DNA from: Candidatus Saccharimonadota bacterium | GTDB taxonomy: Bacteria; Patescibacteriota; Saccharimonadia; Saccharimonadales; Saccharimonadaceae | Assembly (NCBI GenBank): GCA_028286395.1 | Contig: JAQBRS010000002.1 | Span: 1 to 55,892, forward strand | DNA: 55,892 nt | Direction: 5' to 3' | Shown: one piece after another, positions 1-55,892 of the stretch | Layout of the letters: every line of letters begins with the position of its first letter | Numbering within the stretch: position 1 is the first letter of the stretch | Notes under the pieces: model-generated | The model's database searches: none | The model's input: the letters and a program-made list of their open reading frames with translations, nothing else | Told to the model about the DNA's origin: nothing | Program-made: the position numbers and the translations under genes

Positions 1-393
<393 letters not shown>

Positions 394-457
394 ATGTCCT
401 TATCATCGACATCAACTTTCGGGTTGATAGAGGTGATGAGGTAAAGACTTAACTAGT

Positions 458-478
458 ATTTGGTGTTAAACACCAAAT
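458..478 (+). other. Hairpin in 23S-5S spacer
   Basis: A perfect 9-bp inverted repeat (458-466 with 470-478) closes a 3-nt loop in the spacer. A second, weaker stem pairs 572-576 with 585-589 just before 5S. They probably mark rRNA processing sites. The spacer (about 220 bases) contains no tRNA. Confidence 0.5.
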
Positions 479-612
479 GAACACGTCAATTTTAGTAATA
501 AAATGACTTACAATCAAATAAATCCGTGCAACATGTTTTCATGAACATCGAAGCAAGGTTTTTTCCGCCCACTGATCTCTTTATATCAGCGCAAAGTGTG
601 TGAAAAGCCTTA

Positions 613-723
613 CTTCGGTGCCCATGGCGCTGAGGAAATACCTGTTCCCATTCCGAACACAGAAGTCAAGCTCAGCAGCGGCGATTATACTGCCACAAGT
701 GGGAAACTAGCACGGTGCCGAAT
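613..723 (+). rRNA. rrf: 5S ribosomal RNA
   Basis: The sequence contains the conserved 5S core (CCCATTCCGAACACAGAAGT near 648-667). Its two ends pair as helix I (ttcggtgcc with ggtgccgaa, two G-U pairs), giving about 111 nt. It follows the 23S gene on the same strand and is followed directly by an intrinsic terminator, so it is the last gene of the rRNA operon. End positions are accurate to a few bases. Confidence 0.95.
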
Positions 724-730
724 TATAAGA

Positions 731-757
731 AGGACTTCCGAATAGGAAGTCCTTTTT
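731..757 (+). terminator. Intrinsic terminator of the rRNA operon
   Basis: A 9-bp perfect stem (aggacttcc / ggaagtcct) with a 5-nt loop is followed by a run of T, eight bases after the 5S end. Confidence 0.9.
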
Positions 758-897
758 CCTTGTCAAAATTAGCATAAGCTTCTCCGTAAGTGTGGCTATG
801 GATATTTCAAAAGCCTTACAAGCGTTGAAGCGTAGCGCCAACATTAAGGTCTTTTGGAATAATACTGGAGACACGGGGTGTACACGCTCATAAATCA
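758..897. other. Gene-free stretch between two terminators
   Basis: No convincing gene is visible in these 140 bases. A 63-codon minus-strand ORF (707-898) runs into the 5S gene and would start immediately behind a terminator, so it is not called. A small RNA ending at the 901-934 terminator is possible, but I see no promoter for it. The following 935-1037 also shows nothing recognisable. Confidence 0.4.
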
Positions 898-900
898 AAA

Positions 901-934
901 AACGACCAATCTCGCAGATGTGGTCGTTCTTTTT
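901..934. terminator. Bidirectional-looking terminator
   Basis: An 8-bp inverted repeat (AACGACCA / TGGTCGTT) is flanked by A-rich sequence on the left and a T run on the right, so it can work in both directions. It insulates the rRNA operon from the next transcription unit. Confidence 0.75.
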
Positions 935-1038
935 GTATGAATCATAATTTTGGATTCAAACAGGTGCTTATTTATAGTATCGCATGAGCAGTATATATGC
1001 AACGGTAGCATAAACATAAAAACATGCTTACGTATATA

Positions 1039-1067
1039 TTGACAAACCGCCTAAGCTATGATACAAT
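1039..1067 (+). promoter_or_regulatory. Consensus sigma70-type promoter
   Basis: A perfect TTGACA (1039-1044) is separated by 17 bases from TACAAT (1062-1067). It drives the KGG-motif gene at 1162 through a leader of about 90 nt. Confidence 0.88.
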
Positions 1068-1105
1068 GCATAGCATACACATACCATGTGTGAGGTATAA
1101 ATGAG

Positions 1106-1140
1106 GGTTTCCACGGCTAAACACCGGTGGAAATCTTTTT
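1106..1140 (+). promoter_or_regulatory. Leader hairpin with U-run (possible attenuator)
   Basis: In the 5' leader of the 1162 gene, 1106-1114 pairs with 1127-1135 (9 bp, one G-U) and is followed by five T. This has the form of an intrinsic terminator placed before the gene, so part of the transcripts may end here. No alternative antiterminator was identified. Confidence 0.5.
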
Positions 1141-1161
1141 AATTAAGAGGAGAACTGTAAA

Positions 1162-1362
1162 ATGGCAGGAACAAAAGCAGGCGGCCAAAAGGCTGCAGCG
1201 AAGAACCTACAACGCGACCCAGACTTCTACGCGAAGATTGGTGCACGTGGCGGACGAAACGGCCACACTGGCGGATTCGCCGCTAACCCTGACCTTGCAC
1301 GTGTTGCAGGCGCTAAGGGTGGACGAATCTCTCGTCGCCGTAGCAAAAAAGTAGAAGCGTAA
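1162..1362 (+). CDS. KGG-motif small basic protein
   Basis: This 66-residue protein is rich in Gly, Ala, Lys and Arg. It carries the repeated GARGGRN...GAKGGR pattern typical of the KGG / stress-induced acidophilic repeat family (YciG/GsiB-like). In other bacteria such proteins are stress-linked and unstructured; the role here is unknown. It ends with a strongly basic tail (SRRRSKK), which could suit nucleic-acid contact. The ATG is preceded by a good Shine-Dalgarno (aagaggag), a consensus promoter at 1039 and a leader hairpin, so it is a well-expressed monocistronic unit closed by a terminator at 1379. An overlapping ORF in another frame (1127-1354) is a shadow. Confidence 0.85.
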   Translation: MAGTKAGGQKAAAKNLQRDPDFYAKIGARGGRNGHTGGFAANPDLARVAGAKGGRISRRRSKKVEA

Positions 1363-1378
1363 CTTACGCCGATACAAA

Positions 1379-1409
1379 AATAACCCCTTCGTTATGAGGG
1401 GGTTATTTT
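1379..1409. terminator. Terminator between convergent genes
   Basis: Stem AATAACCCC / GGGGTTATT with a T run on one side and A-rich sequence on the other. It sits between the KGG gene and the convergent metallopeptidase at 1421, and can serve both. Confidence 0.85.
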
Positions 1410-1420
1410 GTTTGTCTCTG

Positions 1421-1879
1421 TTATTTGGTCGAGTACCGGCGAAGGGCGCAGATGCGGGCTTCATTGACGCGCCATTCGTGGGCACAGGCGACGCAAGTGT
1501 ACAGGCTTTTGCCAGATTGATAGCCAGTTGCCTCACATTCTGGACAGGTGCTACGGGCATGGAGCCACTCCCTGTAGGTATCAAGGCTATCTTGGACAGT
1601 ATCGTCGGTGATTTTGATACCGTAGAGGGGTGCGAGCTCGAGGGCTTTGTCCCAGGCTTGACTCTCCATAGTAACCAGCTCGATGTCTTTTGAATAATCG
1701 TGGTGATCGAGGAGGCCATGAGCCAACTCGTGCAGTAAAAGACTCGTGTTAGAAGTGTCTGCTTCGTCGTAAAAGACCGTATGTGCACCGGGTGACCATG
1801 AAAAGTGGTCACTTGGGGTGAATAAGAGCTGTGGGTAGTCTTTTTCTAGCTTAGGTAGTAGCGAGCGCGTCGAGGGCAT
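1421..1879 (-). CDS. Small HExxH metallopeptidase with C-terminal zinc ribbon
   Basis: The 152-residue protein has the zincin motif HELAH at residues 50-54, in the style of ImmA/IrrE or SprT-like peptidases, with E72 as a possible further ligand. The C-terminal third has two CxxC pairs (C112/C115 and C129/C132) forming a zinc ribbon, as in SprT-type proteins. There is no signal peptide, so it probably acts in the cytoplasm. The start overlaps the end of the upstream ROK gene by 29 bases, which indicates translational coupling. The substrate is unknown. A SprT/SPRTN-like role in proteolysis of DNA-bound proteins is possible but unproven. Confidence 0.72.
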   Translation of the reverse strand: MPSTRSLLPKLEKDYPQLLFTPSDHFSWSPGAHTVFYDEADTSNTSLLLHELAHGLLDHHDYSKDIELVTMESQAWDKALELAPLYGIKITDDTVQDSLDTYREWLHARSTCPECEATGYQSGKSLYTCVACAHEWRVNEARICALRRYSTK

Positions 1880-2666
1880 AGTAGTAACATCCGTAGATTA
1901 CGGCTAGTTCGGGGTGTTTTGCTTGAACAAATTTTGGCGTCGGAATGTGGGCAGGCATGTGTTCTTTGAGGATGCCAACAAGGTCTTTTCCGTAGCGCTC
2001 GAAATAGGTACCGATACTTCCACCGATGATGATCACATCGGGTTGAAGGACGGGGATGATTGCAAGGAAGCCACGGCTAATGCGATCGGCAATTTGGTGC
2101 CAGGCGCGTTTGCTGGTGATGTCGCGAGCGTACTTCCCGTAGGCTTTGTAGATCGCTTTTCCTGAGGCAAAGGTTTCCCATTCACGAACAGCGCCGTCGA
2201 ACTCAACCAGGGAACGGCCAGCTTCACTATAGCGAAGCTCCGGGTTGATCTTTCCCTCAGTGATGATGCCACTGCCGATACCCGTACTGATGGTCACGTA
2301 AAGGGAGAGCGCAGGGATCTCTTTCAGCTGGCGTGTCTCGGCAAGTCCAGCGAGGTTCGCGTCATTCTCAATAAAGAGAGGAGCGTCGCCTAAAACACCT
2401 TTTAAAGCCCCTTCAACGTCAAAATTAGCCCACTTGAGGTTGTTACACCAGATGGCAACGCCATTTTTGACGATTCCAGGCATTGCAACGACAATCGCTT
2501 CGACCGTTTCGTTACCAAAGTGGGTTTCCAGAACTTCGCGAAGCTCTTTCGTCCATTCATGGGTCGAAGGGGGGGTAGGGAACTTAAATTGTTCCCCAAT
2601 GCGGCCGTCTTCTAAGAAGCTTGCCACTAATGTCTTTGTCCCACCCGTATCGACCGCCACTAACAT
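1851..2666 (-). CDS. ROK-family sugar kinase
   Basis: This 271-residue protein starts with the ATP phosphate-binding loop VAVDTGGTKT and has the catalytic-type motif FIENDANLAGLAE and the glycine-rich STGIGSGII segment of ROK kinases (glucokinase, N-acetylhexosamine kinases). The ROK zinc site (a His followed by a Cys-rich cluster) is missing: the corresponding stretch has no cysteine. Sugar specificity cannot be read. A -10 box (TGC-TAAACT, 2673-2678 in plus coordinates) ends six bases before the ATG, suggesting a leaderless mRNA. The metallopeptidase follows in the same operon. Confidence 0.85.
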   Translation of the reverse strand: MLVAVDTGGTKTLVASFLEDGRIGEQFKFPTPPSTHEWTKELREVLETHFGNETVEAIVVAMPGIVKNGVAIWCNNLKWANFDVEGALKGVLGDAPLFIENDANLAGLAETRQLKEIPALSLYVTISTGIGSGIITEGKINPELRYSEAGRSLVEFDGAVREWETFASGKAIYKAYGKYARDITSKRAWHQIADRISRGFLAIIPVLQPDVIIIGGSIGTYFERYGKDLVGILKEHMPAHIPTPKFVQAKHPELAVIYGCYYYALDALATT

Positions 2667-2672
2667 GTCTCA

Positions 2673-2711
2673 AGTTTAGCATGCGTGCGTAAGTGGAGAT
2701 AGTGCTAAAAT
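2673..2711. promoter_or_regulatory. Back-to-back extended -10 promoters
   Basis: On the minus strand TGC-TAAACT (2678-2673) serves the ROK gene. On the plus strand TGC-TAAAAT (2703-2711) serves the DUF3850-like gene. Each lies 6-8 bases from its start codon. Confidence 0.65.
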
Positions 2712-2719
2712 TGAAGCAT

Positions 2720-2983
2720 ATGACAGAGATACGCAAGAAGATGTGGCCTGAATCTTACGAGAAGGTGCTTTCGGGAAGTAAGACTTACGACATAAGACTT
2801 GCTGACTGGGATATACACCCTGGTGACGTGATCATCTTCCAAGAATGGGATCCTGCGACGAAGAGCTATACCGGACGAGAGATGTCTCGAAAAGTTGGCT
2901 ATGTCGGGAAGACGAAAGACTGGGAAGTGTGGCCGAAAGAAGATATTGAGAAGTACGGATTTCAGGTTATCTCGTTGCTCTAA
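2720..2983 (+). CDS. DUF3850/ASCH-like small protein
   Basis: The 87-residue protein contains the pattern seen in ASCH/PUA-fold proteins of the DUF3850 type: KMWPESYEKVLSGSKTYDIRL, then a 'PGDVIIFQEWD' strand and a 'GREMSRKVGYVG' strand. These small domains are thought to bind RNA or nucleotides. I chose the ATG at 2720 instead of an upstream GTG at 2693, because the -10 box TAAAAT (2706-2711) lies between the two, so only 2720 is inside the transcript. It is a single-gene unit. Confidence 0.68.
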   Translation: MTEIRKKMWPESYEKVLSGSKTYDIRLADWDIHPGDVIIFQEWDPATKSYTGREMSRKVGYVGKTKDWEVWPKEDIEKYGFQVISLL

Positions 2984-3046
2984 ACGCTTATGCTAGCAGT
3001 GTACGGGGGATAGAGGTACAATAGAGGTCATAAAGGGAGAAGAATC

Positions 3047-3472
3047 ATGGCAGTATTAGGCGGATGGCGATTAACTCGAACAGGACTCCTGTTTGTCGTT
3101 GGTATTTTGGTACTTGGTGGTCTCGTGACTGGCGGTGTATTCCTCGTGAAGAACCACGGTGAAGCAGTGCGACGTGACCAAGCAGTAAAAGTTGCTGAAC
3201 AAAACCTCAAAGATCAGTCGCAAGTAGCGACTCAGCCAGTAAATGCTGACAATTCTTCTTCAAGCGCTAATTCTGATGCAGCGAAAACTGACTCAACTTC
3301 GACCACTACCGACTCGTCTTCAACGACGACAACGACTGGCTCAACCGCAACGGCACTGCCCGAAACGGGAATCGATGATTTCAAGACGCTTGGAAGCGCG
3401 CTTATTGTCGCCATTTTGGCATTCTCGGTTGCTTCATACGTTGCATCTCGTCGTGCCAGTTCACGCCCCTAG
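3047..3472 (+). CDS. LPXTG cell-wall-anchor type surface protein
   Basis: The 141-residue protein has an N-terminal hydrophobic segment (residues 13-34), a short charged part, and a Ser/Thr/Asp-rich low-complexity linker (65-102). It ends with a complete sortase signal: LPETG at 104-108, a hydrophobic helix (about 115-132) and a terminal Arg pair. It probably displays a flexible stalk and has no visible enzyme domain. No sortase gene lies in the window, so attachment to the wall is inferred. A -10 box TACAAT (3017-3022) and Shine-Dalgarno (aaagggag) precede the ATG. Confidence 0.8.
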   Translation: MAVLGGWRLTRTGLLFVVGILVLGGLVTGGVFLVKNHGEAVRRDQAVKVAEQNLKDQSQVATQPVNADNSSSSANSDAAKTDSTSTTTDSSSTTTTTGSTATALPETGIDDFKTLGSALIVAILAFSVASYVASRRASSRP

Positions 3473-3581
3473 ACTTATCTCCTTATCTGAGGTAGAATAG
3501 TAACAATCGACGGGAACATATCATTTTTTGGTGTGCTCACGCGAAAATACAATTACGAAGGGAGTCTTTAAAAGACTTATC

Positions 3582-4667
3582 ATGGCTAAAGCCACATTTA
3601 CAATGGACGAACTTTTAGCTGGCGAAGACGCTAGTTTAAAGCAACTCACACAAGGAGAGGTCGTCGACGGAACGGTCCTTTCAATTCGAAAACACGAGGT
3701 ATTAATCGACCTTGGCCCACACGGAGTTGGCCTTGTTCCTCGCCGCGAGATCGGATTTTCTCGTGCGCTAAACGAAGGTGACGAAGTGACCGCAAGTATC
3801 GTCGATCCAGAACTCGAGAATGGCCAAGTGCTTCTTTCACTGCGTAAAGCTGCGAAAGACAAGGGCTGGGACGAACTGGCAGCAAAGATGGAAAGCGGCG
3901 AAATTATCGACGTTTCACCATACGATGCAAACCGCGGTGGACTACTGGTTGAATACGACGGCGTTCGTGGATTCCTTCCAGTTTCACAGCTATCAGCAGA
4001 GCACTACCCACGGGTTGGCTCAAGCGACAAAGAAGAAATTCTTCAGCGTCTTAACTCACTGATTAACCAAACGTTGAAGGTGCGTATCCTTGATGCAGAC
4101 CGTAAAGCGAACAAGTTGATCTTTAGCGAAAAAGAAGCTGTCAAAGAAGGCCTCGTCGCCCGATTTGAGAAGCTCGCTATCGGTGACACCGTTAAGGGTG
4201 TTGCAACTGGAGTTGTCGACTACGGAGTATTCGTCAACGTTGAAGGTATCGAAGGTTTGGTTCACATCTCAGAAATCTCTTGGGAACGTGTTAACAATCC
4301 ATCAGACTACGTCAAGGTTGGTCAGACAATCGAAGCGAAGATTATCGCTATCGACAAAGACCGCCTCAGCCTCAGCATGAAGCAACTCACCGAGGATCCT
4401 TGGATGAGCGAAGTTGACCAGTTTAAGTCTGGTGACAAAGTTGAAGGTACCGTGACTCGAATTACACCATTTGGTGCATTCGTACAGATCAGCCCAGCAG
4501 TTGAAGCTCTTGTCCACGTCAGTGAACTTGGTGAAGGTGACAGTGCTGATCCTGAAAAAGTCTTTACTCTTAACGAACGCAAAGAATTTGTTGTGCTCGA
4601 TGTAGAGAAAGAAAGCCGCAAGATCTCACTAGGACTTCCTGGTGCAGTCTCTAAGAAAACAAAATAA
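3582..4667 (+). CDS. rpsA: 30S ribosomal protein S1 (four S1 domains)
   Basis: This 361-residue protein consists of four consecutive S1 OB-fold RNA-binding domains (about residues 24-88, 104-175, 193-264, 278-352). The last two show the classic 'GDTVKGVATGVVDYGVFVNVEGIEGLVHISE' type pattern. S1 promotes mRNA binding at initiation; E. coli S1 has six domains. The true start is the ATG at 3582, with Shine-Dalgarno gaaggga (3557-3563). An upstream in-frame ATG at 3528 precedes the -10 box TACAAT (3548-3553). infB follows after 49 bases, so both are probably one transcript. Confidence 0.92.
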   Translation: MAKATFTMDELLAGEDASLKQLTQGEVVDGTVLSIRKHEVLIDLGPHGVGLVPRREIGFSRALNEGDEVTASIVDPELENGQVLLSLRKAAKDKGWDELAAKMESGEIIDVSPYDANRGGLLVEYDGVRGFLPVSQLSAEHYPRVGSSDKEEILQRLNSLINQTLKVRILDADRKANKLIFSEKEAVKEGLVARFEKLAIGDTVKGVATGVVDYGVFVNVEGIEGLVHISEISWERVNNPSDYVKVGQTIEAKIIAIDKDRLSLSMKQLTEDPWMSEVDQFKSGDKVEGTVTRITPFGAFVQISPAVEALVHVSELGEGDSADPEKVFTLNERKEFVVLDVEKESRKISLGLPGAVSKKTK

Positions 4668-4716
4668 CCTATTGATTTAGGGGTCCGCGTTAAAGCACGG
4701 AGAGAAAGGAGCAATC

Positions 4717-6492
4717 ATGGCTGAAAAAGTCTTAACGATTGCCGACTCAATTACAGTCGGCGAATTAGCCGAAACACTCAATCTCTCCGTGACAACGCTT
4801 GTCGGAGAGCTGTTCAAGAACGGTATTGCCGCAACGATTAACCAACGCATCGACTTTGAAACCGCAACGATCATCGTTGAGGAATTAGGACTCGATGTTG
4901 AGCTCGAGAAGAAATCAACCGAGGGAGCTGGTCCTGAACGTAAAGTTCACGAACTGACCGACAAGGCCGTTGATCGTCCGCCGATCGTCGCCGTCATGGG
5001 CCACGTTGACCACGGAAAAACGAGTCTTCTTGATGCTATCTTGGGCCAAAAGGTTGTTGATGGCGAAGCTGGTGGTATCACGCAGCACATTAGTGCTTAT
5101 CAGACGATTCGTAAGGGTCGTTCAATTACGCTGCTTGATACTCCTGGTCACGAAGCCTTTGCAGCCCTTCGTCAGCACGGCGCAGCATTGACCGACGTTG
5201 TGGTGATCGTTGTTGCCGCAGACGACGGCGTGAAGCCTCAGACGATCGAAGCGATTCGCTTTGCTCGTTCTGCTAACGCAAAAATCGTCGTTGCGATCAA
5301 CAAGGTTGATAAAGAAACGGCTAACGTTCAATTAGTGAAGACGCAACTTGCGACTGAACACAATTTGAACCCAGAAGAATGGGGTGGTGACACCGTCATG
5401 GTTGAAGTGAGCGCAAAGACTGGACAAGGCGTTGATAAACTCCTTGACCTTGTTCTTTTGGTCGCTGATCTTGAAGAGCTCAAAGCCGACATTGATGTGC
5501 CTGCCGAAGGCCTCGTGATCGAAGCACACATGGAAGTTGGACGGGGTCCTGTCGTTGGACTCCTTGTTGAACAGGGTATCCTGAAGCCAGGTAACTTCCT
5601 CGTTGCGGGAACGACGTACGGCAAGATCCGAACGCTACTCGACTTTAACGGCAAGCCACTCAAAGAAGCTGGTCCATCAACACCTGCAACTATTACAGGC
5701 TTTAAAGAAATTCCTCAATTTGGTGATAGCTTCGAACTCTTTAAGACAGAAAAAGAAGCTCGTAGTCGTATTGCTGCTGCCAAGCTTGAAAATGAACGTA
5801 ACGCTGCCAGCACAAACGTGACTGGTGCCGATATGTTGAAGCTGATGACGCAAAAAAGCGAAACACCCGACTTTAATGTCATCGTAAAAGCTGACGTTCA
5901 AGGTTCATTGACCTCAGTTATGGATAGCCTTCGATTGATCGAAACTGGCGGACAAGTAAACCTCCACGTCATCTCTAGTGGCGTCGGTAATATTACTGAA
6001 AACGACATTCGCTTAGTCGCCGCTGATGACAAGACCGTTATCTACGGCTTTAACGTCGACCTTCCTCCTGCAGTGAAACGTCTTGCAACTCGTGAGCGAA
6101 CTGAAGTTCGTCTGTACCGAGTAATCTACGAACTGCTTGATAACGCTAAAGACTCAATGGAAGCATTGCTTGCTCCTGAAGTCGTCGAGACCATCACTGG
6201 AACACTGACCGTTAAGGGCGTCTTCCGAACCTTGAAAGACCAAGTAATCGCTGGTGGTGAAGTGACAAGTGGAAAAGTTGTCAGCAACGTTCATGTTCGT
6301 GCACTTCGGGGTGAAGAAGTCCTTGGTGAAGCCGAAATTACCAGCCTCCAACGTGAAAAAGTTGAAGCACGCGAAGCCTTCGAAGGTGATCTTTGTGGAT
6401 TTAGCCTAAAAACACACCGAAAACTAGCACTCGAAGTTGGTGATAAGCTTGAATTCTTCACCCGTGAACTCGTTACTCGTACGCTTAAATAA
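4717..6492 (+). CDS. infB: Translation initiation factor IF-2
   Basis: IF-2 is the GTPase that places initiator fMet-tRNA on the 30S subunit. The G1 motif GHVDHGKT is at residues 95-102, followed by DTPGHE and NKVD. At 591 residues it is much shorter than the E. coli form: the N-terminus keeps only one small IF2_N-type domain (residues 1-60) before the GTPase. The C-terminal domains ([11 protein letters not shown] and GDLCGF-type motifs) are complete. Shine-Dalgarno aaaggag precedes the ATG. The stop codon lies inside a 9-bp hairpin (6478-6499). Confidence 0.97.
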
Positions 6493-6499
6493 GCGTACG
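6478..6499 (+). other. Hairpin over the infB stop codon
   Basis: Perfect 9-bp inverted repeat (6478-6486 / 6491-6499) with loop AAAT, overlapping the TAA. No T run follows, so it may stabilise the 3' end instead of terminating. Confidence 0.5.
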
Positions 6500-6506
6500 T
6501 AAATCG

Positions 6507-6535
6507 TTGTTGTAATAACCCGCTTGTGGTATTAT
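6507..6535 (+). promoter_or_regulatory. Promoter of the 6591 gene
   Basis: TTGTTG (6507-6512), 17-base spacer, TATTAT (6530-6535). A small hairpin (CCTAC-act-GTAGG) lies in the leader near 6548-6560, before the Shine-Dalgarno. Confidence 0.7.
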
Positions 6536-6590
6536 GCAAACATAGAATCCTACACTGTAGGTCAAAAACAAAAACAATAAGGTAAAAAAC

Positions 6591-8273
6591 ATGTCGGAAA
6601 CAGCACCAACATTCACAGCACCAAAGTCAGCCGACCAGGTTGAGATCGAACGTTTAGAGGCTCTTGTTGAGAAGAGAAAGTTTGAACGTGATCAGAATGA
6701 AAAGTTCGGTAAATATGATCCTCAAGAAGAAGGTCCTATTAACCAGGGCGAACACTCTGTCCATAGGGGTGAGTACTCTCACGAATCGTATCATGTACAA
6801 CGTCCTTCGGAGGGTATTATCCGTGACGGTGATGTTCTTCGACAGGTTGGCGGGTCAAAAAACGGTGACTTTGCCAGCGTTGCTGACTACGAGGCGCAAA
6901 CTGGCTCGACGCATGATCAACCACTCGAATACTATGACAAAGTAAACGGCATTGAAGACAATGCTGAATACGTTGCCCCTGATTATGAAAATATGACTGT
7001 TCCTGAATTAGCCCTCGCCACTGCAAAGGCGAATAGTATTGGTGACAAAGCTGAAGCCGACCAAATTCGTGCTGTGTTTGAGCACTTACTTATGATTGCA
7101 GCGACTGATCCAGGCAATGAAAGCAAGACAAGTGACGAAGACTATCAAAAAGAACTTGAACGTTTCGATCATTTGGTTGAACTTGCCGTCAAACAGCAAG
7201 AATCAAAAAACCCGGATGCAGCTGTTGGGGATGCCCTTGCTGATAAAAACGAACGTCGTGCTGAAGCTGAAGCGAAGGGTGAGCCTTTCGATGAAGACGA
7301 AGGCGAAGATCCAGCTGGAAAAACCGAAAGCGAAAAGACTGACGCTGAGAAAGCGGATGACGAGACAAAGGGCGAAAAAACCAACAAGCCGGAAACGGGT
7401 GAAAACGGTGAACGCAAAGTCGGTGACAAAGCGATTTTCGAAGGCGAAGAAGTCACCATTACTGATGTGTACAAAACCTCGGATGGAAAAGTCGCATACG
7501 ACCTCTTAAAGGCTGATGGCGCGCACGCACTTATGGGTGCAGACAAGGTAACATTCACTGACGAAACGGCAGAAAAAGAATCCGTTGCCGAAAAAGCCAA
7601 AGCCTTCTGGAAAAAAGGTAAAAACTTTATCGCTGAGAAATTAACAATTGGCTATATGGCTACGAAGTGGGCAATTGAAGACTCGATTATTAATCGCGGT
7701 ATTGATCCACTCACGACAAACTTCGAAGACGCAGAGAAGATTAAGCATCGTCGACGTATCGCACTTGTTGCAGGCACCGCAGCGGTGCTTGTTATCCTTG
7801 CGGTCACGAGGGATATCCATGGATTTGGCGGTGGCGGTGGCGCTCACGTTGCCGATGCACTTCCAACGCCTACACCAACGCCATCAGCCTCAGAGGTTCC
7901 AACGAGCGATGGCAGTGAATTTATGCTCCCTCAAACGCCTCATACGCCAGAACTGAATCCAAATGACCCAGCCTTTACGTTGACTCCGGTTGATCAAGCA
8001 CCGGCAGCTCCAACGCCTGATGTATTGAGTGCCGCGCCGTCAGCTGATGCACTTTCGAATCCAAACTTTACGATTACCCGTGGCGAGGGTGGGTTGAAGC
8101 TCTTCAATCGACTCGGTATTGATCCGGGCAAGTGGGCGGCTAATGCGACACGACTTCTACAGCAACATGGCGAAGACTTTTATCCGATGGATGGCGGTGG
8201 CATTGGCATCAGTCACTCAGGGGCGCTTTCTGAAGCAACTCGCATCGATCTACTGAATATAAAGAACTCATAA
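6591..8273 (+). CDS. Large single-pass membrane protein, function unknown
   Basis: I do not recognise a family over the full 560 residues. The first half is a hydrophilic, highly acidic cytoplasmic region with heptad-like stretches and a Lys/Glu/Asp-rich linker (about 225-275). A short beta-rich domain (GDKAIFEGEEVTITDV, about 277-325) follows. One transmembrane helix (about 390-406) comes after the basic stretch KHRRR. Outside the membrane lie a glycine run, a Pro/Thr-rich linker and a small C-terminal domain (about 495-560: ITRGEGGLKLFNRLGIDPGKW...). The topology suggests a link between cytoplasm and surface. Its mRNA probably continues into the small protein at 8284, ten bases downstream. 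Confidence 0.6.
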   Translation: MSETAPTFTAPKSADQVEIERLEALVEKRKFERDQNEKFGKYDPQEEGPINQGEHSVHRGEYSHESYHVQRPSEGIIRDGDVLRQVGGSKNGDFASVADYEAQTGSTHDQPLEYYDKVNGIEDNAEYVAPDYENMTVPELALATAKANSIGDKAEADQIRAVFEHLLMIAATDPGNESKTSDEDYQKELERFDHLVELAVKQQESKNPDAAVGDALADKNERRAEAEAKGEPFDEDEGEDPAGKTESEKTDAEKADDETKGEKTNKPETGENGERKVGDKAIFEGEEVTITDVYKTSDGKVAYDLLKADGAHALMGADKVTFTDETAEKESVAEKAKAFWKKGKNFIAEKLTIGYMATKWAIEDSIINRGIDPLTTNFEDAEKIKHRRRIALVAGTAAVLVILAVTRDIHGFGGGGGAHVADALPTPTPTPSASEVPTSDGSEFMLPQTPHTPELNPNDPAFTLTPVDQAPAAPTPDVLSAAPSADALSNPNFTITRGEGGLKLFNRLGIDPGKWAANATRLLQQHGEDFYPMDGGGIGISHSGALSEATRIDLLNIKNS

Positions 8274-8283
8274 GGTAGGGTAT

Positions 8284-8661
8284 ATGGAAGATTTAATTAC
8301 AGAACTAGGAATTGAAGCGTTAGAACCTGAAAGACAGCTTCGTATTATCGATGAGTTAAACATACGCGTCGGTGAAGCGATTATGAGCGGTCTCGCGGAA
8401 GAGCAGATCACTGAATACGAAGCAATTATTAACGGTGATCAAGCAGTGATTAGTTCGTGGCTTGCCAGCAACGATCCCGGCTACGCGGATACCATTGCGT
8501 ATCAACAGCTTGCTGAAGGCGTCGAAAGTGATCCGGATAAAGTACCTGCCGATAAGGTATACGCCTCAATGGCGTGGATTGAAAAGAACAGCCCGAATCT
8601 AAGCGAAACGGTCGCTGGCATCAAGGCAGATCTTAAAGCGAACCTCGATCAATACACATAG
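8284..8661 (+). CDS. Small acidic helical protein (DUF5663-like), copy 1
   Basis: A 125-residue soluble, acidic and mainly helical protein with no signal peptide. It is clearly related to the protein at 8745: both share the order 'Rxx...LNxRVGExIxxGLxxEQxxEYExII', then 'VIxxWLxSxxPxY' and a C-terminal 'W.E...P.....V......IK' helix. This resembles the DUF5663 family found mainly in CPR bacteria, but I cannot verify the assignment. Shine-Dalgarno aaggtaggg precedes the ATG. The gene ends at a terminator (8672). Confidence 0.62.
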   Translation: MEDLITELGIEALEPERQLRIIDELNIRVGEAIMSGLAEEQITEYEAIINGDQAVISSWLASNDPGYADTIAYQQLAEGVESDPDKVPADKVYASMAWIEKNSPNLSETVAGIKADLKANLDQYT

Positions 8662-8671
8662 AAATAGCAGT

Positions 8672-8706
8672 GTGGCACCAGCGAAAAACTGGTGTCACTT
8701 TGATTT
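8672..8706 (+). terminator. Intrinsic terminator
   Basis: A 10-bp stem (8672-8681 / 8689-8698, one G-U) with an A-rich loop, followed by a T-rich tract. It separates the two paralogous genes. Confidence 0.8.
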
Positions 8707-8715
8707 TTCGGTATC

Positions 8716-8724
8716 TGTTATAAT
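8716..8724 (+). promoter_or_regulatory. Extended -10 promoter (TGT-TATAAT)
   Basis: TATAAT at 8719-8724 with a TGT directly upstream. It gives the second paralog its own transcript, followed by Shine-Dalgarno aaaggaag. Confidence 0.75.
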
Positions 8725-8744
8725 GAAGGAAAGGAAGTAATACG

Positions 8745-9176
8745 ATGTTTCAATTAGATGACCAATTTTTGAATGATGTAGGCCTCGGAAATCTGCCGGA
8801 AGAGCAGAAGAAGCCATTTTTGCAACACACTTATGACCAGCTCGAGTACAAGGTGGGGATTCGCCTCAGCGAAGGTATGAGCGACGCGCAACTTGAGGAA
8901 TTCGAGTCTATTATTGACCGTAAAGAAGACGTCATTACGGCGTGGCTTGGGTCTCACGCTCCAAACTACCAAAACGAAGAAGTATTCAGCCGTTTAATGC
9001 AGGCCAGCAATCTTCCTGCAAATGATCCAGGCCTTCGCGCAGAATATGCAGCCACAAAATGGCTCGAAGTGAACCGCCCAGATTACCGCGACGTGGTTGC
9101 GGCAACACTCGATGAGATCAAGCAAGAGATTATCGCTAGCAAAGACGCGATTCTCGGTTCAATCGCGGCAGGATAG
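8745..9176 (+). CDS. Small acidic helical protein (DUF5663-like), copy 2
   Basis: A 143-residue paralog of the 8284 product: same length class, same 'SxxQLEEFESII ... VITAWLGSHAPNY' core and same C-terminal helix. Unlike copy 1 it has its own promoter (8716) after a terminator, so the two are expressed separately. The stop codon lies only four bases from the convergent fmt stop, with no terminator between them. Function unknown; the fold seems all-alpha and soluble. Confidence 0.62.
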   Translation: MFQLDDQFLNDVGLGNLPEEQKKPFLQHTYDQLEYKVGIRLSEGMSDAQLEEFESIIDRKEDVITAWLGSHAPNYQNEEVFSRLMQASNLPANDPGLRAEYAATKWLEVNRPDYRDVVAATLDEIKQEIIASKDAILGSIAAG

Positions 9177-9180
9177 GACG

Positions 9181-10065
9181 TTAAGCTTTGTAGCCGTTCA
9201 GGAACGCACTTCCTGACATCGAACGACCGCTTGGTCCAATAAGTTCATCAATAGATAAGAATTGTCCGCCTTTGAAAGCAATATCGAGGGCGGATGTTTG
9301 TTCTGAAGAAACGTGTGCTTTGGTGATAATCACAGGCTGATCCAATAGGGTCAGTTTTGTTTTTGGGAACGCAAGGTACGCGCGGACGCGACGTTCGGCC
9401 TCAACAGCGGTAATTTCCGCAGGATTAAGGAACGCATCTTCCTTTTTGAGAAGGTAGCAGTAGACCGCGGCGTTTGATTGTGGACTTGGTAGTAGATTAC
9501 CTTCGATGATACTTGGGAGCGTTTCGATAAGCATGTGACCGCCGAGAGCCGACAGCTCTTCGTATAGTTGTGGCGCGGTTTCGGTACCGTCTAATGCGTA
9601 TATTTCTTGGGCATAGACTGGTCCAGCATCCATTTCGGCGCTGAGTTTCATGATTGAAACGCCTGTTTGTGTGTCACCATTCGCAATCGCGGTTTCGATA
9701 GGTGATGGTCCACGGTAAAGAGGCAAAAGAGACGGGTGAATGTTAATAATACCAGGGGTAAAGAGGTCGATAATCGCTTGCGGAATGATTTTTCCGTAAC
9801 TGGAAAGCACGCCAATTACTTCGCTGACGTTATTAATGGCCTTGATATCGTCGATGACGTCGATAAGTTTGGCTGGCTGCCAGACAGGAATGTCGTGTGC
9901 TTCAGCGATTTGCTTCACAAGAGGGGCACTGAGGCGTTGCCCACGGCCTGATTTGCTATCAGGCTTCGTAATGACGGCGCCGATCGTATACTCAGCCCCT
10001 ATGAGGCTCCGTAGCGCGGCAGCGCTAAACGTATCAGTCCCAAAGAATATGACTGTTTTTGACAT
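9181..10065 (-). CDS. fmt: Methionyl-tRNA formyltransferase
   Basis: Formylates Met-tRNA(fMet) with 10-formyl-THF. Family features: N-terminal IFFGTDTFSAAAL, the catalytic-loop region 'SYGKIIPQAIIDLFTPGIINIHPSLLPLYRGPSPIETAI' (Asn-His pair plus SLLP), and 'TGVSIMKLSAEMDAGPVYAQE'. I use the ATG at 10065, giving 295 residues beginning MSKTVIFFGTD; an ATG nine bases upstream is also possible. Longer N-terminal extensions would lie entirely within def. The start overlaps the end of def by about 30 bases, so the two are coupled. It follows def and priA in the common bacterial order. Confidence 0.94.
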   Translation of the reverse strand: MSKTVIFFGTDTFSAAALRSLIGAEYTIGAVITKPDSKSGRGQRLSAPLVKQIAEAHDIPVWQPAKLIDVIDDIKAINNVSEVIGVLSSYGKIIPQAIIDLFTPGIINIHPSLLPLYRGPSPIETAIANGDTQTGVSIMKLSAEMDAGPVYAQEIYALDGTETAPQLYEELSALGGHMLIETLPSIIEGNLLPSPQSNAAVYCYLLKKEDAFLNPAEITAVEAERRVRAYLAFPKTKLTLLDQPVIITKAHVSSEQTSALDIAFKGGQFLSIDELIGPSGRSMSGSAFLNGYKA

Positions 10066-10609
10066 GTTTTGCATAGTCGAGCGGTTGAAGCTCGCCTTTC
10101 TCGTCCAACGTATAGAACGATTCTGTCTGATCTTTAATGTGATCAATAAAAACGATTCCCTGGGTGTGGTCAATTTCGTGCTGAATCACACGAGCAAGGA
10201 ATCCTTCGGCCTTGAAACGTACTTCGTTGCCTTCGATATCGATCGCTTTGACGCGGATCTTGGTGTGGCGGGGGACTTTTCCATAAACGTCACGGACGCT
10301 GAGGCACCCTTCATAGTCGGCAACGATATCGCCTTCGTATTTCACGATTTCAGGGTTGATCAGAGCAGTGAATCCTTTTTCTGCCTTGTCATCAAAGTCG
10401 CTACGGACGATAACGACACGGTACATACGATCAAGTTGGACAGCGGCGAGCGCTGCGCTGATTTCGTGAGGACGAGAATTCTCCCAATCAACGGCGGCGG
10501 CAGTCATGCCTTCAACTAATGCGATAATATCGTCATTAATTTCTTTCACACGTGTCGATTTTTCACGAAGATGTGGATTTGGCAGTGTGATGATGTCGTC
10601 TTTGCTCAT
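10034..10609 (-). CDS. def: Peptide deformylase
   Basis: Removes the formyl group from nascent proteins. Motif 2 (EGCLS) and motif 3 (HEIDH, with both metal-binding His) are intact. Motif 1, usually GxGLAAxQ, reads SAALAAVQ here, so both glycines are lost while the Gln is kept. I chose the ATG at 10609 (191 residues), because a TATAAT (10622-10617) sits so close that the transcript would begin at about this codon; two earlier in-frame ATGs would lie at or before the start site. It is co-transcribed with fmt. Sequence and context support deformylase strongly, although the motif 1 change is unusual. Confidence 0.92.
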   Translation of the reverse strand: MSKDDIITLPNPHLREKSTRVKEINDDIIALVEGMTAAAVDWENSRPHEISAALAAVQLDRMYRVVIVRSDFDDKAEKGFTALINPEIVKYEGDIVADYEGCLSVRDVYGKVPRHTKIRVKAIDIEGNEVRFKAEGFLARVIQHEIDHTQGIVFIDHIKDQTESFYTLDEKGELQPLDYAKHVKNSHILWD

Positions 10610-10616
10610 TCCCGCC

Positions 10617-10645
10617 ATTATACATGACAAATGGGGTCAAAACAA
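10617..10645 (-). promoter_or_regulatory. Promoter of def-fmt
   Basis: TATAAT on the minus strand (10622-10617) with TTGTTT 17 bases upstream (10645-10640). The expected start site coincides with the def ATG at 10609, implying a leaderless mRNA. It lies in the gap behind priA. Confidence 0.7.
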
Positions 10646-10666
10646 CAGGGGTCGCTCAGGAGTATT

Positions 10667-12607
10667 TTAGAGGAGGCTCTGTGGATCAAGCTCACTTTGC
10701 CAGTGAGTGGTTGGCACGTACCTCAGGGCATCGATCAGGTATTCACGTTTTGGGCTCTTCAAGACTAGTTGCCAACGATAGGTATCGTGCTGTCGTTCGT
10801 AGAAGGATGGCGTTGGTCCAAGCAGGCGAACATCAGGATTGAGCACTTTTTTTAATTCTGTCGCCAGGGTCTTGGCAGAACGAATGGCGGCTTGTTCTGT
10901 TTTGTACACGGTCGTTAGTTTCAGAAGATAGGTGTAGGGTGGAAAGTAGCCTTTTTTGCGTGTTTCGAGTGCGTAGGTGTAGAACGATTCGTAATCTTGT
11001 TTTAACCCGAAGGCAATCGCAGGATTTGTTGGCTGATAGGTTTGGACGACGACTTCACTGGCATGTTCATCGCGACCGACGCGACCAATAACCTGGGCAA
11101 GCAATTGAAAGGCACGCTCGCTCGCGGCAAAGTCCGGTAAGGAAAGCCCACTATCGGCCTGAATAACCCCGACGGTACGCAGATTCGGAAGGTCGAGGCC
11201 CTTTGCGACGACTTGCGTTCCGATGGCGATATCAATAACACCTTTATATAGATCTTCGTACAGTGAATTCACCGTTTCGTCAGTTTTGTTATCTGAATCG
11301 AAGCGAGCGACGTTGGCTCCCGGAAATAACTTGTGCAGTTCGGTCTCGATGAGTTTTGTGCCAATGCCTTTGTGAATAATGTCCGCTGAATGACAGACGG
11401 GACAGCTGGTGGGGACTTTTTCGTGGTGACCACAAATGTGACACGATAAATCATAGGTATCGGCGTGCAGGACAAGCGGGACGAAACAATTCGGACACAT
11501 CGCCGCCCAGCCACAGTTTTCACAGAGTGTGGTTGACGCACTGCCACGGCGATTATGGAAGATGAGGGTTTGTTTGCCTCGCTCGAGGTTTTTTTCGATA
11601 CTCTCAATCAGTTGGTTTGAGATAAAGCGGTGTCTGGTGAACGATTCGCGTTTGGTCATGTCGACGACTTTGACATCCGAGGCTTGGGCGCCGGAACGGG
11701 CAGACTTATCAAGACGAATAATGGGTCGATGAGCTGCTTCTGCGAGGTAGCGATCGGTAATCGAGGGCGTAGCGCTACCGAGGATGACTTTTGCTTCAGC
11801 ATATTTTCCGAGAACACTGGCGGCCCGAATGGCTGAATAGCGCGGAGCTTGCTCTTGTTTATAGCTTGGTTCGTGCGCCTCATCAATAATGATTGCACCG
11901 AGTTTCGGCACAGGCATAAAGAGGGCAGAGCGTGGCCCGATGACAACCCGCGGTGTTTCGGATTCAAGAATCTGTTTCCAGGCCATGTGACGCCCGGCTT
12001 CGGTCATGTGCGAGTGGGTGACGATAACATCAGGGAAGTCGTGCAGGAATTCGCTGATAATTTGGCTCGTAAGACTGATTTCAGGCACCAATACGATGAC
12101 CGATTTACCGCTCGCGACCGTTCGACGGGCAACCTCTTTATAGACTTCGGTTTTGCCTGACCCGGTGACACCTTGCAAGATGATTGTGCCTTCTTGGTTC
12201 TGCATTATCTCTGTTATCGCCTGCTCTTGGTCGGGATTGAACACAATAGTTGTTCGGTTTCGTTTTGAGGTATGTTCCTGAATCGAGCGGTCTCGGCGTG
12301 TCTTATCAAGGCCTCGAGGAAGGACGGTTTGCAGGACAGTCGCGAGGGGAGTGGTGTAGTACTCGGCCAGCCATAACGCCAGCTTTATAAGTGATTCAGG
12401 GAGCGGTGTCGACTCGATGACTGATGAAATGGGCTTGGTTTTATACGTCGGTTCTGTCACTTGCGCCATGACCAACCCGATTAATACTTTCTTACCTACT
12501 TCGATCGTCACAATTTGTCCTGGCTGGAGGGGTGTTTCCGAGGCATACGTAAACGTCGAGCTGCCAGCTCTAATAATCCGTAGTGGTGCCACCTCGTAGT
12601 ACTGCAT
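10667..12607 (-). CDS. priA: Primosomal protein N' (replication restart helicase)
   Basis: PriA reloads the replisome at stalled forks. The 646-residue protein has Walker A 'GVTGSGKTEVY', a DEAH box, helicase motifs through 'GTQVVAKGLDLPNL' and 'QVIGRVGRDEHASEV', and an eight-cysteine zinc module (CENCGWAAMCPNC ... CHICGHHEKVPTSCPVC). The start is the ATG at 12607 (MQYYEVAPLRII): a -10 TATACT (12619-12614) ends six bases upstream, so the longer reading frame to 12715 is excluded. priA-def-fmt is the conserved order, but def has its own promoter. Confidence 0.95.
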   Translation of the reverse strand: MQYYEVAPLRIIRAGSSTFTYASETPLQPGQIVTIEVGKKVLIGLVMAQVTEPTYKTKPISSVIESTPLPESLIKLALWLAEYYTTPLATVLQTVLPRGLDKTRRDRSIQEHTSKRNRTTIVFNPDQEQAITEIMQNQEGTIILQGVTGSGKTEVYKEVARRTVASGKSVIVLVPEISLTSQIISEFLHDFPDVIVTHSHMTEAGRHMAWKQILESETPRVVIGPRSALFMPVPKLGAIIIDEAHEPSYKQEQAPRYSAIRAASVLGKYAEAKVILGSATPSITDRYLAEAAHRPIIRLDKSARSGAQASDVKVVDMTKRESFTRHRFISNQLIESIEKNLERGKQTLIFHNRRGSASTTLCENCGWAAMCPNCFVPLVLHADTYDLSCHICGHHEKVPTSCPVCHSADIIHKGIGTKLIETELHKLFPGANVARFDSDNKTDETVNSLYEDLYKGVIDIAIGTQVVAKGLDLPNLRTVGVIQADSGLSLPDFAASERAFQLLAQVIGRVGRDEHASEVVVQTYQPTNPAIAFGLKQDYESFYTYALETRKKGYFPPYTYLLKLTTVYKTEQAAIRSAKTLATELKKVLNPDVRLLGPTPSFYERQHDTYRWQLVLKSPKREYLIDALRYVPTTHWQSELDPQSLL

Positions 12608-12613
12608 ATAAAT

Positions 12614-12661
12614 AGTATAGCGCTTTTTCAAGTGAGCGACGGCCTGGCTGCATGCTAGAAT
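12614..12661. promoter_or_regulatory. Divergent leaderless promoters
   Basis: Minus strand TATACT (12619-12614) serves priA. Plus strand TGC-TAGAAT (12653-12661) serves the phosphoribosyltransferase-like gene. Each -10 ends six bases before the start codon. Confidence 0.72.
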
Positions 12662-12667
12662 AAACAT

Positions 12668-13324
12668 ATGTATTTTGAGAGTCGTGAAGAAGCGGGGCAA
12701 AAACTTGCCGCGCAAATGTTTGAACGCTATCGCTACGAGAACTGTGCGGTCGTTGCTTTAAGTGACGGTGGTGTCATCGTCGGCGAACAGATCGCGGCTG
12801 CACTCCACAGTATTTTGACGATGCTTCTCGTGGAAAGTATCGATATTCCAGGGGAAAGCGCTAGCTTTGGTGCCATATCTCAGGATGGATCGTTTAGTTA
12901 TGACAGCTCATTCTCGGAAGGTGAAATGGCCGAATATACCAGTGAATACCACGGATACCTCGATGAGCAAAAGCGTGAGGCCTTTCAAAAGATCAACCGA
13001 CTGCTTGGTGACGGGGGACTGATCGATCACGAGATGCTTCGCGATCACGTTGTCATCCTGGTAGCGGATGGATTTAATAGCGGTGCGGCACTCGATGCAG
13101 CCATCGATTTCTTGAAACCAATCCGTATTTCTCGACTAGTAATCGCTGCCCCTGTGGCATCAGTGCAGGCGGTCGACAAACTCCATATGCTCGCTGATGA
13201 GCTTCACATTCTGGACGTGAAAGATAATTATCTGGACACGAATCATTATTACAATCAAAATACGATCCCGTCTCACGAGGAAACAGTCGCCAAAATTAAT
13301 AAAATAGTCCTTAATTGGCGTTGA
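12668..13324 (+). CDS. Phosphoribosyltransferase-fold protein
   Basis: The 218-residue protein resembles the PRTase fold: 'YFESREEAGQKLAAQMFERY' at the N-terminus, a 'VVALSDGGVIVGEQIAAAL' segment, and 'HVVILVADGFNSGAALDAAIDFLK' where PRTases bind PRPP. The binding loop is not the standard acidic-acidic-Gly-Thr-Thr type (ADGFNSGAA), so catalysis and substrate are uncertain. It resembles the stand-alone predicted phosphoribosyltransferases of other bacteria. A TGC-TAGAAT box six bases before the ATG implies a leaderless transcript. Its stop codon is inside the promoter/operator of the next gene. Confidence 0.7.
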   Translation: MYFESREEAGQKLAAQMFERYRYENCAVVALSDGGVIVGEQIAAALHSILTMLLVESIDIPGESASFGAISQDGSFSYDSSFSEGEMAEYTSEYHGYLDEQKREAFQKINRLLGDGGLIDHEMLRDHVVILVADGFNSGAALDAAIDFLKPIRISRLVIAAPVASVQAVDKLHMLADELHILDVKDNYLDTNHYYNQNTIPSHEETVAKINKIVLNWR

Positions 13325-13350
13325 CCATAGACGGTCAAAAAGTGTAGAAT
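13321..13350 (+). promoter_or_regulatory. Promoter with palindromic operator-like -35 region
   Basis: TTGACC (13321-13326) and TAGAAT (13345-13350) with an 18-base spacer. The -35 hexamer is the left arm of an inverted repeat TTGACC-N6-GGTCAA (13321-13338). A repressor bound there would cover the -35; the winged-helix protein encoded just downstream is the obvious candidate. Confidence 0.6.
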
Positions 13351-13406
13351 AAAAATCAACGATATAGAAATATTTGTGTTGAGAGGTTAGTTAATTAAGG
13401 GGAGAC

Positions 13407-13709
13407 ATGTTAGACGTATTTATTACATCTCGGGTGCGACGCAAAATTGTGGTGGTCTATGCCAAGTATCCCGATTTTCGTACTCATGTGCGTGGGCTCG
13501 CAAAATTGATTAAAGAAGACCCAGGAAATATTCAACGCGAACTGAAGCGTCTCGAAAAAGTCGGCTTCCTCACTAGTGAGAAGCAAGGCAACACCAAAAT
13601 CTACGCGACTAACAAGCAGTTCCCGATCTTTAAGGAACTCCAGAGCATTGTTATTAAGTCACAACAGCAGGCGACTCGCCCAAAGCGAACGACACCTAGC
13701 CAGAACTAA
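13407..13709 (+). CDS. Winged helix-turn-helix transcriptional regulator
   Basis: A 100-residue protein with an N-terminal winged-helix domain: 'SRVRRKIVVVYAKYP' then 'HVRGLAKLIKEDPGNIQRELKRLEKVGFLTSEKQGNTKIYATN', the latter covering the recognition helix and the wing. The C-terminus is a short basic tail. It belongs with ArsR/MarR-like small regulators that sense through dimerisation, but no ligand site can be read. A Shine-Dalgarno (aagggga) precedes the ATG. It lies ten bases before recJ and so probably shares its mRNA. The palindrome at 13321 suggests autoregulation. Confidence 0.75.
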   Translation: MLDVFITSRVRRKIVVVYAKYPDFRTHVRGLAKLIKEDPGNIQRELKRLEKVGFLTSEKQGNTKIYATNKQFPIFKELQSIVIKSQQQATRPKRTTPSQN

Positions 13710-13719
13710 CGGCTCTCGT

Positions 13720-15405
13720 ATGTCACTCATCGAAGACATCTTAATGAACCGAGGAATAACGCCCGACAAACGGGCTGTTTTTTTGTCGCCAGCGTATGAA
13801 CAAAAGCACGACCCGTTCCTACTACCGGATATGCAAGCTGCGGTTGATCGACTCGTAATCGCGCATGACAAGCAACAGAAGATCACGATTTACGGCGACT
13901 ACGATATCGATGGATTAACGGCGACGACGGTATTGATTGATGCGCTGGCGAGCTTTGGCTTCAAGAACGTATCAGCGTTTATTCCGAACCGTTTCGTTGA
14001 AGGCTATGGATTAACGGTTGATGCCGTTGAGAAGATTGTCGCCACTGGTGCCGAACTTATTCTGACCGTCGACTGCGGAAGTTTGAGCCACAAAGAAATT
14101 GAACGAGCGAATGAACTTGGTGTTGACGTGATCGTGACCGATCACCACAACGTTGCCGATACGCCACCGCCAGCGATTGCAACGATTAATCCGAAACGAC
14201 TTTTGCACGACTATCCCGATAGTTACGAGGGCTTTGTTTTAAAAGCCGACGCCGACAAAACACTCTATCCATTTCTTGATATTCCAGGGGTAGGTGTGGC
14301 ATTTAAGTTAGTTCAAGCGTTGCAGACTGTTCTTGAGGGGCTTCCAGTGGGCCAAGAGAAATGGCTCCTCGACCTTGTTGCACTTGGCACGGTCTGTGAT
14401 GTCGTGACGTTGATCGATGAAAATCGCATGCATGTCTTTTGGGGGCTGAAGGTCCTGGCACAAACGCGCCGTCCAGGCTTGAAAGCGCTTATGGCGGTCG
14501 CTGGCATCCGACCTGAGGCTTTGAACGCTCGTAGCCTTGGCTTCGGTCTGGGGCCACGTATGAACGCCTCAGGACGTATGGAGACGGCACAACATTCGCT
14601 CGATTTGCTGACTGCGACTGATGGACTGAAAGCTTTGGAAATTGCCAATCAACTGGATGCGATGAATAAAGCGCGCCGCGCTGAACAGGATGAAATTTTA
14701 AAAGCAGCGATTATTCAGGCGGAGGAATTTGCTTCGATGCCCGTACTGGTGGTCAGCGCGCCAGGCTGGAATCATGGCATTGTGGGTATTGTCGCGGCGA
14801 AACTTCTCGAAAAATACAAGAAACCGACCTATGTGTTGGAAGAAATGGGGGAAGAATCAAAAGGGTCCGCCAGAAGCTATGGTGATTTTAGCGCGGCCGA
14901 TGCGATTCGTACTTCCGATGACATTATTACGAAGGGCGGGGGACACAAACTTGCGGCTGGTGTAACATTGCCAACCAAAAATATTCCAGCGTTTCGAAAA
15001 CGTGTGAATGATTTTTATAAGAAACAAAAACTGATTAATCAGCCGTTATTATTGCTGCCAAAAGCCGATAGTGACGCCAAACTACACGATCTTGACGAAG
15101 CGCTCGTCGATGCCCTTAAGCAGCTTGAACCATTCGGCAGTGGTAACCCGCAGCCGATCCTTAAGTCAGCGGATGTATTGGTCGTGAATCAACGCAAAAT
15201 GGGCGCCGACAATCAGCACGTTAAGTTGACGCTTGAGATGGAAAAACGAAAAGTTGACATGATCGCGTTTAACGCGCCAGATCATTTCTTCGTTGAACCA
15301 GGTGAGACGGTGACCGTGTGGTATACCATTGATGTCAATGAGTGGAACGGTCGACGGAATGTCGAAGGACAATTGCTTCATCTTGAACAATCAGTGGTTG
15401 ACTAG
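13720..15405 (+). CDS. recJ: Single-stranded-DNA-specific exonuclease RecJ
   Basis: RecJ is a 5'-3' ssDNA exonuclease of the DHH family used in recombination and repair. DHH motifs are visible: GDYDIDG (59-65), the 'ILTVDCGS' motif, 'VIVTDHHN', and the 'LGFGLGPRMNASGRM' segment. The DHHA1 motif 'KGGGHKLAAG' and the C-terminal OB-type region with 'PFGSGNPQP' follow. The start is the ATG at 13720 (561 residues); the longer reading frame overlaps the regulator gene in another frame. It is probably co-transcribed with the regulator upstream. Confidence 0.95.
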   Translation: MSLIEDILMNRGITPDKRAVFLSPAYEQKHDPFLLPDMQAAVDRLVIAHDKQQKITIYGDYDIDGLTATTVLIDALASFGFKNVSAFIPNRFVEGYGLTVDAVEKIVATGAELILTVDCGSLSHKEIERANELGVDVIVTDHHNVADTPPPAIATINPKRLLHDYPDSYEGFVLKADADKTLYPFLDIPGVGVAFKLVQALQTVLEGLPVGQEKWLLDLVALGTVCDVVTLIDENRMHVFWGLKVLAQTRRPGLKALMAVAGIRPEALNARSLGFGLGPRMNASGRMETAQHSLDLLTATDGLKALEIANQLDAMNKARRAEQDEILKAAIIQAEEFASMPVLVVSAPGWNHGIVGIVAAKLLEKYKKPTYVLEEMGEESKGSARSYGDFSAADAIRTSDDIITKGGGHKLAAGVTLPTKNIPAFRKRVNDFYKKQKLINQPLLLLPKADSDAKLHDLDEALVDALKQLEPFGSGNPQPILKSADVLVVNQRKMGADNQHVKLTLEMEKRKVDMIAFNAPDHFFVEPGETVTVWYTIDVNEWNGRRNVEGQLLHLEQSVVD

Positions 15406-15407
15406 TA

Positions 15408-15436
15408 TTGCTTCATCGCCTGACATCTGTTACAAT
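15408..15436 (+). promoter_or_regulatory. Promoter of rpsU-yqeY
   Basis: TTGCTT (15408-15413), 17-base spacer, TACAAT (15431-15436) with an upstream TGT. The -10 ends nine bases before the rpsU ATG. Confidence 0.75.
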
Positions 15437-15445
15437 ACATCGCAT

Positions 15446-15661
15446 ATGGTACAAGTAACACGTAAAGACGAACGAGAAGCAAACGAGAATATTATTCGTC
15501 GTTTCAACCGAAAGGTTTTGCAAAGTGGTGTCCTCGCAGAAGCGAAAGCTTCAATGCGTTTCGCGAAACCAATTAGCAAGCCTGAACGCCGTGCGAAAGC
15601 GATTATTCGCAAAGAGCGCAAAGCCGACAAGCTAAACAAAGCCCGCCTGGGTCTAAAGTAG
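15446..15661 (+). CDS. rpsU: 30S ribosomal protein S21 (bS21)
   Basis: A 71-residue, very basic protein with the bS21 pattern: 'ENIIRRFNRKVLQSGVLAEAKASMRFAKPISKPERRAKAIIRKERK', matching the typical '..ALRRFKR..Q.AGIL.E.K.R..Y.KPS..RKRK..'. It binds near the 3' end of 16S rRNA and affects recognition of mRNAs. The start is placed at 15446 because a -10 box lies nine bases upstream. A YqeY gene follows eight bases later, a pairing found in many bacteria. Confidence 0.9.
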   Translation: MVQVTRKDEREANENIIRRFNRKVLQSGVLAEAKASMRFAKPISKPERRAKAIIRKERKADKLNKARLGLK

Positions 15662-15668
15662 TTTCGTC

Positions 15669-16127
15669 TTGTCTTTAAAGGCACAATTCGATCAAGATAT
15701 AAAAGCCGCTCTTTTGAGCGGTGATCGTTTTTCTGCGAGCGTGCTTCGTGACTTCAAGGCCGCTGTGCTTAACGAAGAAGTTGCGCAAAAAAAGCGTGCT
15801 GAAGGATTATCTGATGAAGAAATCGAAAAAGTTCTTATTCGTGAAGTAAAAAAACGTGCTGAAAGTGCTGCGATTTACGACGGTGCAGAGCGCCCAGAAC
15901 TTGCACAGCAAGAACGTGCTGAGTCAAAAGTCCTTGAAGCCTATCTTCCTGAACAAACCTCAGAAGCAGATATTAAAGTAGCTGTTGACGAGGCGATTGT
16001 CGCGACTGGCGCAACGAGCCCAGCTCAAATGGGCCAGGTGATCGGTGCAGTCAAAAGCCAGCTCGGCAACAGTGCTGACGGTGGAACAATTGCTCGTCTT
16101 GTTAAAGAAGCATTGGCTAATCTTTAG
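15669..16127 (+). CDS. YqeY/GatB-tail domain protein
   Basis: A 152-residue protein matching YqeY throughout: 'LKAQFDQDIKAALLSGDRFSASVLRDFKAAVLNEEV', 'IEKVLIREVKKRAESAAIYDGAERPELAQQERAESKVLEAYLPEQ' and 'GQVIGAVKS'. The fold is like the tail of GatB, so a tRNA-related role has been proposed; the actual function is unknown. It starts with TTG at 15669, since the first in-frame ATG comes far too late. It is the second gene of the rpsU operon. Confidence 0.88.
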   Translation: MSLKAQFDQDIKAALLSGDRFSASVLRDFKAAVLNEEVAQKKRAEGLSDEEIEKVLIREVKKRAESAAIYDGAERPELAQQERAESKVLEAYLPEQTSEADIKVAVDEAIVATGATSPAQMGQVIGAVKSQLGNSADGGTIARLVKEALANL

Positions 16128-16147
16128 CCACCCTATACTATAGAGAT

Positions 16148-16696
16148 ATGATTGTATTTTTCGGACCTGCAGGAGCAGGAAAAAGCGTCCAAGGACAACT
16201 ACTCGCAGCGCGGTTAAACTGGCGCTGGTTAAGTATTGGGCAAATCTTGCGTGATACGAAAGACCCTGAGATTCACGCCGCAATGCGTGAGGGTGTTCTG
16301 ATTGATGTCAGCATCTCAGAGCGTGTCATGGGCGAAGCGCTCGAGAGCGCCAAAGACATTAGTGAATTGATTCTCGACGGCTTTCCGCGCGAACTGCATC
16401 AGGCAGAGTGGCTTATCACTCATCAAGGTGATTACGATCGTCATGTTGACCTTGCGGTTGTGTTGGAAGTCCCGCGCGAAGAACTACTAAAGCGTTTGGC
16501 GATTCGTGGACGTGCTGATGATACTCCTGAAGCGATCGATGAGCGCCTAAGTATTTATCGCCAAGAAATCTATCCGATTCTTAACTATCTTAGTGAACAA
16601 AATGTACCAGTTGCACATGTTGATGGCAACGCCACTGTCGGACAAGTGCATGATCGAATTGTCGCCGAACTAACTCATCGAGGACTTGCTGAATAA
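16148..16696 (+). CDS. adk: Adenylate kinase
   Basis: Interconverts AMP, ADP and ATP. P-loop GPAGAGKS is at residues 6-13. The AMP-site motif 'LILDGFPRELHQAEWL' and the LID-flanking Arg region 'LAIRGRADDTPEAIDERLSIY' are present. With 182 residues it is the short type without a zinc-containing LID. A -10 TATACT (16134-16139) ends eight bases before the ATG, suggesting a leaderless transcript. The stop overlaps the map start by one base (TAATG), so they are coupled, as in many bacteria. Confidence 0.93.
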   Translation: MIVFFGPAGAGKSVQGQLLAARLNWRWLSIGQILRDTKDPEIHAAMREGVLIDVSISERVMGEALESAKDISELILDGFPRELHQAEWLITHQGDYDRHVDLAVVLEVPREELLKRLAIRGRADDTPEAIDERLSIYRQEIYPILNYLSEQNVPVAHVDGNATVGQVHDRIVAELTHRGLAE

Positions 16697-17451
16697 TGCA
16701 CGGTCCCGTGAAAACTGAAGCCGAAATTCAAGCAATGCGAGAAGGCGGAAAAATCCTCGCGACTATTTTCGACGGGCTGAAAAAGCGCGTTAAACCTGGT
16801 GTCAGTGAAAAAGAACTCGACGCCTGGGTTGATAAAGAAATTATGAAACACGGCGCAATCGCGACGTATAAAACAGCTGAGGTTAATTTCCCTGCAGCGA
16901 TCTGCATCTCGATCAACGAGCAGATCGTCCACGGCATTCCAACTGAGTATGTCTTGCAAGCGGGCGATATCGCCAGTTTCGACCTCGTCATTACGTATAA
17001 AGGCATGAAGACCGACAGCGCATTCAGCGTTGTCGTTGGCGACAAACCAAATGGTGCTCAAAAGCACTTATTAAATGCTACTGAACGAAGTCTTTATGCA
17101 GGCATTGATGCGATTAAAGGTCCCGTCCGAGCCGGCGATATTGGTGCCGCTGTTGAAAAAGTTTTGCGTGAGGCAAAACTTGGTATTATTCGCGAACTTG
17201 TCGGTCACGGTGTCGGTCACGAAATGCATCAAGACCCCGAAGTGCCAAACTATGGCCGAAAAGGAACGGGCGCATTCTTAACTCCTGGTGATACAATTGC
17301 AATCGAACCAATGGCAACGCTTGGTGGCGAACGTGTCAGGCAAGACGACGACGGCTGGACTATCTCGACCCGAGACGGCAGCCTTGCCGCCCATTTCGAA
17401 CATACAGTGCTAATTACTGAAAACGGCGCTGAAATCTTAACCCAGCTGTAG
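16696..17451 (+). CDS. map: Methionine aminopeptidase (type I)
   Basis: Removes the N-terminal Met after deformylation. All five metal ligands appear to be present: Asp in 'SFDLVITYKGMKTDSAFS' (two), His in 'ELVGHGVGHEMHQDPEVPNYG', Glu in 'IAIEPMATLG' and Glu in 'AHFEHTVLIT'. The 'ICISINEQIVHGIPTEYVLQAGDI' segment is also typical. At 251 residues it has no N-terminal zinc finger. It lies in the adk-map-Nudix operon, with the Nudix gene starting nine bases later. Confidence 0.95.
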   Translation: MHGPVKTEAEIQAMREGGKILATIFDGLKKRVKPGVSEKELDAWVDKEIMKHGAIATYKTAEVNFPAAICISINEQIVHGIPTEYVLQAGDIASFDLVITYKGMKTDSAFSVVVGDKPNGAQKHLLNATERSLYAGIDAIKGPVRAGDIGAAVEKVLREAKLGIIRELVGHGVGHEMHQDPEVPNYGRKGTGAFLTPGDTIAIEPMATLGGERVRQDDDGWTISTRDGSLAAHFEHTVLITENGAEILTQL

Positions 17452-17459
17452 GAGCAATT

Positions 17460-17903
17460 ATGAGTGAATACGACCCAAATTACGTTGAAGTAAAGTATTT
17501 TTATCGCATTGGCGTGAAAGTCGTTGTTATAAATGGCAATAACGAAGTCTTGATTCTCAGACGATCAGACAAAACTCCCCGTGCAGGTGGTTGGGATCTT
17601 CCGGGCGGAGCTGTCGATGAAAATGAAGCTCCTCAAGTCGCAGCAATTCGCGAAACAGCTGAGGAGTCTGGCATCGTCATTCCTTCAGCCAAAATCATCG
17701 TCTCTGACTACATTCCGCACACCGATCCCTGGGTCATCCTTGGCTTCAGCGCCTACGTCGATAATCCAGAAGTCATCTTAAGCTGGGAACACGACGAATA
17801 TCGCTGGATCCCCATCGGTGACATCGAATCGACTGAACTTCCTGAAGGCTACAAACTGCTCGTCCGCGTCGCTCAAAGCGCATCTCAACAATCCGCCAGT
17901 TAG
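17460..17903 (+). CDS. Nudix hydrolase
   Basis: A 147-residue protein with a complete Nudix box (Gx5Ex7REUxEExGU) around residues 45-67: GGAVDENE... followed by RETAEESGI. It is preceded by 'LILRRSDKTPRAGGWDLPGG'. It hydrolyses a nucleoside diphosphate-X compound, but the substrate cannot be inferred. Shine-Dalgarno taggag precedes the ATG. The last six codons form the left arm of a long inverted repeat (17886-18005), so the end of the coding region is part of an RNA-like structure. Confidence 0.88.
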   Translation: MSEYDPNYVEVKYFYRIGVKVVVINGNNEVLILRRSDKTPRAGGWDLPGGAVDENEAPQVAAIRETAEESGIVIPSAKIIVSDYIPHTDPWVILGFSAYVDNPEVILSWEHDEYRWIPIGDIESTELPEGYKLLVRVAQSASQQSAS

Positions 17904-18005
17904 TTGACCGAAGAGGATGTCCCCGAAAGGGCGAGCCGAACGCCATGGGCGAACTTTAGTTCCCCACAAAGTGGCCTCTGAGGGCGACAAACTGGCGGAT
18001 TGTTG
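17886..18005 (+). ncRNA. Unassigned structured RNA-like element 1
   Basis: A perfect 16-bp inverted repeat (17886-17901 / 17990-18005) continues inward after an A-A mismatch as a further imperfect helix down to 17916/17975. That helix includes a tandem G-A/A-G pair (17910-17911 with 17980-17981). The 58-nt head has three small hairpins: 17922-17931 with a GAAA tetraloop, 17941-17951 and 17964-17974. No T run follows, so it is not a normal intrinsic terminator. It overlaps the end of the Nudix gene and ends about 65 bases before the ftsA promoter. I recognise no known RNA family. The strand is a guess. Confidence 0.5.
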
Positions 18006-18069
18006 CGCTGAACTATAAGAAATTGGCTATTATTTAGTTTTATGACTTTGCAACATCAGGCGTAAGCGA

Positions 18070-18075
18070 TATACT
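18070..18075 (+). promoter_or_regulatory. -10 box of ftsA
   Basis: TATACT ends seven bases before the ftsA ATG, implying a leaderless transcript. Confidence 0.65.
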
Positions 18076-18082
18076 AAGCTTC

Positions 18083-19321
18083 ATGCAAGAAGGTTCTACC
18101 TACGCCGTCGGAATTGACGTTGGAACAACGACTGTCAGAACCGTAGTGGCACACATTGACGGTTCAACGGGCGTTCCAACTATTGTTGGCGTCGGCCAAG
18201 CTCCAAACAGTGGCATGCGCAAAGGCGTTGTCGTTAACTTAAACGGTCCTGCCCAAGCTATCGATGATGCGTTGGGCGAAGCAGAACGTATGAGCGGCTA
18301 CCAAGTCGACTCAGCGACAATTAGCGTCAACGGCGCTCACATCTTAAGCACACATGCAGACGGCATGGTTGCTGTCGGTGCCGCTGACCACGAAATTACT
18401 CGCGATGACTTATCTCGCATCGAAGAAGTCGCAACCTTAGGAAAAGTTCCCGCAAATCGTGAAATTCTCGATGTGATTCCTCACGCCTATAAACTAGACG
18501 GCCAAGATAACATCAAAGATCCACTCGGCATGACAGGAACTCGCCTTGAAATCGATGCACATGTCATTTCGGGACTTAGCCCATACCTAGTGAACGTTCA
18601 AAAAGCCTCTGAAACGGCGAAGGTCCAGCCAAACGCCATTGTTCCAACGGCAATTGCCGCGGCTCGTGCCGTACTTGGCGAGCAACAACTTGAAAACGGT
18701 GTCGCCGTGATTGACATGGGTGGCGCAACCACCAGTATCGCTGTTTACGAAGAAGGTGACCTGCAATATGTTGGTGTTGTGCCGATTGGTGGCGTGAACA
18801 TCACCAACGACCTTGCAATCGGTCTCAAGACTGACCCTGAAGTTGCTGAAAAGATTAAACTCGAACATGCCTCTGCAATTATTCGCAAAGAAGACGCTGG
18901 CATCAGCTTGAAACACGATGGGGAAGTGCTGACATTTAAAACCAGCGATATCGATGAAATCGTCGAAGCACGCCTTGAAGAAATTTTTGAGTCAATTCAA
19001 CTGCACCTCCGAAAAGCGGGCCGTGCAGGCAAATTGCCAAGCGGTGTTGTTTTAACTGGTGGCGGTGCACAATTAAAGCACATTGCGGAATACGCCAAGA
19101 ACTTCCTCGGTCTGGCAGCTCGCGTTGGGAAACCAACAGGCTACGGCGGTGTCGCCGATCACATCGAGAAGCCATCCTTTGCCACTGCTATCGGATTGAT
19201 GCTCGTTGATGCAGAACGTATTGCCGTCGATGGACGCAGTTCAAAAAGCAAGAAATCAAACCACACAATAAAGGATGCTCAAGGCTTCTTGACGAAATTA
19301 TTTGCTCGATTTAGAGCTTAG
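18083..19321 (+). CDS. ftsA: Cell division protein FtsA
   Basis: FtsA is the actin-like protein that tethers FtsZ to the membrane. The 412-residue protein has the actin-fold signature 'YAVGIDVGTTTVRTVVA', the family-specific 1C-domain region, the phosphate 2 motif 'GVAVIDMGGATTSIAVYEEGDL' and the adenosine motif 'GVVLTGGGAQLKHI'. The C-terminus ends in a short basic/hydrophobic helix (FLTKLFARFRA) that fits the membrane-targeting sequence. ftsZ follows after 83 bases with its own promoter. ftsQ and murein genes usual for this locus are absent here. Confidence 0.94.
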   Translation: MQEGSTYAVGIDVGTTTVRTVVAHIDGSTGVPTIVGVGQAPNSGMRKGVVVNLNGPAQAIDDALGEAERMSGYQVDSATISVNGAHILSTHADGMVAVGAADHEITRDDLSRIEEVATLGKVPANREILDVIPHAYKLDGQDNIKDPLGMTGTRLEIDAHVISGLSPYLVNVQKASETAKVQPNAIVPTAIAAARAVLGEQQLENGVAVIDMGGATTSIAVYEEGDLQYVGVVPIGGVNITNDLAIGLKTDPEVAEKIKLEHASAIIRKEDAGISLKHDGEVLTFKTSDIDEIVEARLEEIFESIQLHLRKAGRAGKLPSGVVLTGGGAQLKHIAEYAKNFLGLAARVGKPTGYGGVADHIEKPSFATAIGLMLVDAERIAVDGRSSKSKKSNHTIKDAQGFLTKLFARFRA

Positions 19322-19356
19322 TATCCGCCACCCCTTTATTACATGCGTCGAAATGG

Positions 19357-19362
19357 TATACT
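19357..19362 (+). promoter_or_regulatory. Extended -10 box of ftsZ (TGG-TATACT)
   Basis: TATACT with TGG directly upstream, between ftsA and ftsZ. The same nine bases occur before the surface protein at 26570. Confidence 0.65.
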
Positions 19363-19404
19363 GGGAAAAGATAAGTAGAAGAGACTGAGGAGAAAAGGGA
19401 CGAC

Positions 19405-20601
19405 ATGCCTGAAGTAAAGCCAAGTGATATACAGACGTTTGCCAGCATTAAGGTGGTTGGTGTTGGTGGTGCCGGTGGTTCAGCAGTTAACCGCATGAAA
19501 GATGCCGGACTTGCTGGAGTTCAATTTATTGCCATGAACACAGATGCGCAAGCACTCCATAATTCTAAAGCAGATATCAAGATTCACCTCGGTCACAGTA
19601 CCACTGGTGGACTTGGTGCAGGTGCAGATCCGACTGTTGGTGAAGCCGCAGCGAACGAAACTCGTGAAGAGATCAAAGACGCGCTTCAAGGTGCTGATAT
19701 GGTCTTCGTCACAATCGGTGCTGGTGGTGGAACTGGTTCAGGTGCTGGGTACGTTGTGGCAGAAGTCGCTCGTGAGCTCGGCATCCTTGTAGTTGGTGTT
19801 GCAACCAAGCCATTTAGCTTCGAAGGTGAAAAGCGCCGTCAAAACGCTGACTGGGCTATTTCTCAACTTCGTCGCCACGTCGACACGCTGATCACCATCC
19901 CTAACGACCGCCTGCTACAGACGATTGACCGCCGTACTCCGCTTCTTGAGACATTCAAGATCGCTGATGACGTGCTTCGCCAAGGTGTCCAAGGTATTTC
20001 TGAGCTGATTACCGAACACGGTCTGATCAACCTCGACTTTGCCGACGTAAAGGCAATTATGAGCAACGCCGGTTCAGCCCTCATGGGTATTGGTCGTGCA
20101 AGCGGTGACAACCGTGCCTCACAGGCCGCACAGCAAGCAATTGAGTCACCGCTCATCGAAGTATCGATCGATGGCGCAAAGGGTGTCCTATTTAACGTGA
20201 CGGGTGGCTACGACATGAGCATGTCTGAAATCCAAGAAGCTGCCGAGATCATCACGAGTGCTGTTTCACCAGACGCAAATATCATCTTTGGTGCAACTTT
20301 GAAGCCTGAAATCGAAGATGAACTGATCATTACTGTCATCGCGACTGGTTTTGACTCAGCTTACTTCCAAGAAACGGAAACTGAACAGCAAGAAGCCCAA
20401 ACCACGCAGCTCAACGACCGTATGGCCGATGAGGTCGTCAACGACGTCGACATGAATCTTGATCACAGCGAAGCGGCTGCAATCTTCAATGAAGAACCAG
20501 CAGATAATATCTGGAGTCAGCCTGTTGAACACGAAGAAGAGTCGGATACACCTGCTTTCCTTCGCCGTCGCAAAAAGCGCAATAAAAAGTCAGAGGAGTA
20601 G
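19405..20601 (+). CDS. ftsZ: Cell division protein FtsZ
   Basis: Tubulin-like GTPase forming the Z ring. The 398-residue protein has the glycine-rich GTP motif GGGTGSG (107-113), 'MNTDAQAL', the T7 loop '[13 protein letters not shown]' and the long acidic C-terminal linker. It ends with a conserved peptide ([12 protein letters not shown]) that should bind FtsA. Shine-Dalgarno (gaggagaaaaggg) precedes the ATG. nrdR follows after six bases. Confidence 0.97.
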
Positions 20602-20607
20602 ACAACA

Positions 20608-21072
20608 ATGGCACAATTAAACATTGGTGACAGTCGAGTTATCGAATCACGCGAAGTCAGCGATGGTGTCACTATTCGTCGTCGTCGGGAATCCCCAGAC
20701 GGCAAGCGATTTACAACTTACGAACGCATCGAAAAGCCGAATCTTGCGGTGATCAAAAAAAATGGAACACGAACGTTGTTCGATCGTGACAAACTTTCTA
20801 TTGCCGTGAAACGTTCTGTTGGAAAGTTCTTTGATTCAGAGGTGGAAGTTGAAGAAATGATCGATGAAATCGAAGATGGCCTCTACGCCCTTGGTGAAAA
20901 CGAGATTACGTCAAAACAAATTGGCGACAAAGTCCTCGATGAACTGGCGATCCGCAACGAAGTTGCCTACGTTCGTTTTGCGAGTGTCTACCAAGATTTC
21001 AAAACCCTTGACGACTTCGTGCAAATTCTTGAACAACGAAAACAAGTGAACGAACAAAAGAAGGTTGCTTAA
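20608..21072 (+). CDS. nrdR: NrdR-like regulator without its zinc-ribbon cysteines
   Basis: NrdR represses ribonucleotide reductase genes through an N-terminal zinc ribbon that binds DNA and an ATP-cone. The 154-residue protein aligns with NrdR: 'SRVIESREVSDGVTIRRRRES...GKRFTTYERIEKPNLAVIKKNGTRTLFDRDKLSIAVKRS', followed by a complete ATP-cone to the end. The four cysteines of the ribbon (normally CPxC near the start and CxxC before GKRFTTYE) are all replaced: the start reads MAQLNIGDS and the second pair reads ESPDG. The protein has no cysteine at all. It lies six bases behind ftsZ and is probably co-transcribed. The regulatory function is therefore uncertain. Confidence 0.85.
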   Translation: MAQLNIGDSRVIESREVSDGVTIRRRRESPDGKRFTTYERIEKPNLAVIKKNGTRTLFDRDKLSIAVKRSVGKFFDSEVEVEEMIDEIEDGLYALGENEITSKQIGDKVLDELAIRNEVAYVRFASVYQDFKTLDDFVQILEQRKQVNEQKKVA

Positions 21073-21078
21073 ATCGGT

Positions 21079-21339
21079 ATGCGTGTCGTGGTGGTCTACA
21101 GAGAACAGACTGACTACGCGCGTCAGGTGATTGATTTCTTAGCTGATTTCAAGCGCCAAACGGGACACGACCTCGAGACGCTTGATCCCGAATCTGCAGC
21201 TGGCATCGATTTCACACAGGTATACGACATTATGGAACTTCCGACGATCATTGCGATTTCTAACGAAGGGGCATTACAAAATACATGGGTAGGGTTGCCA
21301 CTGCCAACGATAAGTGAGGTCAGTTATTATGTCCAATAA
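21079..21339 (+). CDS. Thioredoxin-like fold protein lacking CxxC
   Basis: An 86-residue protein whose pattern (beta strand 'RVVVVYREQTDYARQVIDFLADF', then 'LETLDPESAAGIDFTQVYDIMELPTIIAISNEG') is that of a thioredoxin/glutaredoxin fold, including the 'LPT' cis-Pro region. The active-site cysteines are absent; the protein contains no Cys. It has no signal peptide. Its end overlaps the VKOR start by 11 bases, so translation is coupled. The family call comes from pattern recognition only. Confidence 0.6.
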   Translation: MRVVVVYREQTDYARQVIDFLADFKRQTGHDLETLDPESAAGIDFTQVYDIMELPTIIAISNEGALQNTWVGLPLPTISEVSYYVQ

Positions 21340-21964
21340 ATTTACGAACATGTTCACGAAAGAACATCGCAACAAGAATTACGCCTATTACGTGTTTACT
21401 ATTATGCTTATTGGTGGAATCGCGGCACTCATCGCGGCCTTTGTCTTGACCCTGGACAAGTTAAAGGTACTCGAAGACCCAAACGCGGTCCTTTCGTGTA
21501 GCGTCAACGTTGTCCTTAACTGTTCCACTGTCATGCAAACCTGGCAATCACACGTCTTTGGCTTTCCGAATATGTACCTTGGACTCATCGCTTTCCCCGT
21601 TATGATCACTGTCGCCGTTCTAGGCCTTGGTCGAGTGAAACTTCCTCGTTGGTTCTTGATTGCTGCAAATATCGGCTTTTTCTTGGCAGTTCTGTTCGCT
21701 TACTGGCTCTTTTTCCAGAGCGTCTTTGCGATTCAAGTGCTCTGTCCGTGGTGTTTAGTTGTCACGACTTCTATGACCCTCGTATTCTCAACCATGCTGC
21801 ACTACAACTTGAAAGAGAATACGTTTAAGTTCGCTAAGAAATATAACGATCGCATTCAACGATTCCTCGAAGGGGGATACCACCAGATGATCGTCTTGAG
21901 TTGGATCGCTTTAATGGTTGTGCTCGTCTTCTTGAAATTCGGCCAAGCACTCTTTGCGCAGTAG
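21329..21964 (+). CDS. Vitamin K epoxide reductase (VKOR) family protein
   Basis: VKOR-type proteins reoxidise thiol oxidases and so drive disulfide formation outside the membrane. The 211-residue protein has an N-terminal cytoplasmic stretch and four to five hydrophobic segments. A loop cysteine pair is at C57/C65 (LSCSVNVVLNCS), and the active-site CPWC at 139-142 sits in a helix, the canonical VKOR layout with the quinone site. No thioredoxin domain is fused. Start is the ATG at 21329, overlapping the previous gene. Its likely clients are the Cys-paired exported proteins further on. Confidence 0.88.
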   Translation: MSNKFTNMFTKEHRNKNYAYYVFTIMLIGGIAALIAAFVLTLDKLKVLEDPNAVLSCSVNVVLNCSTVMQTWQSHVFGFPNMYLGLIAFPVMITVAVLGLGRVKLPRWFLIAANIGFFLAVLFAYWLFFQSVFAIQVLCPWCLVVTTSMTLVFSTMLHYNLKENTFKFAKKYNDRIQRFLEGGYHQMIVLSWIALMVVLVFLKFGQALFAQ

Positions 21965-21980
21965 CTAACAGGGGTGACTA

Positions 21981-22008
21981 TTGACATTTAACCCTTTTCG
22001 TGCATAAT
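21981..22008 (+). promoter_or_regulatory. Promoter of the 22018 gene
   Basis: TTGACA (21981-21986), 16-base spacer, CATAAT (22003-22008). The predicted start site is within a few bases of the ATG at 22018. Confidence 0.65.
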
Positions 22009-22017
22009 AGTATGTAC

Positions 22018-22494
22018 ATGAATAACTTTGATAACGATCCAACTCGGACAGAAAAGTTACACACTCCTGAGTCTTACGAGAGTAAGTCGCATGTTATCTT
22101 ACGTGAGCCGACTGAAATTGATATTGAACAGGCCGATCGTGCCCCAGATGTTTCATTCGAAGAGGTGACGGGGTTCGTAGAAAGTAAACTTATTGGTGAA
22201 ATTGTTACGCCGGATGATCATATTGGTATTATTCGTACAGATTTTCCCGACATGCAAGCTTTTATTACCCTTGTCGGTAGAGACCGGGAGTCTGTCACAA
22301 TTCTTAACCCTGGTGAAGAAGCGGCAATAGATGTAAGTGCAGGGAAAGGTAAATGTATCGTCTACTTGGATGAGACAGGTACGCGGCTATTTGTTCGTGC
22401 CGAAGATCCAGATTCTGCGTACAAGATTTTTACTCGAGTTCTTGAAGAGTATAAAGTCATCGAAGATTTCAGTTCCGACGACCCTGAATACTAG
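22018..22494 (+). CDS. Hypothetical acidic cytoplasmic protein
   Basis: I do not recognise this 158-residue protein. It is soluble and acidic, with alternating short strands and helices and no signal peptide. It has recognisable repeated hydrophobic strands ('HIGIIRTDFPDMQAFITLVGR', 'KGKCIVYLDETGTRLFVRA'). Three in-frame ATGs are possible (22000, 22012, 22018). 22018 fits best with a promoter whose -10 ends at 22008 and would make the mRNA leaderless; the first ATG lies before the -10 and is excluded. It stands alone between VKOR and the T-box leader. Confidence 0.6.
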   Translation: MNNFDNDPTRTEKLHTPESYESKSHVILREPTEIDIEQADRAPDVSFEEVTGFVESKLIGEIVTPDDHIGIIRTDFPDMQAFITLVGRDRESVTILNPGEEAAIDVSAGKGKCIVYLDETGTRLFVRAEDPDSAYKIFTRVLEEYKVIEDFSSDDPEY

Positions 22495-22499
22495 TCTCC

Positions 22500-22529
22500 T
22501 TGCTTCATCACCACAAGAGGTGGTAAAAT
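22500..22529 (+). promoter_or_regulatory. Promoter of the T-box/ileS transcription unit
   Basis: TTGCTT (22500-22505), 18-base spacer, extended -10 TGG-TAAAAT (22524-22529). Transcription should start near 22536, about 210 bases before the first gene. Confidence 0.7.
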
Positions 22530-22536
22530 ACAAACA

Positions 22537-22738
22537 AGACGTTTTAGTGGTCATCAGCCATGAGTCTTCGGAAGAACAGCCCAGTCATCGACAAGGCCTA
22601 GTAGAACCGAACGTGCACGCGACGATACAGCGATAAACTAAGCGCTAAAAGAATCACTTCTTTTGGAAGCCAGATGGAACCGTCCTCATAAGGACTCTGG
22701 CGTCTAAGAGAAGTGATTTTTATTTTATATAAGGAAGC
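22537..22738 (+). promoter_or_regulatory. T-box-like leader of the ileS operon
   Basis: The T-box core is clear. The bulge UGGAACC (22675-22681) sits between helix A1 (GCCAGA 22669-22674 / UCUGGC 22696-22701) and helix A2 (GUCC 22682-22685 / GGAC 22692-22695), the antiterminator that binds the tRNA acceptor end. Around it, 22652-22661 pairs with 22709-22718 and a U-rich run follows. The Shine-Dalgarno AAGGAAG (22731-22737) can also pair with CUUCUUU (22658-22664), so control could be transcriptional or translational. Stem I is very short: 22539-22543 pairs with 22610-22614. An AUC isoleucine codon at 22587-22589 (another at 22553) could be the specifier. Confidence 0.8.
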
Positions 22739-22743
22739 CTGAC

Positions 22744-22956
22744 ATGGAAGAAAAAGAACCAACTGTCGCTAAGAAAAATTTTTATAGCACCGAATGGCGA
22801 CGTTTGATGGAAGTCGTAAAGTACAACTTCGCCGAAGACGAAGTGCTGTTGCAGGACTTTGATCTTGATAGTGCGATTGCTTTTGTGTCAGCTCGGCTTA
22901 TCGATAAGGGACTCGATCCGCACGAAATTTTTAAAGCAGTGGGAGTAGAAAAATAA
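22744..22956 (+). CDS. Small protein upstream of ileS, unknown function
   Basis: A 70-residue, charged protein with predicted helices ('NFYSTEWRRLMEVVKYNFAEDEVLLQDFDLDSAIAFVSARLIDKGLDPHEIFKAVG'), no signal peptide and no family I know. It is the first gene after the T-box leader. Its stop overlaps the ileS start codon by one base (TAATG), so it is translationally coupled to ileS and controlled by the same leader. A strong Shine-Dalgarno (aaggaag) precedes it. The coding potential is supported by the tight spacing and proper RBS. Confidence 0.75.
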   Translation: MEEKEPTVAKKNFYSTEWRRLMEVVKYNFAEDEVLLQDFDLDSAIAFVSARLIDKGLDPHEIFKAVGVEK

Positions 22957-25820
22957 TGAAGTTTCAATCTGGTACACGACGTCGCGCCCTCGAATACGAA
23001 AAGGACATTATTCGCTATTGGAAAGACAACAAAACGTTTGAGAAATCGATTGAGCAACGTCCTGTGAGTAATTCGTACGTCTTTTATGATGGCCCTCCAT
23101 TTATTACCGGGGTTCCGCACCACGGAACCCTCCTTAGTTCGATCGTGAAAGATGCCGTACCTCGTTACCAAACGATGAAGGGCAAGCATGTTGAACGTGT
23201 GTGGGGTTGGGACACACATGGACTGCCGGCTGAAAACTTTATTGAGAAAAAACTTGGCATTACAAGCCGTCACGAAGTCGGGGAGAAGATTAGCCTCGAA
23301 GAATACATCACGACTGCTCGCGAAAGCATGGTTTCGAACGCGGCACTATGGGAAGACACCATTGATCGCATTGGCCGTTGGGTCGACTTCAAGGGCGCGT
23401 ATCGCACGATGGACAAGGACTATATGGAGTCCGTCTGGTGGGCGTTTAAACAATTGTACGAAAAAGGCAAAATCTACGAAGGCGAACGGGTCCTTATGTA
23501 CGACACACAGTGGGCGACACCACTTTCAAAAGCTGAGGTCACCATGGATGCCGGCGCATATATCGATGTGACCGATCCTAGTGTCTACACGAAATTTAAG
23601 ATTATCGGTGAAGAGTATTCATTACTTGCGTGGACAACAACCCCTTGGACATTGCCTGCAAATACGGCTGTGGCAGTAAACCCTGATGTTGAATACGCCG
23701 AAGTTGAAATTGACGGTGAGCACCTGGTCATCGCAAAAGAATTACTCAATACAGTTCTGACTGACGAAAAACACAATGTCCTGAACTACAAAATCATTCG
23801 TGCGATAAGCGGCGAATCTCTTGTCGGCAAAAGCTACGAACCGCTATTCGTCGATCGTGGCGAAAACGCTCATAAAGTCTGGGCTGCCGACTACGTCACG
23901 ACCGATTCTGGTACGGGTATTGTGCACTTGGCACCTGCTTATGGCGAAGAAGACTTTATTCTCGCGAAGAGCCTCGGTATCCCCATCATTCACGTACTTG
24001 ATGAATACGGCGTCTACACTGAAGGTGAGTGGGAAGGTTTGGAAGTTTGGGCTACGAATAAGATTATTGCCAAGGCACTCCTTGAAAAAGGTATTGTTTG
24101 GAAAATCGACTATATCCGACACGAATATCCGCACAACCCACGTACTGGCCAGCGCCTGATGTATCGTGCGCACCCAAGCTGGTTTATGGATATCGACGGA
24201 CAACGCGTCCAGATGCTTGAAGAGAACACTGAGCACATTAATTGGTTCCCAGATCATATCAAGCATGGTCGTTTCGAAAAAACGATTGAGACCGCACCTG
24301 ACTGGAATTTATCTCGCGACCGTTTCTGGGCAACCGCAATGCCTGTTTGGAAGGGAACCGACGACGAAGGGAATGAACACGTCAAAGTTATTGGTAGCTA
24401 CGCAGAACTCAAAGAATTAAGTGGTCAAGAGCTCGACGATTATCACCGCCCGTGGATTGATGACGTCGAATTTGACCTCGATGGTGTCCATTACACACGC
24501 ATCGATAAGGTGCTTGACGGTTGGTTTGAGTCTGGCTCAATGCCATTTGCCCAGTTCCATTATCCATTCGAAAATGTCGAAAAATTCGAAGCCAATTTCC
24601 CCGGTGATTTCATCGTGGAATACGTCGGCCAAGTTCGTGCCTGGTTCTACTACGTCCATGCCGTCAACGTCGGACTGTTCGGACATAACGCTTTTAAGAA
24701 TGTGATCGTGACCGGAAATGTCGCGGGTAACGACGGTCTGAAGATGAGCAAGAGCAAGGGTAACTTCACCGACCCGAACTTGCTCATGGATCAATATAGT
24801 GCCGATAGCCTGCGATTTACATTGCTTTCAAGTCCATTACTCTCTGGTGAAGATTTCGCCCTGAAAGATAAAGAAGTAGGGGACGTTGCTCGCAAACTCA
24901 GCATGGTCTGGAACATGTACGACTTCTTTACGCTCTACGCTGAAGTCGATGGCTGGGAATTTAACGGAACGCTCGAAGACCCGTCAGAAGGCCTCGAGAA
25001 CCCACTCGACCAATGGATCGTGAGCCGTGTCCACCAGCTGATCGAAGAGATTGAGAAGAATATGGACGGCTACGATATTCCAAACGCCGTCAAACCAATC
25101 CTGCCGTTTATCGACGATGCGAGTAACTGGTTTGTTCGCCGTTCACGTCGCCGTTTTTGGAAGTCAGAAGATGACACGGACAAGAACAACGCCTACCGAA
25201 CGCTCCACTATGTCCTGGTTCGCCTCAGCCAAGCTTTGGCGCCATTCGTGCCATTCTTAGCTGAAGAACTGTACCGAAATCTGACAGACCAAGAAAGCGT
25301 TCACCTGACAAATTGGCCAGAAGTTGGTCATATCAATGAATTGGTCGTCAAAGACATGGAGACTGTTCGTGAATACGTGAACCAGGCGTTGAGCCTGCGC
25401 GCTGCTGCTAAGATGAAAATTCGTCAGCCACTCGCCAGCGTCACGATTCCAACTCGTGGTGAATTCGTGAACTTCGAAGACGTCCTGACCGAAGAGCTAA
25501 ACGTGAAATCGGTCATTGTCGGTGGGGAACTGGCGCTTGATCTTGAAATCACCCCGGAATTAAAACGTGAAGGCTACGCCCGTGAGATCATTCGTTACGT
25601 GCAGGCCGCACGAAAGAATGCAGGATTGAACGTAGATGACCACATTGACCTCGCTATCCTGGCGACCGATGAAGACCTTCAACGAACGATTGATGAGTTC
25701 GGAAAAGTCATCGCCACCGAAACGCTTGCAGCCGAAATCACTGGCAACGAATACGCTCACGCCGAATCGATCACTATCGAGGGTTTGAGCCTCGAACTCT
25801 CTCTTCAAAAAGTAATGTAG
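22956..25820 (+). CDS. ileS: Isoleucyl-tRNA synthetase (eukaryote-like type 2)
   Basis: Charges tRNA-Ile. The 954-residue class I enzyme has the variant HIGH motif PHHGT (54-58) inside 'DGPPFITGVPHHGTLLSSIVKD', a large editing domain with 'WTTTPWTLPANTAVAV', and KMSKS (596-600). The 'VERVWGWDTHGLPAENFIEKKLGI' region and the overall pattern match the eukaryote-like IleS2 group, often mupirocin-tolerant, more than the E. coli type. It is expressed with the 70-residue protein under the T-box-like leader, which fits control by uncharged tRNA-Ile. Confidence 0.95.
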   Translation: MKFQSGTRRRALEYEKDIIRYWKDNKTFEKSIEQRPVSNSYVFYDGPPFITGVPHHGTLLSSIVKDAVPRYQTMKGKHVERVWGWDTHGLPAENFIEKKLGITSRHEVGEKISLEEYITTARESMVSNAALWEDTIDRIGRWVDFKGAYRTMDKDYMESVWWAFKQLYEKGKIYEGERVLMYDTQWATPLSKAEVTMDAGAYIDVTDPSVYTKFKIIGEEYSLLAWTTTPWTLPANTAVAVNPDVEYAEVEIDGEHLVIAKELLNTVLTDEKHNVLNYKIIRAISGESLVGKSYEPLFVDRGENAHKVWAADYVTTDSGTGIVHLAPAYGEEDFILAKSLGIPIIHVLDEYGVYTEGEWEGLEVWATNKIIAKALLEKGIVWKIDYIRHEYPHNPRTGQRLMYRAHPSWFMDIDGQRVQMLEENTEHINWFPDHIKHGRFEKTIETAPDWNLSRDRFWATAMPVWKGTDDEGNEHVKVIGSYAELKELSGQELDDYHRPWIDDVEFDLDGVHYTRIDKVLDGWFESGSMPFAQFHYPFENVEKFEANFPGDFIVEYVGQVRAWFYYVHAVNVGLFGHNAFKNVIVTGNVAGNDGLKMSKSKGNFTDPNLLMDQYSADSLRFTLLSSPLLSGEDFALKDKEVGDVARKLSMVWNMYDFFTLYAEVDGWEFNGTLEDPSEGLENPLDQWIVSRVHQLIEEIEKNMDGYDIPNAVKPILPFIDDASNWFVRRSRRRFWKSEDDTDKNNAYRTLHYVLVRLSQALAPFVPFLAEELYRNLTDQESVHLTNWPEVGHINELVVKDMETVREYVNQALSLRAAAKMKIRQPLASVTIPTRGEFVNFEDVLTEELNVKSVIVGGELALDLEITPELKREGYAREIIRYVQAARKNAGLNVDDHIDLAILATDEDLQRTIDEFGKVIATETLAAEITGNEYAHAESITIEGLSLELSLQKVM

Positions 25821-25822
25821 AG

Positions 25823-25851
25823 TTGACTTTTCATCCTATTTATGCTTAAAT
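25823..25851 (+). promoter_or_regulatory. Promoter downstream of ileS
   Basis: TTGACT (25823-25828), 17-base spacer, extended -10 TGC-TTAAAT (25843-25851). Confidence 0.65.
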
Positions 25852-25881
25852 AGAGGTGTTAGCAATTAAACACAAAAACAT

Positions 25882-26091
25882 ATGCCATTTTTAACAATTC
25901 TCAAGTATCTCAAATTGCAGCCTGTTGAACCCACTGATGATGGGACGACTAGTCCCTTGGACGAATACGAGCAGGATGAGACAATTGATTTGAATGCGGA
26001 CATTGATGAAACTGTGCTCGACCAAGAATGGGAAGCAGTCATCAATGATCTTAAAGAAGATCCCGATAAAATTAACTTTTCGCAAGAATAA
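25882..26091 (+). CDS. Small acidic protein, unknown function
   Basis: A 69-residue, very acidic protein (many Asp/Glu; 'DEYEQDETIDLNADIDETVLDQEWEAVINDLKEDPDKINFS') with a short hydrophobic N-terminal stretch. No family is recognised. A promoter at 25823 precedes it; the ATG lacks a strong Shine-Dalgarno. It ends 20 bases before the metallopeptidase gene, which has its own -10 box. Confidence 0.5.
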   Translation: MPFLTILKYLKLQPVEPTDDGTTSPLDEYEQDETIDLNADIDETVLDQEWEAVINDLKEDPDKINFSQE

Positions 26092-26111
26092 GCGCTATAC
26101 TTACTATAGCT

Positions 26112-26501
26112 ATGGAACTTTCAGATGATGAATTCGACCGACTCATTAGTCGGGCTATGGATGAGCTCCCTCAAGAGTATATTAAGGGGCTTCATAACGT
26201 AGCAATCCTCTATGCGGATGACCCCGACGAGTATCAGATTCAAAAATCTGGGCTTCGTGAAGGAAACATCCTACTTGGATTATACGAAGGTATTCCGCTG
26301 ACAAAACGTGGCGGTAATTATACGTTTGTTTTGCCTGATAAAATCACTTTGTTTAAGAATTCGATCTTGATGATTGTCCGCAACCCGGCCGAATTGTTTG
26401 AGCAAATCAAGCGAACATTGTGGCACGAAATTGCTCATTATTATGGCCTGGATCATGAACGCATTCATGCCCTCGAAAGAGGTGAAGCGTCCGCCGAGTA
26501 A
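26112..26501 (+). CDS. Zincin-like small metallopeptidase (metallopeptidase family with HExxHxxGxxH)
   Basis: The 129-residue protein has HEIAHYYGLDH (residues 105-115), matching HExxHxxGxxH with three His ligands. The preceding part ('FDRLISRAMDELPQEYIKGLHNVAILYADDP' and 'ITLFKNSILMIV') is that of the small Zincin_1 (DUF1025-type, MmpA-like) family, widespread and cytoplasmic with an unknown substrate. A -10 TATACT (26096-26101) lies ten bases before the ATG, so the transcript is leaderless or almost so. Confidence 0.85.
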   Translation: MELSDDEFDRLISRAMDELPQEYIKGLHNVAILYADDPDEYQIQKSGLREGNILLGLYEGIPLTKRGGNYTFVLPDKITLFKNSILMIVRNPAELFEQIKRTLWHEIAHYYGLDHERIHALERGEASAE

Positions 26502-26509
26502 GCTCTTTA

Positions 26510-26518
26510 TGGTATACT
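26510..26518 (+). promoter_or_regulatory. Extended -10 (TGG-TATACT) before the surface cluster
   Basis: Same nine bases as the ftsZ -10. It starts the transcript for the surface protein at 26570, with a leader of about 45 nt. Confidence 0.65.
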
Positions 26519-26569
26519 GGAAAGGCAAAGCACTACCAGTAGCGTAACTGCGAATGCAAAAAGGGGAGG

Positions 26570-27727
26570 ATGGTTATCAAGATTCGATATGGTCATGCAC
26601 CAATCCTGCGAGGCGCAAAAATCGCAACATTTTTGCTGAGTCTTATCTTTGTTACTGTTCTAACGTTTGGAATCTTTACTCGACCTACACAGGCCGAGTT
26701 TTTGAATTCTGTGACCTGCCTACTAAATATTGGTGATTGTACAGTGCCGCCAACCAATACGGCTGATCCGACGCCGCCACCAGACCAGACTCCTGCTGAT
26801 ACAACACCTTCTACGGATACGACCAAGCCAACAGCAAGCGTAACTGCTACGCCGAACCCAGCTGGTGGCTCGTCGCAAGTCGTGACGATTAACGGAGTAT
26901 TGAACGATGATACAAACCTTGCGAGCTACACTATTTCTGTAAATGGAAATGTTGCTCAACAGGGGAGTGTTTCGGGGACATCAGCAAATGTCAGTTACGA
27001 GTGGAATGTCTCAACACCGAATGTAGTACCGAGTGGTACGTATACAATCACAGTCGATGTGACTGATGTGGCCGGTAATCATGGGGATCAAGCGGTGACG
27101 ACCGTCGGTATCGATAACGATCCACCAGCCGTGACGATCGGTGAGGGTGGCATTATTAAGAGTGGTTCGATTACTCCTGACGTGACAGTCACCGACGCTC
27201 ATGACATCGCAAGTTATCAGTGGACGGCGAGTGAGAGTAACCCCGAAATCCTTACCTATGATGCGTCAGCAATGGAGCCAACGTTTTCTCCTAAAGTTGA
27301 AGGCACATACGTCTTTTATTTGCAGGTGACTGATAGTTTAGGGAACGTCTCGTCAGGTAACGAGTTTACTTTTGGCTACAAGCGAGATCTTGAAACCGTA
27401 CCGTTACCAACGACGACCGATCCGACCGATGAACTGGTTGATCAGTCACCATCAACGGTTGTACCTGCGAATACGAGTCCCGTAGTGAAGGTGGGGCGCG
27501 ACGAAATCACGACAACTGATCAGCCAAGTGTCTTAGGAAGTACAGTGACTGCGGCGGGTCAAACGCCTCCGACGAAAACAGTAGCGACAATTGCGCCAAC
27601 GTCGGGCGGTTGGAGTATCTTTGGAATCCTATGGTATTGGTGGCTGGTGATCATCGGTGCTGTTCTTGCAGTATGGCATTTCGTTAAAAAATTCTTTACC
27701 TCGCGCATAGTAGCAGAACAATCTTAA
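26570..27727 (+). CDS. Exported membrane-anchored protein with Ig-like repeats
   Basis: The 385-residue protein has an N-terminal signal (hydrophobic stretch 17-36, then RPTQA) and a cysteine pair just after it (VTCLLNIGDC). A Pro/Thr-rich linker follows, then two or three beta-rich Ig-like/cadherin-like repeats of the 'DSLGNVSSGNEF' and 'TDVAGNHGDQ' type, and another Thr/Pro linker. It ends with a C-terminal helix (WSIFGILWYWWLVIIGAVL) and a basic tail. It is probably displayed on the cell surface; no enzyme motif is visible. The anchor resembles that of the 29033 protein. The AAAGGGG Shine-Dalgarno lies close to the ATG. It is the first gene of a surface-protein cluster. Confidence 0.72.
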   Translation: MVIKIRYGHAPILRGAKIATFLLSLIFVTVLTFGIFTRPTQAEFLNSVTCLLNIGDCTVPPTNTADPTPPPDQTPADTTPSTDTTKPTASVTATPNPAGGSSQVVTINGVLNDDTNLASYTISVNGNVAQQGSVSGTSANVSYEWNVSTPNVVPSGTYTITVDVTDVAGNHGDQAVTTVGIDNDPPAVTIGEGGIIKSGSITPDVTVTDAHDIASYQWTASESNPEILTYDASAMEPTFSPKVEGTYVFYLQVTDSLGNVSSGNEFTFGYKRDLETVPLPTTTDPTDELVDQSPSTVVPANTSPVVKVGRDEITTTDQPSVLGSTVTAAGQTPPTKTVATIAPTSGGWSIFGILWYWWLVIIGAVLAVWHFVKKFFTSRIVAEQS

Positions 27728-27791
27728 CTAATTCTTCTATGCAATACGTTGCGTATGATGCTAAAGTTAATGAAATAGGAGGAGCAGTGCA

Positions 27792-28871
27792 ATGAAGTTT
27801 TCTACCAAAGTATCCCAACGGGCAAGTGTTTTTATCATAACGGCATTTTTGATAGCGACCGCTGCAATGTTTAGTACGTCATTCATATTGGAAAAACAAG
27901 CACATGCACTTGATGGTGTGGTAAGCGCAGTAGACACGGAAGCACCAACAGTACCTGGTGTCCCAACGACAGCGACGCCCACAAAAAATGCAACGATGGA
28001 GTGGAGCTGGAGCGCTGCAACTGATCTTTCCAGTGATCCCACTGTTGTCGCTTCAGGACTTAAAGGATATCAGTATCGATTTAGCGACAATAGCGGTACT
28101 ATTATCGATTGGACAGATACTACAGCCACAAGTCTGACGACAACTGCGCAGTTTGACGGCTTTTATCAGTTAGAGGTTCGCGCAGTGGATAATGCGGGCA
28201 ATATTGGAACTGCGTCAGTTGGAAGTGCCCAACTCGATCAAACACCACCAACCGTCAGTATCACGTCACCAACAAATGGTACGACGGTCGATGCAACGAA
28301 AAAAATAACTATTGTTGGTTCAACGGGTGATGCGTCTTCTTATACGCTTTCAATCGGAAAGACTGGTCAAACACCAGTCGGATTCACGAGTGGTAGTGGG
28401 ATTGGCTTCGGCTCATACACTTGGGATACGACAAACGTACCGGGTGGTACATACATTGCAACGCTTACTGGAACTGACCTAGTCGGAAATGTGTCCAGTG
28501 CGGAAGTGCTGATTATCGTTGCAGGTACAACCGTCCCTACGGGACCAACGATTACAGTCAATAGCGCTAAATATACGAGTCGTCCAATTGTCGTTACTGG
28601 AACAGTAAGTTCAGACGTGACGAGGATCACGATCACTGTTCTTGATTCAAAGGGTAAAGTCGTGGAGACGGGAGTTGCAACATATACCCCCGGGAAGACG
28701 ACATGGTCATACACGGTAAAGGCGAATCTTGCTAACGCAACCTACACGGTACAAGCGCGAGGATCTAACAACACAGGCTCTTTCGTCGACGGTAAAGCGA
28801 ACATTGTTGTCTCGATTCAGTGCTATTTGTTAACTCTGTTAGAGGCGTTACTTAGCTACTGGTTCTTTTAA
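27792..28871 (+). CDS. Secreted Ig-like repeat protein with truncated C-terminus
   Basis: A 359-residue protein with a signal peptide (to about 'KQAHA') and repeats related to those of the 29033 protein: 'TPPTVSITSPTNGTTVD...GSTGDASSYTLSIGKTGQTPVG' and 'GTYIATLTGTDLVGN'. It ends abruptly without the linker, IFGI-type anchor and basic tail found in its neighbours. In the same frame after the TAA at 28869, the codons read VTLPEQS followed by another stop; the 26570 protein ends in AEQS, and the two genes share 14 identical bases there. The anchor therefore seems to have been lost by mutation or deletion. Shine-Dalgarno aggaggag precedes it. Confidence 0.68.
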   Translation: MKFSTKVSQRASVFIITAFLIATAAMFSTSFILEKQAHALDGVVSAVDTEAPTVPGVPTTATPTKNATMEWSWSAATDLSSDPTVVASGLKGYQYRFSDNSGTIIDWTDTTATSLTTTAQFDGFYQLEVRAVDNAGNIGTASVGSAQLDQTPPTVSITSPTNGTTVDATKKITIVGSTGDASSYTLSIGKTGQTPVGFTSGSGIGFGSYTWDTTNVPGGTYIATLTGTDLVGNVSSAEVLIIVAGTTVPTGPTITVNSAKYTSRPIVVTGTVSSDVTRITITVLDSKGKVVETGVATYTPGKTTWSYTVKANLANATYTVQARGSNNTGSFVDGKANIVVSIQCYLLTLLEALLSYWFF

Positions 28872-29032
28872 GTAACTCTCCCAGAACAATCTTAAAGAAA
28901 CATTAATCCGCATTGTTAAACAGGTGTGAAGGTGGTAAAGTTAAGCAAAATACAAAAGGTGAGAGCATTGTATGGATGGGAATGATCGGGTGGAGACGAT
29001 CTTCCTTGTAACCAATTTATAAGGAGTGTGTG

Positions 29033-31849
29033 ATGAAGTTTATTGCGAGTAAACGGAACCAACGTGTAACTAATTTTGCGCTAGCAGCTTTGCTAGTAGT
29101 GAGTACCCTTACGGCCAGTGTGCCGTTTATTTTTTCTCAAAACGCGCATGCGGCGTCGACAGTAACGGTGACTGCGGCCAATACTCAAGGCTGGATTACA
29201 GACGACACGCGTGCAAACGGTCATGTATCATTCGTTGCCGACTCATCTAACGGTACTGCTGGTGCATTGAGCATGAAGACTGATGCAGCTCCTGTCGCAG
29301 GACAAGACAAAGCTCAGTACATGCACTACTTCACAACTCCTATCGCTTTTAATAGCGTTACTGGTACTCTCGGTTTTGATACCAAGCAAAACAGTGCGAT
29401 TTTTTCTGGCGGCACGCCCTCTTACCAAATTCCCGTCTTTTTGAATGGTACAACTGGTTCAAACTTTGCGACGCTTGTCTATGAACCTTACGTCGATCAA
29501 GGTAATGCTGCGATTGTAAACGGCATTTGGCAACACTGGAGCATCAACTATACGACAAGCAAATTCTATTCATCGAAGACCTTCACAGGACAGGGTGGAG
29601 ACGTTGTTGCGAGCCAAGGCTCAAGTACTTACACACTTGACCAGATTAAGCAGTTCTTCCCGAATGCAGTCGTGCTTGGATATGGGCTTAATGTTGGTTC
29701 AAATAACCCTGGTTACGATACAGAAGCAGACAACTTCACGTTCAACGATACAACATATAACTTCGATTACACGTCACTTTCTGCGCCGACAAACTTGAAA
29801 CCAGTCGACAATGCTTACACGAGTGACCCATCTTTTGACAACACGTGGGATGCAGTCGCAGGGGCAGTGAAGTATGAGTACACCGCAAGCTATAACATTG
29901 GTGGTAATCCACAGACTTACACGGATACGAGTGATGCAGGAAACTACGTACTTGGCGGCTCAACGATTACCCGGCACAACTCAGGTGCTCCAAACTCAAC
30001 CTATACATGGAAGGTCCGCGCCTACGATACTAACGGCATCGCTGGTGCTTGGAGCGTTGAACAAAAGGTGACTGTTGATACGATTACGCCTACGAAGCCT
30101 ATTCTTGCGCTGCCTTCAAACGGTTCATACCTAAAGACAAATGAATTTGATTTTGATTGGAATGATTCTTCTGATGCGTCACCAGTGACGTATGAATTCC
30201 AGGCATCACAAGACCCGTCACGTGATTCAAATAATGTTTTGAACGGAAGTAATATCTGGCACTCGGGCGTTTTGTCTACATCTACTATTCATTCTTCTGG
30301 TGCGGGTAACGGCGCTTGGTTCTATCAGGTTCGCGCAAAAGATGCCGCAGGCAACTATAGCCAGTGGAGTGACATTTGGTCGGTGACGATCGACACAGTG
30401 GCTCCAACCGTAATCTTCACATTCCCTCCACGTGGTTCTTCAGCAACAAGCTTCCAGGTGAAGTTTAGCGAAGCGGTGAACGAATCTCAGGCGACTGATC
30501 CTTCAAGCTACTTCCTAACGAACTGGCCGGGTGCTGGTGGCTCCGGTAATCTATCTGGTCATGCAGACGTGACCTATGATGCAGCGACGAATACTGCAAC
30601 GGTTCACTTTACGACTCCAGGTTGGTATGTCTCGGGTGAGCAGCTCTGGGGCGTCGGTGGAGTGAGTGATCTTGCCGGAAACGTCATGACAACAATATCT
30701 GCGTTGTCATCACCGAATGTCGCGCCAACAACTCCCGGGATTCCCACAACCACAACTCCAACAAAGGAACTGACGAGCAATTGGACATGGACGCCATCAA
30801 CCGATGTCGCTGATCCACCTGCTGATGCGTCGGGACTTAAGGGATACGAATATGCACTGACCAACCAAGGTGTAGCACCAGCCAGTGATGCATGGACGTT
30901 CACCACCGACACGAGCGTAACGACGGCTGTTTCGGGTCAAGGCACATACGAACTACATGTTCGTGCTATCGACAACGCGGGCAATACGAGCGGGGAATCG
31001 AAGGGTACGGTTGTCGTTGATACGACACCTCCAACAGTAACAATTTCAGCTCCTGCAAATGGAACAACCGTAGGAAATAACGAGATCGTCACGATTGACG
31101 GCTCAACGGGGGACTCAGCATCTTACACGCTTTCAATCGGTAAGACAGGACAGGTGCCGGTTGCTTCGACGAGCGGGACAAGCTTTACTTCCTACGACTG
31201 GAATACAACCAATGTCGCAAGTGGTAATTATATTGCAACACTAACGGGCACGGATGCGGTAGGTAACCCGTCAACAGCAGAAGTAGTCATTACTGTCGAC
31301 AACACGGCTCCCGCAATTACGATTACTCCACAGACCGACACGTCTGGTAACCAACCAACGATTACTGGTACGGTTGATGACGTAAACGCGACATTGATTG
31401 CGAGCTTCAATGGAACAGCAAACATTCCTGTCACGAACAACGCTGGGAACTTTAGCTTCACCGTTCCAAGCGCCCTTGCAAATGGAAGCTATGCATTCAG
31501 CATCGCCGCCACTGATACAGAAGGCAACATCTCAACACAAGCAGCGAACGTGATCGTCAATGTTATCGCCCCTGCGACCACGCCAGTCACGACCGTGACT
31601 CCGATTATCACAAATCCTGCAGCCGCTGCGGTTCTGGGTGCTACCACAGACAACACTGCAAACGGTGATACGGGCGTAAAGGGTGCAACCGACGTGAAGA
31701 ATACTGCCGTCGCAGTGAACTCGGATGCGAACAAAGGCCAAATCTTCGGCATCGCATGGTTCTGGTGGATTTTGATCCTTGCAGTTATTGCTGGCATCGC
31801 ATGGTTTATTGCTGCAGCTGTTCGTCGTCGAGGCGAAGCTAATTCTTAA
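29033..31849 (+). CDS. Large exported surface protein with Ig-like repeats and C-terminal anchor
   Basis: A 938-residue protein with a signal peptide (to 'QNAHAA'). An N-terminal domain of about 200 residues resembles a jelly-roll/lectin-like or choice-of-anchor type module ('GWITDDTRANGHVSFV...YGLNVGSNNPGYDTEADNFTF'). Five or more Ig/fibronectin-like repeats follow ('WKVRAYDTNG', 'YQVRAKDAAGNYSQWS', 'ELHVRAIDNAGNTSG'). It ends in a linker with 'VLGATT', the helix 'GQIFGIAWFWWILILAVIAGIAWFI' and RRRGEANS. No catalytic motif is evident; adhesion or host contact is an inference. The ATG at 29033 has Shine-Dalgarno aaggag. Confidence 0.75.
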   Translation: MKFIASKRNQRVTNFALAALLVVSTLTASVPFIFSQNAHAASTVTVTAANTQGWITDDTRANGHVSFVADSSNGTAGALSMKTDAAPVAGQDKAQYMHYFTTPIAFNSVTGTLGFDTKQNSAIFSGGTPSYQIPVFLNGTTGSNFATLVYEPYVDQGNAAIVNGIWQHWSINYTTSKFYSSKTFTGQGGDVVASQGSSTYTLDQIKQFFPNAVVLGYGLNVGSNNPGYDTEADNFTFNDTTYNFDYTSLSAPTNLKPVDNAYTSDPSFDNTWDAVAGAVKYEYTASYNIGGNPQTYTDTSDAGNYVLGGSTITRHNSGAPNSTYTWKVRAYDTNGIAGAWSVEQKVTVDTITPTKPILALPSNGSYLKTNEFDFDWNDSSDASPVTYEFQASQDPSRDSNNVLNGSNIWHSGVLSTSTIHSSGAGNGAWFYQVRAKDAAGNYSQWSDIWSVTIDTVAPTVIFTFPPRGSSATSFQVKFSEAVNESQATDPSSYFLTNWPGAGGSGNLSGHADVTYDAATNTATVHFTTPGWYVSGEQLWGVGGVSDLAGNVMTTISALSSPNVAPTTPGIPTTTTPTKELTSNWTWTPSTDVADPPADASGLKGYEYALTNQGVAPASDAWTFTTDTSVTTAVSGQGTYELHVRAIDNAGNTSGESKGTVVVDTTPPTVTISAPANGTTVGNNEIVTIDGSTGDSASYTLSIGKTGQVPVASTSGTSFTSYDWNTTNVASGNYIATLTGTDAVGNPSTAEVVITVDNTAPAITITPQTDTSGNQPTITGTVDDVNATLIASFNGTANIPVTNNAGNFSFTVPSALANGSYAFSIAATDTEGNISTQAANVIVNVIAPATTPVTTVTPIITNPAAAAVLGATTDNTANGDTGVKGATDVKNTAVAVNSDANKGQIFGIAWFWWILILAVIAGIAWFIAAAVRRRGEANS

Positions 31850-31870
31850 ATAAACAAAAAGTAGATTTAG

Positions 31871-31902
31871 AAAGACTCTCCGACAGGGGAGTTTTTCTTT
31901 TT
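31871..31902 (+). terminator. Intrinsic terminator after the large surface protein
   Basis: A GC-containing stem (CTCTCC / GGGGAG, extended by A-T pairs) with a 4-nt loop is followed by a T-rich tract. Confidence 0.8.
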
Positions 31903-31935
31903 AGAACGAAACATAAGTGGTATAGTATATCTAGC

Positions 31936-32853
31936 GTGAAAACAAAACAAAAACGCAGCAAAAAAAGTCCAGATTCAATCATCCGTAAACATCTAAAGCA
32001 TGCGCTGGTACCACATAAAGGAAACCAGTATCGTCCGCATTTAGTCCGCTTGCACGGCATTACGGCTGTTTTAGTCTTGGCTGTTTTTATGCAACTTGCG
32101 TATGGCTTTTTGACCTCAGGACGGCTTGAAGTACTGGGGCGAGTTTCCAGTATTAGTCAGAGCGACCTTGTGGCTGATACGAACGCCGAGCGAGAAAAGG
32201 CGTCACTGCCGGACCTTAAGGTAAACGATGAGTTAACTTCAGCAGCTTTTGCGAAAGCGAAAGACATGTTTGCGAACAACTATTGGGCGCACGTCTCACC
32301 GTCTGGCGTGACGCCGTGGAAATGGATAGGGGATGCGGGCTACAACTATAACGTTGCTGGTGAGAACCTGGCGAAGAATTATCCGACAGCCCAGGCAACT
32401 TTGGATGCCTGGATGGCGTCAGCGACACATCGTGAAAATATTCTGAATTCAAAGTACCAAGATGTCGGCTTTGCGGTTGTTGACGGCCTGCTTGATGGAC
32501 GTAATACGACCATCGTCGTGGCATATTACGGAGCTCCCGCAACTGCCGCGGCTGTCCAAGGGACGACTGATACGAAACCTGCCGTTGTCTATGCGGCTCC
32601 AGTTGAAAATGGCATCGGAAATCCACTGACATACTTCGGAACGGCATTGCAATCAATGAGTCCAGCTACCTTAGGCGCACTGGCATTACTGGCGCTTGTG
32701 GCAGTAGTTGCAGTCTCTGCACACCACTATCGCAAGAAACTTCCGGTCGCTTGGCGACGAACTTGGAAACTCCATCATGGCATGTATACCTTTGTCGGGG
32801 TGCTTATATTGGCAATTGTTACCGTCTTTGCAACGGGTGGCGGTCAGATCTAA
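31936..32853 (+). CDS. CAP/SCP-domain membrane protein
   Basis: A 305-residue protein with a basic cytoplasmic N-terminus and a transmembrane segment (about 44-62). The CAP (SCP/PR-1/YkwD) domain follows, with its signatures 'TNAEREKASLPDLKVNDELTSAAFAKAKDM', 'YWAHVSPSGVTPWKWI', 'GENLAKNYPTAQATLDAWMASATHRENILNSKYQDVGFAV' and 'VVAYYG'. After a linker come two further hydrophobic stretches. The CAP fold is extracellular; its role here is unknown. The start is GTG (31936), about 9 bases after the extended -10 TGG-TATAGT (31921-31926), so it is probably leaderless. Confidence 0.85.
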   Translation: MKTKQKRSKKSPDSIIRKHLKHALVPHKGNQYRPHLVRLHGITAVLVLAVFMQLAYGFLTSGRLEVLGRVSSISQSDLVADTNAEREKASLPDLKVNDELTSAAFAKAKDMFANNYWAHVSPSGVTPWKWIGDAGYNYNVAGENLAKNYPTAQATLDAWMASATHRENILNSKYQDVGFAVVDGLLDGRNTTIVVAYYGAPATAAAVQGTTDTKPAVVYAAPVENGIGNPLTYFGTALQSMSPATLGALALLALVAVVAVSAHHYRKKLPVAWRRTWKLHHGMYTFVGVLILAIVTVFATGGGQI

Positions 32854-32916
32854 CTTTACATAAGAGGCCATCTCTGTTAAAGTAGGAAACTGATCGTTAA
32901 ATAATAAAGGAATTAT

Positions 32917-33225
32917 ATGACAAAAGCAGTCGTTAAGATCGGTGGCAAGCAATTCGTTGTCAGCGAAAAAGAGACCCTACTGGTGGACCTCCTCCAGGAA
33001 GGAACTAAAGAGCTCACTCTTGATGCACTGTTGGTTATTGATGGTGACAACGTTACCGTCGGAACACCAACCGTCAAAGATGTGAAAGTTACCGCGAAGG
33101 TCCTTGAAGACCTCGTAAAGGGTGACAAAGTCCAAGTCATTCGCTATAAAGCGAAGAAGCGTGTTCACAAAGTGAACGGACACCGCCAGAAGTACAGCAA
33201 GATCGAAATTACTTCGATCAAGTAG
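32917..33225 (+). CDS. rplU: 50S ribosomal protein L21 (bL21)
   Basis: A 102-residue protein with the bL21 pattern: 'KAVVKIGGKQFVVSEKETLLVDLL', 'DNVTVGTPTVKDVKVTAKVLED', 'VIRYKAKKRVHKVNGHRQKYSKIEITSI'. It binds 23S rRNA. The Shine-Dalgarno aaaggaa precedes the ATG. The usual partner rpmA (bL27) does not follow; instead a strong terminator closes the unit. Its position inside the surface-protein cluster seems accidental. Confidence 0.95.
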   Translation: MTKAVVKIGGKQFVVSEKETLLVDLLQEGTKELTLDALLVIDGDNVTVGTPTVKDVKVTAKVLEDLVKGDKVQVIRYKAKKRVHKVNGHRQKYSKIEITSIK

Positions 33226-33272
33226 TACGGTAGATCGTTCCTCGTCTTTCATTGGCCGAGAAAACACTCTTT

Positions 33273-33306
33273 AAAAGGAAACCTCCAGTGGAGGTTTCCT
33301 TTTGCG
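33273..33306 (+). terminator. Strong intrinsic terminator after rplU
   Basis: A 14-bp perfect stem (33273-33286 / 33290-33303) with loop AGT is followed by T residues. Confidence 0.93.
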
Positions 33307-33481
33307 TTGGGCTGAGATATTCCCTCGGGTCATATTTCACACGTTTTCTCATCCAATGAAGCCAAGAAATCGCTCCGTATTCTGATACCCTCGATCCTTA
33401 AGTAGGCCTTAAACCCTAATTGCGCTTATGCACCCCAGGAATTATACTGGTGTTACTATGATAACCGAACGTCAGGCATAA
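33307..33481 (+). promoter_or_regulatory. Upstream region with -10 of the RCC1 gene
   Basis: Most of this stretch shows no gene. TATACT at 33443-33448 (preceded by 'aat') is the likely -10 of the gene at 33482, giving a leader of about 25 bases. No strong Shine-Dalgarno is visible. Confidence 0.55.
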
Positions 33482-36094
33482 ATGGCACTCTATCTCTCTC
33501 AAAAGAAACTCTCGTTACGGCACATTTTAATATTTTCGGTAACACTAGCAATCATTGCGGTGAGCGTCGGATTTTTGGTGACGATGACAAAAAAGGACGC
33601 CAGTGCACTCATTACGCCTTGGCAACCAGGTGTTCTCCAAATTGCTTCTAACGGTACTAATAAGTGTCTGCTAACAACCGACCATGCTGTGTATTGTTGG
33701 GGGCAAAACAGTCTAGGTCAGTTGGGCGACGGGACGAGTGTTGATAGAGCCGTACCTCAGCCTGTTAAAGATGATAACCACGTTTTTGATGGTAAGACTA
33801 TCACCAACCTTTATTCGGCCGCGACTGGCTACTGCGCATTAGCGAGTGGTTCGCTGTATTGTTGGGGGTATAACGCTGATGGACGATTAGGTAATGGGGT
33901 GGCGACAAGCTCGTCGATTCCTGTGGCCGTCGACATGACAGGCGTACTTGCGGGAAAGACAATCACGGCGTTCAGCTCAGACGACGGCGCTACTAGTTGT
34001 GTAATTGCCTCTGGCGCACCCTACTGCTGGGGGTCTAACCCTGATGGTCAACTGGGCAATGGGACAACGATCGACTCACTAATTCCTGTGGCTGTCGACA
34101 TGACAGGCGTACTTGCGGGAAAGACAATCACCTCACTTACTACAGGACCTACTCCTTGTGTAATTGCCTCTGGCGCACCCTACTGCTGGGGAAGCGGTTA
34201 TAGCTTTATGCTAGGTGATAATGGTGCGACACTGTCCAGTTCTGTACCGATGGCATTAGATGCTTTTAATGTTCTTACGGGCAAGACAGTCACTTCACTG
34301 ATGACATTCAACGGTTCGTTCGGGTGCCTTATTGCTTCTGGTGAGGTATATTGTTGGGGTTTCGAAGGTGGCAACGGTCAGCTTGGAACAGGGTCGGCAG
34401 GAGTGAGTGGCCAACCTCTCGTGCCTGTTAATACGTCGGGTGTTTTGAGTGGCAAGCACATCGATGAATTGAAGATAATGCAAGGCTACGCTTGTGTCTT
34501 GTCCGATGGGTCATTGTATTGTTGGGGTCGTAGCATTAATGCAAGCGCTGTCGTGGATAGTCTGGTGCCTATTCAAATTAGTGGTACGTTGGTGGGACAG
34601 CATGTTGACGCGTTCTCGTTAGACTATATGAGTGCTTGTGCAGTCGTCAGCGGCATCGTCTCCTGTTGGGGAGACAATACACAAGGACAGTTGGGGAATA
34701 ACTCAACAACAAGTAGCCCCGTTCCCGTAGCGGTCGATGCGTCGGGCGTGCTTGCAAGCAAGACAGTGTCATACATATTGGCAGGATCGGCGGGGTCACC
34801 TTGTGTTATCGCCTCCACTCATCCATATTGTTGGGGCTCAAACGGATACGGAGGTGTCGGTAACGGAACAACGATTGATGCCCTGGTACCGATGGCGTTA
34901 ACACAGCAAACGGTCGAGATCACCAATATTACGCCAAACAGCGCCTATGTCGGTGCAACACCAAGCTTTACCGTTACGGGTTCTGGCTTTATAGACACGA
35001 CGGCAGTTGTCACTATAGGCGGGCAAGTGGCAACGACGAGTGGTACAGACACGATGGCCACGGGTACCGTGCCTGTAGGCTCAACTCCAGGACCTGTTGA
35101 TGTGACCGTTACTAATAGCGATGGTCAAACTACGATACTTCACAACGGCTTTACGTATCTCACCCCGCCACCGCAAGAAATTACCAGCGCAACGTTTACG
35201 GAGTCAGCGGGTAAAAAAATTCTCACTATCCATGGAACGGGTTTGTTTCGCCCGGCGACACTCTACAGCAATGCTCTCGGTCGTTCATTGGTGAGTGTCG
35301 ATGGTGTCGCATTACCATTTTGTACTGAAGGAACACCTTATACTGCCCAGAATCTTATTGGATTCGGTGTGCCTGCGGCGTTAGTGAGCGACACGCCACC
35401 TTGTTATTATCTTATTGATACTATAGGAACTCCCTTGATTGACTCAACGACAGCAGTAGTGAGAATGCCTGATACATTCGATATCACTACCGAAGGTACT
35501 GTATCTGTGGATAGTGCACCAGTTTATACATTTAACCTACCAGATACAGGTGGATCTGATGGTGGGACTCCACAACCGGGTACTGGAGATGGAATAACAT
35601 CACCAGTAGCGCCACCTCCGTCGATGCCGGTAGGTGCAACAACCGATATCCCCGTAACGCCGATCGAAATACCGTTAACGGTCGTTGTTGATGACAGAGC
35701 GATCAGCGATACTCCTGTGATTTCTACGATGCCTACCTTCACTGGATTTGCACCGGCTGGAAGCAAAGTGACAGTTGTTGTCCACTCTGATCCCGTGACG
35801 TGCTCAACCACTGCTGACGAAAATGGAAAGTGGTCATGTACATTGACGGAGAAATTACCCGTTGGATCACACTCGGTGTATGTGACAGTGGCAACTCCAG
35901 AAAATAAGACGGTCGAGCTGGGGCCTTACGCTGTCACTGTGAGTGACGAACAGCCAGTGACGGTCACTTCGGATACGGCGACAGCCTCGACGAAACAGCC
36001 CGACTTTCCGTGGCTATGGGTCATTATCGGTGGAGTGCTTCTTGTAGCTGTGACCATCGGGATTATTGGGGTGAATCGCCGCAAACGCGCTTAA
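33482..36094 (+). CDS. Exported RCC1-repeat (beta-propeller) protein with TIG domain and C-terminal anchor
   Basis: An 870-residue protein with an N-terminal signal/anchor (16-37). Eight RCC1-type repeats follow, each containing 'CVIASGxPYCWGxNxxGQLGNGT' or a close variant, giving a likely beta-propeller. Next come an IPT/TIG domain ('ITNITPNSAYVGATPSFTVTGSGF'), a second Cys pair, a bacterial Ig-like domain ending in 'HSVYVTVATPENKTVELGPYAVTV', and a C-terminal helix with a basic tail (PDFPWLWVIIGGVLL...RRKRA). Each blade has two Cys eight or nine residues apart, so disulfides are likely. It probably functions as an adhesin or scaffold. Confidence 0.82.
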   Translation: MALYLSQKKLSLRHILIFSVTLAIIAVSVGFLVTMTKKDASALITPWQPGVLQIASNGTNKCLLTTDHAVYCWGQNSLGQLGDGTSVDRAVPQPVKDDNHVFDGKTITNLYSAATGYCALASGSLYCWGYNADGRLGNGVATSSSIPVAVDMTGVLAGKTITAFSSDDGATSCVIASGAPYCWGSNPDGQLGNGTTIDSLIPVAVDMTGVLAGKTITSLTTGPTPCVIASGAPYCWGSGYSFMLGDNGATLSSSVPMALDAFNVLTGKTVTSLMTFNGSFGCLIASGEVYCWGFEGGNGQLGTGSAGVSGQPLVPVNTSGVLSGKHIDELKIMQGYACVLSDGSLYCWGRSINASAVVDSLVPIQISGTLVGQHVDAFSLDYMSACAVVSGIVSCWGDNTQGQLGNNSTTSSPVPVAVDASGVLASKTVSYILAGSAGSPCVIASTHPYCWGSNGYGGVGNGTTIDALVPMALTQQTVEITNITPNSAYVGATPSFTVTGSGFIDTTAVVTIGGQVATTSGTDTMATGTVPVGSTPGPVDVTVTNSDGQTTILHNGFTYLTPPPQEITSATFTESAGKKILTIHGTGLFRPATLYSNALGRSLVSVDGVALPFCTEGTPYTAQNLIGFGVPAALVSDTPPCYYLIDTIGTPLIDSTTAVVRMPDTFDITTEGTVSVDSAPVYTFNLPDTGGSDGGTPQPGTGDGITSPVAPPPSMPVGATTDIPVTPIEIPLTVVVDDRAISDTPVISTMPTFTGFAPAGSKVTVVVHSDPVTCSTTADENGKWSCTLTEKLPVGSHSVYVTVATPENKTVELGPYAVTVSDEQPVTVTSDTATASTKQPDFPWLWVIIGGVLLVAVTIGIIGVNRRKRA
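33917..34191 (+). repeat. Near-identical direct repeat within the RCC1 gene
   Basis: Two blocks recur almost unchanged with a step of about 160-165 bases: 33917-33966 with 34082-34131, and 33998-34032 with 34157-34191. This is one propeller blade duplicated so recently that the DNA has hardly diverged, unlike the other blades. Confidence 0.8.
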
Positions 36095-36112
36095 GATTTA
36101 GTTCGCTCATGC

Positions 36113-36118
36113 TACAAT
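36113..36118 (+). promoter_or_regulatory. -10 box of parA-parB
   Basis: TACAAT with TGC directly upstream; Shine-Dalgarno aaaaggg follows. Confidence 0.6.
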
Positions 36119-36147
36119 GTATATAAAGAAAAGGGAATACATACAGA

Positions 36148-36924
36148 GTGCCGACTGTCATAGCTGTTACGAATCAGAAGGGGGGCGTTGGGAAGACAAC
36201 GACTGCTATTAATTTGGCTTATTTCCTGGCCAAGGCTGATAAAAAGACATTGCTCATTGACTTTGACCCACAGGGGAACGCAACCAGTGGTCTCGGGGTC
36301 GATAAGACTGCACTGACGGTAACAATGACCGACGTCATTATGGGAACAGCCGAACTCGGCAGTATCGTCGTTGCCACAGAGCACAAGAACCTCTGGTTGG
36401 CCCCAACAACGTCAATCTTGGCGAATACCGAAGTAGAGCTCGCAAAGGGCGACAAGCGCTTTACACGGCTAAAGAATGCCATTGACGCCAGTGGTGAAGC
36501 CTATGAATTTATTATTATCGACAGCCCACCAAGTTTGAGTCTTCTTACTGTTAATGGGCTGATTGCTGCGAAGTATGTTCTGCTTCCCGTACAAGCTGAA
36601 TTCTATGCGCTTGAAGGTCTTGGGCAATTGCTTGAAACGATGAAGATCGTGCGAAAGGGAATGAACCCGGGGTTAGAACTACTCGGGGTGCTTCCAACTA
36701 TGCTTGATAGTCGTACAACCCTTAGCAACCAGGTGCACGAAGAGATTAAGCGTCACTTCCCAGGCAAAGTCTTTGATATTACGATTCCGCGCAACATCCG
36801 TCTGGCTGAAGCACCAAGCCACGGTGTTCCGATTGGCGTATACGACAAGTTCTCGAAGGGTTCACGTGCCTATAAGGCGCTTGCTAAAGAAGTGATTCTT
36901 CGTACTTCTGGGGCGGTTGCATAA
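36148..36924 (+). CDS. parA: Chromosome partitioning ATPase ParA/Soj
   Basis: The 258-residue protein has the deviant Walker A KGGVGKTTT (11-19), 'LLIDFDPQGNATSGLG', and 'YEFIIIDSPPSLSLLTVNGL', as in Soj. It positions the chromosome with ParB at parS sites. It starts with GTG at 36148. The stop overlaps the parB start by one base, so the pair is coupled. No 16-bp consensus parS site was noticed nearby. Confidence 0.95.
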   Translation: MPTVIAVTNQKGGVGKTTTAINLAYFLAKADKKTLLIDFDPQGNATSGLGVDKTALTVTMTDVIMGTAELGSIVVATEHKNLWLAPTTSILANTEVELAKGDKRFTRLKNAIDASGEAYEFIIIDSPPSLSLLTVNGLIAAKYVLLPVQAEFYALEGLGQLLETMKIVRKGMNPGLELLGVLPTMLDSRTTLSNQVHEEIKRHFPGKVFDITIPRNIRLAEAPSHGVPIGVYDKFSKGSRAYKALAKEVILRTSGAVA

Positions 36925-37805
36925 TGGCACAGAAAAAAGGCCTCGGACGTGGTTTCGAATCATTGATTCCAATGGATTTGTTGGATGATTCTTTTGATCC
37001 AACGAATGAACTTGATGGAAAGCTAAGCGAGCTACGCGAGCTAGCTATTAGTTCAGTGACTGCTGATCCAGATCAGCCACGACGTACTTTCGATAAGGAA
37101 GCTCTCGACGAATTAGCCGAATCCGTCAAAGAGCACGGTGTCCTTCAGCCCATCATCGTGACCAAAAAAGGTGACGGCTATCAAATCGTTGCTGGCGAAC
37201 GTCGTTATCGTGCGTCGAAACTTGCCGGGCTGACAAAGATTCCTGCACTTGTTCGTTCGATGAGCGATCAAAACAAACTTGAAGTCTCATTAATTGAAAA
37301 CCTCCAACGGCGCGATCTTAATACGATTGAAACGGCGACTGCGTATCAAAAACTTCGTGATCAGTTCAATCTGACGAACGAAGCAATCGGTAAGCGAGTC
37401 AACAAATCTCAAAGCGCTGTCCAAAACACGATGCGCCTGTTGAAGCTTCCAAAGAACGTACGTGAAGCAATTGCTGAAGGGCGCTTAACCGAGGGTCAAG
37501 CTCGTCCGCTTATTTCTTGGGACGAGAAGTTCATCAATGAAGTCGTGCCGCGCATCATCGCTGAAGAGTGGAGTGCTCGTAAAGTTGAACAATACGTTGT
37601 GAACGCTCGAAACGGCAAAAAACAGCCAGAAGTCCAGACCGTCAAACAAACGGAATCCCGTCACGAAGCAAAAATCGTGTCGCTACGTGGTCGCCTCAAA
37701 ACTGACGTTAACATTCGTGTGAATAACAAAGGCGCGGGTACGATCGTCATCAAGTTCACCGACGAAAAAGATCTCGACCGCCTTCAAAAACTCCTAGGGG
37801 AATAA
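36924..37805 (+). CDS. parB: Chromosome partitioning protein ParB/Spo0J
   Basis: The 293-residue protein begins with the typical 'KKGLGRGFESLIP' and has the CTP/DNA clamp domain with the GERRYRA-type motif 'IVAGERRYRASKLAGLTKIPALV' and 'LIENLQRRDLNTIETATAYQ'. The helix-turn-helix 'NEAIGKRVNKSQSAVQNTMRLLKLP' and a C-terminal dimerisation domain complete it. It loads on parS and recruits ParA. The gene converges on lepB, leaving 59 bases without a clear terminator. Confidence 0.95.
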   Translation: MAQKKGLGRGFESLIPMDLLDDSFDPTNELDGKLSELRELAISSVTADPDQPRRTFDKEALDELAESVKEHGVLQPIIVTKKGDGYQIVAGERRYRASKLAGLTKIPALVRSMSDQNKLEVSLIENLQRRDLNTIETATAYQKLRDQFNLTNEAIGKRVNKSQSAVQNTMRLLKLPKNVREAIAEGRLTEGQARPLISWDEKFINEVVPRIIAEEWSARKVEQYVVNARNGKKQPEVQTVKQTESRHEAKIVSLRGRLKTDVNIRVNNKGAGTIVIKFTDEKDLDRLQKLLGE

Positions 37806-37864
37806 GTAGACTCTCGCGCGGCTTGGCGCAGTGAAATCTGCCGTGTGATGCGGAGTTCGCTGCT

Positions 37865-38470
37865 CTAAGTAGGGAAAGCTCTGACTTTATTGAACGGGAA
37901 GATTCTCAGCGTTGCAGGTCCGATAACGTCGTACAGAGGAATAGTTCCCAGTCCATTTCGTGAGTCATAAGAATAACTACCCTGACGGTGATCACCGGAA
38001 ACGAACAGTTCGCCTGCAGGGACGATCTCATCGACAGCACCACTGGTTGGGCTGCCCGGCTCACCGTGATTATTATCGTCTGGGTTAAAGCCGGTTGGGT
38101 AGGCGCCATTATAGACAGTGTAGTGACCGTCTTTGAGGACGACATGTTCACCAGGAAGACCAATCACGCGTTTGACGATGTATTCGTCTTCGCTACCTGG
38201 AGCGTATTGAGGATTTTTAAAGACAATAATCTGCCCACGCTTAGGTGTGTACGTTTTGTTTTGTAACTGTGCCCACGTAACAGGCAGACGATCAACGATC
38301 AAGCGGTCACCAGTATACAGGGTTGATTCCATGCTTGGCCCGACGACATTAAAGCTTCGGAAGACAAATGTATTGATAAGAATCGTGCCAATGACAACAC
38401 AAGTAATAAAAACCAAAATACTAATGATATCTTTCGCAAATGGGTGGCGAGTGAAATAAGATGGCTTCAT
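37865..38470 (-). CDS. lepB: Signal peptidase I
   Basis: Cleaves signal peptides of exported proteins at the outer face of the membrane. The 201-residue protein has one N-terminal transmembrane helix (about 13-35) and the catalytic Ser in 'VVGPSMESTLYTGDRLIVDRL'. The catalytic Lys is in 'EDEYIVKRVIGLPGEHV', and the late motif is 'ELFVSGDHRQGSYSYDSRNGLG'. It would process the many exported proteins in this window. A TGC-TATAAT box lies 11 bases before the ATG on the minus strand (38487-38482). Confidence 0.93.
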   Translation of the reverse strand: MKPSYFTRHPFAKDIISILVFITCVVIGTILINTFVFRSFNVVGPSMESTLYTGDRLIVDRLPVTWAQLQNKTYTPKRGQIIVFKNPQYAPGSEDEYIVKRVIGLPGEHVVLKDGHYTVYNGAYPTGFNPDDNNHGEPGSPTSGAVDEIVPAGELFVSGDHRQGSYSYDSRNGLGTIPLYDVIGPATLRIFPFNKVRAFPT

Positions 38471-38481
38471 AAACTCGGTTT

Positions 38482-38608
38482 ATTATAGCATGGCCAAGGG
38501 TGAGAATAGGTAGTTTACTGGCGATTCTCAGCAAGTCCGAAGTATACTCCTGAAATCTTCGAATCTGCTTATGTCGTACTTCATAATTTAAGCTTCGTCG
38601 GGTATAGT
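38482..38608. promoter_or_regulatory. Divergent control region lepB / LCP gene
   Basis: Minus-strand TATAAT (38487-38482) serves lepB. Plus-strand TATAGT (38603-38608) serves the LCP gene, 13 bases before its ATG. Between them a 7-bp inverted repeat TGAGAAT / ATTCTCA (38501-38507 / 38524-38530) may be an operator or a small hairpin. Confidence 0.55.
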
Positions 38609-38621
38609 AGACTAAGTATTT

Positions 38622-40277
38622 ATGAAGAACACACGACCTTCGATTGATGGCTTTATCCCTCGTCGCCCCGGCAGTCAGCTTGGAGACCTACACGAGAAGG
38701 AGATTGAGAAGCCGATTGACCGATCACTGCACACTGGCGAAAGCACTCGTCAAGCGGTGGTAGGTGTTGCTCGTGAGGAAAAAATTATTGGTCGATCAGA
38801 CCTTGATGAGTCACTTCGCCAACTTGATGATCCTGATGAGAAGACGACTCGTCGTTCGCGACGTGCCCAGAAAAAACTCGACAAGAAAAAACGCCCAAAG
38901 AGCAAAACAAAACGCATTATTATGTGGACACTTATTGGACTGGTGATTATTGCACTTGGACTTGGTGGCTACCTTTTGTTCAAGGCAGTTAACGCCAGTG
39001 ACTCGGTATTCAAGGGAAGCTTCCTTGATATCGTGAAGAGCGATCCACTAAAGGAAGATGCGAATGGACGCAGTAACTTCCTAATCCTCGGAACATCAGA
39101 AGATGATCCAGGACACCAGGGTGCGAATTTAACAGACTCTATTATGGTGCTCAGCATTAATCAGACAACAAAAGATGCATACACATTCAGTATTCCGCGT
39201 GACCTCATAGTACAGTACGGACAAGCCTGTGTTTCTGGCTATTCGGGGAAGGTGAACGTCTACTTTAGTTGCGCAAACGACGGAACGGACGCCGCCTCGG
39301 AACAAGATCGCCTGACAAAGACACAAGCCTTCATCGGTAATATCGTCGGTATGGATATCCAGTACGGTATTCACGTTAACTACACGGTGATGCGTGACGT
39401 CGTGAACGCCATTGGCGGAAGTATCACTGTGAACATCGAAGGTGACAACGGCCAAGGGCCTCAACCAAATATCGGCATTATGGATGCAAACTTTGACTGG
39501 AAGTGTGGCGCAAACTACGCAAAACGCAAGACAGTCTGTCCTCCAGACGGCCACTTTATCGATTATCAACCAGGACCACAGGTACTCGATGCAGAGCACG
39601 CACTGTACTTGGCGCAGGCCCGTGGAGACACAACAAACGTCGGATTGGCGCAGTCGAACTTTGACCGTGAACGTAACCAGCAAAAGATTTTGATCGCGAT
39701 TCGCGACAAAGCGATGACGACAGGAACCCTGACGAACATTAATGCCGTGTCACAGTTGATTGATGCGCTGGGTAATAACCTCCGCACGAACATTCAGACA
39801 AAAGAGATTCGAACACTCCTTGGACTTGCGAAAGATATTCCATCTGACAAAATTACCTCGATTGATCTTCATGCAGCGACAAGCCCAATCTTCGATGGAT
39901 CTGGACAGCCAACGGCAGGACAGTACTCGTATAGCGCGCTACAAGCGTATCTAAATAAGGTCATTACACAGGAGCCATTCGTAAAAGAAGAGCCGCATGT
40001 TACCGTTTTGAACGGGAGTGGTACGGCTGGTATGGCACAAACGGAGGCTGATAAATTAATTGCCAAGGGCTTTACGGTTGATTCAGTAGGGAACGCTCCT
40101 GATACAACTGACGGTAGTACCTATCCTGCAGTCACGGTCTACCAGCTGACTGATAAAAAACCACTGACGGCTGCGAAACTCAAAACAGTATATGGTGTCA
40201 CTCTTAAGATAACCAAGCCACCAGTCAGCGTCGTTGGTGCGACAGACTTCTTGATCATTATTGGTCCAACCCAATAA
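38622..40277 (+). CDS. LytR-CpsA-Psr (LCP) family protein with LytR_C domain
   Basis: LCP enzymes transfer polymers from lipid carriers to peptidoglycan. The 551-residue protein has a long charged cytoplasmic N-terminus (1-100), one transmembrane helix (about 105-123) and the LCP domain: 'FLILGTSEDDPGHQGANLTDSIMVLSIN', 'FSIPRDLIV' with the catalytic Arg, and 'LYLAQARGD...NFDRERNQQKILIAI'. It has two extracellular Cys pairs that could form disulfides. A LytR_C-type domain ('VTVLNGSGTAGMAQTEADKLIAKGF') closes it. It would attach a wall polymer. Confidence 0.9.
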   Translation: MKNTRPSIDGFIPRRPGSQLGDLHEKEIEKPIDRSLHTGESTRQAVVGVAREEKIIGRSDLDESLRQLDDPDEKTTRRSRRAQKKLDKKKRPKSKTKRIIMWTLIGLVIIALGLGGYLLFKAVNASDSVFKGSFLDIVKSDPLKEDANGRSNFLILGTSEDDPGHQGANLTDSIMVLSINQTTKDAYTFSIPRDLIVQYGQACVSGYSGKVNVYFSCANDGTDAASEQDRLTKTQAFIGNIVGMDIQYGIHVNYTVMRDVVNAIGGSITVNIEGDNGQGPQPNIGIMDANFDWKCGANYAKRKTVCPPDGHFIDYQPGPQVLDAEHALYLAQARGDTTNVGLAQSNFDRERNQQKILIAIRDKAMTTGTLTNINAVSQLIDALGNNLRTNIQTKEIRTLLGLAKDIPSDKITSIDLHAATSPIFDGSGQPTAGQYSYSALQAYLNKVITQEPFVKEEPHVTVLNGSGTAGMAQTEADKLIAKGFTVDSVGNAPDTTDGSTYPAVTVYQLTDKKPLTAAKLKTVYGVTLKITKPPVSVVGATDFLIIIGPTQ

Positions 40278-40307
40278 CGCCATTCATCGTGGTATAATAA
40301 GTCCAAT

Positions 40308-41108
40308 ATGGAGTTCTTGAAACTAGTCCGACGTCGCTCTTTTTTGAGCGAAGTGGTGTACACGATTCTTAACATCGCTTTTGCAATTGCACTTGTGGTC
40401 GTGATTCGCTACACCGAGTCGATTCCGTTGGCACTTGGCCTTGTCCTTATTAGTAAGTGGCGCGTGCTGGCAGTTCGTGTTCGTTATTGGTTTGTGAATA
40501 TTCGTTCGAACCTTGTCGACATTATCGTCAGTGTCAGCGTTGTGCTTCACTTGTACACGATTGATACGGCAAACATCGAAGATTATAAGAAACTTATTCT
40601 GCTCGGTATCGCAACGGTGCTGTATATTGTGTGGCTTCTTATCATCAAGCCTCGTTCAAAGCGAAGTTACGTTGCCGCACAAGCGGGGATTGCGATTTTT
40701 CTTGGAACTGCGGCACTCTATACGATATCATTTAGCTGGCCCGCGTCAGTTGTCGTGATCGGCATGTGGTTGATTGGGTATAGTACCGCGAACCACATCC
40801 TTAATACCTATGACGATGAGACGCATCCGCTATTCTTGAGCTTGGCATGGAGTACTGTCTTTGCCGAAATTGGTTGGGTTGCTTACCACTGGACGATTGC
40901 CTACTCGTTACCCGTTGTGACAAGCCTTTTGGTGCCACAAATTGCCATTATTGCATTGCTACTCGGATTTGTTGCCTACAAGGCGTACGACTCGTTTTAT
41001 CACCACCAAAAGATTCGCACCAGCGATATCGTCTTGCCGTTATTATTTACGCTCAGCGTGATTACGATTCTCGTCCTTGTCTTCAACCGCGTTGGCACAG
41101 CGATTTAA
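40308..41108 (+). CDS. Integral membrane protein, unknown function
   Basis: A 266-residue protein with about seven hydrophobic segments and a short basic N-terminus (EFLKLVRRRSF). No conserved catalytic motif is recognised. A TGG-TATAAT box (40293-40298) ends nine bases before the ATG, so it is probably leaderless and transcribed separately from the LCP gene 30 bases upstream. Its stop lies one base from the convergent prmC stop (41110), with no terminator between. Confidence 0.65.
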   Translation: MEFLKLVRRRSFLSEVVYTILNIAFAIALVVVIRYTESIPLALGLVLISKWRVLAVRVRYWFVNIRSNLVDIIVSVSVVLHLYTIDTANIEDYKKLILLGIATVLYIVWLLIIKPRSKRSYVAAQAGIAIFLGTAALYTISFSWPASVVVIGMWLIGYSTANHILNTYDDETHPLFLSLAWSTVFAEIGWVAYHWTIAYSLPVVTSLLVPQIAIIALLLGFVAYKAYDSFYHHQKIRTSDIVLPLLFTLSVITILVLVFNRVGTAI

Positions 41109-41109
41109 T

Positions 41110-41970
41110 TTAGTCAGAGATTTTCTCAAACAATAATCCGTAGCCGTCTTGTTCTGAAAGCAAGAGGCCGTATTTTTTTGCTTCTGCAATGATGTCGTCA
41201 TGCTGTTCTGGGTCGGCCTCAAGAATTAGTGAGCCACCATTAATAAGCTTGTCTTTCGTTTGCACGAGTAACTCGTAAATCAGTGCCTTGCCTTTGTTCG
41301 CTGCAAATAATGCATCAGCCGGTTCATGTTCGGTTTCTGGCGAACGTTCCCATTCAGGGTCAACGTAGGGGAGGTTAGCGATGATTATGTTGGCGGTGAA
41401 AGGGAAATCGGCCAACAGGTTACTCTGGATGATTGAAACGAATGCTTTGAGGTCAGCCGCGTTCTTCTCGGCAATCTTTAGCGCGTGACGACTGATGTCA
41501 ACGAGGGATACAGTTAATTCCGGGTACAGAAGCTTGGCGGTAATACCAAGGCTACCACTTCCAGTTCCGACATCGACTAAGCGAAGGGGATTTTCTTTTA
41601 AGAGTGAGATATTTCGAGGAATGACTTTCTTGAGGAGCTCAATTAATGCTTCTGATTCAGGACGAGGGATCAGCGTCGCCGTTGTGACAGAAAACTGGTG
41701 ACCATAAAACTCTTTGTGGCCGATGATGTAGGCAACAGGAACGCGTTCAATGCGGAGCGCCAGACGAGCGTTGGCGATATCAATCGTACGATCGGTCAGA
41801 ATTTCTTCGGGGTGAGCGTGCAAATAACTGCGATTTTTACGCAGTGTGTGTGCCAGGATTAGTTCGCTATCGAGGCGGGCAGAAGGGATTTCAGCAAAGA
41901 CCAACTGACGAGTTGCGTCAGCCAGCCAATCGTTAATTGCTAGCGCTGGAGACAGCGAGTTCTCGTTCAT
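41110..41970 (-). CDS. prmC: Peptide chain release factor N5-glutamine methyltransferase
   Basis: Methylates the Gln of the GGQ motif in release factors. The 286-residue protein has the N-terminal helical domain and the SAM-binding '[30 protein letters not shown]'. The substrate-binding signature is usually NPPY and reads NLPY here, in '[18 protein letters not shown]'. Its start overlaps the end of prfA by 38 bases, coupling the methylase to its substrate. The order rpmE-prfA-prmC is a widespread arrangement. Confidence 0.93.
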
Positions 41971-43003
41971 ATGCTTGAAGGTTTTCTACGAGATCGTCAA
42001 TCGATCCGTTTAATGCTTGCGGGATATTACTTCGGCTATAGCCGATGCGGTGATCGGTAATACGGTCTTGCGGGAAGTTGTAGGTACGGATTTTTTCAGA
42101 GCGATCGCCAGATCCAATCAGGCCACGTCGTTCAGCAGTTAACTTTGCATTTTCTGCATCAGTCTTAATTTGGAGAAGGCGACTACGAAGCACGCTCATG
42201 GCTTTTTGCTTGTTTTTGAGCTGTGATTTCTCGTCTTGGTTGATTACGACAAGTCCTGATGGAATGTGAGTAATACGGACGGCGCTGTCAGTTGTGTTGA
42301 CTGATTGGCCACCGTGACCGCCAGAGCGGTAGATGTCGATACGAAGATCTGCAGGGTTAATTTCAATGTCCGTTTCTTCTGCCTCAGGAAGCACGGCAAC
42401 GGTCACGGTGCTGGTATGGATACGGCCTTGAGATTCGGTGGCAGGGACACGTTGAACGCGGTGCACGCCGGACTCAAACTTTAATTGAGAGTAGACGGAG
42501 TCACCACGAACGCTGAACACAACTTCTTTGTACCCGCCGGTATCATTGGCGCTTTCACTAATAAGTTCAGTTTTTAAATTGTGGTTTTCGCAGTAGCGAA
42601 GGTACATACGGTAGAGTTCTGCTGCAAACAGACTGGCCTCATCGCCACCAGCACCGGCACGGATTTCGATAATCACGTTCTTGTCGTCGTTAGGGTCTTT
42701 TGGCGCCAGCATCAGGAAGAGTTCTTCCTCAAGATCAGCTAATTTCTTGGTGTTTTCTTCGATTTCGACTTTTGCGAGGTCGGCAAGTTCGTCGTTACCG
42801 CCAGCCATTTCTTTAGCATCAACAATTTGCGCTTCCAAGGATTCGCGCAGAAGGGCTTTTTCTAAGATTGTTTGCACTTCGATGAACCGTTTGTTCTTTT
42901 TCGAGTAATCAGTGTCAGCGTAGGCGTCAGGACGTGCCAGGAAGTCGTCGAGCTGTTGCTTCTCGGCTTGTAACTCCGTTATATTTAAATTAATCTTTGG
43001 CAT
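41933..43003 (-). CDS. prfA: Peptide chain release factor 1
   Basis: Reads UAA and UAG. The 356-residue protein has the catalytic GGQ loop in '[30 protein letters not shown]'. The codon-reading tripeptide PAT ([14 protein letters not shown]) identifies it as RF1 and not RF2. The N-terminal coiled-coil and the '[14 protein letters not shown]' region are complete. A terminator (43047) separates it from rpmE. UGA is used as stop elsewhere in the window, so an RF2 must be encoded outside it. Confidence 0.96.
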
Positions 43004-43046
43004 AGCACATTCTTATTCCTAAAGTTTTCCTGTCTTTATTCTAACA

Positions 43047-43079
43047 AAAAAGAGCCTTATCAGATATAAGGCTCTTTTT
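43047..43079. terminator. Terminator between rpmE and prfA
   Basis: A 14-bp stem (43047-43060 / 43066-43079) has A and T runs on its two sides. In the minus direction it ends the rpmE transcript. Confidence 0.9.
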
Positions 43080-43089
43080 GAAAGGGTGG

Positions 43090-43416
43090 CTAGCTTTCGC
43101 TTGAAGCTTTTTTAGCTTTGTTCGCAGCGTTTTTCTTTGCCTTGTTGGCAAGTTCAACTTTGCGAGCTTCTGCAGCTGCAGCACGGTTCTTGAATCGGTC
43201 GACACGACCTTCGGTGTCGATGATCTTTTCTTCACCGGTGAAGAACGGGTGAGAAGCACTTGAAATGTGCAACTTAACGAGTGGGTACTCGTTGCCGTCT
43301 TCCCATTTAATAGTATCGGTGGTTTGTGCCGTTGACTGAGTCAAGAAAGCAAAACCGGCCGTATCATCGCTAAATACGACGGGGCGGTAGTCACTTGGGT
43401 GTAGGTTAGTCTTCAT
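43090..43416 (-). CDS. rpmE: 50S ribosomal protein L31 type B (bL31)
   Basis: A 108-residue protein with the type B pattern: '[34 protein letters not shown]', '[35 protein letters not shown]', and no zinc-binding cysteines. After this core it has an extra Lys/Ala-rich basic tail of about 30 residues ([24 protein letters not shown]), probably touching rRNA. A good promoter (TAGACA, 17 bases, TACAAT) precedes it on the minus strand. Confidence 0.93.
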
Positions 43417-43426
43417 AATCTGAACT

Positions 43427-43455
43427 ATTGTATCTGTTTTTGGTTGATTTGTCTA
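43427..43455 (-). promoter_or_regulatory. Promoter of rpmE
   Basis: Minus strand: TAGACA (43455-43450), 17-base spacer, TACAAT (43432-43427). The two hexamers and the spacing are identical to those of the rpsB promoter at 45817. Confidence 0.8.
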
Positions 43456-43512
43456 GAGGTGAATGCTACGATTACCAATAGAAACGTAAGCAAAAACAAA
43501 TACATTTTTCAC

Positions 43513-44778
43513 ATGAGCGAAGAAAACTTACAAAATGAAACTCTGGTGCATGCAAAAGGCGATACTGTTGAGCGTGGCATTGAAAAAGGAAGCGAAGGGG
43601 AATATGACTTGGCTGGATCGTTCAACGCGATTGATCAAGCGACTGTTTTGGCAGCGCACGAGCTAGGAAATGACAACCCAAATGCACTTCCAGTTCTTGA
43701 TGCGACTGAACATATTCTTTTGCGAGATGCCGAGAACGCTGTTATCGGCGGTGAGCTACACGCTGCGATTATCGATAAGGTTGAAGCTGCGACGACCTTT
43801 GGGTTGCTACGAAATGAGGGTATTCTTCCATCATCTGGTGGTGAGAACGTCATTTCTGTCATGAGTGACGAAGGGCTTCAGGATGAGTTACTTGAAATCG
43901 AAGGGCTATTTGCCGAGAGGGGGACGCAGATCGCTAACGTTGATGCTGCGACCGAAATGAAGAAGATATTAGATGAACATCCAGATATAGATACCGAAAC
44001 AGACTCGCAACTTGAATTTGTCGAGCAAAATAATCCAGAGCGTACATCAAACTATCGAGGCAATTGGACGCAGTTACAGACCGAGCGGACATCGAGTGAA
44101 GATTTTAAGGCTCGCTATCGCACGTTTATCGAGTTTGGTGCAGAAGGGTTGTCGGACGAGACGGTGTCGGCTCCAACAAGTGGCATACAGCTTGCCCGAC
44201 GGCGAACAACAAAAGGCGACTACCAATCTCGCGTTGGGCAATATGATGCACTTCATGAAAATGTCACGTCAAAAATAGGCTACGGTCCTGCCAGCGAATA
44301 TGGAAAAACACCGAACGCTTTGGGGACGGTTATCGGTCACGACGCATTTGACCCTGAAGTAGTCTTGTTCAGTGATGCTCGGCACGGCGAAACCCCCCTT
44401 GATGATAAAGGCAAAGATCTTATTGCGGCTCACGAGATGTATCATGGACTAATCAAGCCGGAGGGCAAGAACGTCGAGCAAGTTATCGCGGCGTTTAATT
44501 TCGATACCTACACGGCGCTGAAAGAAAACGCTCGTGTGAGTGGTGATAAAATAGCGCCACATAGTTATATGAAAGACCCAAGCGAGTTAATGGCACGCAT
44601 GGCGCAGGTAAAGAATTATTTTGCCATGCGGGGTGGTGAACCATTCACACTACCCCAGTTAGAGTACGCGAGGAAGCATTACATTGAAGACACTGGTCTT
44701 GATAACAATATGGATACATTCCTGCAAATGGCAAAAGACGAAGCGTTTGTTGAGCTTATGAATACACTGCCTATTTAG
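43513..44778 (+). CDS. Predicted cytoplasmic zincin-like metalloprotein
   Basis: A 421-residue, acidic protein without signal or transmembrane segment. The N-terminal two thirds are unfamiliar. In the C-terminal third is HEMYH (307-311) followed about 45 residues later by 'DPSELMARMAQVKNYFAMRGG', whose Glu could be the third zinc ligand. Similar 'HExxH ... DPxExxAR' arrangements occur in phage- and toxin-related zincins, but I cannot assign a family. The ATG at 43513 is chosen over 43444, which is within the likely promoter region. No good Shine-Dalgarno is visible. Confidence 0.6.
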   Translation: MSEENLQNETLVHAKGDTVERGIEKGSEGEYDLAGSFNAIDQATVLAAHELGNDNPNALPVLDATEHILLRDAENAVIGGELHAAIIDKVEAATTFGLLRNEGILPSSGGENVISVMSDEGLQDELLEIEGLFAERGTQIANVDAATEMKKILDEHPDIDTETDSQLEFVEQNNPERTSNYRGNWTQLQTERTSSEDFKARYRTFIEFGAEGLSDETVSAPTSGIQLARRRTTKGDYQSRVGQYDALHENVTSKIGYGPASEYGKTPNALGTVIGHDAFDPEVVLFSDARHGETPLDDKGKDLIAAHEMYHGLIKPEGKNVEQVIAAFNFDTYTALKENARVSGDKIAPHSYMKDPSELMARMAQVKNYFAMRGGEPFTLPQLEYARKHYIEDTGLDNNMDTFLQMAKDEAFVELMNTLPI

Positions 44779-44832
44779 GTAATCTATTAATTTTACGTCG
44801 TTTTATTATTTACGCTTAGAAAATGCTTATGC

Positions 44833-44849
44833 TATACTTTCTCTATAAT
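44833..44849 (+). promoter_or_regulatory. Tandem -10 boxes of the pilin gene
   Basis: TATACT (44833-44838, with TGC upstream) and TATAAT (44844-44849). Shine-Dalgarno aagagga follows at about 44851. Confidence 0.6.
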
Positions 44850-44868
44850 TTAAGAGGATTTAGTAAGC

Positions 44869-45813
44869 ATGATTCGTAAAAGAAATAGTTCATCAGAAGC
44901 TTTTACAATCGTGGAACTCCTTATCGTCATCGTTGTTATCGGTATCTTAGCCGCGATTACCATCGTCGCCTATAACGGGGTGACGAGCAAAGCCCAAGTT
45001 GCGTCGTTGCAGTCAGCGCTTAATTCTTCGGCAAAAATTATCGAGAATGCACGCACCACAGCGGGAACGATCGCGTACCCAACGACGGCACCGCCGGACC
45101 TTGACACAAGTGTGACGTATGCGAATTCGGTTAATGCGGCCATCCTTGGTGGATTTTGCGCAACAAAGACGACGGGGAGCAATACGTATATGATTACGAG
45201 TACGAACAGGACGCCACACACTGGTCCTGGCTGTACGATCACTAACTATGTAACTAATCCTTCGTTCGAGACTGGCGTTACTTCCAGTGGAACGGGTTGG
45301 GCAGCTGGTGCAAATGCGACCGTTGCGGTAAATAACACTTACGGTGCCTCGACTGGCTCGTACTCTGGCGTCGTCACGCACTCAAATACAACTTCCGGAG
45401 GTGCGAGCGCTGCGACGTCGTTTTCGACGACAGCGGGCAAGCAGTACTCCGTCACTTTCGCTATTCGAAGTGCCTCGGCATCGATCCCAACCGTTAACGT
45501 CACGATTCACAGCGGTAGCGTCGGTGGAAGCACGCCTAGCGACGCAACGACTGTCAGTATTACGCCGACAGCTACATTCACTCGTTACACCTCAACGTTC
45601 ACCGCAGACAACGCGATAAGCGATATCGTATTCGATATCACGGGAATTACTTCTGGCCAATCATTCGCGCTTGACAGCGTTATGGCGACAGAAGGCGTGA
45701 ACGCGGGTTCATACATCGATCCGCTTACCGCTGCGGTTATCACTGGCGTTACGACTGTCTGGACGTGGGCAGGTACGGCCGGCGCTTCGACCTCAAGTGG
45801 CCAAGCCTTCTAG
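44869..45813 (+). CDS. Type IV pilin with lectin-like C-terminal domain
   Basis: The 314-residue protein begins with a class III prepilin signal: a short basic leader (IRKRNSSSEA), cleavage before Phe12, Glu at mature position 5, and a hydrophobic helix (FTIVELLIVIVVIGILAAI). After a pilin-like globular part with one Cys pair comes a beta-rich module of about 150 residues beginning 'NPSFETGVTSSGTGWAAG' and ending 'FALDSVMATEG'. That is the pattern of carbohydrate-binding jelly-roll (CBM4/9-like) domains. This suggests a minor pilin or tip adhesin that recognises glycans. No other pilus gene lies in the window. Confidence 0.82.
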   Translation: MIRKRNSSSEAFTIVELLIVIVVIGILAAITIVAYNGVTSKAQVASLQSALNSSAKIIENARTTAGTIAYPTTAPPDLDTSVTYANSVNAAILGGFCATKTTGSNTYMITSTNRTPHTGPGCTITNYVTNPSFETGVTSSGTGWAAGANATVAVNNTYGASTGSYSGVVTHSNTTSGGASAATSFSTTAGKQYSVTFAIRSASASIPTVNVTIHSGSVGGSTPSDATTVSITPTATFTRYTSTFTADNAISDIVFDITGITSGQSFALDSVMATEGVNAGSYIDPLTAAVITGVTTVWTWAGTAGASTSSGQAF

Positions 45814-45816
45814 CCC

Positions 45817-45845
45817 TAGACAAACGACCCCTGTAATGCTACAAT
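45817..45845 (+). promoter_or_regulatory. Promoter of rpsB-tsf
   Basis: TAGACA (45817-45822), 17-base spacer, TACAAT (45840-45845) with TGC upstream. Leader of about 90 nt. Confidence 0.85.
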
Positions 45846-45872
45846 TATTGGGTAACACTATTTAATGACACA

Positions 45873-45931
45873 ACTTTCCGCGTAACTCCTAGCAATTCAT
45901 TGTCAGGGCGGAAGGTGAGGAACAAGGAGTT
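45873..45931 (+). promoter_or_regulatory. Possible autoregulatory pseudoknot in the rpsB leader
   Basis: Stem 45873-45881 / 45908-45916 (9 bp). Its loop contains AACTCCT (45884-45890), exactly complementary to the Shine-Dalgarno stretch AGGAGTT (45925-45931). Folding as an H-type pseudoknot would hide the rpsB ribosome-binding site. In other bacteria S2 represses its own mRNA through the leader; the same is inferred here. Confidence 0.6.
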
Positions 45932-45939
45932 CAACAATT

Positions 45940-46677
45940 ATGGCAGTATCTGTCGATATTAAAGCTTTGCTTGAAGCTGGCGTCCACTTCGGACACCAAA
46001 CAAGTCGTTGGCACCCTAAAATGGCGCCATACATCCACAGCAAACGTCAGGATAACCACATCATTGACCTCAACAAAACTGTTGAAGGTCTTGAAGTCGC
46101 ACTTCCTTTCTTAACGAAGGTCGCAGCTAGCGGAAAGCCAATCCTTTTCGTTGCAACCAAGAAGCACACGAAAGACGCAGTGAAAGCTGCAGCTATCGAG
46201 CTCAAGCAACCGTACATGGTTAACCGATGGCTTGGTGGAACACTCACAAACGTGAACACAATTTCTGCTCAGATCAAGAAACTGAAAGATCTCGAAAAGA
46301 AGCTTTCTACTGGTGAACTTGAAAAAAAGTACAACAAGCTTGAGATCCAACGATTCCAAGAAGAACTTGATGAACTTAATCTTAAGTACGGTGGTATCAA
46401 AGACCTCAGCGGCAAACCTGGCGCAGTCTTTATCATCGATGTGCTTGGTGATATCAACGCAATCAAAGAAGCAAAGACAATTGGCGTGCCAGTTGTTGCT
46501 ATCGTCGACACAAACGCTGATCCATCACTTGTTGATTACGTGATTCCGGCAAACGATGACGCAATCAAGGGTGTTCACCTTCTGCTTGACTACGTCAGCC
46601 AAGCGATCAACGAAGGCAAGAGCCAAGCAAAACCTACTAAAGAAGAGGTAGCAGTCGAAAAAGGGGAGGAAGCATAA
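45940..46677 (+). CDS. rpsB: 30S ribosomal protein S2 (uS2)
   Basis: The 245-residue protein shows all uS2 signatures: 'LLEAGVHFGHQTSRWHPKMAPYIHSKRQDNHIIDLNKT', 'YMVNRWLGGTLTN', 'PGAVFIIDVLGDINAIKEAKTIGVPVVAIVDTNADPSLVDYVIPANDDA'. The acidic C-terminal tail is short. Shine-Dalgarno aaggag may be controlled by the leader pseudoknot. tsf follows after six bases. Confidence 0.97.
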   Translation: MAVSVDIKALLEAGVHFGHQTSRWHPKMAPYIHSKRQDNHIIDLNKTVEGLEVALPFLTKVAASGKPILFVATKKHTKDAVKAAAIELKQPYMVNRWLGGTLTNVNTISAQIKKLKDLEKKLSTGELEKKYNKLEIQRFQEELDELNLKYGGIKDLSGKPGAVFIIDVLGDINAIKEAKTIGVPVVAIVDTNADPSLVDYVIPANDDAIKGVHLLLDYVSQAINEGKSQAKPTKEEVAVEKGEEA

Positions 46678-46683
46678 AGCACT

Positions 46684-47280
46684 ATGGCAGTATCAATTGA
46701 TGACATCAAGAAGCTAAAAGAACTTACCGGCGTTGGCTTGACTGACGCAAAAGTAGCACTCGTTGCTGCTGACGGTAACTTTGATAAAGCGCTTGAAGAA
46801 ATGCGCAAAAAAGGTCTGACAAAGGCTGAGAAAAAAGCTGACCGCGAAGCACTTGAAGGTGTGATCGACAGCTACGTTCATGGTGGACGTATTGGCGTCC
46901 TTGTTGAAGTAAACTGTGAGACTGACTTTGTTGCTCGTACTGACGGCTTTAAAGAATTTGCTCATATGATTTCTCTGCAGGTTGCCTCAATGTCACCTGT
47001 GTACGTGACTGAAGATGAAATTCCAGCCGAGGAAATTGCACGTGTTCGAAAAGAAGCTGAAGAGAGCGGTTCTACCAAAGGTAAGCCAGCTGATATCGCT
47101 GAAAAGATCATCGATGGCCAGGTAAAGAAGTACTTTGCTGAAAAGGTACTTTTGAACCAACAGTACATCATGGATGATTCTATGACTGTCGGTACGTACT
47201 TGAAGCAAACTATTGGTCAAGTCGGTGAAAACATCATCGTTCGTCGCTTTAAGCGAATCGAACTTGGTGTAAACGACTAA
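46684..47280 (+). CDS. tsf: Elongation factor Ts
   Basis: Exchanges GDP for GTP on EF-Tu. The 198-residue protein has the N-terminal UBA-like part 'DIKKLKELTGVGLTDAKVALVAADGNFDKALEEMRKKG' and 'VLVEVNCETDFVARTDGFKEFA'. It is of the short type (about 200 residues), as in Thermus or chloroplast-like forms, against about 280 in E. coli, and ends with 'NIIVRRFKRIELG'. It is the second gene of the rpsB operon, closed by a terminator. Confidence 0.96.
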   Translation: MAVSIDDIKKLKELTGVGLTDAKVALVAADGNFDKALEEMRKKGLTKAEKKADREALEGVIDSYVHGGRIGVLVEVNCETDFVARTDGFKEFAHMISLQVASMSPVYVTEDEIPAEEIARVRKEAEESGSTKGKPADIAEKIIDGQVKKYFAEKVLLNQQYIMDDSMTVGTYLKQTIGQVGENIIVRRFKRIELGVND

Positions 47281-47297
47281 TTCAATCTGTCACTTTC

Positions 47298-47329
47298 AAA
47301 AAGACCTCTTGTCCACAGGAGGTCTTTTT
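47298..47329. terminator. Terminator after tsf
   Basis: An 11-bp stem AAAAAGACCTC / GAGGTCTTTTT (47298-47308 / 47319-47329). It separates rpsB-tsf from frr; pyrH, which often follows tsf, is absent. Confidence 0.9.
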
Positions 47330-47367
47330 GATTGCCGATTTAATAGCTATATAAGAGGTGAGTTTGA

Positions 47368-47373
47368 TATACT
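47368..47373 (+). promoter_or_regulatory. -10 box of the frr-uppS unit
   Basis: TATACT nine bases before the frr ATG. Confidence 0.6.
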
Positions 47374-47382
47374 AGGGGTATT

Positions 47383-47937
47383 ATGTTTGATACGAAATCC
47401 TATGAAGACCGATTTAGTGCCGCCGTTGCTCACTTTGAAGATGAACTAAAAAAAGTCCGTACCGGACGTGCGCACCCAGGAATGCTTGATGGCGTTCACG
47501 TTGAGGTCTACGGCCAACGAATGCCATTAAATCAAGTTGCGAATGTGACTGCGCCTGAAGCGCAAATGCTCACCATTAGCCCTTTTGACCCAAGTAATAT
47601 TCAGCCAATTGCGGCTGCGATTCGTCAGGATCAATCACTGGGTCTTAACCCAAGCGATGACGGGCGAGTCATTCGCGTTCCTATCCCACCATTGACCGAA
47701 GAACGTCGTAAGCTCCTCGTGAAGCAAACCAGCGAAAAGGTTGAAGAAGCTCGTATTACGCTTCGAAACGTTCGTCAGGACGCTCTCAAAGAGGCAAAAC
47801 GCAAGAAAGATGCCAAGGAACTGTCAGAAGATGACTTGAAGGGGATTGAAAAATCTATCGACGCCAGCATTGTGACCTATAACGGTAAACTTGACGCTGC
47901 TTTTAAAGAAAAAGAGAAAGACATTCTCACGCTCTAA
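47383..47937 (+). CDS. frr: Ribosome recycling factor
   Basis: Splits post-termination ribosomes together with EF-G. The 184-residue protein has the standard length and motifs 'AVAHFEDELKKVRTGRAHPGMLDGVHVEVYGQRMPLNQVANVTAPEAQMLTISPFDPSNI' and 'RVPIPPLTEERRKLLVKQTSEKVEEARITLRNVRQDA'. A TATACT box nine bases upstream starts a new transcript after the tsf terminator. The stop overlaps the uppS start by one base. Confidence 0.97.
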   Translation: MFDTKSYEDRFSAAVAHFEDELKKVRTGRAHPGMLDGVHVEVYGQRMPLNQVANVTAPEAQMLTISPFDPSNIQPIAAAIRQDQSLGLNPSDDGRVIRVPIPPLTEERRKLLVKQTSEKVEEARITLRNVRQDALKEAKRKKDAKELSEDDLKGIEKSIDASIVTYNGKLDAAFKEKEKDILTL

Positions 47938-48638
47938 TGCCTGATTCTGAAAAACCCGCAATTCCGCGGCATGTCGGGTACATTGTCGACGGAAACAGGC
48001 GCTGGGCGAAGAAGCACGGTCTTCCTGCGTATGAAGGGCACTTGGCTGGCTATAACACGCTGAAAGATATCGGTATCGCGACGCTCGAAGCCGGTGCTGA
48101 GTATGCAAGTGCCTATGTATTCTCGACCGAGAACTGGAAACGCAGTGCCGATGAGGTAAAGCGATTGATGAGCTTGACACTTAAGGTCGTTCCTTCGGAC
48201 GTGCCATTCTTTAATAAGAAGAATGTTCGCCTTAAGTTCATTGGCACGCGCGAAGGGGTGAACCCGAAGATTATTAAAGAGATTGAGAAGGCCGAAGAAG
48301 CCACCGGTAAAAACACTGGAGGAACGTTGATTCTTTGTTTCAATTACGGTGGTCAACAAGAAATCGCTGATGCGGTTAAAAAAATTGTTCAGTCGGGTGT
48401 CGGCGATGAAGCGGTGACGCCGGAACTTATTAGCGAGAACCTTTATTCACCGGACCTTCCTCCAGCTGATGTGATTGTTCGTACCAGTGGCGAACAGCGT
48501 ATTAGCAACTTCATGTTGTGGCGATCTGCTTATAGCGAATTTATTTTTCTTGATAAGCTTTGGCCAGACATGACAAAAGATGACGTCACCGCTATAATGA
48601 AAGAATATTCGCGCCGACAACGACGCTTCGGATCATAA
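47937..48638 (+). CDS. uppS: Undecaprenyl diphosphate synthase
   Basis: Makes the C55 lipid carrier for wall polymers by adding isopentenyl units. The 233-residue protein has the catalytic Asp in 'HVGYIVDGNRRWAKKHGLPAYEGHLAG' (D18) and the C-terminal 'ADVIVRTSGEQRISNFMLWRSAYSEFIFLDKLWPD'. It is coupled to frr (TAATG). The genes cdsA and dxr, which often follow, are absent, so isoprenoid precursors may come from elsewhere. Confidence 0.95.
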   Translation: MPDSEKPAIPRHVGYIVDGNRRWAKKHGLPAYEGHLAGYNTLKDIGIATLEAGAEYASAYVFSTENWKRSADEVKRLMSLTLKVVPSDVPFFNKKNVRLKFIGTREGVNPKIIKEIEKAEEATGKNTGGTLILCFNYGGQQEIADAVKKIVQSGVGDEAVTPELISENLYSPDLPPADVIVRTSGEQRISNFMLWRSAYSEFIFLDKLWPDMTKDDVTAIMKEYSRRQRRFGS

Positions 48639-48649
48639 GTGGAGGATAC

Positions 48650-49789
48650 ATGGATCTAGTACTGGGCATCATCATTGGGATTATTGTACTTGTCGTCTTA
48701 GTGGCGGTACATGAACTCGGACATGGAATTGTTGCGATGCGTAACGGCGTTGTCCTTGAAGAGTTCGGTATTGGTTTTCCGCCACGAGCATGGAGTCGAA
48801 AGCTAAAGAATGGTGTCCTATTCAGCCTCAACTGGCTGCCACTGGGTGGATTCGTGAAGTTGCAAGGCGAGAATGATTCAGCAAACAAAAAAGGTGACTT
48901 TGGCGCAGCAACTTTCTGGCAAAAAACAAAGATTATGTTTGCAGGAGTAGTCGTTAACTGGCTGGTTGCTGTCGTTATCCTCACGATTCTTGCGTTAGTC
49001 GGACTTCCGAAAATCCTTCCGAATCAGTTCTCGATTCCTGGTGATACGCAGCAGGTTTCGGCGCCAGTCGTTCTTTCATCTCTGGTGAAAGGCTACCCAG
49101 CGACAGAAGCAGGCCTAAAGAGCGGTGACAAGATCGTCAGCGTGAACAGTCAGAAAATAGATACAGTCGATTCCTTCATCGCAGTCACAAAAGCGAATAA
49201 GGGCAAAACGATTACTGTCGACTACACGCGTAATGGTCAGAACGAAACGGCGTCGGTGCCACTTCGTGATGCGGATAATGCCGTTTTTGGTTCGACGCTT
49301 TCACAGCAACAATCGATTCGCGCAACGTGGTCCGCGCCAATCGTCGGTATTGTAACGACGGGGCAGTTTACCTGGGCGACCATTCAAGGACTTGGGCAAC
49401 TCGTCGGTAACCTTTTCTCTGGTATTTTTCTTCATCTGAGTCCTGATGCCGCAACACGCAAGCAAGCGGATACGAATCTGTCTGCGGCGGGGGACGGTGT
49501 CGCTGGTCCGATTGGTATTCTCGGGACGATCTTCCCAGCTGCCAGTAAAGCTGGTCCAATCGAGGTCTTGTTCCTCGCTGCGATCATTTCACTGACACTT
49601 GCAGTTATGAACGTCCTTCCGATTCCCGCACTTGATGGAGGAAGCTGGTTCCTGATGGCGCTGTACAAGCTTCGCAAAAAGAAGCTGACAAAAGAACGCG
49701 AAGAGAGAGTCAAAGGGATCGGATTTGCAGTGCTCATGATATTAATTTTGGTGGTCACTATCGGCGATGTCACAAAACTCTTTAAGTAA
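48650..49789 (+). CDS. rseP: Site-2 protease RseP/M50 family
   Basis: An intramembrane zinc protease that cleaves membrane-bound regulators. The 379-residue protein has HELGH (21-25) in the first transmembrane helix, then 'NGVVLEEFGIGFPPRAWSRK' and a PDZ domain ('SSLVKGYPATEAGLKSGDKIVSVNSQKI'). The third metal ligand is in 'VMNVLPIPALDGGSWF' in a C-terminal helix. The next gene overlaps its end by 23 bases. It keeps the usual place in the uppS...proS neighbourhood. Confidence 0.94.
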   Translation: MDLVLGIIIGIIVLVVLVAVHELGHGIVAMRNGVVLEEFGIGFPPRAWSRKLKNGVLFSLNWLPLGGFVKLQGENDSANKKGDFGAATFWQKTKIMFAGVVVNWLVAVVILTILALVGLPKILPNQFSIPGDTQQVSAPVVLSSLVKGYPATEAGLKSGDKIVSVNSQKIDTVDSFIAVTKANKGKTITVDYTRNGQNETASVPLRDADNAVFGSTLSQQQSIRATWSAPIVGIVTTGQFTWATIQGLGQLVGNLFSGIFLHLSPDAATRKQADTNLSAAGDGVAGPIGILGTIFPAASKAGPIEVLFLAAIISLTLAVMNVLPIPALDGGSWFLMALYKLRKKKLTKEREERVKGIGFAVLMILILVVTIGDVTKLFK

Positions 49790-50522
49790 GAAACTCTTTA
49801 CCAAACCCCAGGACTTTAAATGGTGGATGGGGATTGCACTGCCGGTCTGGGTATTGGCTGGATTTGTTCTCGCACAGGTCATTGTAGGGCTCGTTCTTGT
49901 TCTCTTGAAGACATTTGGTATCACGTTCCAAAATGTGAACGAGTCGACTTTTCAGACGGTAGTGTCGGCGGTTATCTATGTCCTATCGATCTTGATCGTC
50001 ATGGGCGTGCCGTGGCTGCTCCGTCATTACCGAACGACAAAACAAGACCTGGGTATCGATCAGTCAGTTGCTTGGACAGACTTATTGCTGGCTCCAGTAG
50101 GCTTTATCGTTTACATTCTTTTGTCATTCGTTTTGACAACAATCGCGCCACATATCATTCCTTTTTATAATGTCGATCAGGTGCAGAATACTGGCTTTTC
50201 GGGACTCAGTCAGGGATTCGAATATATATTGGCTTTTGCAACGCTCGTCATCATTGCGCCAATTTCAGAAGAGCTTTTGTTCCGTGGCTATCTGTTAGGC
50301 AAGCTTCGTAAACATGTTTCGACATGGGTGGCGGTACTTTTAACCAGTCTTTTGTTCGGTGCAATTCACCTCGCCTGGAATGTTGGCGTTGATGTCTTCG
50401 CACTTAGCATCGTGCTGTGTTTGCTTCGTATTAAGACGGGTCGTTTGTGGCCATCGATCTTACTTCACATGATTAAAAATGCGATCGCCTTCTACTTCCT
50501 CTTTATTAATCCACTCCTTTAA
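49767..50522 (+). CDS. CPBP-family intramembrane metalloprotease (CAAX/Abi)
   Basis: A 251-residue protein with six to seven hydrophobic segments and the family motifs 'APISEELLFRGYLLGKLRK' (EExxxR), 'LLFGAIHLAWN' and 'LLHMIKNAIAFYF'. CPBP proteases process membrane proteins or prenylated peptides; the substrate is unknown. It overlaps rseP by 23 bases, so two membrane proteases are coupled here. proS follows 20 bases later, with its own Shine-Dalgarno. Confidence 0.9.
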   Translation: MSQNSLSKKLFTKPQDFKWWMGIALPVWVLAGFVLAQVIVGLVLVLLKTFGITFQNVNESTFQTVVSAVIYVLSILIVMGVPWLLRHYRTTKQDLGIDQSVAWTDLLLAPVGFIVYILLSFVLTTIAPHIIPFYNVDQVQNTGFSGLSQGFEYILAFATLVIIAPISEELLFRGYLLGKLRKHVSTWVAVLLTSLLFGAIHLAWNVGVDVFALSIVLCLLRIKTGRLWPSILLHMIKNAIAFYFLFINPLL

Positions 50523-50542
50523 ATTAAAGTAGGGGATAGATT

Positions 50543-51784
50543 ATGAGAGTTACACAGTTATTCACAAAGACCACAAAAGACGCACCTGCTGACGAAGTCG
50601 CTAAGAATGCGCAGCTTTTGATTCGCGCCGGCTACATTTACAAAGAGATGGCCGGCGTATACGCGTACCTTCCACTTGGAAAGCGTGTTCTCGATAAAAT
50701 CATTCAAATTATTCGCGAAGAAATGGATTCTATTGGCGGGAATGAAATTAGTTTAACCGCGCTTCAGAATAGCGATGTTTGGAAAACATCTGGTCGTTGG
50801 GATGATGAAGTCATTGACGTGTGGTTCAAAACGAAACTCGCGAATGGTACTGAGCTTGGACTGGCGCCAACGCACGAAGAGCCACTTACTAAACTTATGA
50901 AGAACTACATTCATAGCTATAAAGACCTTCCTGTGTATCCGTATCAGTTTCAAATCAAGTTCCGCAACGAGGTTCGCTCAAAAAGCGGATTGATGCGTGG
51001 CCGCGAGTTCTGGATGAAGGACTTGTATAGCTTTAGTCGTAGTCAGGCAGAGCACGATGCGTTTTATGATGGCGCCGTCAGTGATGCCTACGCCCGCGTC
51101 TTCGATCGTCTTGGCCTCGGTGCCATTACCTATAGGACATTCGCGAGTGGTGGAAGCTTTGCGAAGTTTAGTCACGAATACCAAACGCTTAGCCCGGTAG
51201 GTGAAGATACGATCTACGTGCATAAAGAAAAGGGTATCGCGATTAACGAAGAGGTCTACACGGACGAAGTGTTGGCTGATCTGGGTATTGCCAAAGACGA
51301 GCTAACGCAGGAAAAAGCGGTTGAAGTTGGTAATATCTTTACCCTCGGAACACGCTTTAGTGATCCGCTTGAATTGAATTTTACAGATGAGAACGGCGAT
51401 TCAAAGCCTGTCGTCATGGGAAGCTACGGTATCGGTCCAAGTCGGTTGATGGGGCTGATTGCCGAACACTTTGCTGATGACAAGGGTCTTGTCTGGCCAG
51501 ATAACGTTGCACCATTCACTGTTTATCTCGTGAGTATCGGCGATGTTGCAACACAGGCCGATGCACTGTATGATGAATTGACCTCAAAAGGTATCGAAGT
51601 GTTATACGACGATCGAGACGAGCGAGCGGGTGCAAAATTTGCCGATGCCGAACTTTTGGGAATCCCATATCGAGTAACAATCAGCGAACGATTGATTGCC
51701 GACCAGAAATTTGAATTTACCCCACGAAAGTCAGGCCAATCAGAGGTATTGACAGGTGATGAACTGCTTGCTAAACTAAGCTAA
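50543..51784 (+). CDS. proS: Prolyl-tRNA synthetase without editing insertion
   Basis: Class II enzyme charging tRNA-Pro. Motif 1 and 2 regions are clear ('NAQLLIRAGYIYKEMAGVYAYLPLGKRVLDKI', 'FRNEVRSKSGLMRGREFWMKDLYSF'). Motif 3 is 'MGSYGIGPSRLMGLIAEHF' and the anticodon-binding domain follows. At 413 residues it lacks the roughly 180-residue INS editing domain normally found between motifs 2 and 3 in bacterial ProRS; only a short linker of about 60 residues remains. Mis-charged Ala-tRNA-Pro would need a separate editing protein. Confidence 0.94.
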   Translation: MRVTQLFTKTTKDAPADEVAKNAQLLIRAGYIYKEMAGVYAYLPLGKRVLDKIIQIIREEMDSIGGNEISLTALQNSDVWKTSGRWDDEVIDVWFKTKLANGTELGLAPTHEEPLTKLMKNYIHSYKDLPVYPYQFQIKFRNEVRSKSGLMRGREFWMKDLYSFSRSQAEHDAFYDGAVSDAYARVFDRLGLGAITYRTFASGGSFAKFSHEYQTLSPVGEDTIYVHKEKGIAINEEVYTDEVLADLGIAKDELTQEKAVEVGNIFTLGTRFSDPLELNFTDENGDSKPVVMGSYGIGPSRLMGLIAEHFADDKGLVWPDNVAPFTVYLVSIGDVATQADALYDELTSKGIEVLYDDRDERAGAKFADAELLGIPYRVTISERLIADQKFEFTPRKSGQSEVLTGDELLAKLS

Positions 51785-51800
51785 ATAGAGATGCAAAGCG

Positions 51801-51832
51801 GGCGTCCTACGCTATATGTGGTGTAGGGCGCC
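51801..51832 (+). other. Hairpin between proS and greA
   Basis: A 10-bp stem (51801-51810 / 51823-51832, one G-U). No T run follows, so it is at most a weak terminator or a processing structure. Confidence 0.45.
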
Positions 51833-51885
51833 TTCAAAACCAAGATTTTGAGCCGCAAAGCCACCTATTTGAAGAAAGAGAACTT

Positions 51886-52341
51886 ATGAAGAAACACTAT
51901 CAAATCACTAGCGAAGGACAGAAGGAACTCGAAACCGAGTTAACTTCTCTCAAATCACGCCGTGGCGACGTTGCAGATAAGATTGCAGAAGCTCGTGACT
52001 TTGGTGACCTCAGCGAAAATGCCGAATATGACGCCGCTCGTGAAGAGCAGGGTCTTCTTGAAACCCGTATCGCTGAAATCGAAGACATTTTGAACAATGC
52101 AGACATCATTAAGGGCGGTCCTAAGGCACTTGTTGGGCTTGGAAGCAAAGTTGCACTTAAAACAGGCAACAAGACCGTGACATACACGATCGTTGGTCCT
52201 GTTGAAGCAAACCCGCTTGAGGGCAAGATCAGCAACGAATCACCAATCGGTCTCGCGCTTTTCGGACGCAAGGTCGGCGATGACGCCGAGATTACGACTC
52301 CTAAGGGTACTGTTAAGTACAAGATTGCTCAGATCAACTAG
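51886..52341 (+). CDS. greA: Transcription elongation factor GreA
   Basis: Rescues backtracked RNA polymerase by stimulating transcript cleavage. The 151-residue protein has the coiled-coil with the acidic tip 'EARDFGDLSENAEYDAAREEQGLLETRIAEIEDIL' and the FKBP-like C-terminal domain 'VGPVEANPLEGKISNESPIGLALFGRKVGDD'. Shine-Dalgarno gaaagag precedes the ATG. greA next to lysS is a common pairing, but here 360 bases with a terminator and two structured elements separate them. Confidence 0.96.
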   Translation: MKKHYQITSEGQKELETELTSLKSRRGDVADKIAEARDFGDLSENAEYDAAREEQGLLETRIAEIEDILNNADIIKGGPKALVGLGSKVALKTGNKTVTYTIVGPVEANPLEGKISNESPIGLALFGRKVGDDAEITTPKGTVKYKIAQIN

Positions 52342-52351
52342 AACTGCGTAA

Positions 52352-52538
52352 GCAAATCTGGGTCATTTCAAGCTTTTCTTAAACCAATTCAAAAACACGA
52401 TATAACCCATGTCGTGTTTTTTTGTATTCTCCGTAACTCGACTTCGTCTCAGACATACTCGAATAGGCATAAAAACGCTCCATGGGTTATTCGGTTTTTT
52501 CACAGGTTCACTCATAGCTTGAAATGACCCAGATTTGC
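52352..52538. repeat. 187-bp imperfect palindrome with 23-bp terminal inverted repeats
   Basis: 52352-52374 is the exact reverse complement of 52516-52538. Further inside, 52402-52411 pairs with 52481-52490, and a poly-A block pairs with a poly-T block. The whole stretch can fold into one long hairpin. No target-site duplication flanks it (left 'ctgcgtaa', right 'ccgacaca') and no transposase is seen. It includes the greA terminator. A 60-codon minus-strand ORF within it is probably chance. Confidence 0.7.
52391..52423 (+). terminator. Intrinsic terminator of greA
   Basis: A 10-bp stem (52391-52400 / 52412-52421) with an 11-nt loop is followed by a long T run, inside the palindrome. Confidence 0.82.
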
Positions 52539-52544
52539 CCGACA

Positions 52545-52648
52545 CAGCTTGTCACCTGGTTGTGAAACATCTGGACCCCGTGATTTAAAGGGAGCGACAG
52601 CCCTGCTAAATCCGGCGGGAAGCCGTTTCGCGGACAGGTGACAAGCTG
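52545..52648 (+). ncRNA. Unassigned structured RNA-like element 2
   Basis: A perfect 14-bp inverted repeat (52545-52558 / 52635-52648) extends after one mismatch by nine more pairs (52560-52568 / 52625-52633, three G-U). The 56-nt head has a possible CCC/GGG hairpin (52577-52592) and a GGC-GCC hairpin (52614-52624) lying directly on the basal helix. No T run follows. It ends about 35 bases before the lysS -10 box, so it is not in the lysS leader. Its overall plan resembles the element at 17886. No known family is recognised; the strand is a guess. Confidence 0.45.
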
Positions 52649-52682
52649 AGGTGGTGAGTCAGGGGTGTTAAAGAGGGGTTTA

Positions 52683-52691
52683 TGCTATAAT
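52683..52691 (+). promoter_or_regulatory. Extended -10 of lysS (TGC-TATAAT)
   Basis: TATAAT at 52686-52691 preceded by TGC, ten bases before the ATG. Confidence 0.75.
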
Positions 52692-52701
52692 CGACTCTGA
52701 T

Positions 52702-54213
52702 ATGGCAACACTAAAAGACTTCCGTGACGAACGACTTCGCAAGCTCGAAGACTTAAAAGAATTAGGATTTAATCCGTATCCTGCTGAGTCGCATCGAACG
52801 CACAATGCAGGTGCGGTTATTACTGACTTTGATACGCTTGAAAACCAAACCGTGACTGTCGCAGGGCGCATTACTGCGATCCGTAAATTCGGTAAGCTCG
52901 CATTTATTGTCATTAAGGATTTCAGTGGTCAAGTACAACTGTATTTGAACGAATCTGAAGTTGAAGGACGTGATGTTCCTTCAAATCGTCTTGGTATTGA
53001 AGATTTGCCACTGCTTGATACTGGCGACTTCATTGAAGCCACTGGATCTGTTGGGAAGAGTAAAACTGGCGAGATTTCTGTCTTCGTCAAGCAAATTCGT
53101 TTGCTCACCAAAACACTTCGTCCAATGCCAAGCGCGCAAGAAGGCTTCACGAACAAAGAAGAGCGCATGCGTCGTCGTTACATCGACATGAACGTAAACC
53201 AAGAGGTGCGTGATCGCTTTATTCGTCGTAGTAAGTTCTGGCAGGCGACTCGTGATTTCTTAAATTCAAATGACTTTATCGAAGTAAACGTTCCCGTCCT
53301 TGAGCACACCACTGGTGGTGCTGATGCAACTCCGTTTGTAACGCACATGGACGCCTTGGATCAAGATTTTTACTTACGTATTAGCCATGAACTCCCACTG
53401 AAGCGTCTTATTGGTGCCGGTTTTGAAAAAGTTTACGATATTGGCGCTCGCTTTAGAAACGAAAACTACAGTGACGAGCACCTTCCTGAACACGTTGCGA
53501 TGGAATGGTACTGGGCATATGCTAACTGGCAAGACGGTCGCAAGTTTATGGAAGCAATGTACAAAGACGTTCTGCAAAAAACATTTGGCACACTGCAATT
53601 TAAGCTCGGTAACTTCGACGTAAATATGGATGGTGAGTGGGAAATCTGGGACTACGCAACCGTCATTAAAGAACGATATGGTATCGATGTGTTTGAGTCT
53701 TCACTTGATGACGTCAAGAAAGCGCTCGCTGACAACAAGCTCGAAGTCGAACAAACTGAAAACCGTGCGCGTGGCATCGACAAGCTTTGGAAGAACATTC
53801 GTAAGGACGTAGCTGGGCCTGTCTGGTTGGTTAATACACCAACATTCATTAGTCCTTTGGCAAAAACTGATCCTGAAAATGCTAACGTCGTACAACGATT
53901 CCAACCAGTGATTGTTGGTTCTGAACTTGGCAATGGTTTCTCTGAATTGAATGACCCAGTCGATCAACTAGGTCGTTTCCAGGAACAGGAAGCAATGCGT
54001 GCAGCTGGTGATGACGAAGCAATGATGCTCGATATCGACTATATAGAAATGCTCGAATACGGCATGCCACCAGCTGTAGGCTGGGGATATAGTGAACGTG
54101 TCTTCTGGATCTTCGAAGGCGTCACTGCTCGTGAAGGCGTGCCTTTCCCGCAGCTTCGTCACGAATATGATGAAGTGACAAAGGGTATCTATCCCGGCGT
54201 CAAATTCGACTAA
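52702..54213 (+). CDS. lysS: Lysyl-tRNA synthetase (class II)
   Basis: Charges tRNA-Lys. The 503-residue protein has the N-terminal OB anticodon domain ('VTVAGRITAIRKFGKLAFIVIKDFSGQVQLYLN') and motif 1 region 'RRSKFWQATRDFLNSNDFIEVNVPVLEHTTGGADATPF'. Motif 2 is 'VYDIGARFRNENYSDEHLPEHVAMEWYWAY'. Motif 3 has the catalytic Arg in 'VGWGYSERVFWIF', which differs from the usual GLGIGIDRL form. A TGC-TATAAT box lies ten bases before the ATG. Confidence 0.94.
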   Translation: MATLKDFRDERLRKLEDLKELGFNPYPAESHRTHNAGAVITDFDTLENQTVTVAGRITAIRKFGKLAFIVIKDFSGQVQLYLNESEVEGRDVPSNRLGIEDLPLLDTGDFIEATGSVGKSKTGEISVFVKQIRLLTKTLRPMPSAQEGFTNKEERMRRRYIDMNVNQEVRDRFIRRSKFWQATRDFLNSNDFIEVNVPVLEHTTGGADATPFVTHMDALDQDFYLRISHELPLKRLIGAGFEKVYDIGARFRNENYSDEHLPEHVAMEWYWAYANWQDGRKFMEAMYKDVLQKTFGTLQFKLGNFDVNMDGEWEIWDYATVIKERYGIDVFESSLDDVKKALADNKLEVEQTENRARGIDKLWKNIRKDVAGPVWLVNTPTFISPLAKTDPENANVVQRFQPVIVGSELGNGFSELNDPVDQLGRFQEQEAMRAAGDDEAMMLDIDYIEMLEYGMPPAVGWGYSERVFWIFEGVTAREGVPFPQLRHEYDEVTKGIYPGVKFD

Positions 54214-54241
54214 GCACTACCGCTTAGCTCTCTTTTGTTGG

Positions 54242-54247
54242 TATAGT
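54242..54247 (+). promoter_or_regulatory. -10 box of the ABC transporter operon
   Basis: TATAGT with TGG-like sequence upstream. It excludes the first ATG (54250), only two bases away, and favours the ATG at 54256. Confidence 0.6.
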
Positions 54248-54255
54248 AGATGCAT

Positions 54256-54960
54256 ATGATTGAGATTAAGGGAATTACGAAAACGTACGGAAAAAAGCAG
54301 AATGCTTTTTTGGCATTGGATACCATTAGTTTTGAAATTCCTGACGGAACAACGATTGCGATTATCGGAAAATCGGGGAGTGGTAAGTCCACTTTGATGC
54401 ATGCAATGAGCGGACTCGACCGTCCTGAAGTTGGCGAAGTCGTGATTGATGGCGAAAATATTCTAACCCTAAAACAGCGCCAGATTGATGCCTTTCGCGC
54501 TTCAAAAATGAGCTTTATTTTCCAGAGCTTCTTTATTCAACCGAACGAAACCTGTTACGACAATGTCGTTTTACCCCTTGAAATCGCTGAAGTTCCTTAC
54601 GGAGAACGACGAGCCAAAGTCGAAGCGGCGCTTGCTGCCGTCGAACTAACAGACAAAATCAAATCGAAAGCAGCGAATCTTTCTGGTGGCCAGAAACAAC
54701 GCCTTGCGATTGCTCGCGCAATTGTGAACGAACCAAAAATTTTGTTTGCTGATGAGCCAACGGGAAATCTGGATTCGGCAACGGGTGAAGTTGTGGAAGA
54801 TTTCTTATTCAATTACTCAAAAGAAAATAAAGCGACGCTGATTGTGGTGACGCACGATGCTGACCTTGCGAATAAATGTGATGCGCAAATTGAAATTGTT
54901 GACGGCAAGATCCACTCAACCAAAGGTTTGAAGAAAAGTAGTGGAGGGGAGACGGCATAA
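54256..54960 (+). CDS. ABC transporter ATP-binding protein (MacB/LolD type)
   Basis: The 234-residue ATPase has Walker A GKSGSGKST (38-46), the signature 'NLSGGQKQRLAIARAI', Walker B 'ILFADEPTGNLD' and the switch His in 'LIVVTHDADLA'. This type pairs with permeases that move lipoproteins, peptides or drugs. The start is set to 54256 because the -10 box TATAGT (54242-54247) lies too near the ATG at 54250. The stop overlaps the permease start by one base. Confidence 0.93.
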   Translation: MIEIKGITKTYGKKQNAFLALDTISFEIPDGTTIAIIGKSGSGKSTLMHAMSGLDRPEVGEVVIDGENILTLKQRQIDAFRASKMSFIFQSFFIQPNETCYDNVVLPLEIAEVPYGERRAKVEAALAAVELTDKIKSKAANLSGGQKQRLAIARAIVNEPKILFADEPTGNLDSATGEVVEDFLFNYSKENKATLIVVTHDADLANKCDAQIEIVDGKIHSTKGLKKSSGGETA

Positions 54961-55892
54961 TGAAAATTACTGATACGATTCGACGTGCTGGACGAAGCCT
55001 TCGCCAAGCCAAAGCCCGAACACTCCTCACCAGTCTTGCGATTGGTGTGGGTGCTTTTACGATTACCCTTAGTCTCGCTGGAGGGCAAGGCGGACGTGAT
55101 TATACTGATGCGATCGTCAAAGCAAATACTGATGTTAACGAACTGGTTGTGACGAAGAAAGTACCAGTGGCTTCAACGATCCAGGAGTACTCGAGTGATT
55201 CAAGCAGTGCGACAACGGGCCCGCTTGGAAGAAGTGTTCCTGCAATCACCAACACTGATATCGCCGATATTCAAAAGATTGACGGCGTGAAAAGTGTCAC
55301 GCCAAACTATGCACCGTCTGTAAACTACGTGACGGCGGGACAAAAGAAGTATGTTGCAGCGCTCAGCACGTTTAGTCCAAGTGTGACATTAACGTTCGCA
55401 GCTGGGTCTGTGAGTGGTGACTTGAAAGATAACGAAATCATTCTGACGGAGGAATACGCGTCGGTACTTGGCTTTACGAGCCCTGCTGATGCAATTGGCA
55501 AAACAGTGACAATCAATGCAACGAAGCTCTCGACAAGTTACGCAAAAGTCCCCACGACCGAAGACACTGTCTTTACGGTAAAAGCGGTGAGCAGCGCATC
55601 CGGTCTCGCCTTTAGGTCTCAGAGTTCGATGCTTATCTCAACAAACGAAGCCAAGAGCATTTACACTTTTGTCACCGAAGGAACGTCTGCTTATGGCCAA
55701 TTCCTCTTAACCTCAGTGGAAGTAAGTGATGCTAGTAAAGCAAATGACGTTAAGGCAGTACTGGAAGGCAAGGGCTACGATGCGCAAACTGCTGCCGACG
55801 TTTTGGGAACGATCAATACGTTCATCAATGTGTTACTTGGAATTCTGCTTGGATTTGGTTTCTTGGCGGTATTAACCTCTGTATTCGGTATC
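54960..55892 (+). CDS. MacB/FtsX-type ABC transporter permease (partial)
   Basis: The reading frame is open to the end of the window (311 codons), so the C-terminus is missing. It starts 'MKITDTIRRAGRSLRQAKARTLLTSLAIGVGAFTITLSLAGG' with the first transmembrane helix. A large extracytoplasmic domain follows ('IVKANTDVNELVVTKK', 'ITNTDIADIQKIDGVKSVTP', 'ASVLGFTSPADAIGKTVTI'). The second helix 'INTFINVLLGILLGFGFLAVLTSVFGI' begins at the edge, matching the MacB_PCD-FtsX layout. It is coupled to the ATPase gene (TAATG). The substrate is unknown. Confidence 0.88.
   Translation, partial: MKITDTIRRAGRSLRQAKARTLLTSLAIGVGAFTITLSLAGGQGGRDYTDAIVKANTDVNELVVTKKVPVASTIQEYSSDSSSATTGPLGRSVPAITNTDIADIQKIDGVKSVTPNYAPSVNYVTAGQKKYVAALSTFSPSVTLTFAAGSVSGDLKDNEIILTEEYASVLGFTSPADAIGKTVTINATKLSTSYAKVPTTEDTVFTVKAVSSASGLAFRSQSSMLISTNEAKSIYTFVTEGTSAYGQFLLTSVEVSDASKANDVKAVLEGKGYDAQTAADVLGTINTFINVLLGILLGFGFLAVLTSVFGI

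Follow-up and report, generated by a model that had tools for sequence, protein, structure and literature searches.

A probable tRNA-Ile T-box riboswitch with a nested terminator upstream of ileS in a Saccharibacterium, and related leaders across Patescibacteria

The window analysed here, a whole stretch of 55,892 nucleotides of a Candidatus Saccharimonadota contig, contains a leader of about 200 nt (22537-22738, + strand) with the ileS operon of this tiny Saccharibacterium downstream. The leader is intergenic, the preceding gene stopping at 22494 and a 70-aa ORF beginning at 22744. As the original prediction had it, the operon ends in ileS; the 70-aa ORF comes first and its junction with ileS overlaps as TAATG. 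This small ORF is identical in the closest relative (G007) and was not found in the other fetched loci of the family. The features surrounding the leader are:

22500-22529, + strand: putative promoter read from sequence, with a -35-like TTGCTT, an 18-nt spacer and a -10-like TAAAAT
22731-22735, + strand: Shine-Dalgarno sequence (SD) AAGGA, 3′ of the U tract and outside the terminator hairpin
22744-22956, + strand: 70-aa ORF, first gene of the transcript, no Pfam match
22956-25820, + strand: ileS, isoleucyl-tRNA synthetase, the presumed regulated gene, with Pfam tRNA-synt_1, Anticodon_1 and related domains

Stem I opens the leader about 8 nt past the -10-like TAAAAT. A strict-consensus promoter scan of the window did not list the 22500-22529 site; among related leaders, an upstream -10-like box is found in 52/55, against a mean of 22 and a maximum of 31 in shuffles.

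The 5′ part of the leader comprises two stems and a pseudoknot:

22537-22567, + strand: stem I, with lower stem AGAC/GUCU, upper stem GUGG/CCAU and a K-turn-like GUUUUA/GA internal loop
22553-22555, + strand: specifier AUC, within the 7-nt apical loop UCAUCAG of a 4-bp hairpin (22547-22561)
22567-22611, + strand: stem II, with outer helix UUCGG/CCGAA and an S-turn-like internal motif AAGAA / AGUAGAA
22612-22632, + strand: stem IIA/B, an H-type pseudoknot of CGU/ACG and CGC/GCG

The very short stem I with an AUC specifier, already proposed from the window, is conserved class-wide: AUC takes up positions 3-5 in a 7-nt loop with 4 closing bp, 5′ of the TAGA motif, in 55/60 ileS-type loci, for a chance rate roughly estimated at about 4% per locus. 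The base following AUC is A in 48 of these 55 leaders. Among 28 aligned relatives the upper stem is 100% paired, with double changes at three of its four pairs. Across relatives the lower stem is only partly paired, and the putative K-turn reads GA/GA in 30/55 leaders and UA/GA in the window. The outer helix of stem II is fully paired in 36/55 leaders and keeps 4/5 pairs in 11/55, with 20 different sequence pairs, and the putative S-turn of the window is recognised from its sequence motif. Both IIA/B helices (97.6% and 92.9% of cells paired in the 28 relatives) display double changes.

The 3′ part is organised as follows:

22640-22668, + strand: RRRxG (AAGCG), stem III (CUAAAAGAA, loop UCAC, UUCUUUUGG) and AA
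22669-22701, + strand: antiterminator made of A1, bulge and A2, as in T-boxes
22669-22674 / 22696-22701, + strand: helix A1, GCCAGA/UCUGGC
22675-22681, + strand: T-box bulge UGGAACC
22682-22686 / 22691-22695, + strand: helix A2, GUCCU/AGGAC
22652-22727, + strand: nested intrinsic terminator, with 5′ arm 22652-22667, 3′ arm 22703-22718 and a U tract ending at 22727

The layout 5′-RRRxG-stem III-AA-3′ has been defined in PMC7583486, and RRRxG and AA flank stem III in the window in just this way. The arrangement of A1, UGGAACC and A2 from which the original prediction started is present in the leader, and so is the nesting of this core in an outer hairpin with a U run: the hairpin enclosing A1/A2 finishes in UUUUUAUUUU, and the 3′ domain folds with a z of -7.28, none of 200 shuffles being as good. 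The 5′ arm of the terminator reuses the stem III 3′ strand, and the hairpin tip is formed by A1/A2. Two 3′ folds can be drawn, an ON fold with stem III (-21.4 kcal/mol) and an OFF fold with the terminator (-36.3 kcal/mol). Stem II, IIA/B and stem III as modules, the unusual way of switching and the spread through the phylum, described below, go beyond what had been predicted.

Using blastn over 150 genomes of the same family, the leader was found in many of them, and nearly all of 30 fetched loci precede ileS, directly or with intervening coding sequence. In the 28-sequence alignment AUC, the TAG of AGUAGAA, TCTTTTGGAA and GATGG are invariant and the U tract is strongly kept. Covariation in stem I, A1, A2 and the outer stem had been suggested as a check, and all of them covary in these relatives. 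The ON fold (29 pairs) has 98.1% of cells paired, with 12 double-change pairs and 72 double-change cells, and the OFF fold (30 pairs) 95.2%, with 14 and 59, respectively; the main measures of each were reached by 0/500 shuffles. A1 is 100% paired, one of its pairs showing 11 double changes, and one pair of A2 shows 14, a G-U pair being frequent beside the bulge. Strand UUCUUUUGG is paired in both folds. In the family alignment taken alone, only one side of stem III varies; over 54 class-level sequences, in an alignment that was fitted to the structure and is hence biased toward it, it is 97.9% paired with double changes at 8/9 pairs, and stem III, A1 and A2 together are 98.7% paired and covary. 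One family member (L004, genome G135) carries within its leader a 22-nt insertion, AAATATCACCTCTTTGAGGTTG, which looks as if the stem III/terminator strands had been copied in part.

The Rfam check gave a divided answer. Several relatives score E 1e-6 to 1e-4 with RF00230, in the identical place and on the identical strand, whereas for the window leader itself no T-box is reported, whether at the cut-offs or with E values relaxed to 10. Matches of RF00230 to CPR leaders range from E 1e-8 to 1e-2 (28-52 bits for the relatives), and relaxed searches recover 13/20 phylum loci and 5/20 class loci at E ≤0.02, all below 93 bits. That gathering cut-off, a curation threshold for a model spanning 219 positions including the stem I domain, which is reduced here, is reached neither by the window leader nor by its relatives, which is why CPR leaders have stayed unannotated as T-boxes. 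Searches for tRNA, tmRNA or other Rfam families at the site returned only chance-level microRNA, snoRNA and antisense matches. As judged by sequence comparison, the leader almost certainly belongs to the T-boxes.

Models built on these leaders delineate their distribution. The family model R1 matched 212/393 class genomes at E ≤0.01 and model R2 73/380 phylum genomes; the discriminator model R3 matched 147/380 phylum genomes, a count in which about 4 false matches are expected at the cut-off, E-values being rough, and which is partly obtained by construction since R3 was built from loci including phylum members. In a control, R3 picked up 11 loci of a Tissierellia genome, whose top five were Rfam T-boxes scoring over the gathering threshold. 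Six non-CPR genomes of other phyla yielded no significant match (none below E 3). A pattern scan of genome contigs gave 91 matches, mostly titled Candidatus Saccharibacteria or TM7, with oral taxa 348 and 350 among them. Seven matches titled as other phyla (Pyrinomonadaceae, Nitrospirae, Waddliaceae, Acidobacteria, Barnesiella, Tissierellia, Pseudoalteromonas) were attributed to chance, R1 matching 0/7. Paired matches that could have indicated a second T-box per genome corresponded, in the loci checked, to the near-palindromic hairpin read on the opposite strand. The spread and diversity of these elements suggest that T-boxes are old in Patescibacteria rather than recent imports.

CPR T-box-like leaders precede not only ileS but also valS, thrS, glyS, aspS and argG. 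With downstream genes identified by NCBIfam and specifiers picked out visually in the leaders, specifier and gene agree: AUC for ileS, GUC for valS, ACC or ACU for thrS, GGC for glyS and CGC for argG. For aspS, one leader (L193) has GAC in a hairpin loop and four others have no clear loop, with a UGGC bulge matching G73 of tRNA-Asp. No clear stem I was seen in L183, L190, L204, L320, L325 and L331-L333. These leaders share the discriminator module with the window's, together with short or reduced 5′ domains, and those of thrS mostly have no recognisable stem II S-turn. Loci L176-L205, L213 and L320-L339, from many Patescibacteria families, comprise leaders of this kind before valS, thrS, glyS, aspS, proS and argG, and genome G624 has two, one of them preceding argG and the other carrying CGC in the loop. 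Outside the window but in the same genome, a T-box-like element (G000:C4:24464-24549, - strand) lies about 50 nt upstream of thrS and displays a UGGAACC bulge, a loop CCCAACCAU with ACC, and a long hairpin with a U tract. R3 alone gives it E 2.4; its position and specifier make it a likely T-box.

A constitutive intrinsic terminator that insulates ileS from the preceding gene, any resemblance to a T-box being coincidental, would account for a hairpin that is very stable and followed by a U tract. It fits poorly with a promoter-like box placed 5′ of the hairpin, with the conservation and covariation of stem I, stem II and the pseudoknot, with specifiers that suit the genes, and with Rfam T-box homology in both directions. 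As a full account it is refuted by covariation in the ON fold and by specifiers that match their genes, and we assign it a negligible probability. Comparison can be taken to establish the anatomy of a T-box here, with covariation of both folds, T-box homology and the specifier/gene match, and it is very likely that the leader is a tRNA-Ile T-box riboswitch controlling transcription of the ileS operon.

The bulge itself brings further information. Relatives carry UGGUACC, UGGAACC, UGGUAAC or UGGCACC; UGGN is kept in them, retention of the UGGNACC bulge having been named as another check. The N of the bulge is A in 15/15 thrS leaders. Outside the window's family, valS or ileS leaders have A in 2/36 (Fisher p 4e-11, with thrS and valS counts entered by hand and related sequences that are not independent), and the tRNA-Thr genes of the window's genome end in UCCA (U73). 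The tRNA-Ile of relatives ends in ACCA (A73) and has the loop CUGAUAA in all 36 matches. N complements the discriminator base in the majority of ileS relatives (UGGU) and, taken by gene class, in thrS and valS, but not in the window, where N is A facing A73 of same-genus tRNA-Ile. The window shares a UGGA bulge before ileS with a subgroup (L001, L002, L003, L007, L009, L010 and L014), and UGGUAAC replaces UGGNACC in another subgroup of few relatives. Since UGG is retained, we treat the mismatch of the window as a departure within the T-box family. Family and pattern searches found no tRNA-Ile(GAU) and no tRNA-Ala among the examined tRNAs of this assembly; the contig begins within 23S rRNA, followed by 5S rRNA (1-723), and the two tRNAs were possibly lost along with the broken rRNA operon.

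Among the known systems closest to the leader are the actinobacterial class II ileS T-boxes of Nocardia farcinica, Mycobacterium tuberculosis and M. smegmatis, which are translational and have a short stem I (PMC10651847, PMC7583486). Compared by published description, they share with it the ileS target, a short stem I with AUC then A in its apical loop, the stem II S-turn (here a motif only), the IIA/B pseudoknot, and stem III with A1/bulge/A2; covariation argues for the apical specifier, the stem II outer helix and the pseudoknot here. The window leader differs from them by its phylum, its U-tract terminator, a free SD and a variable bulge N. The original prediction had left the mode of control open and mentioned an alternative pairing hiding the SD. 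This pairing is not recovered: when the leader is folded to minimum energy, the SD is predicted to be unpaired save for a weak 3-bp local hairpin, unlike the sequestration that characterises class II. Could tRNA binding nevertheless free the SD as in Actinobacteria, the long hairpin being a mere scaffold? The modules follow one another as in the ileS T-boxes of Nocardia and Mycobacterium, from a short stem I bearing an apical specifier and a K-turn (K-turn-like here) to the stem II S-turn and IIA/B, and UCUUUU of the stem III 3′ strand could pair with AAGGA. Yet the SD comes after the U tract and is no part of the predicted terminator hairpin, and the long 3′ hairpin and U tract are conserved, and we consider translational control quite improbable. 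The conserved U tract, the nested terminator and the free SD together favour transcription attenuation, which we hold to be highly probable.

In this respect the leader approaches the Firmicute transcriptional T-boxes (RF00230), with a discriminator homologous in both directions and attenuation by a U-tract terminator, although it has no long stem I. In described transcriptional T-boxes the 3′ strands of A1/A2 build the terminator (PMC7583486), whereas here its 5′ arm is the 3′ strand of stem III and A1/A2 stay at the tip. By automatic scoring, in which some boundary calls are uncertain, this nested form was found in 15/15 loci of the window's family, in 24/29 order/class loci (of the other five, 2 show no U run, 2 are ambiguous and 1 is local) and in 11/26 phylum loci (8 local), which makes it typical of Saccharibacteria and not of all CPR T-boxes. 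Some of the other Patescibacteria T-boxes have a local terminator placed at A1′ or directly behind it (glyS L177, valS L180 and L196, ileS L202). An ileS T-box of genome G151 (L158) has a short separate terminator right after A1′, which is not nested.

According to the model that we propose, stem I would present AUC to the GAU anticodon, aided by stem II and the IIA/B pseudoknot. During synthesis of the 3′ domain, stem III and the A1/bulge/A2 antiterminator would form first. With uncharged tRNA, the CCA end would pair with the UGG of the bulge, stem III and its flanking purines would be held, and polymerase would continue into ileS. With charged or absent tRNA, the next 18 nt would invade stem III, UUCUUUUGG pairing downstream, and this invasion would lead to a long terminator tipped by A1/A2 and to a stop at the U tract. 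We infer tRNA binding, sensing of charging, termination and the choice of stem III, rather than A1/A2, as the exchanged helix. Folding of the growing transcript, which is a free-energy prediction only, gives stem III from nt 130 and a competing partial pairing of the A1 region until about nt 168. Stem III with A1/A2 is complete in this prediction at nt 171-172, and the terminator appears in its nested form from nt 176 onward.

A different switch can be envisaged in which A1/A2 shearing still decides, uncharged tRNA stabilising A1/A2 and the nested terminator arising via an intermediate with A1/A2 reopened. The OFF state of described T-boxes indeed has A1 sheared (PMC7583486), the competing pairing of the A1 region in the growing transcript is in line with it, and with A1 intact in both end states, a transient opening is compatible with folding alone. 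On the other hand, the predicted end states retain A1/A2 and swap only stem III, and the shared strand pairs with both partners, both pairings covarying. Shearing appears unlikely to us, and exchange of stem III without disruption of A1/A2, as modelled, is fairly probable. There is a reasonable likelihood for the whole picture, namely that Patescibacteria hold a large, previously unreported set of T-boxes and that in the Saccharibacterial switch tRNA shields stem III, the antiterminator never being dismantled.

A 2008 survey reported T-boxes in few phyla, abundant only in Firmicutes, and left their origin unclear (PMC2494555). T-boxes in the Candidate Phyla Radiation appear to be undescribed so far, a search limited to an open-access library having found no relevant T-box or riboswitch report for this group. 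If true, their presence across this radiation would bear directly on when T-boxes arose, and the nested terminator would add a new kind of output to a well-studied RNA. Elements hidden by the Rfam cut-off imply that the annotation of many genomes could change. Those Saccharibacteria that grow in culture with a host would make testing feasible. For these gene-poor, amino-acid-dependent bacteria, such leaders would provide a protein-free way of sensing amino acid supply.
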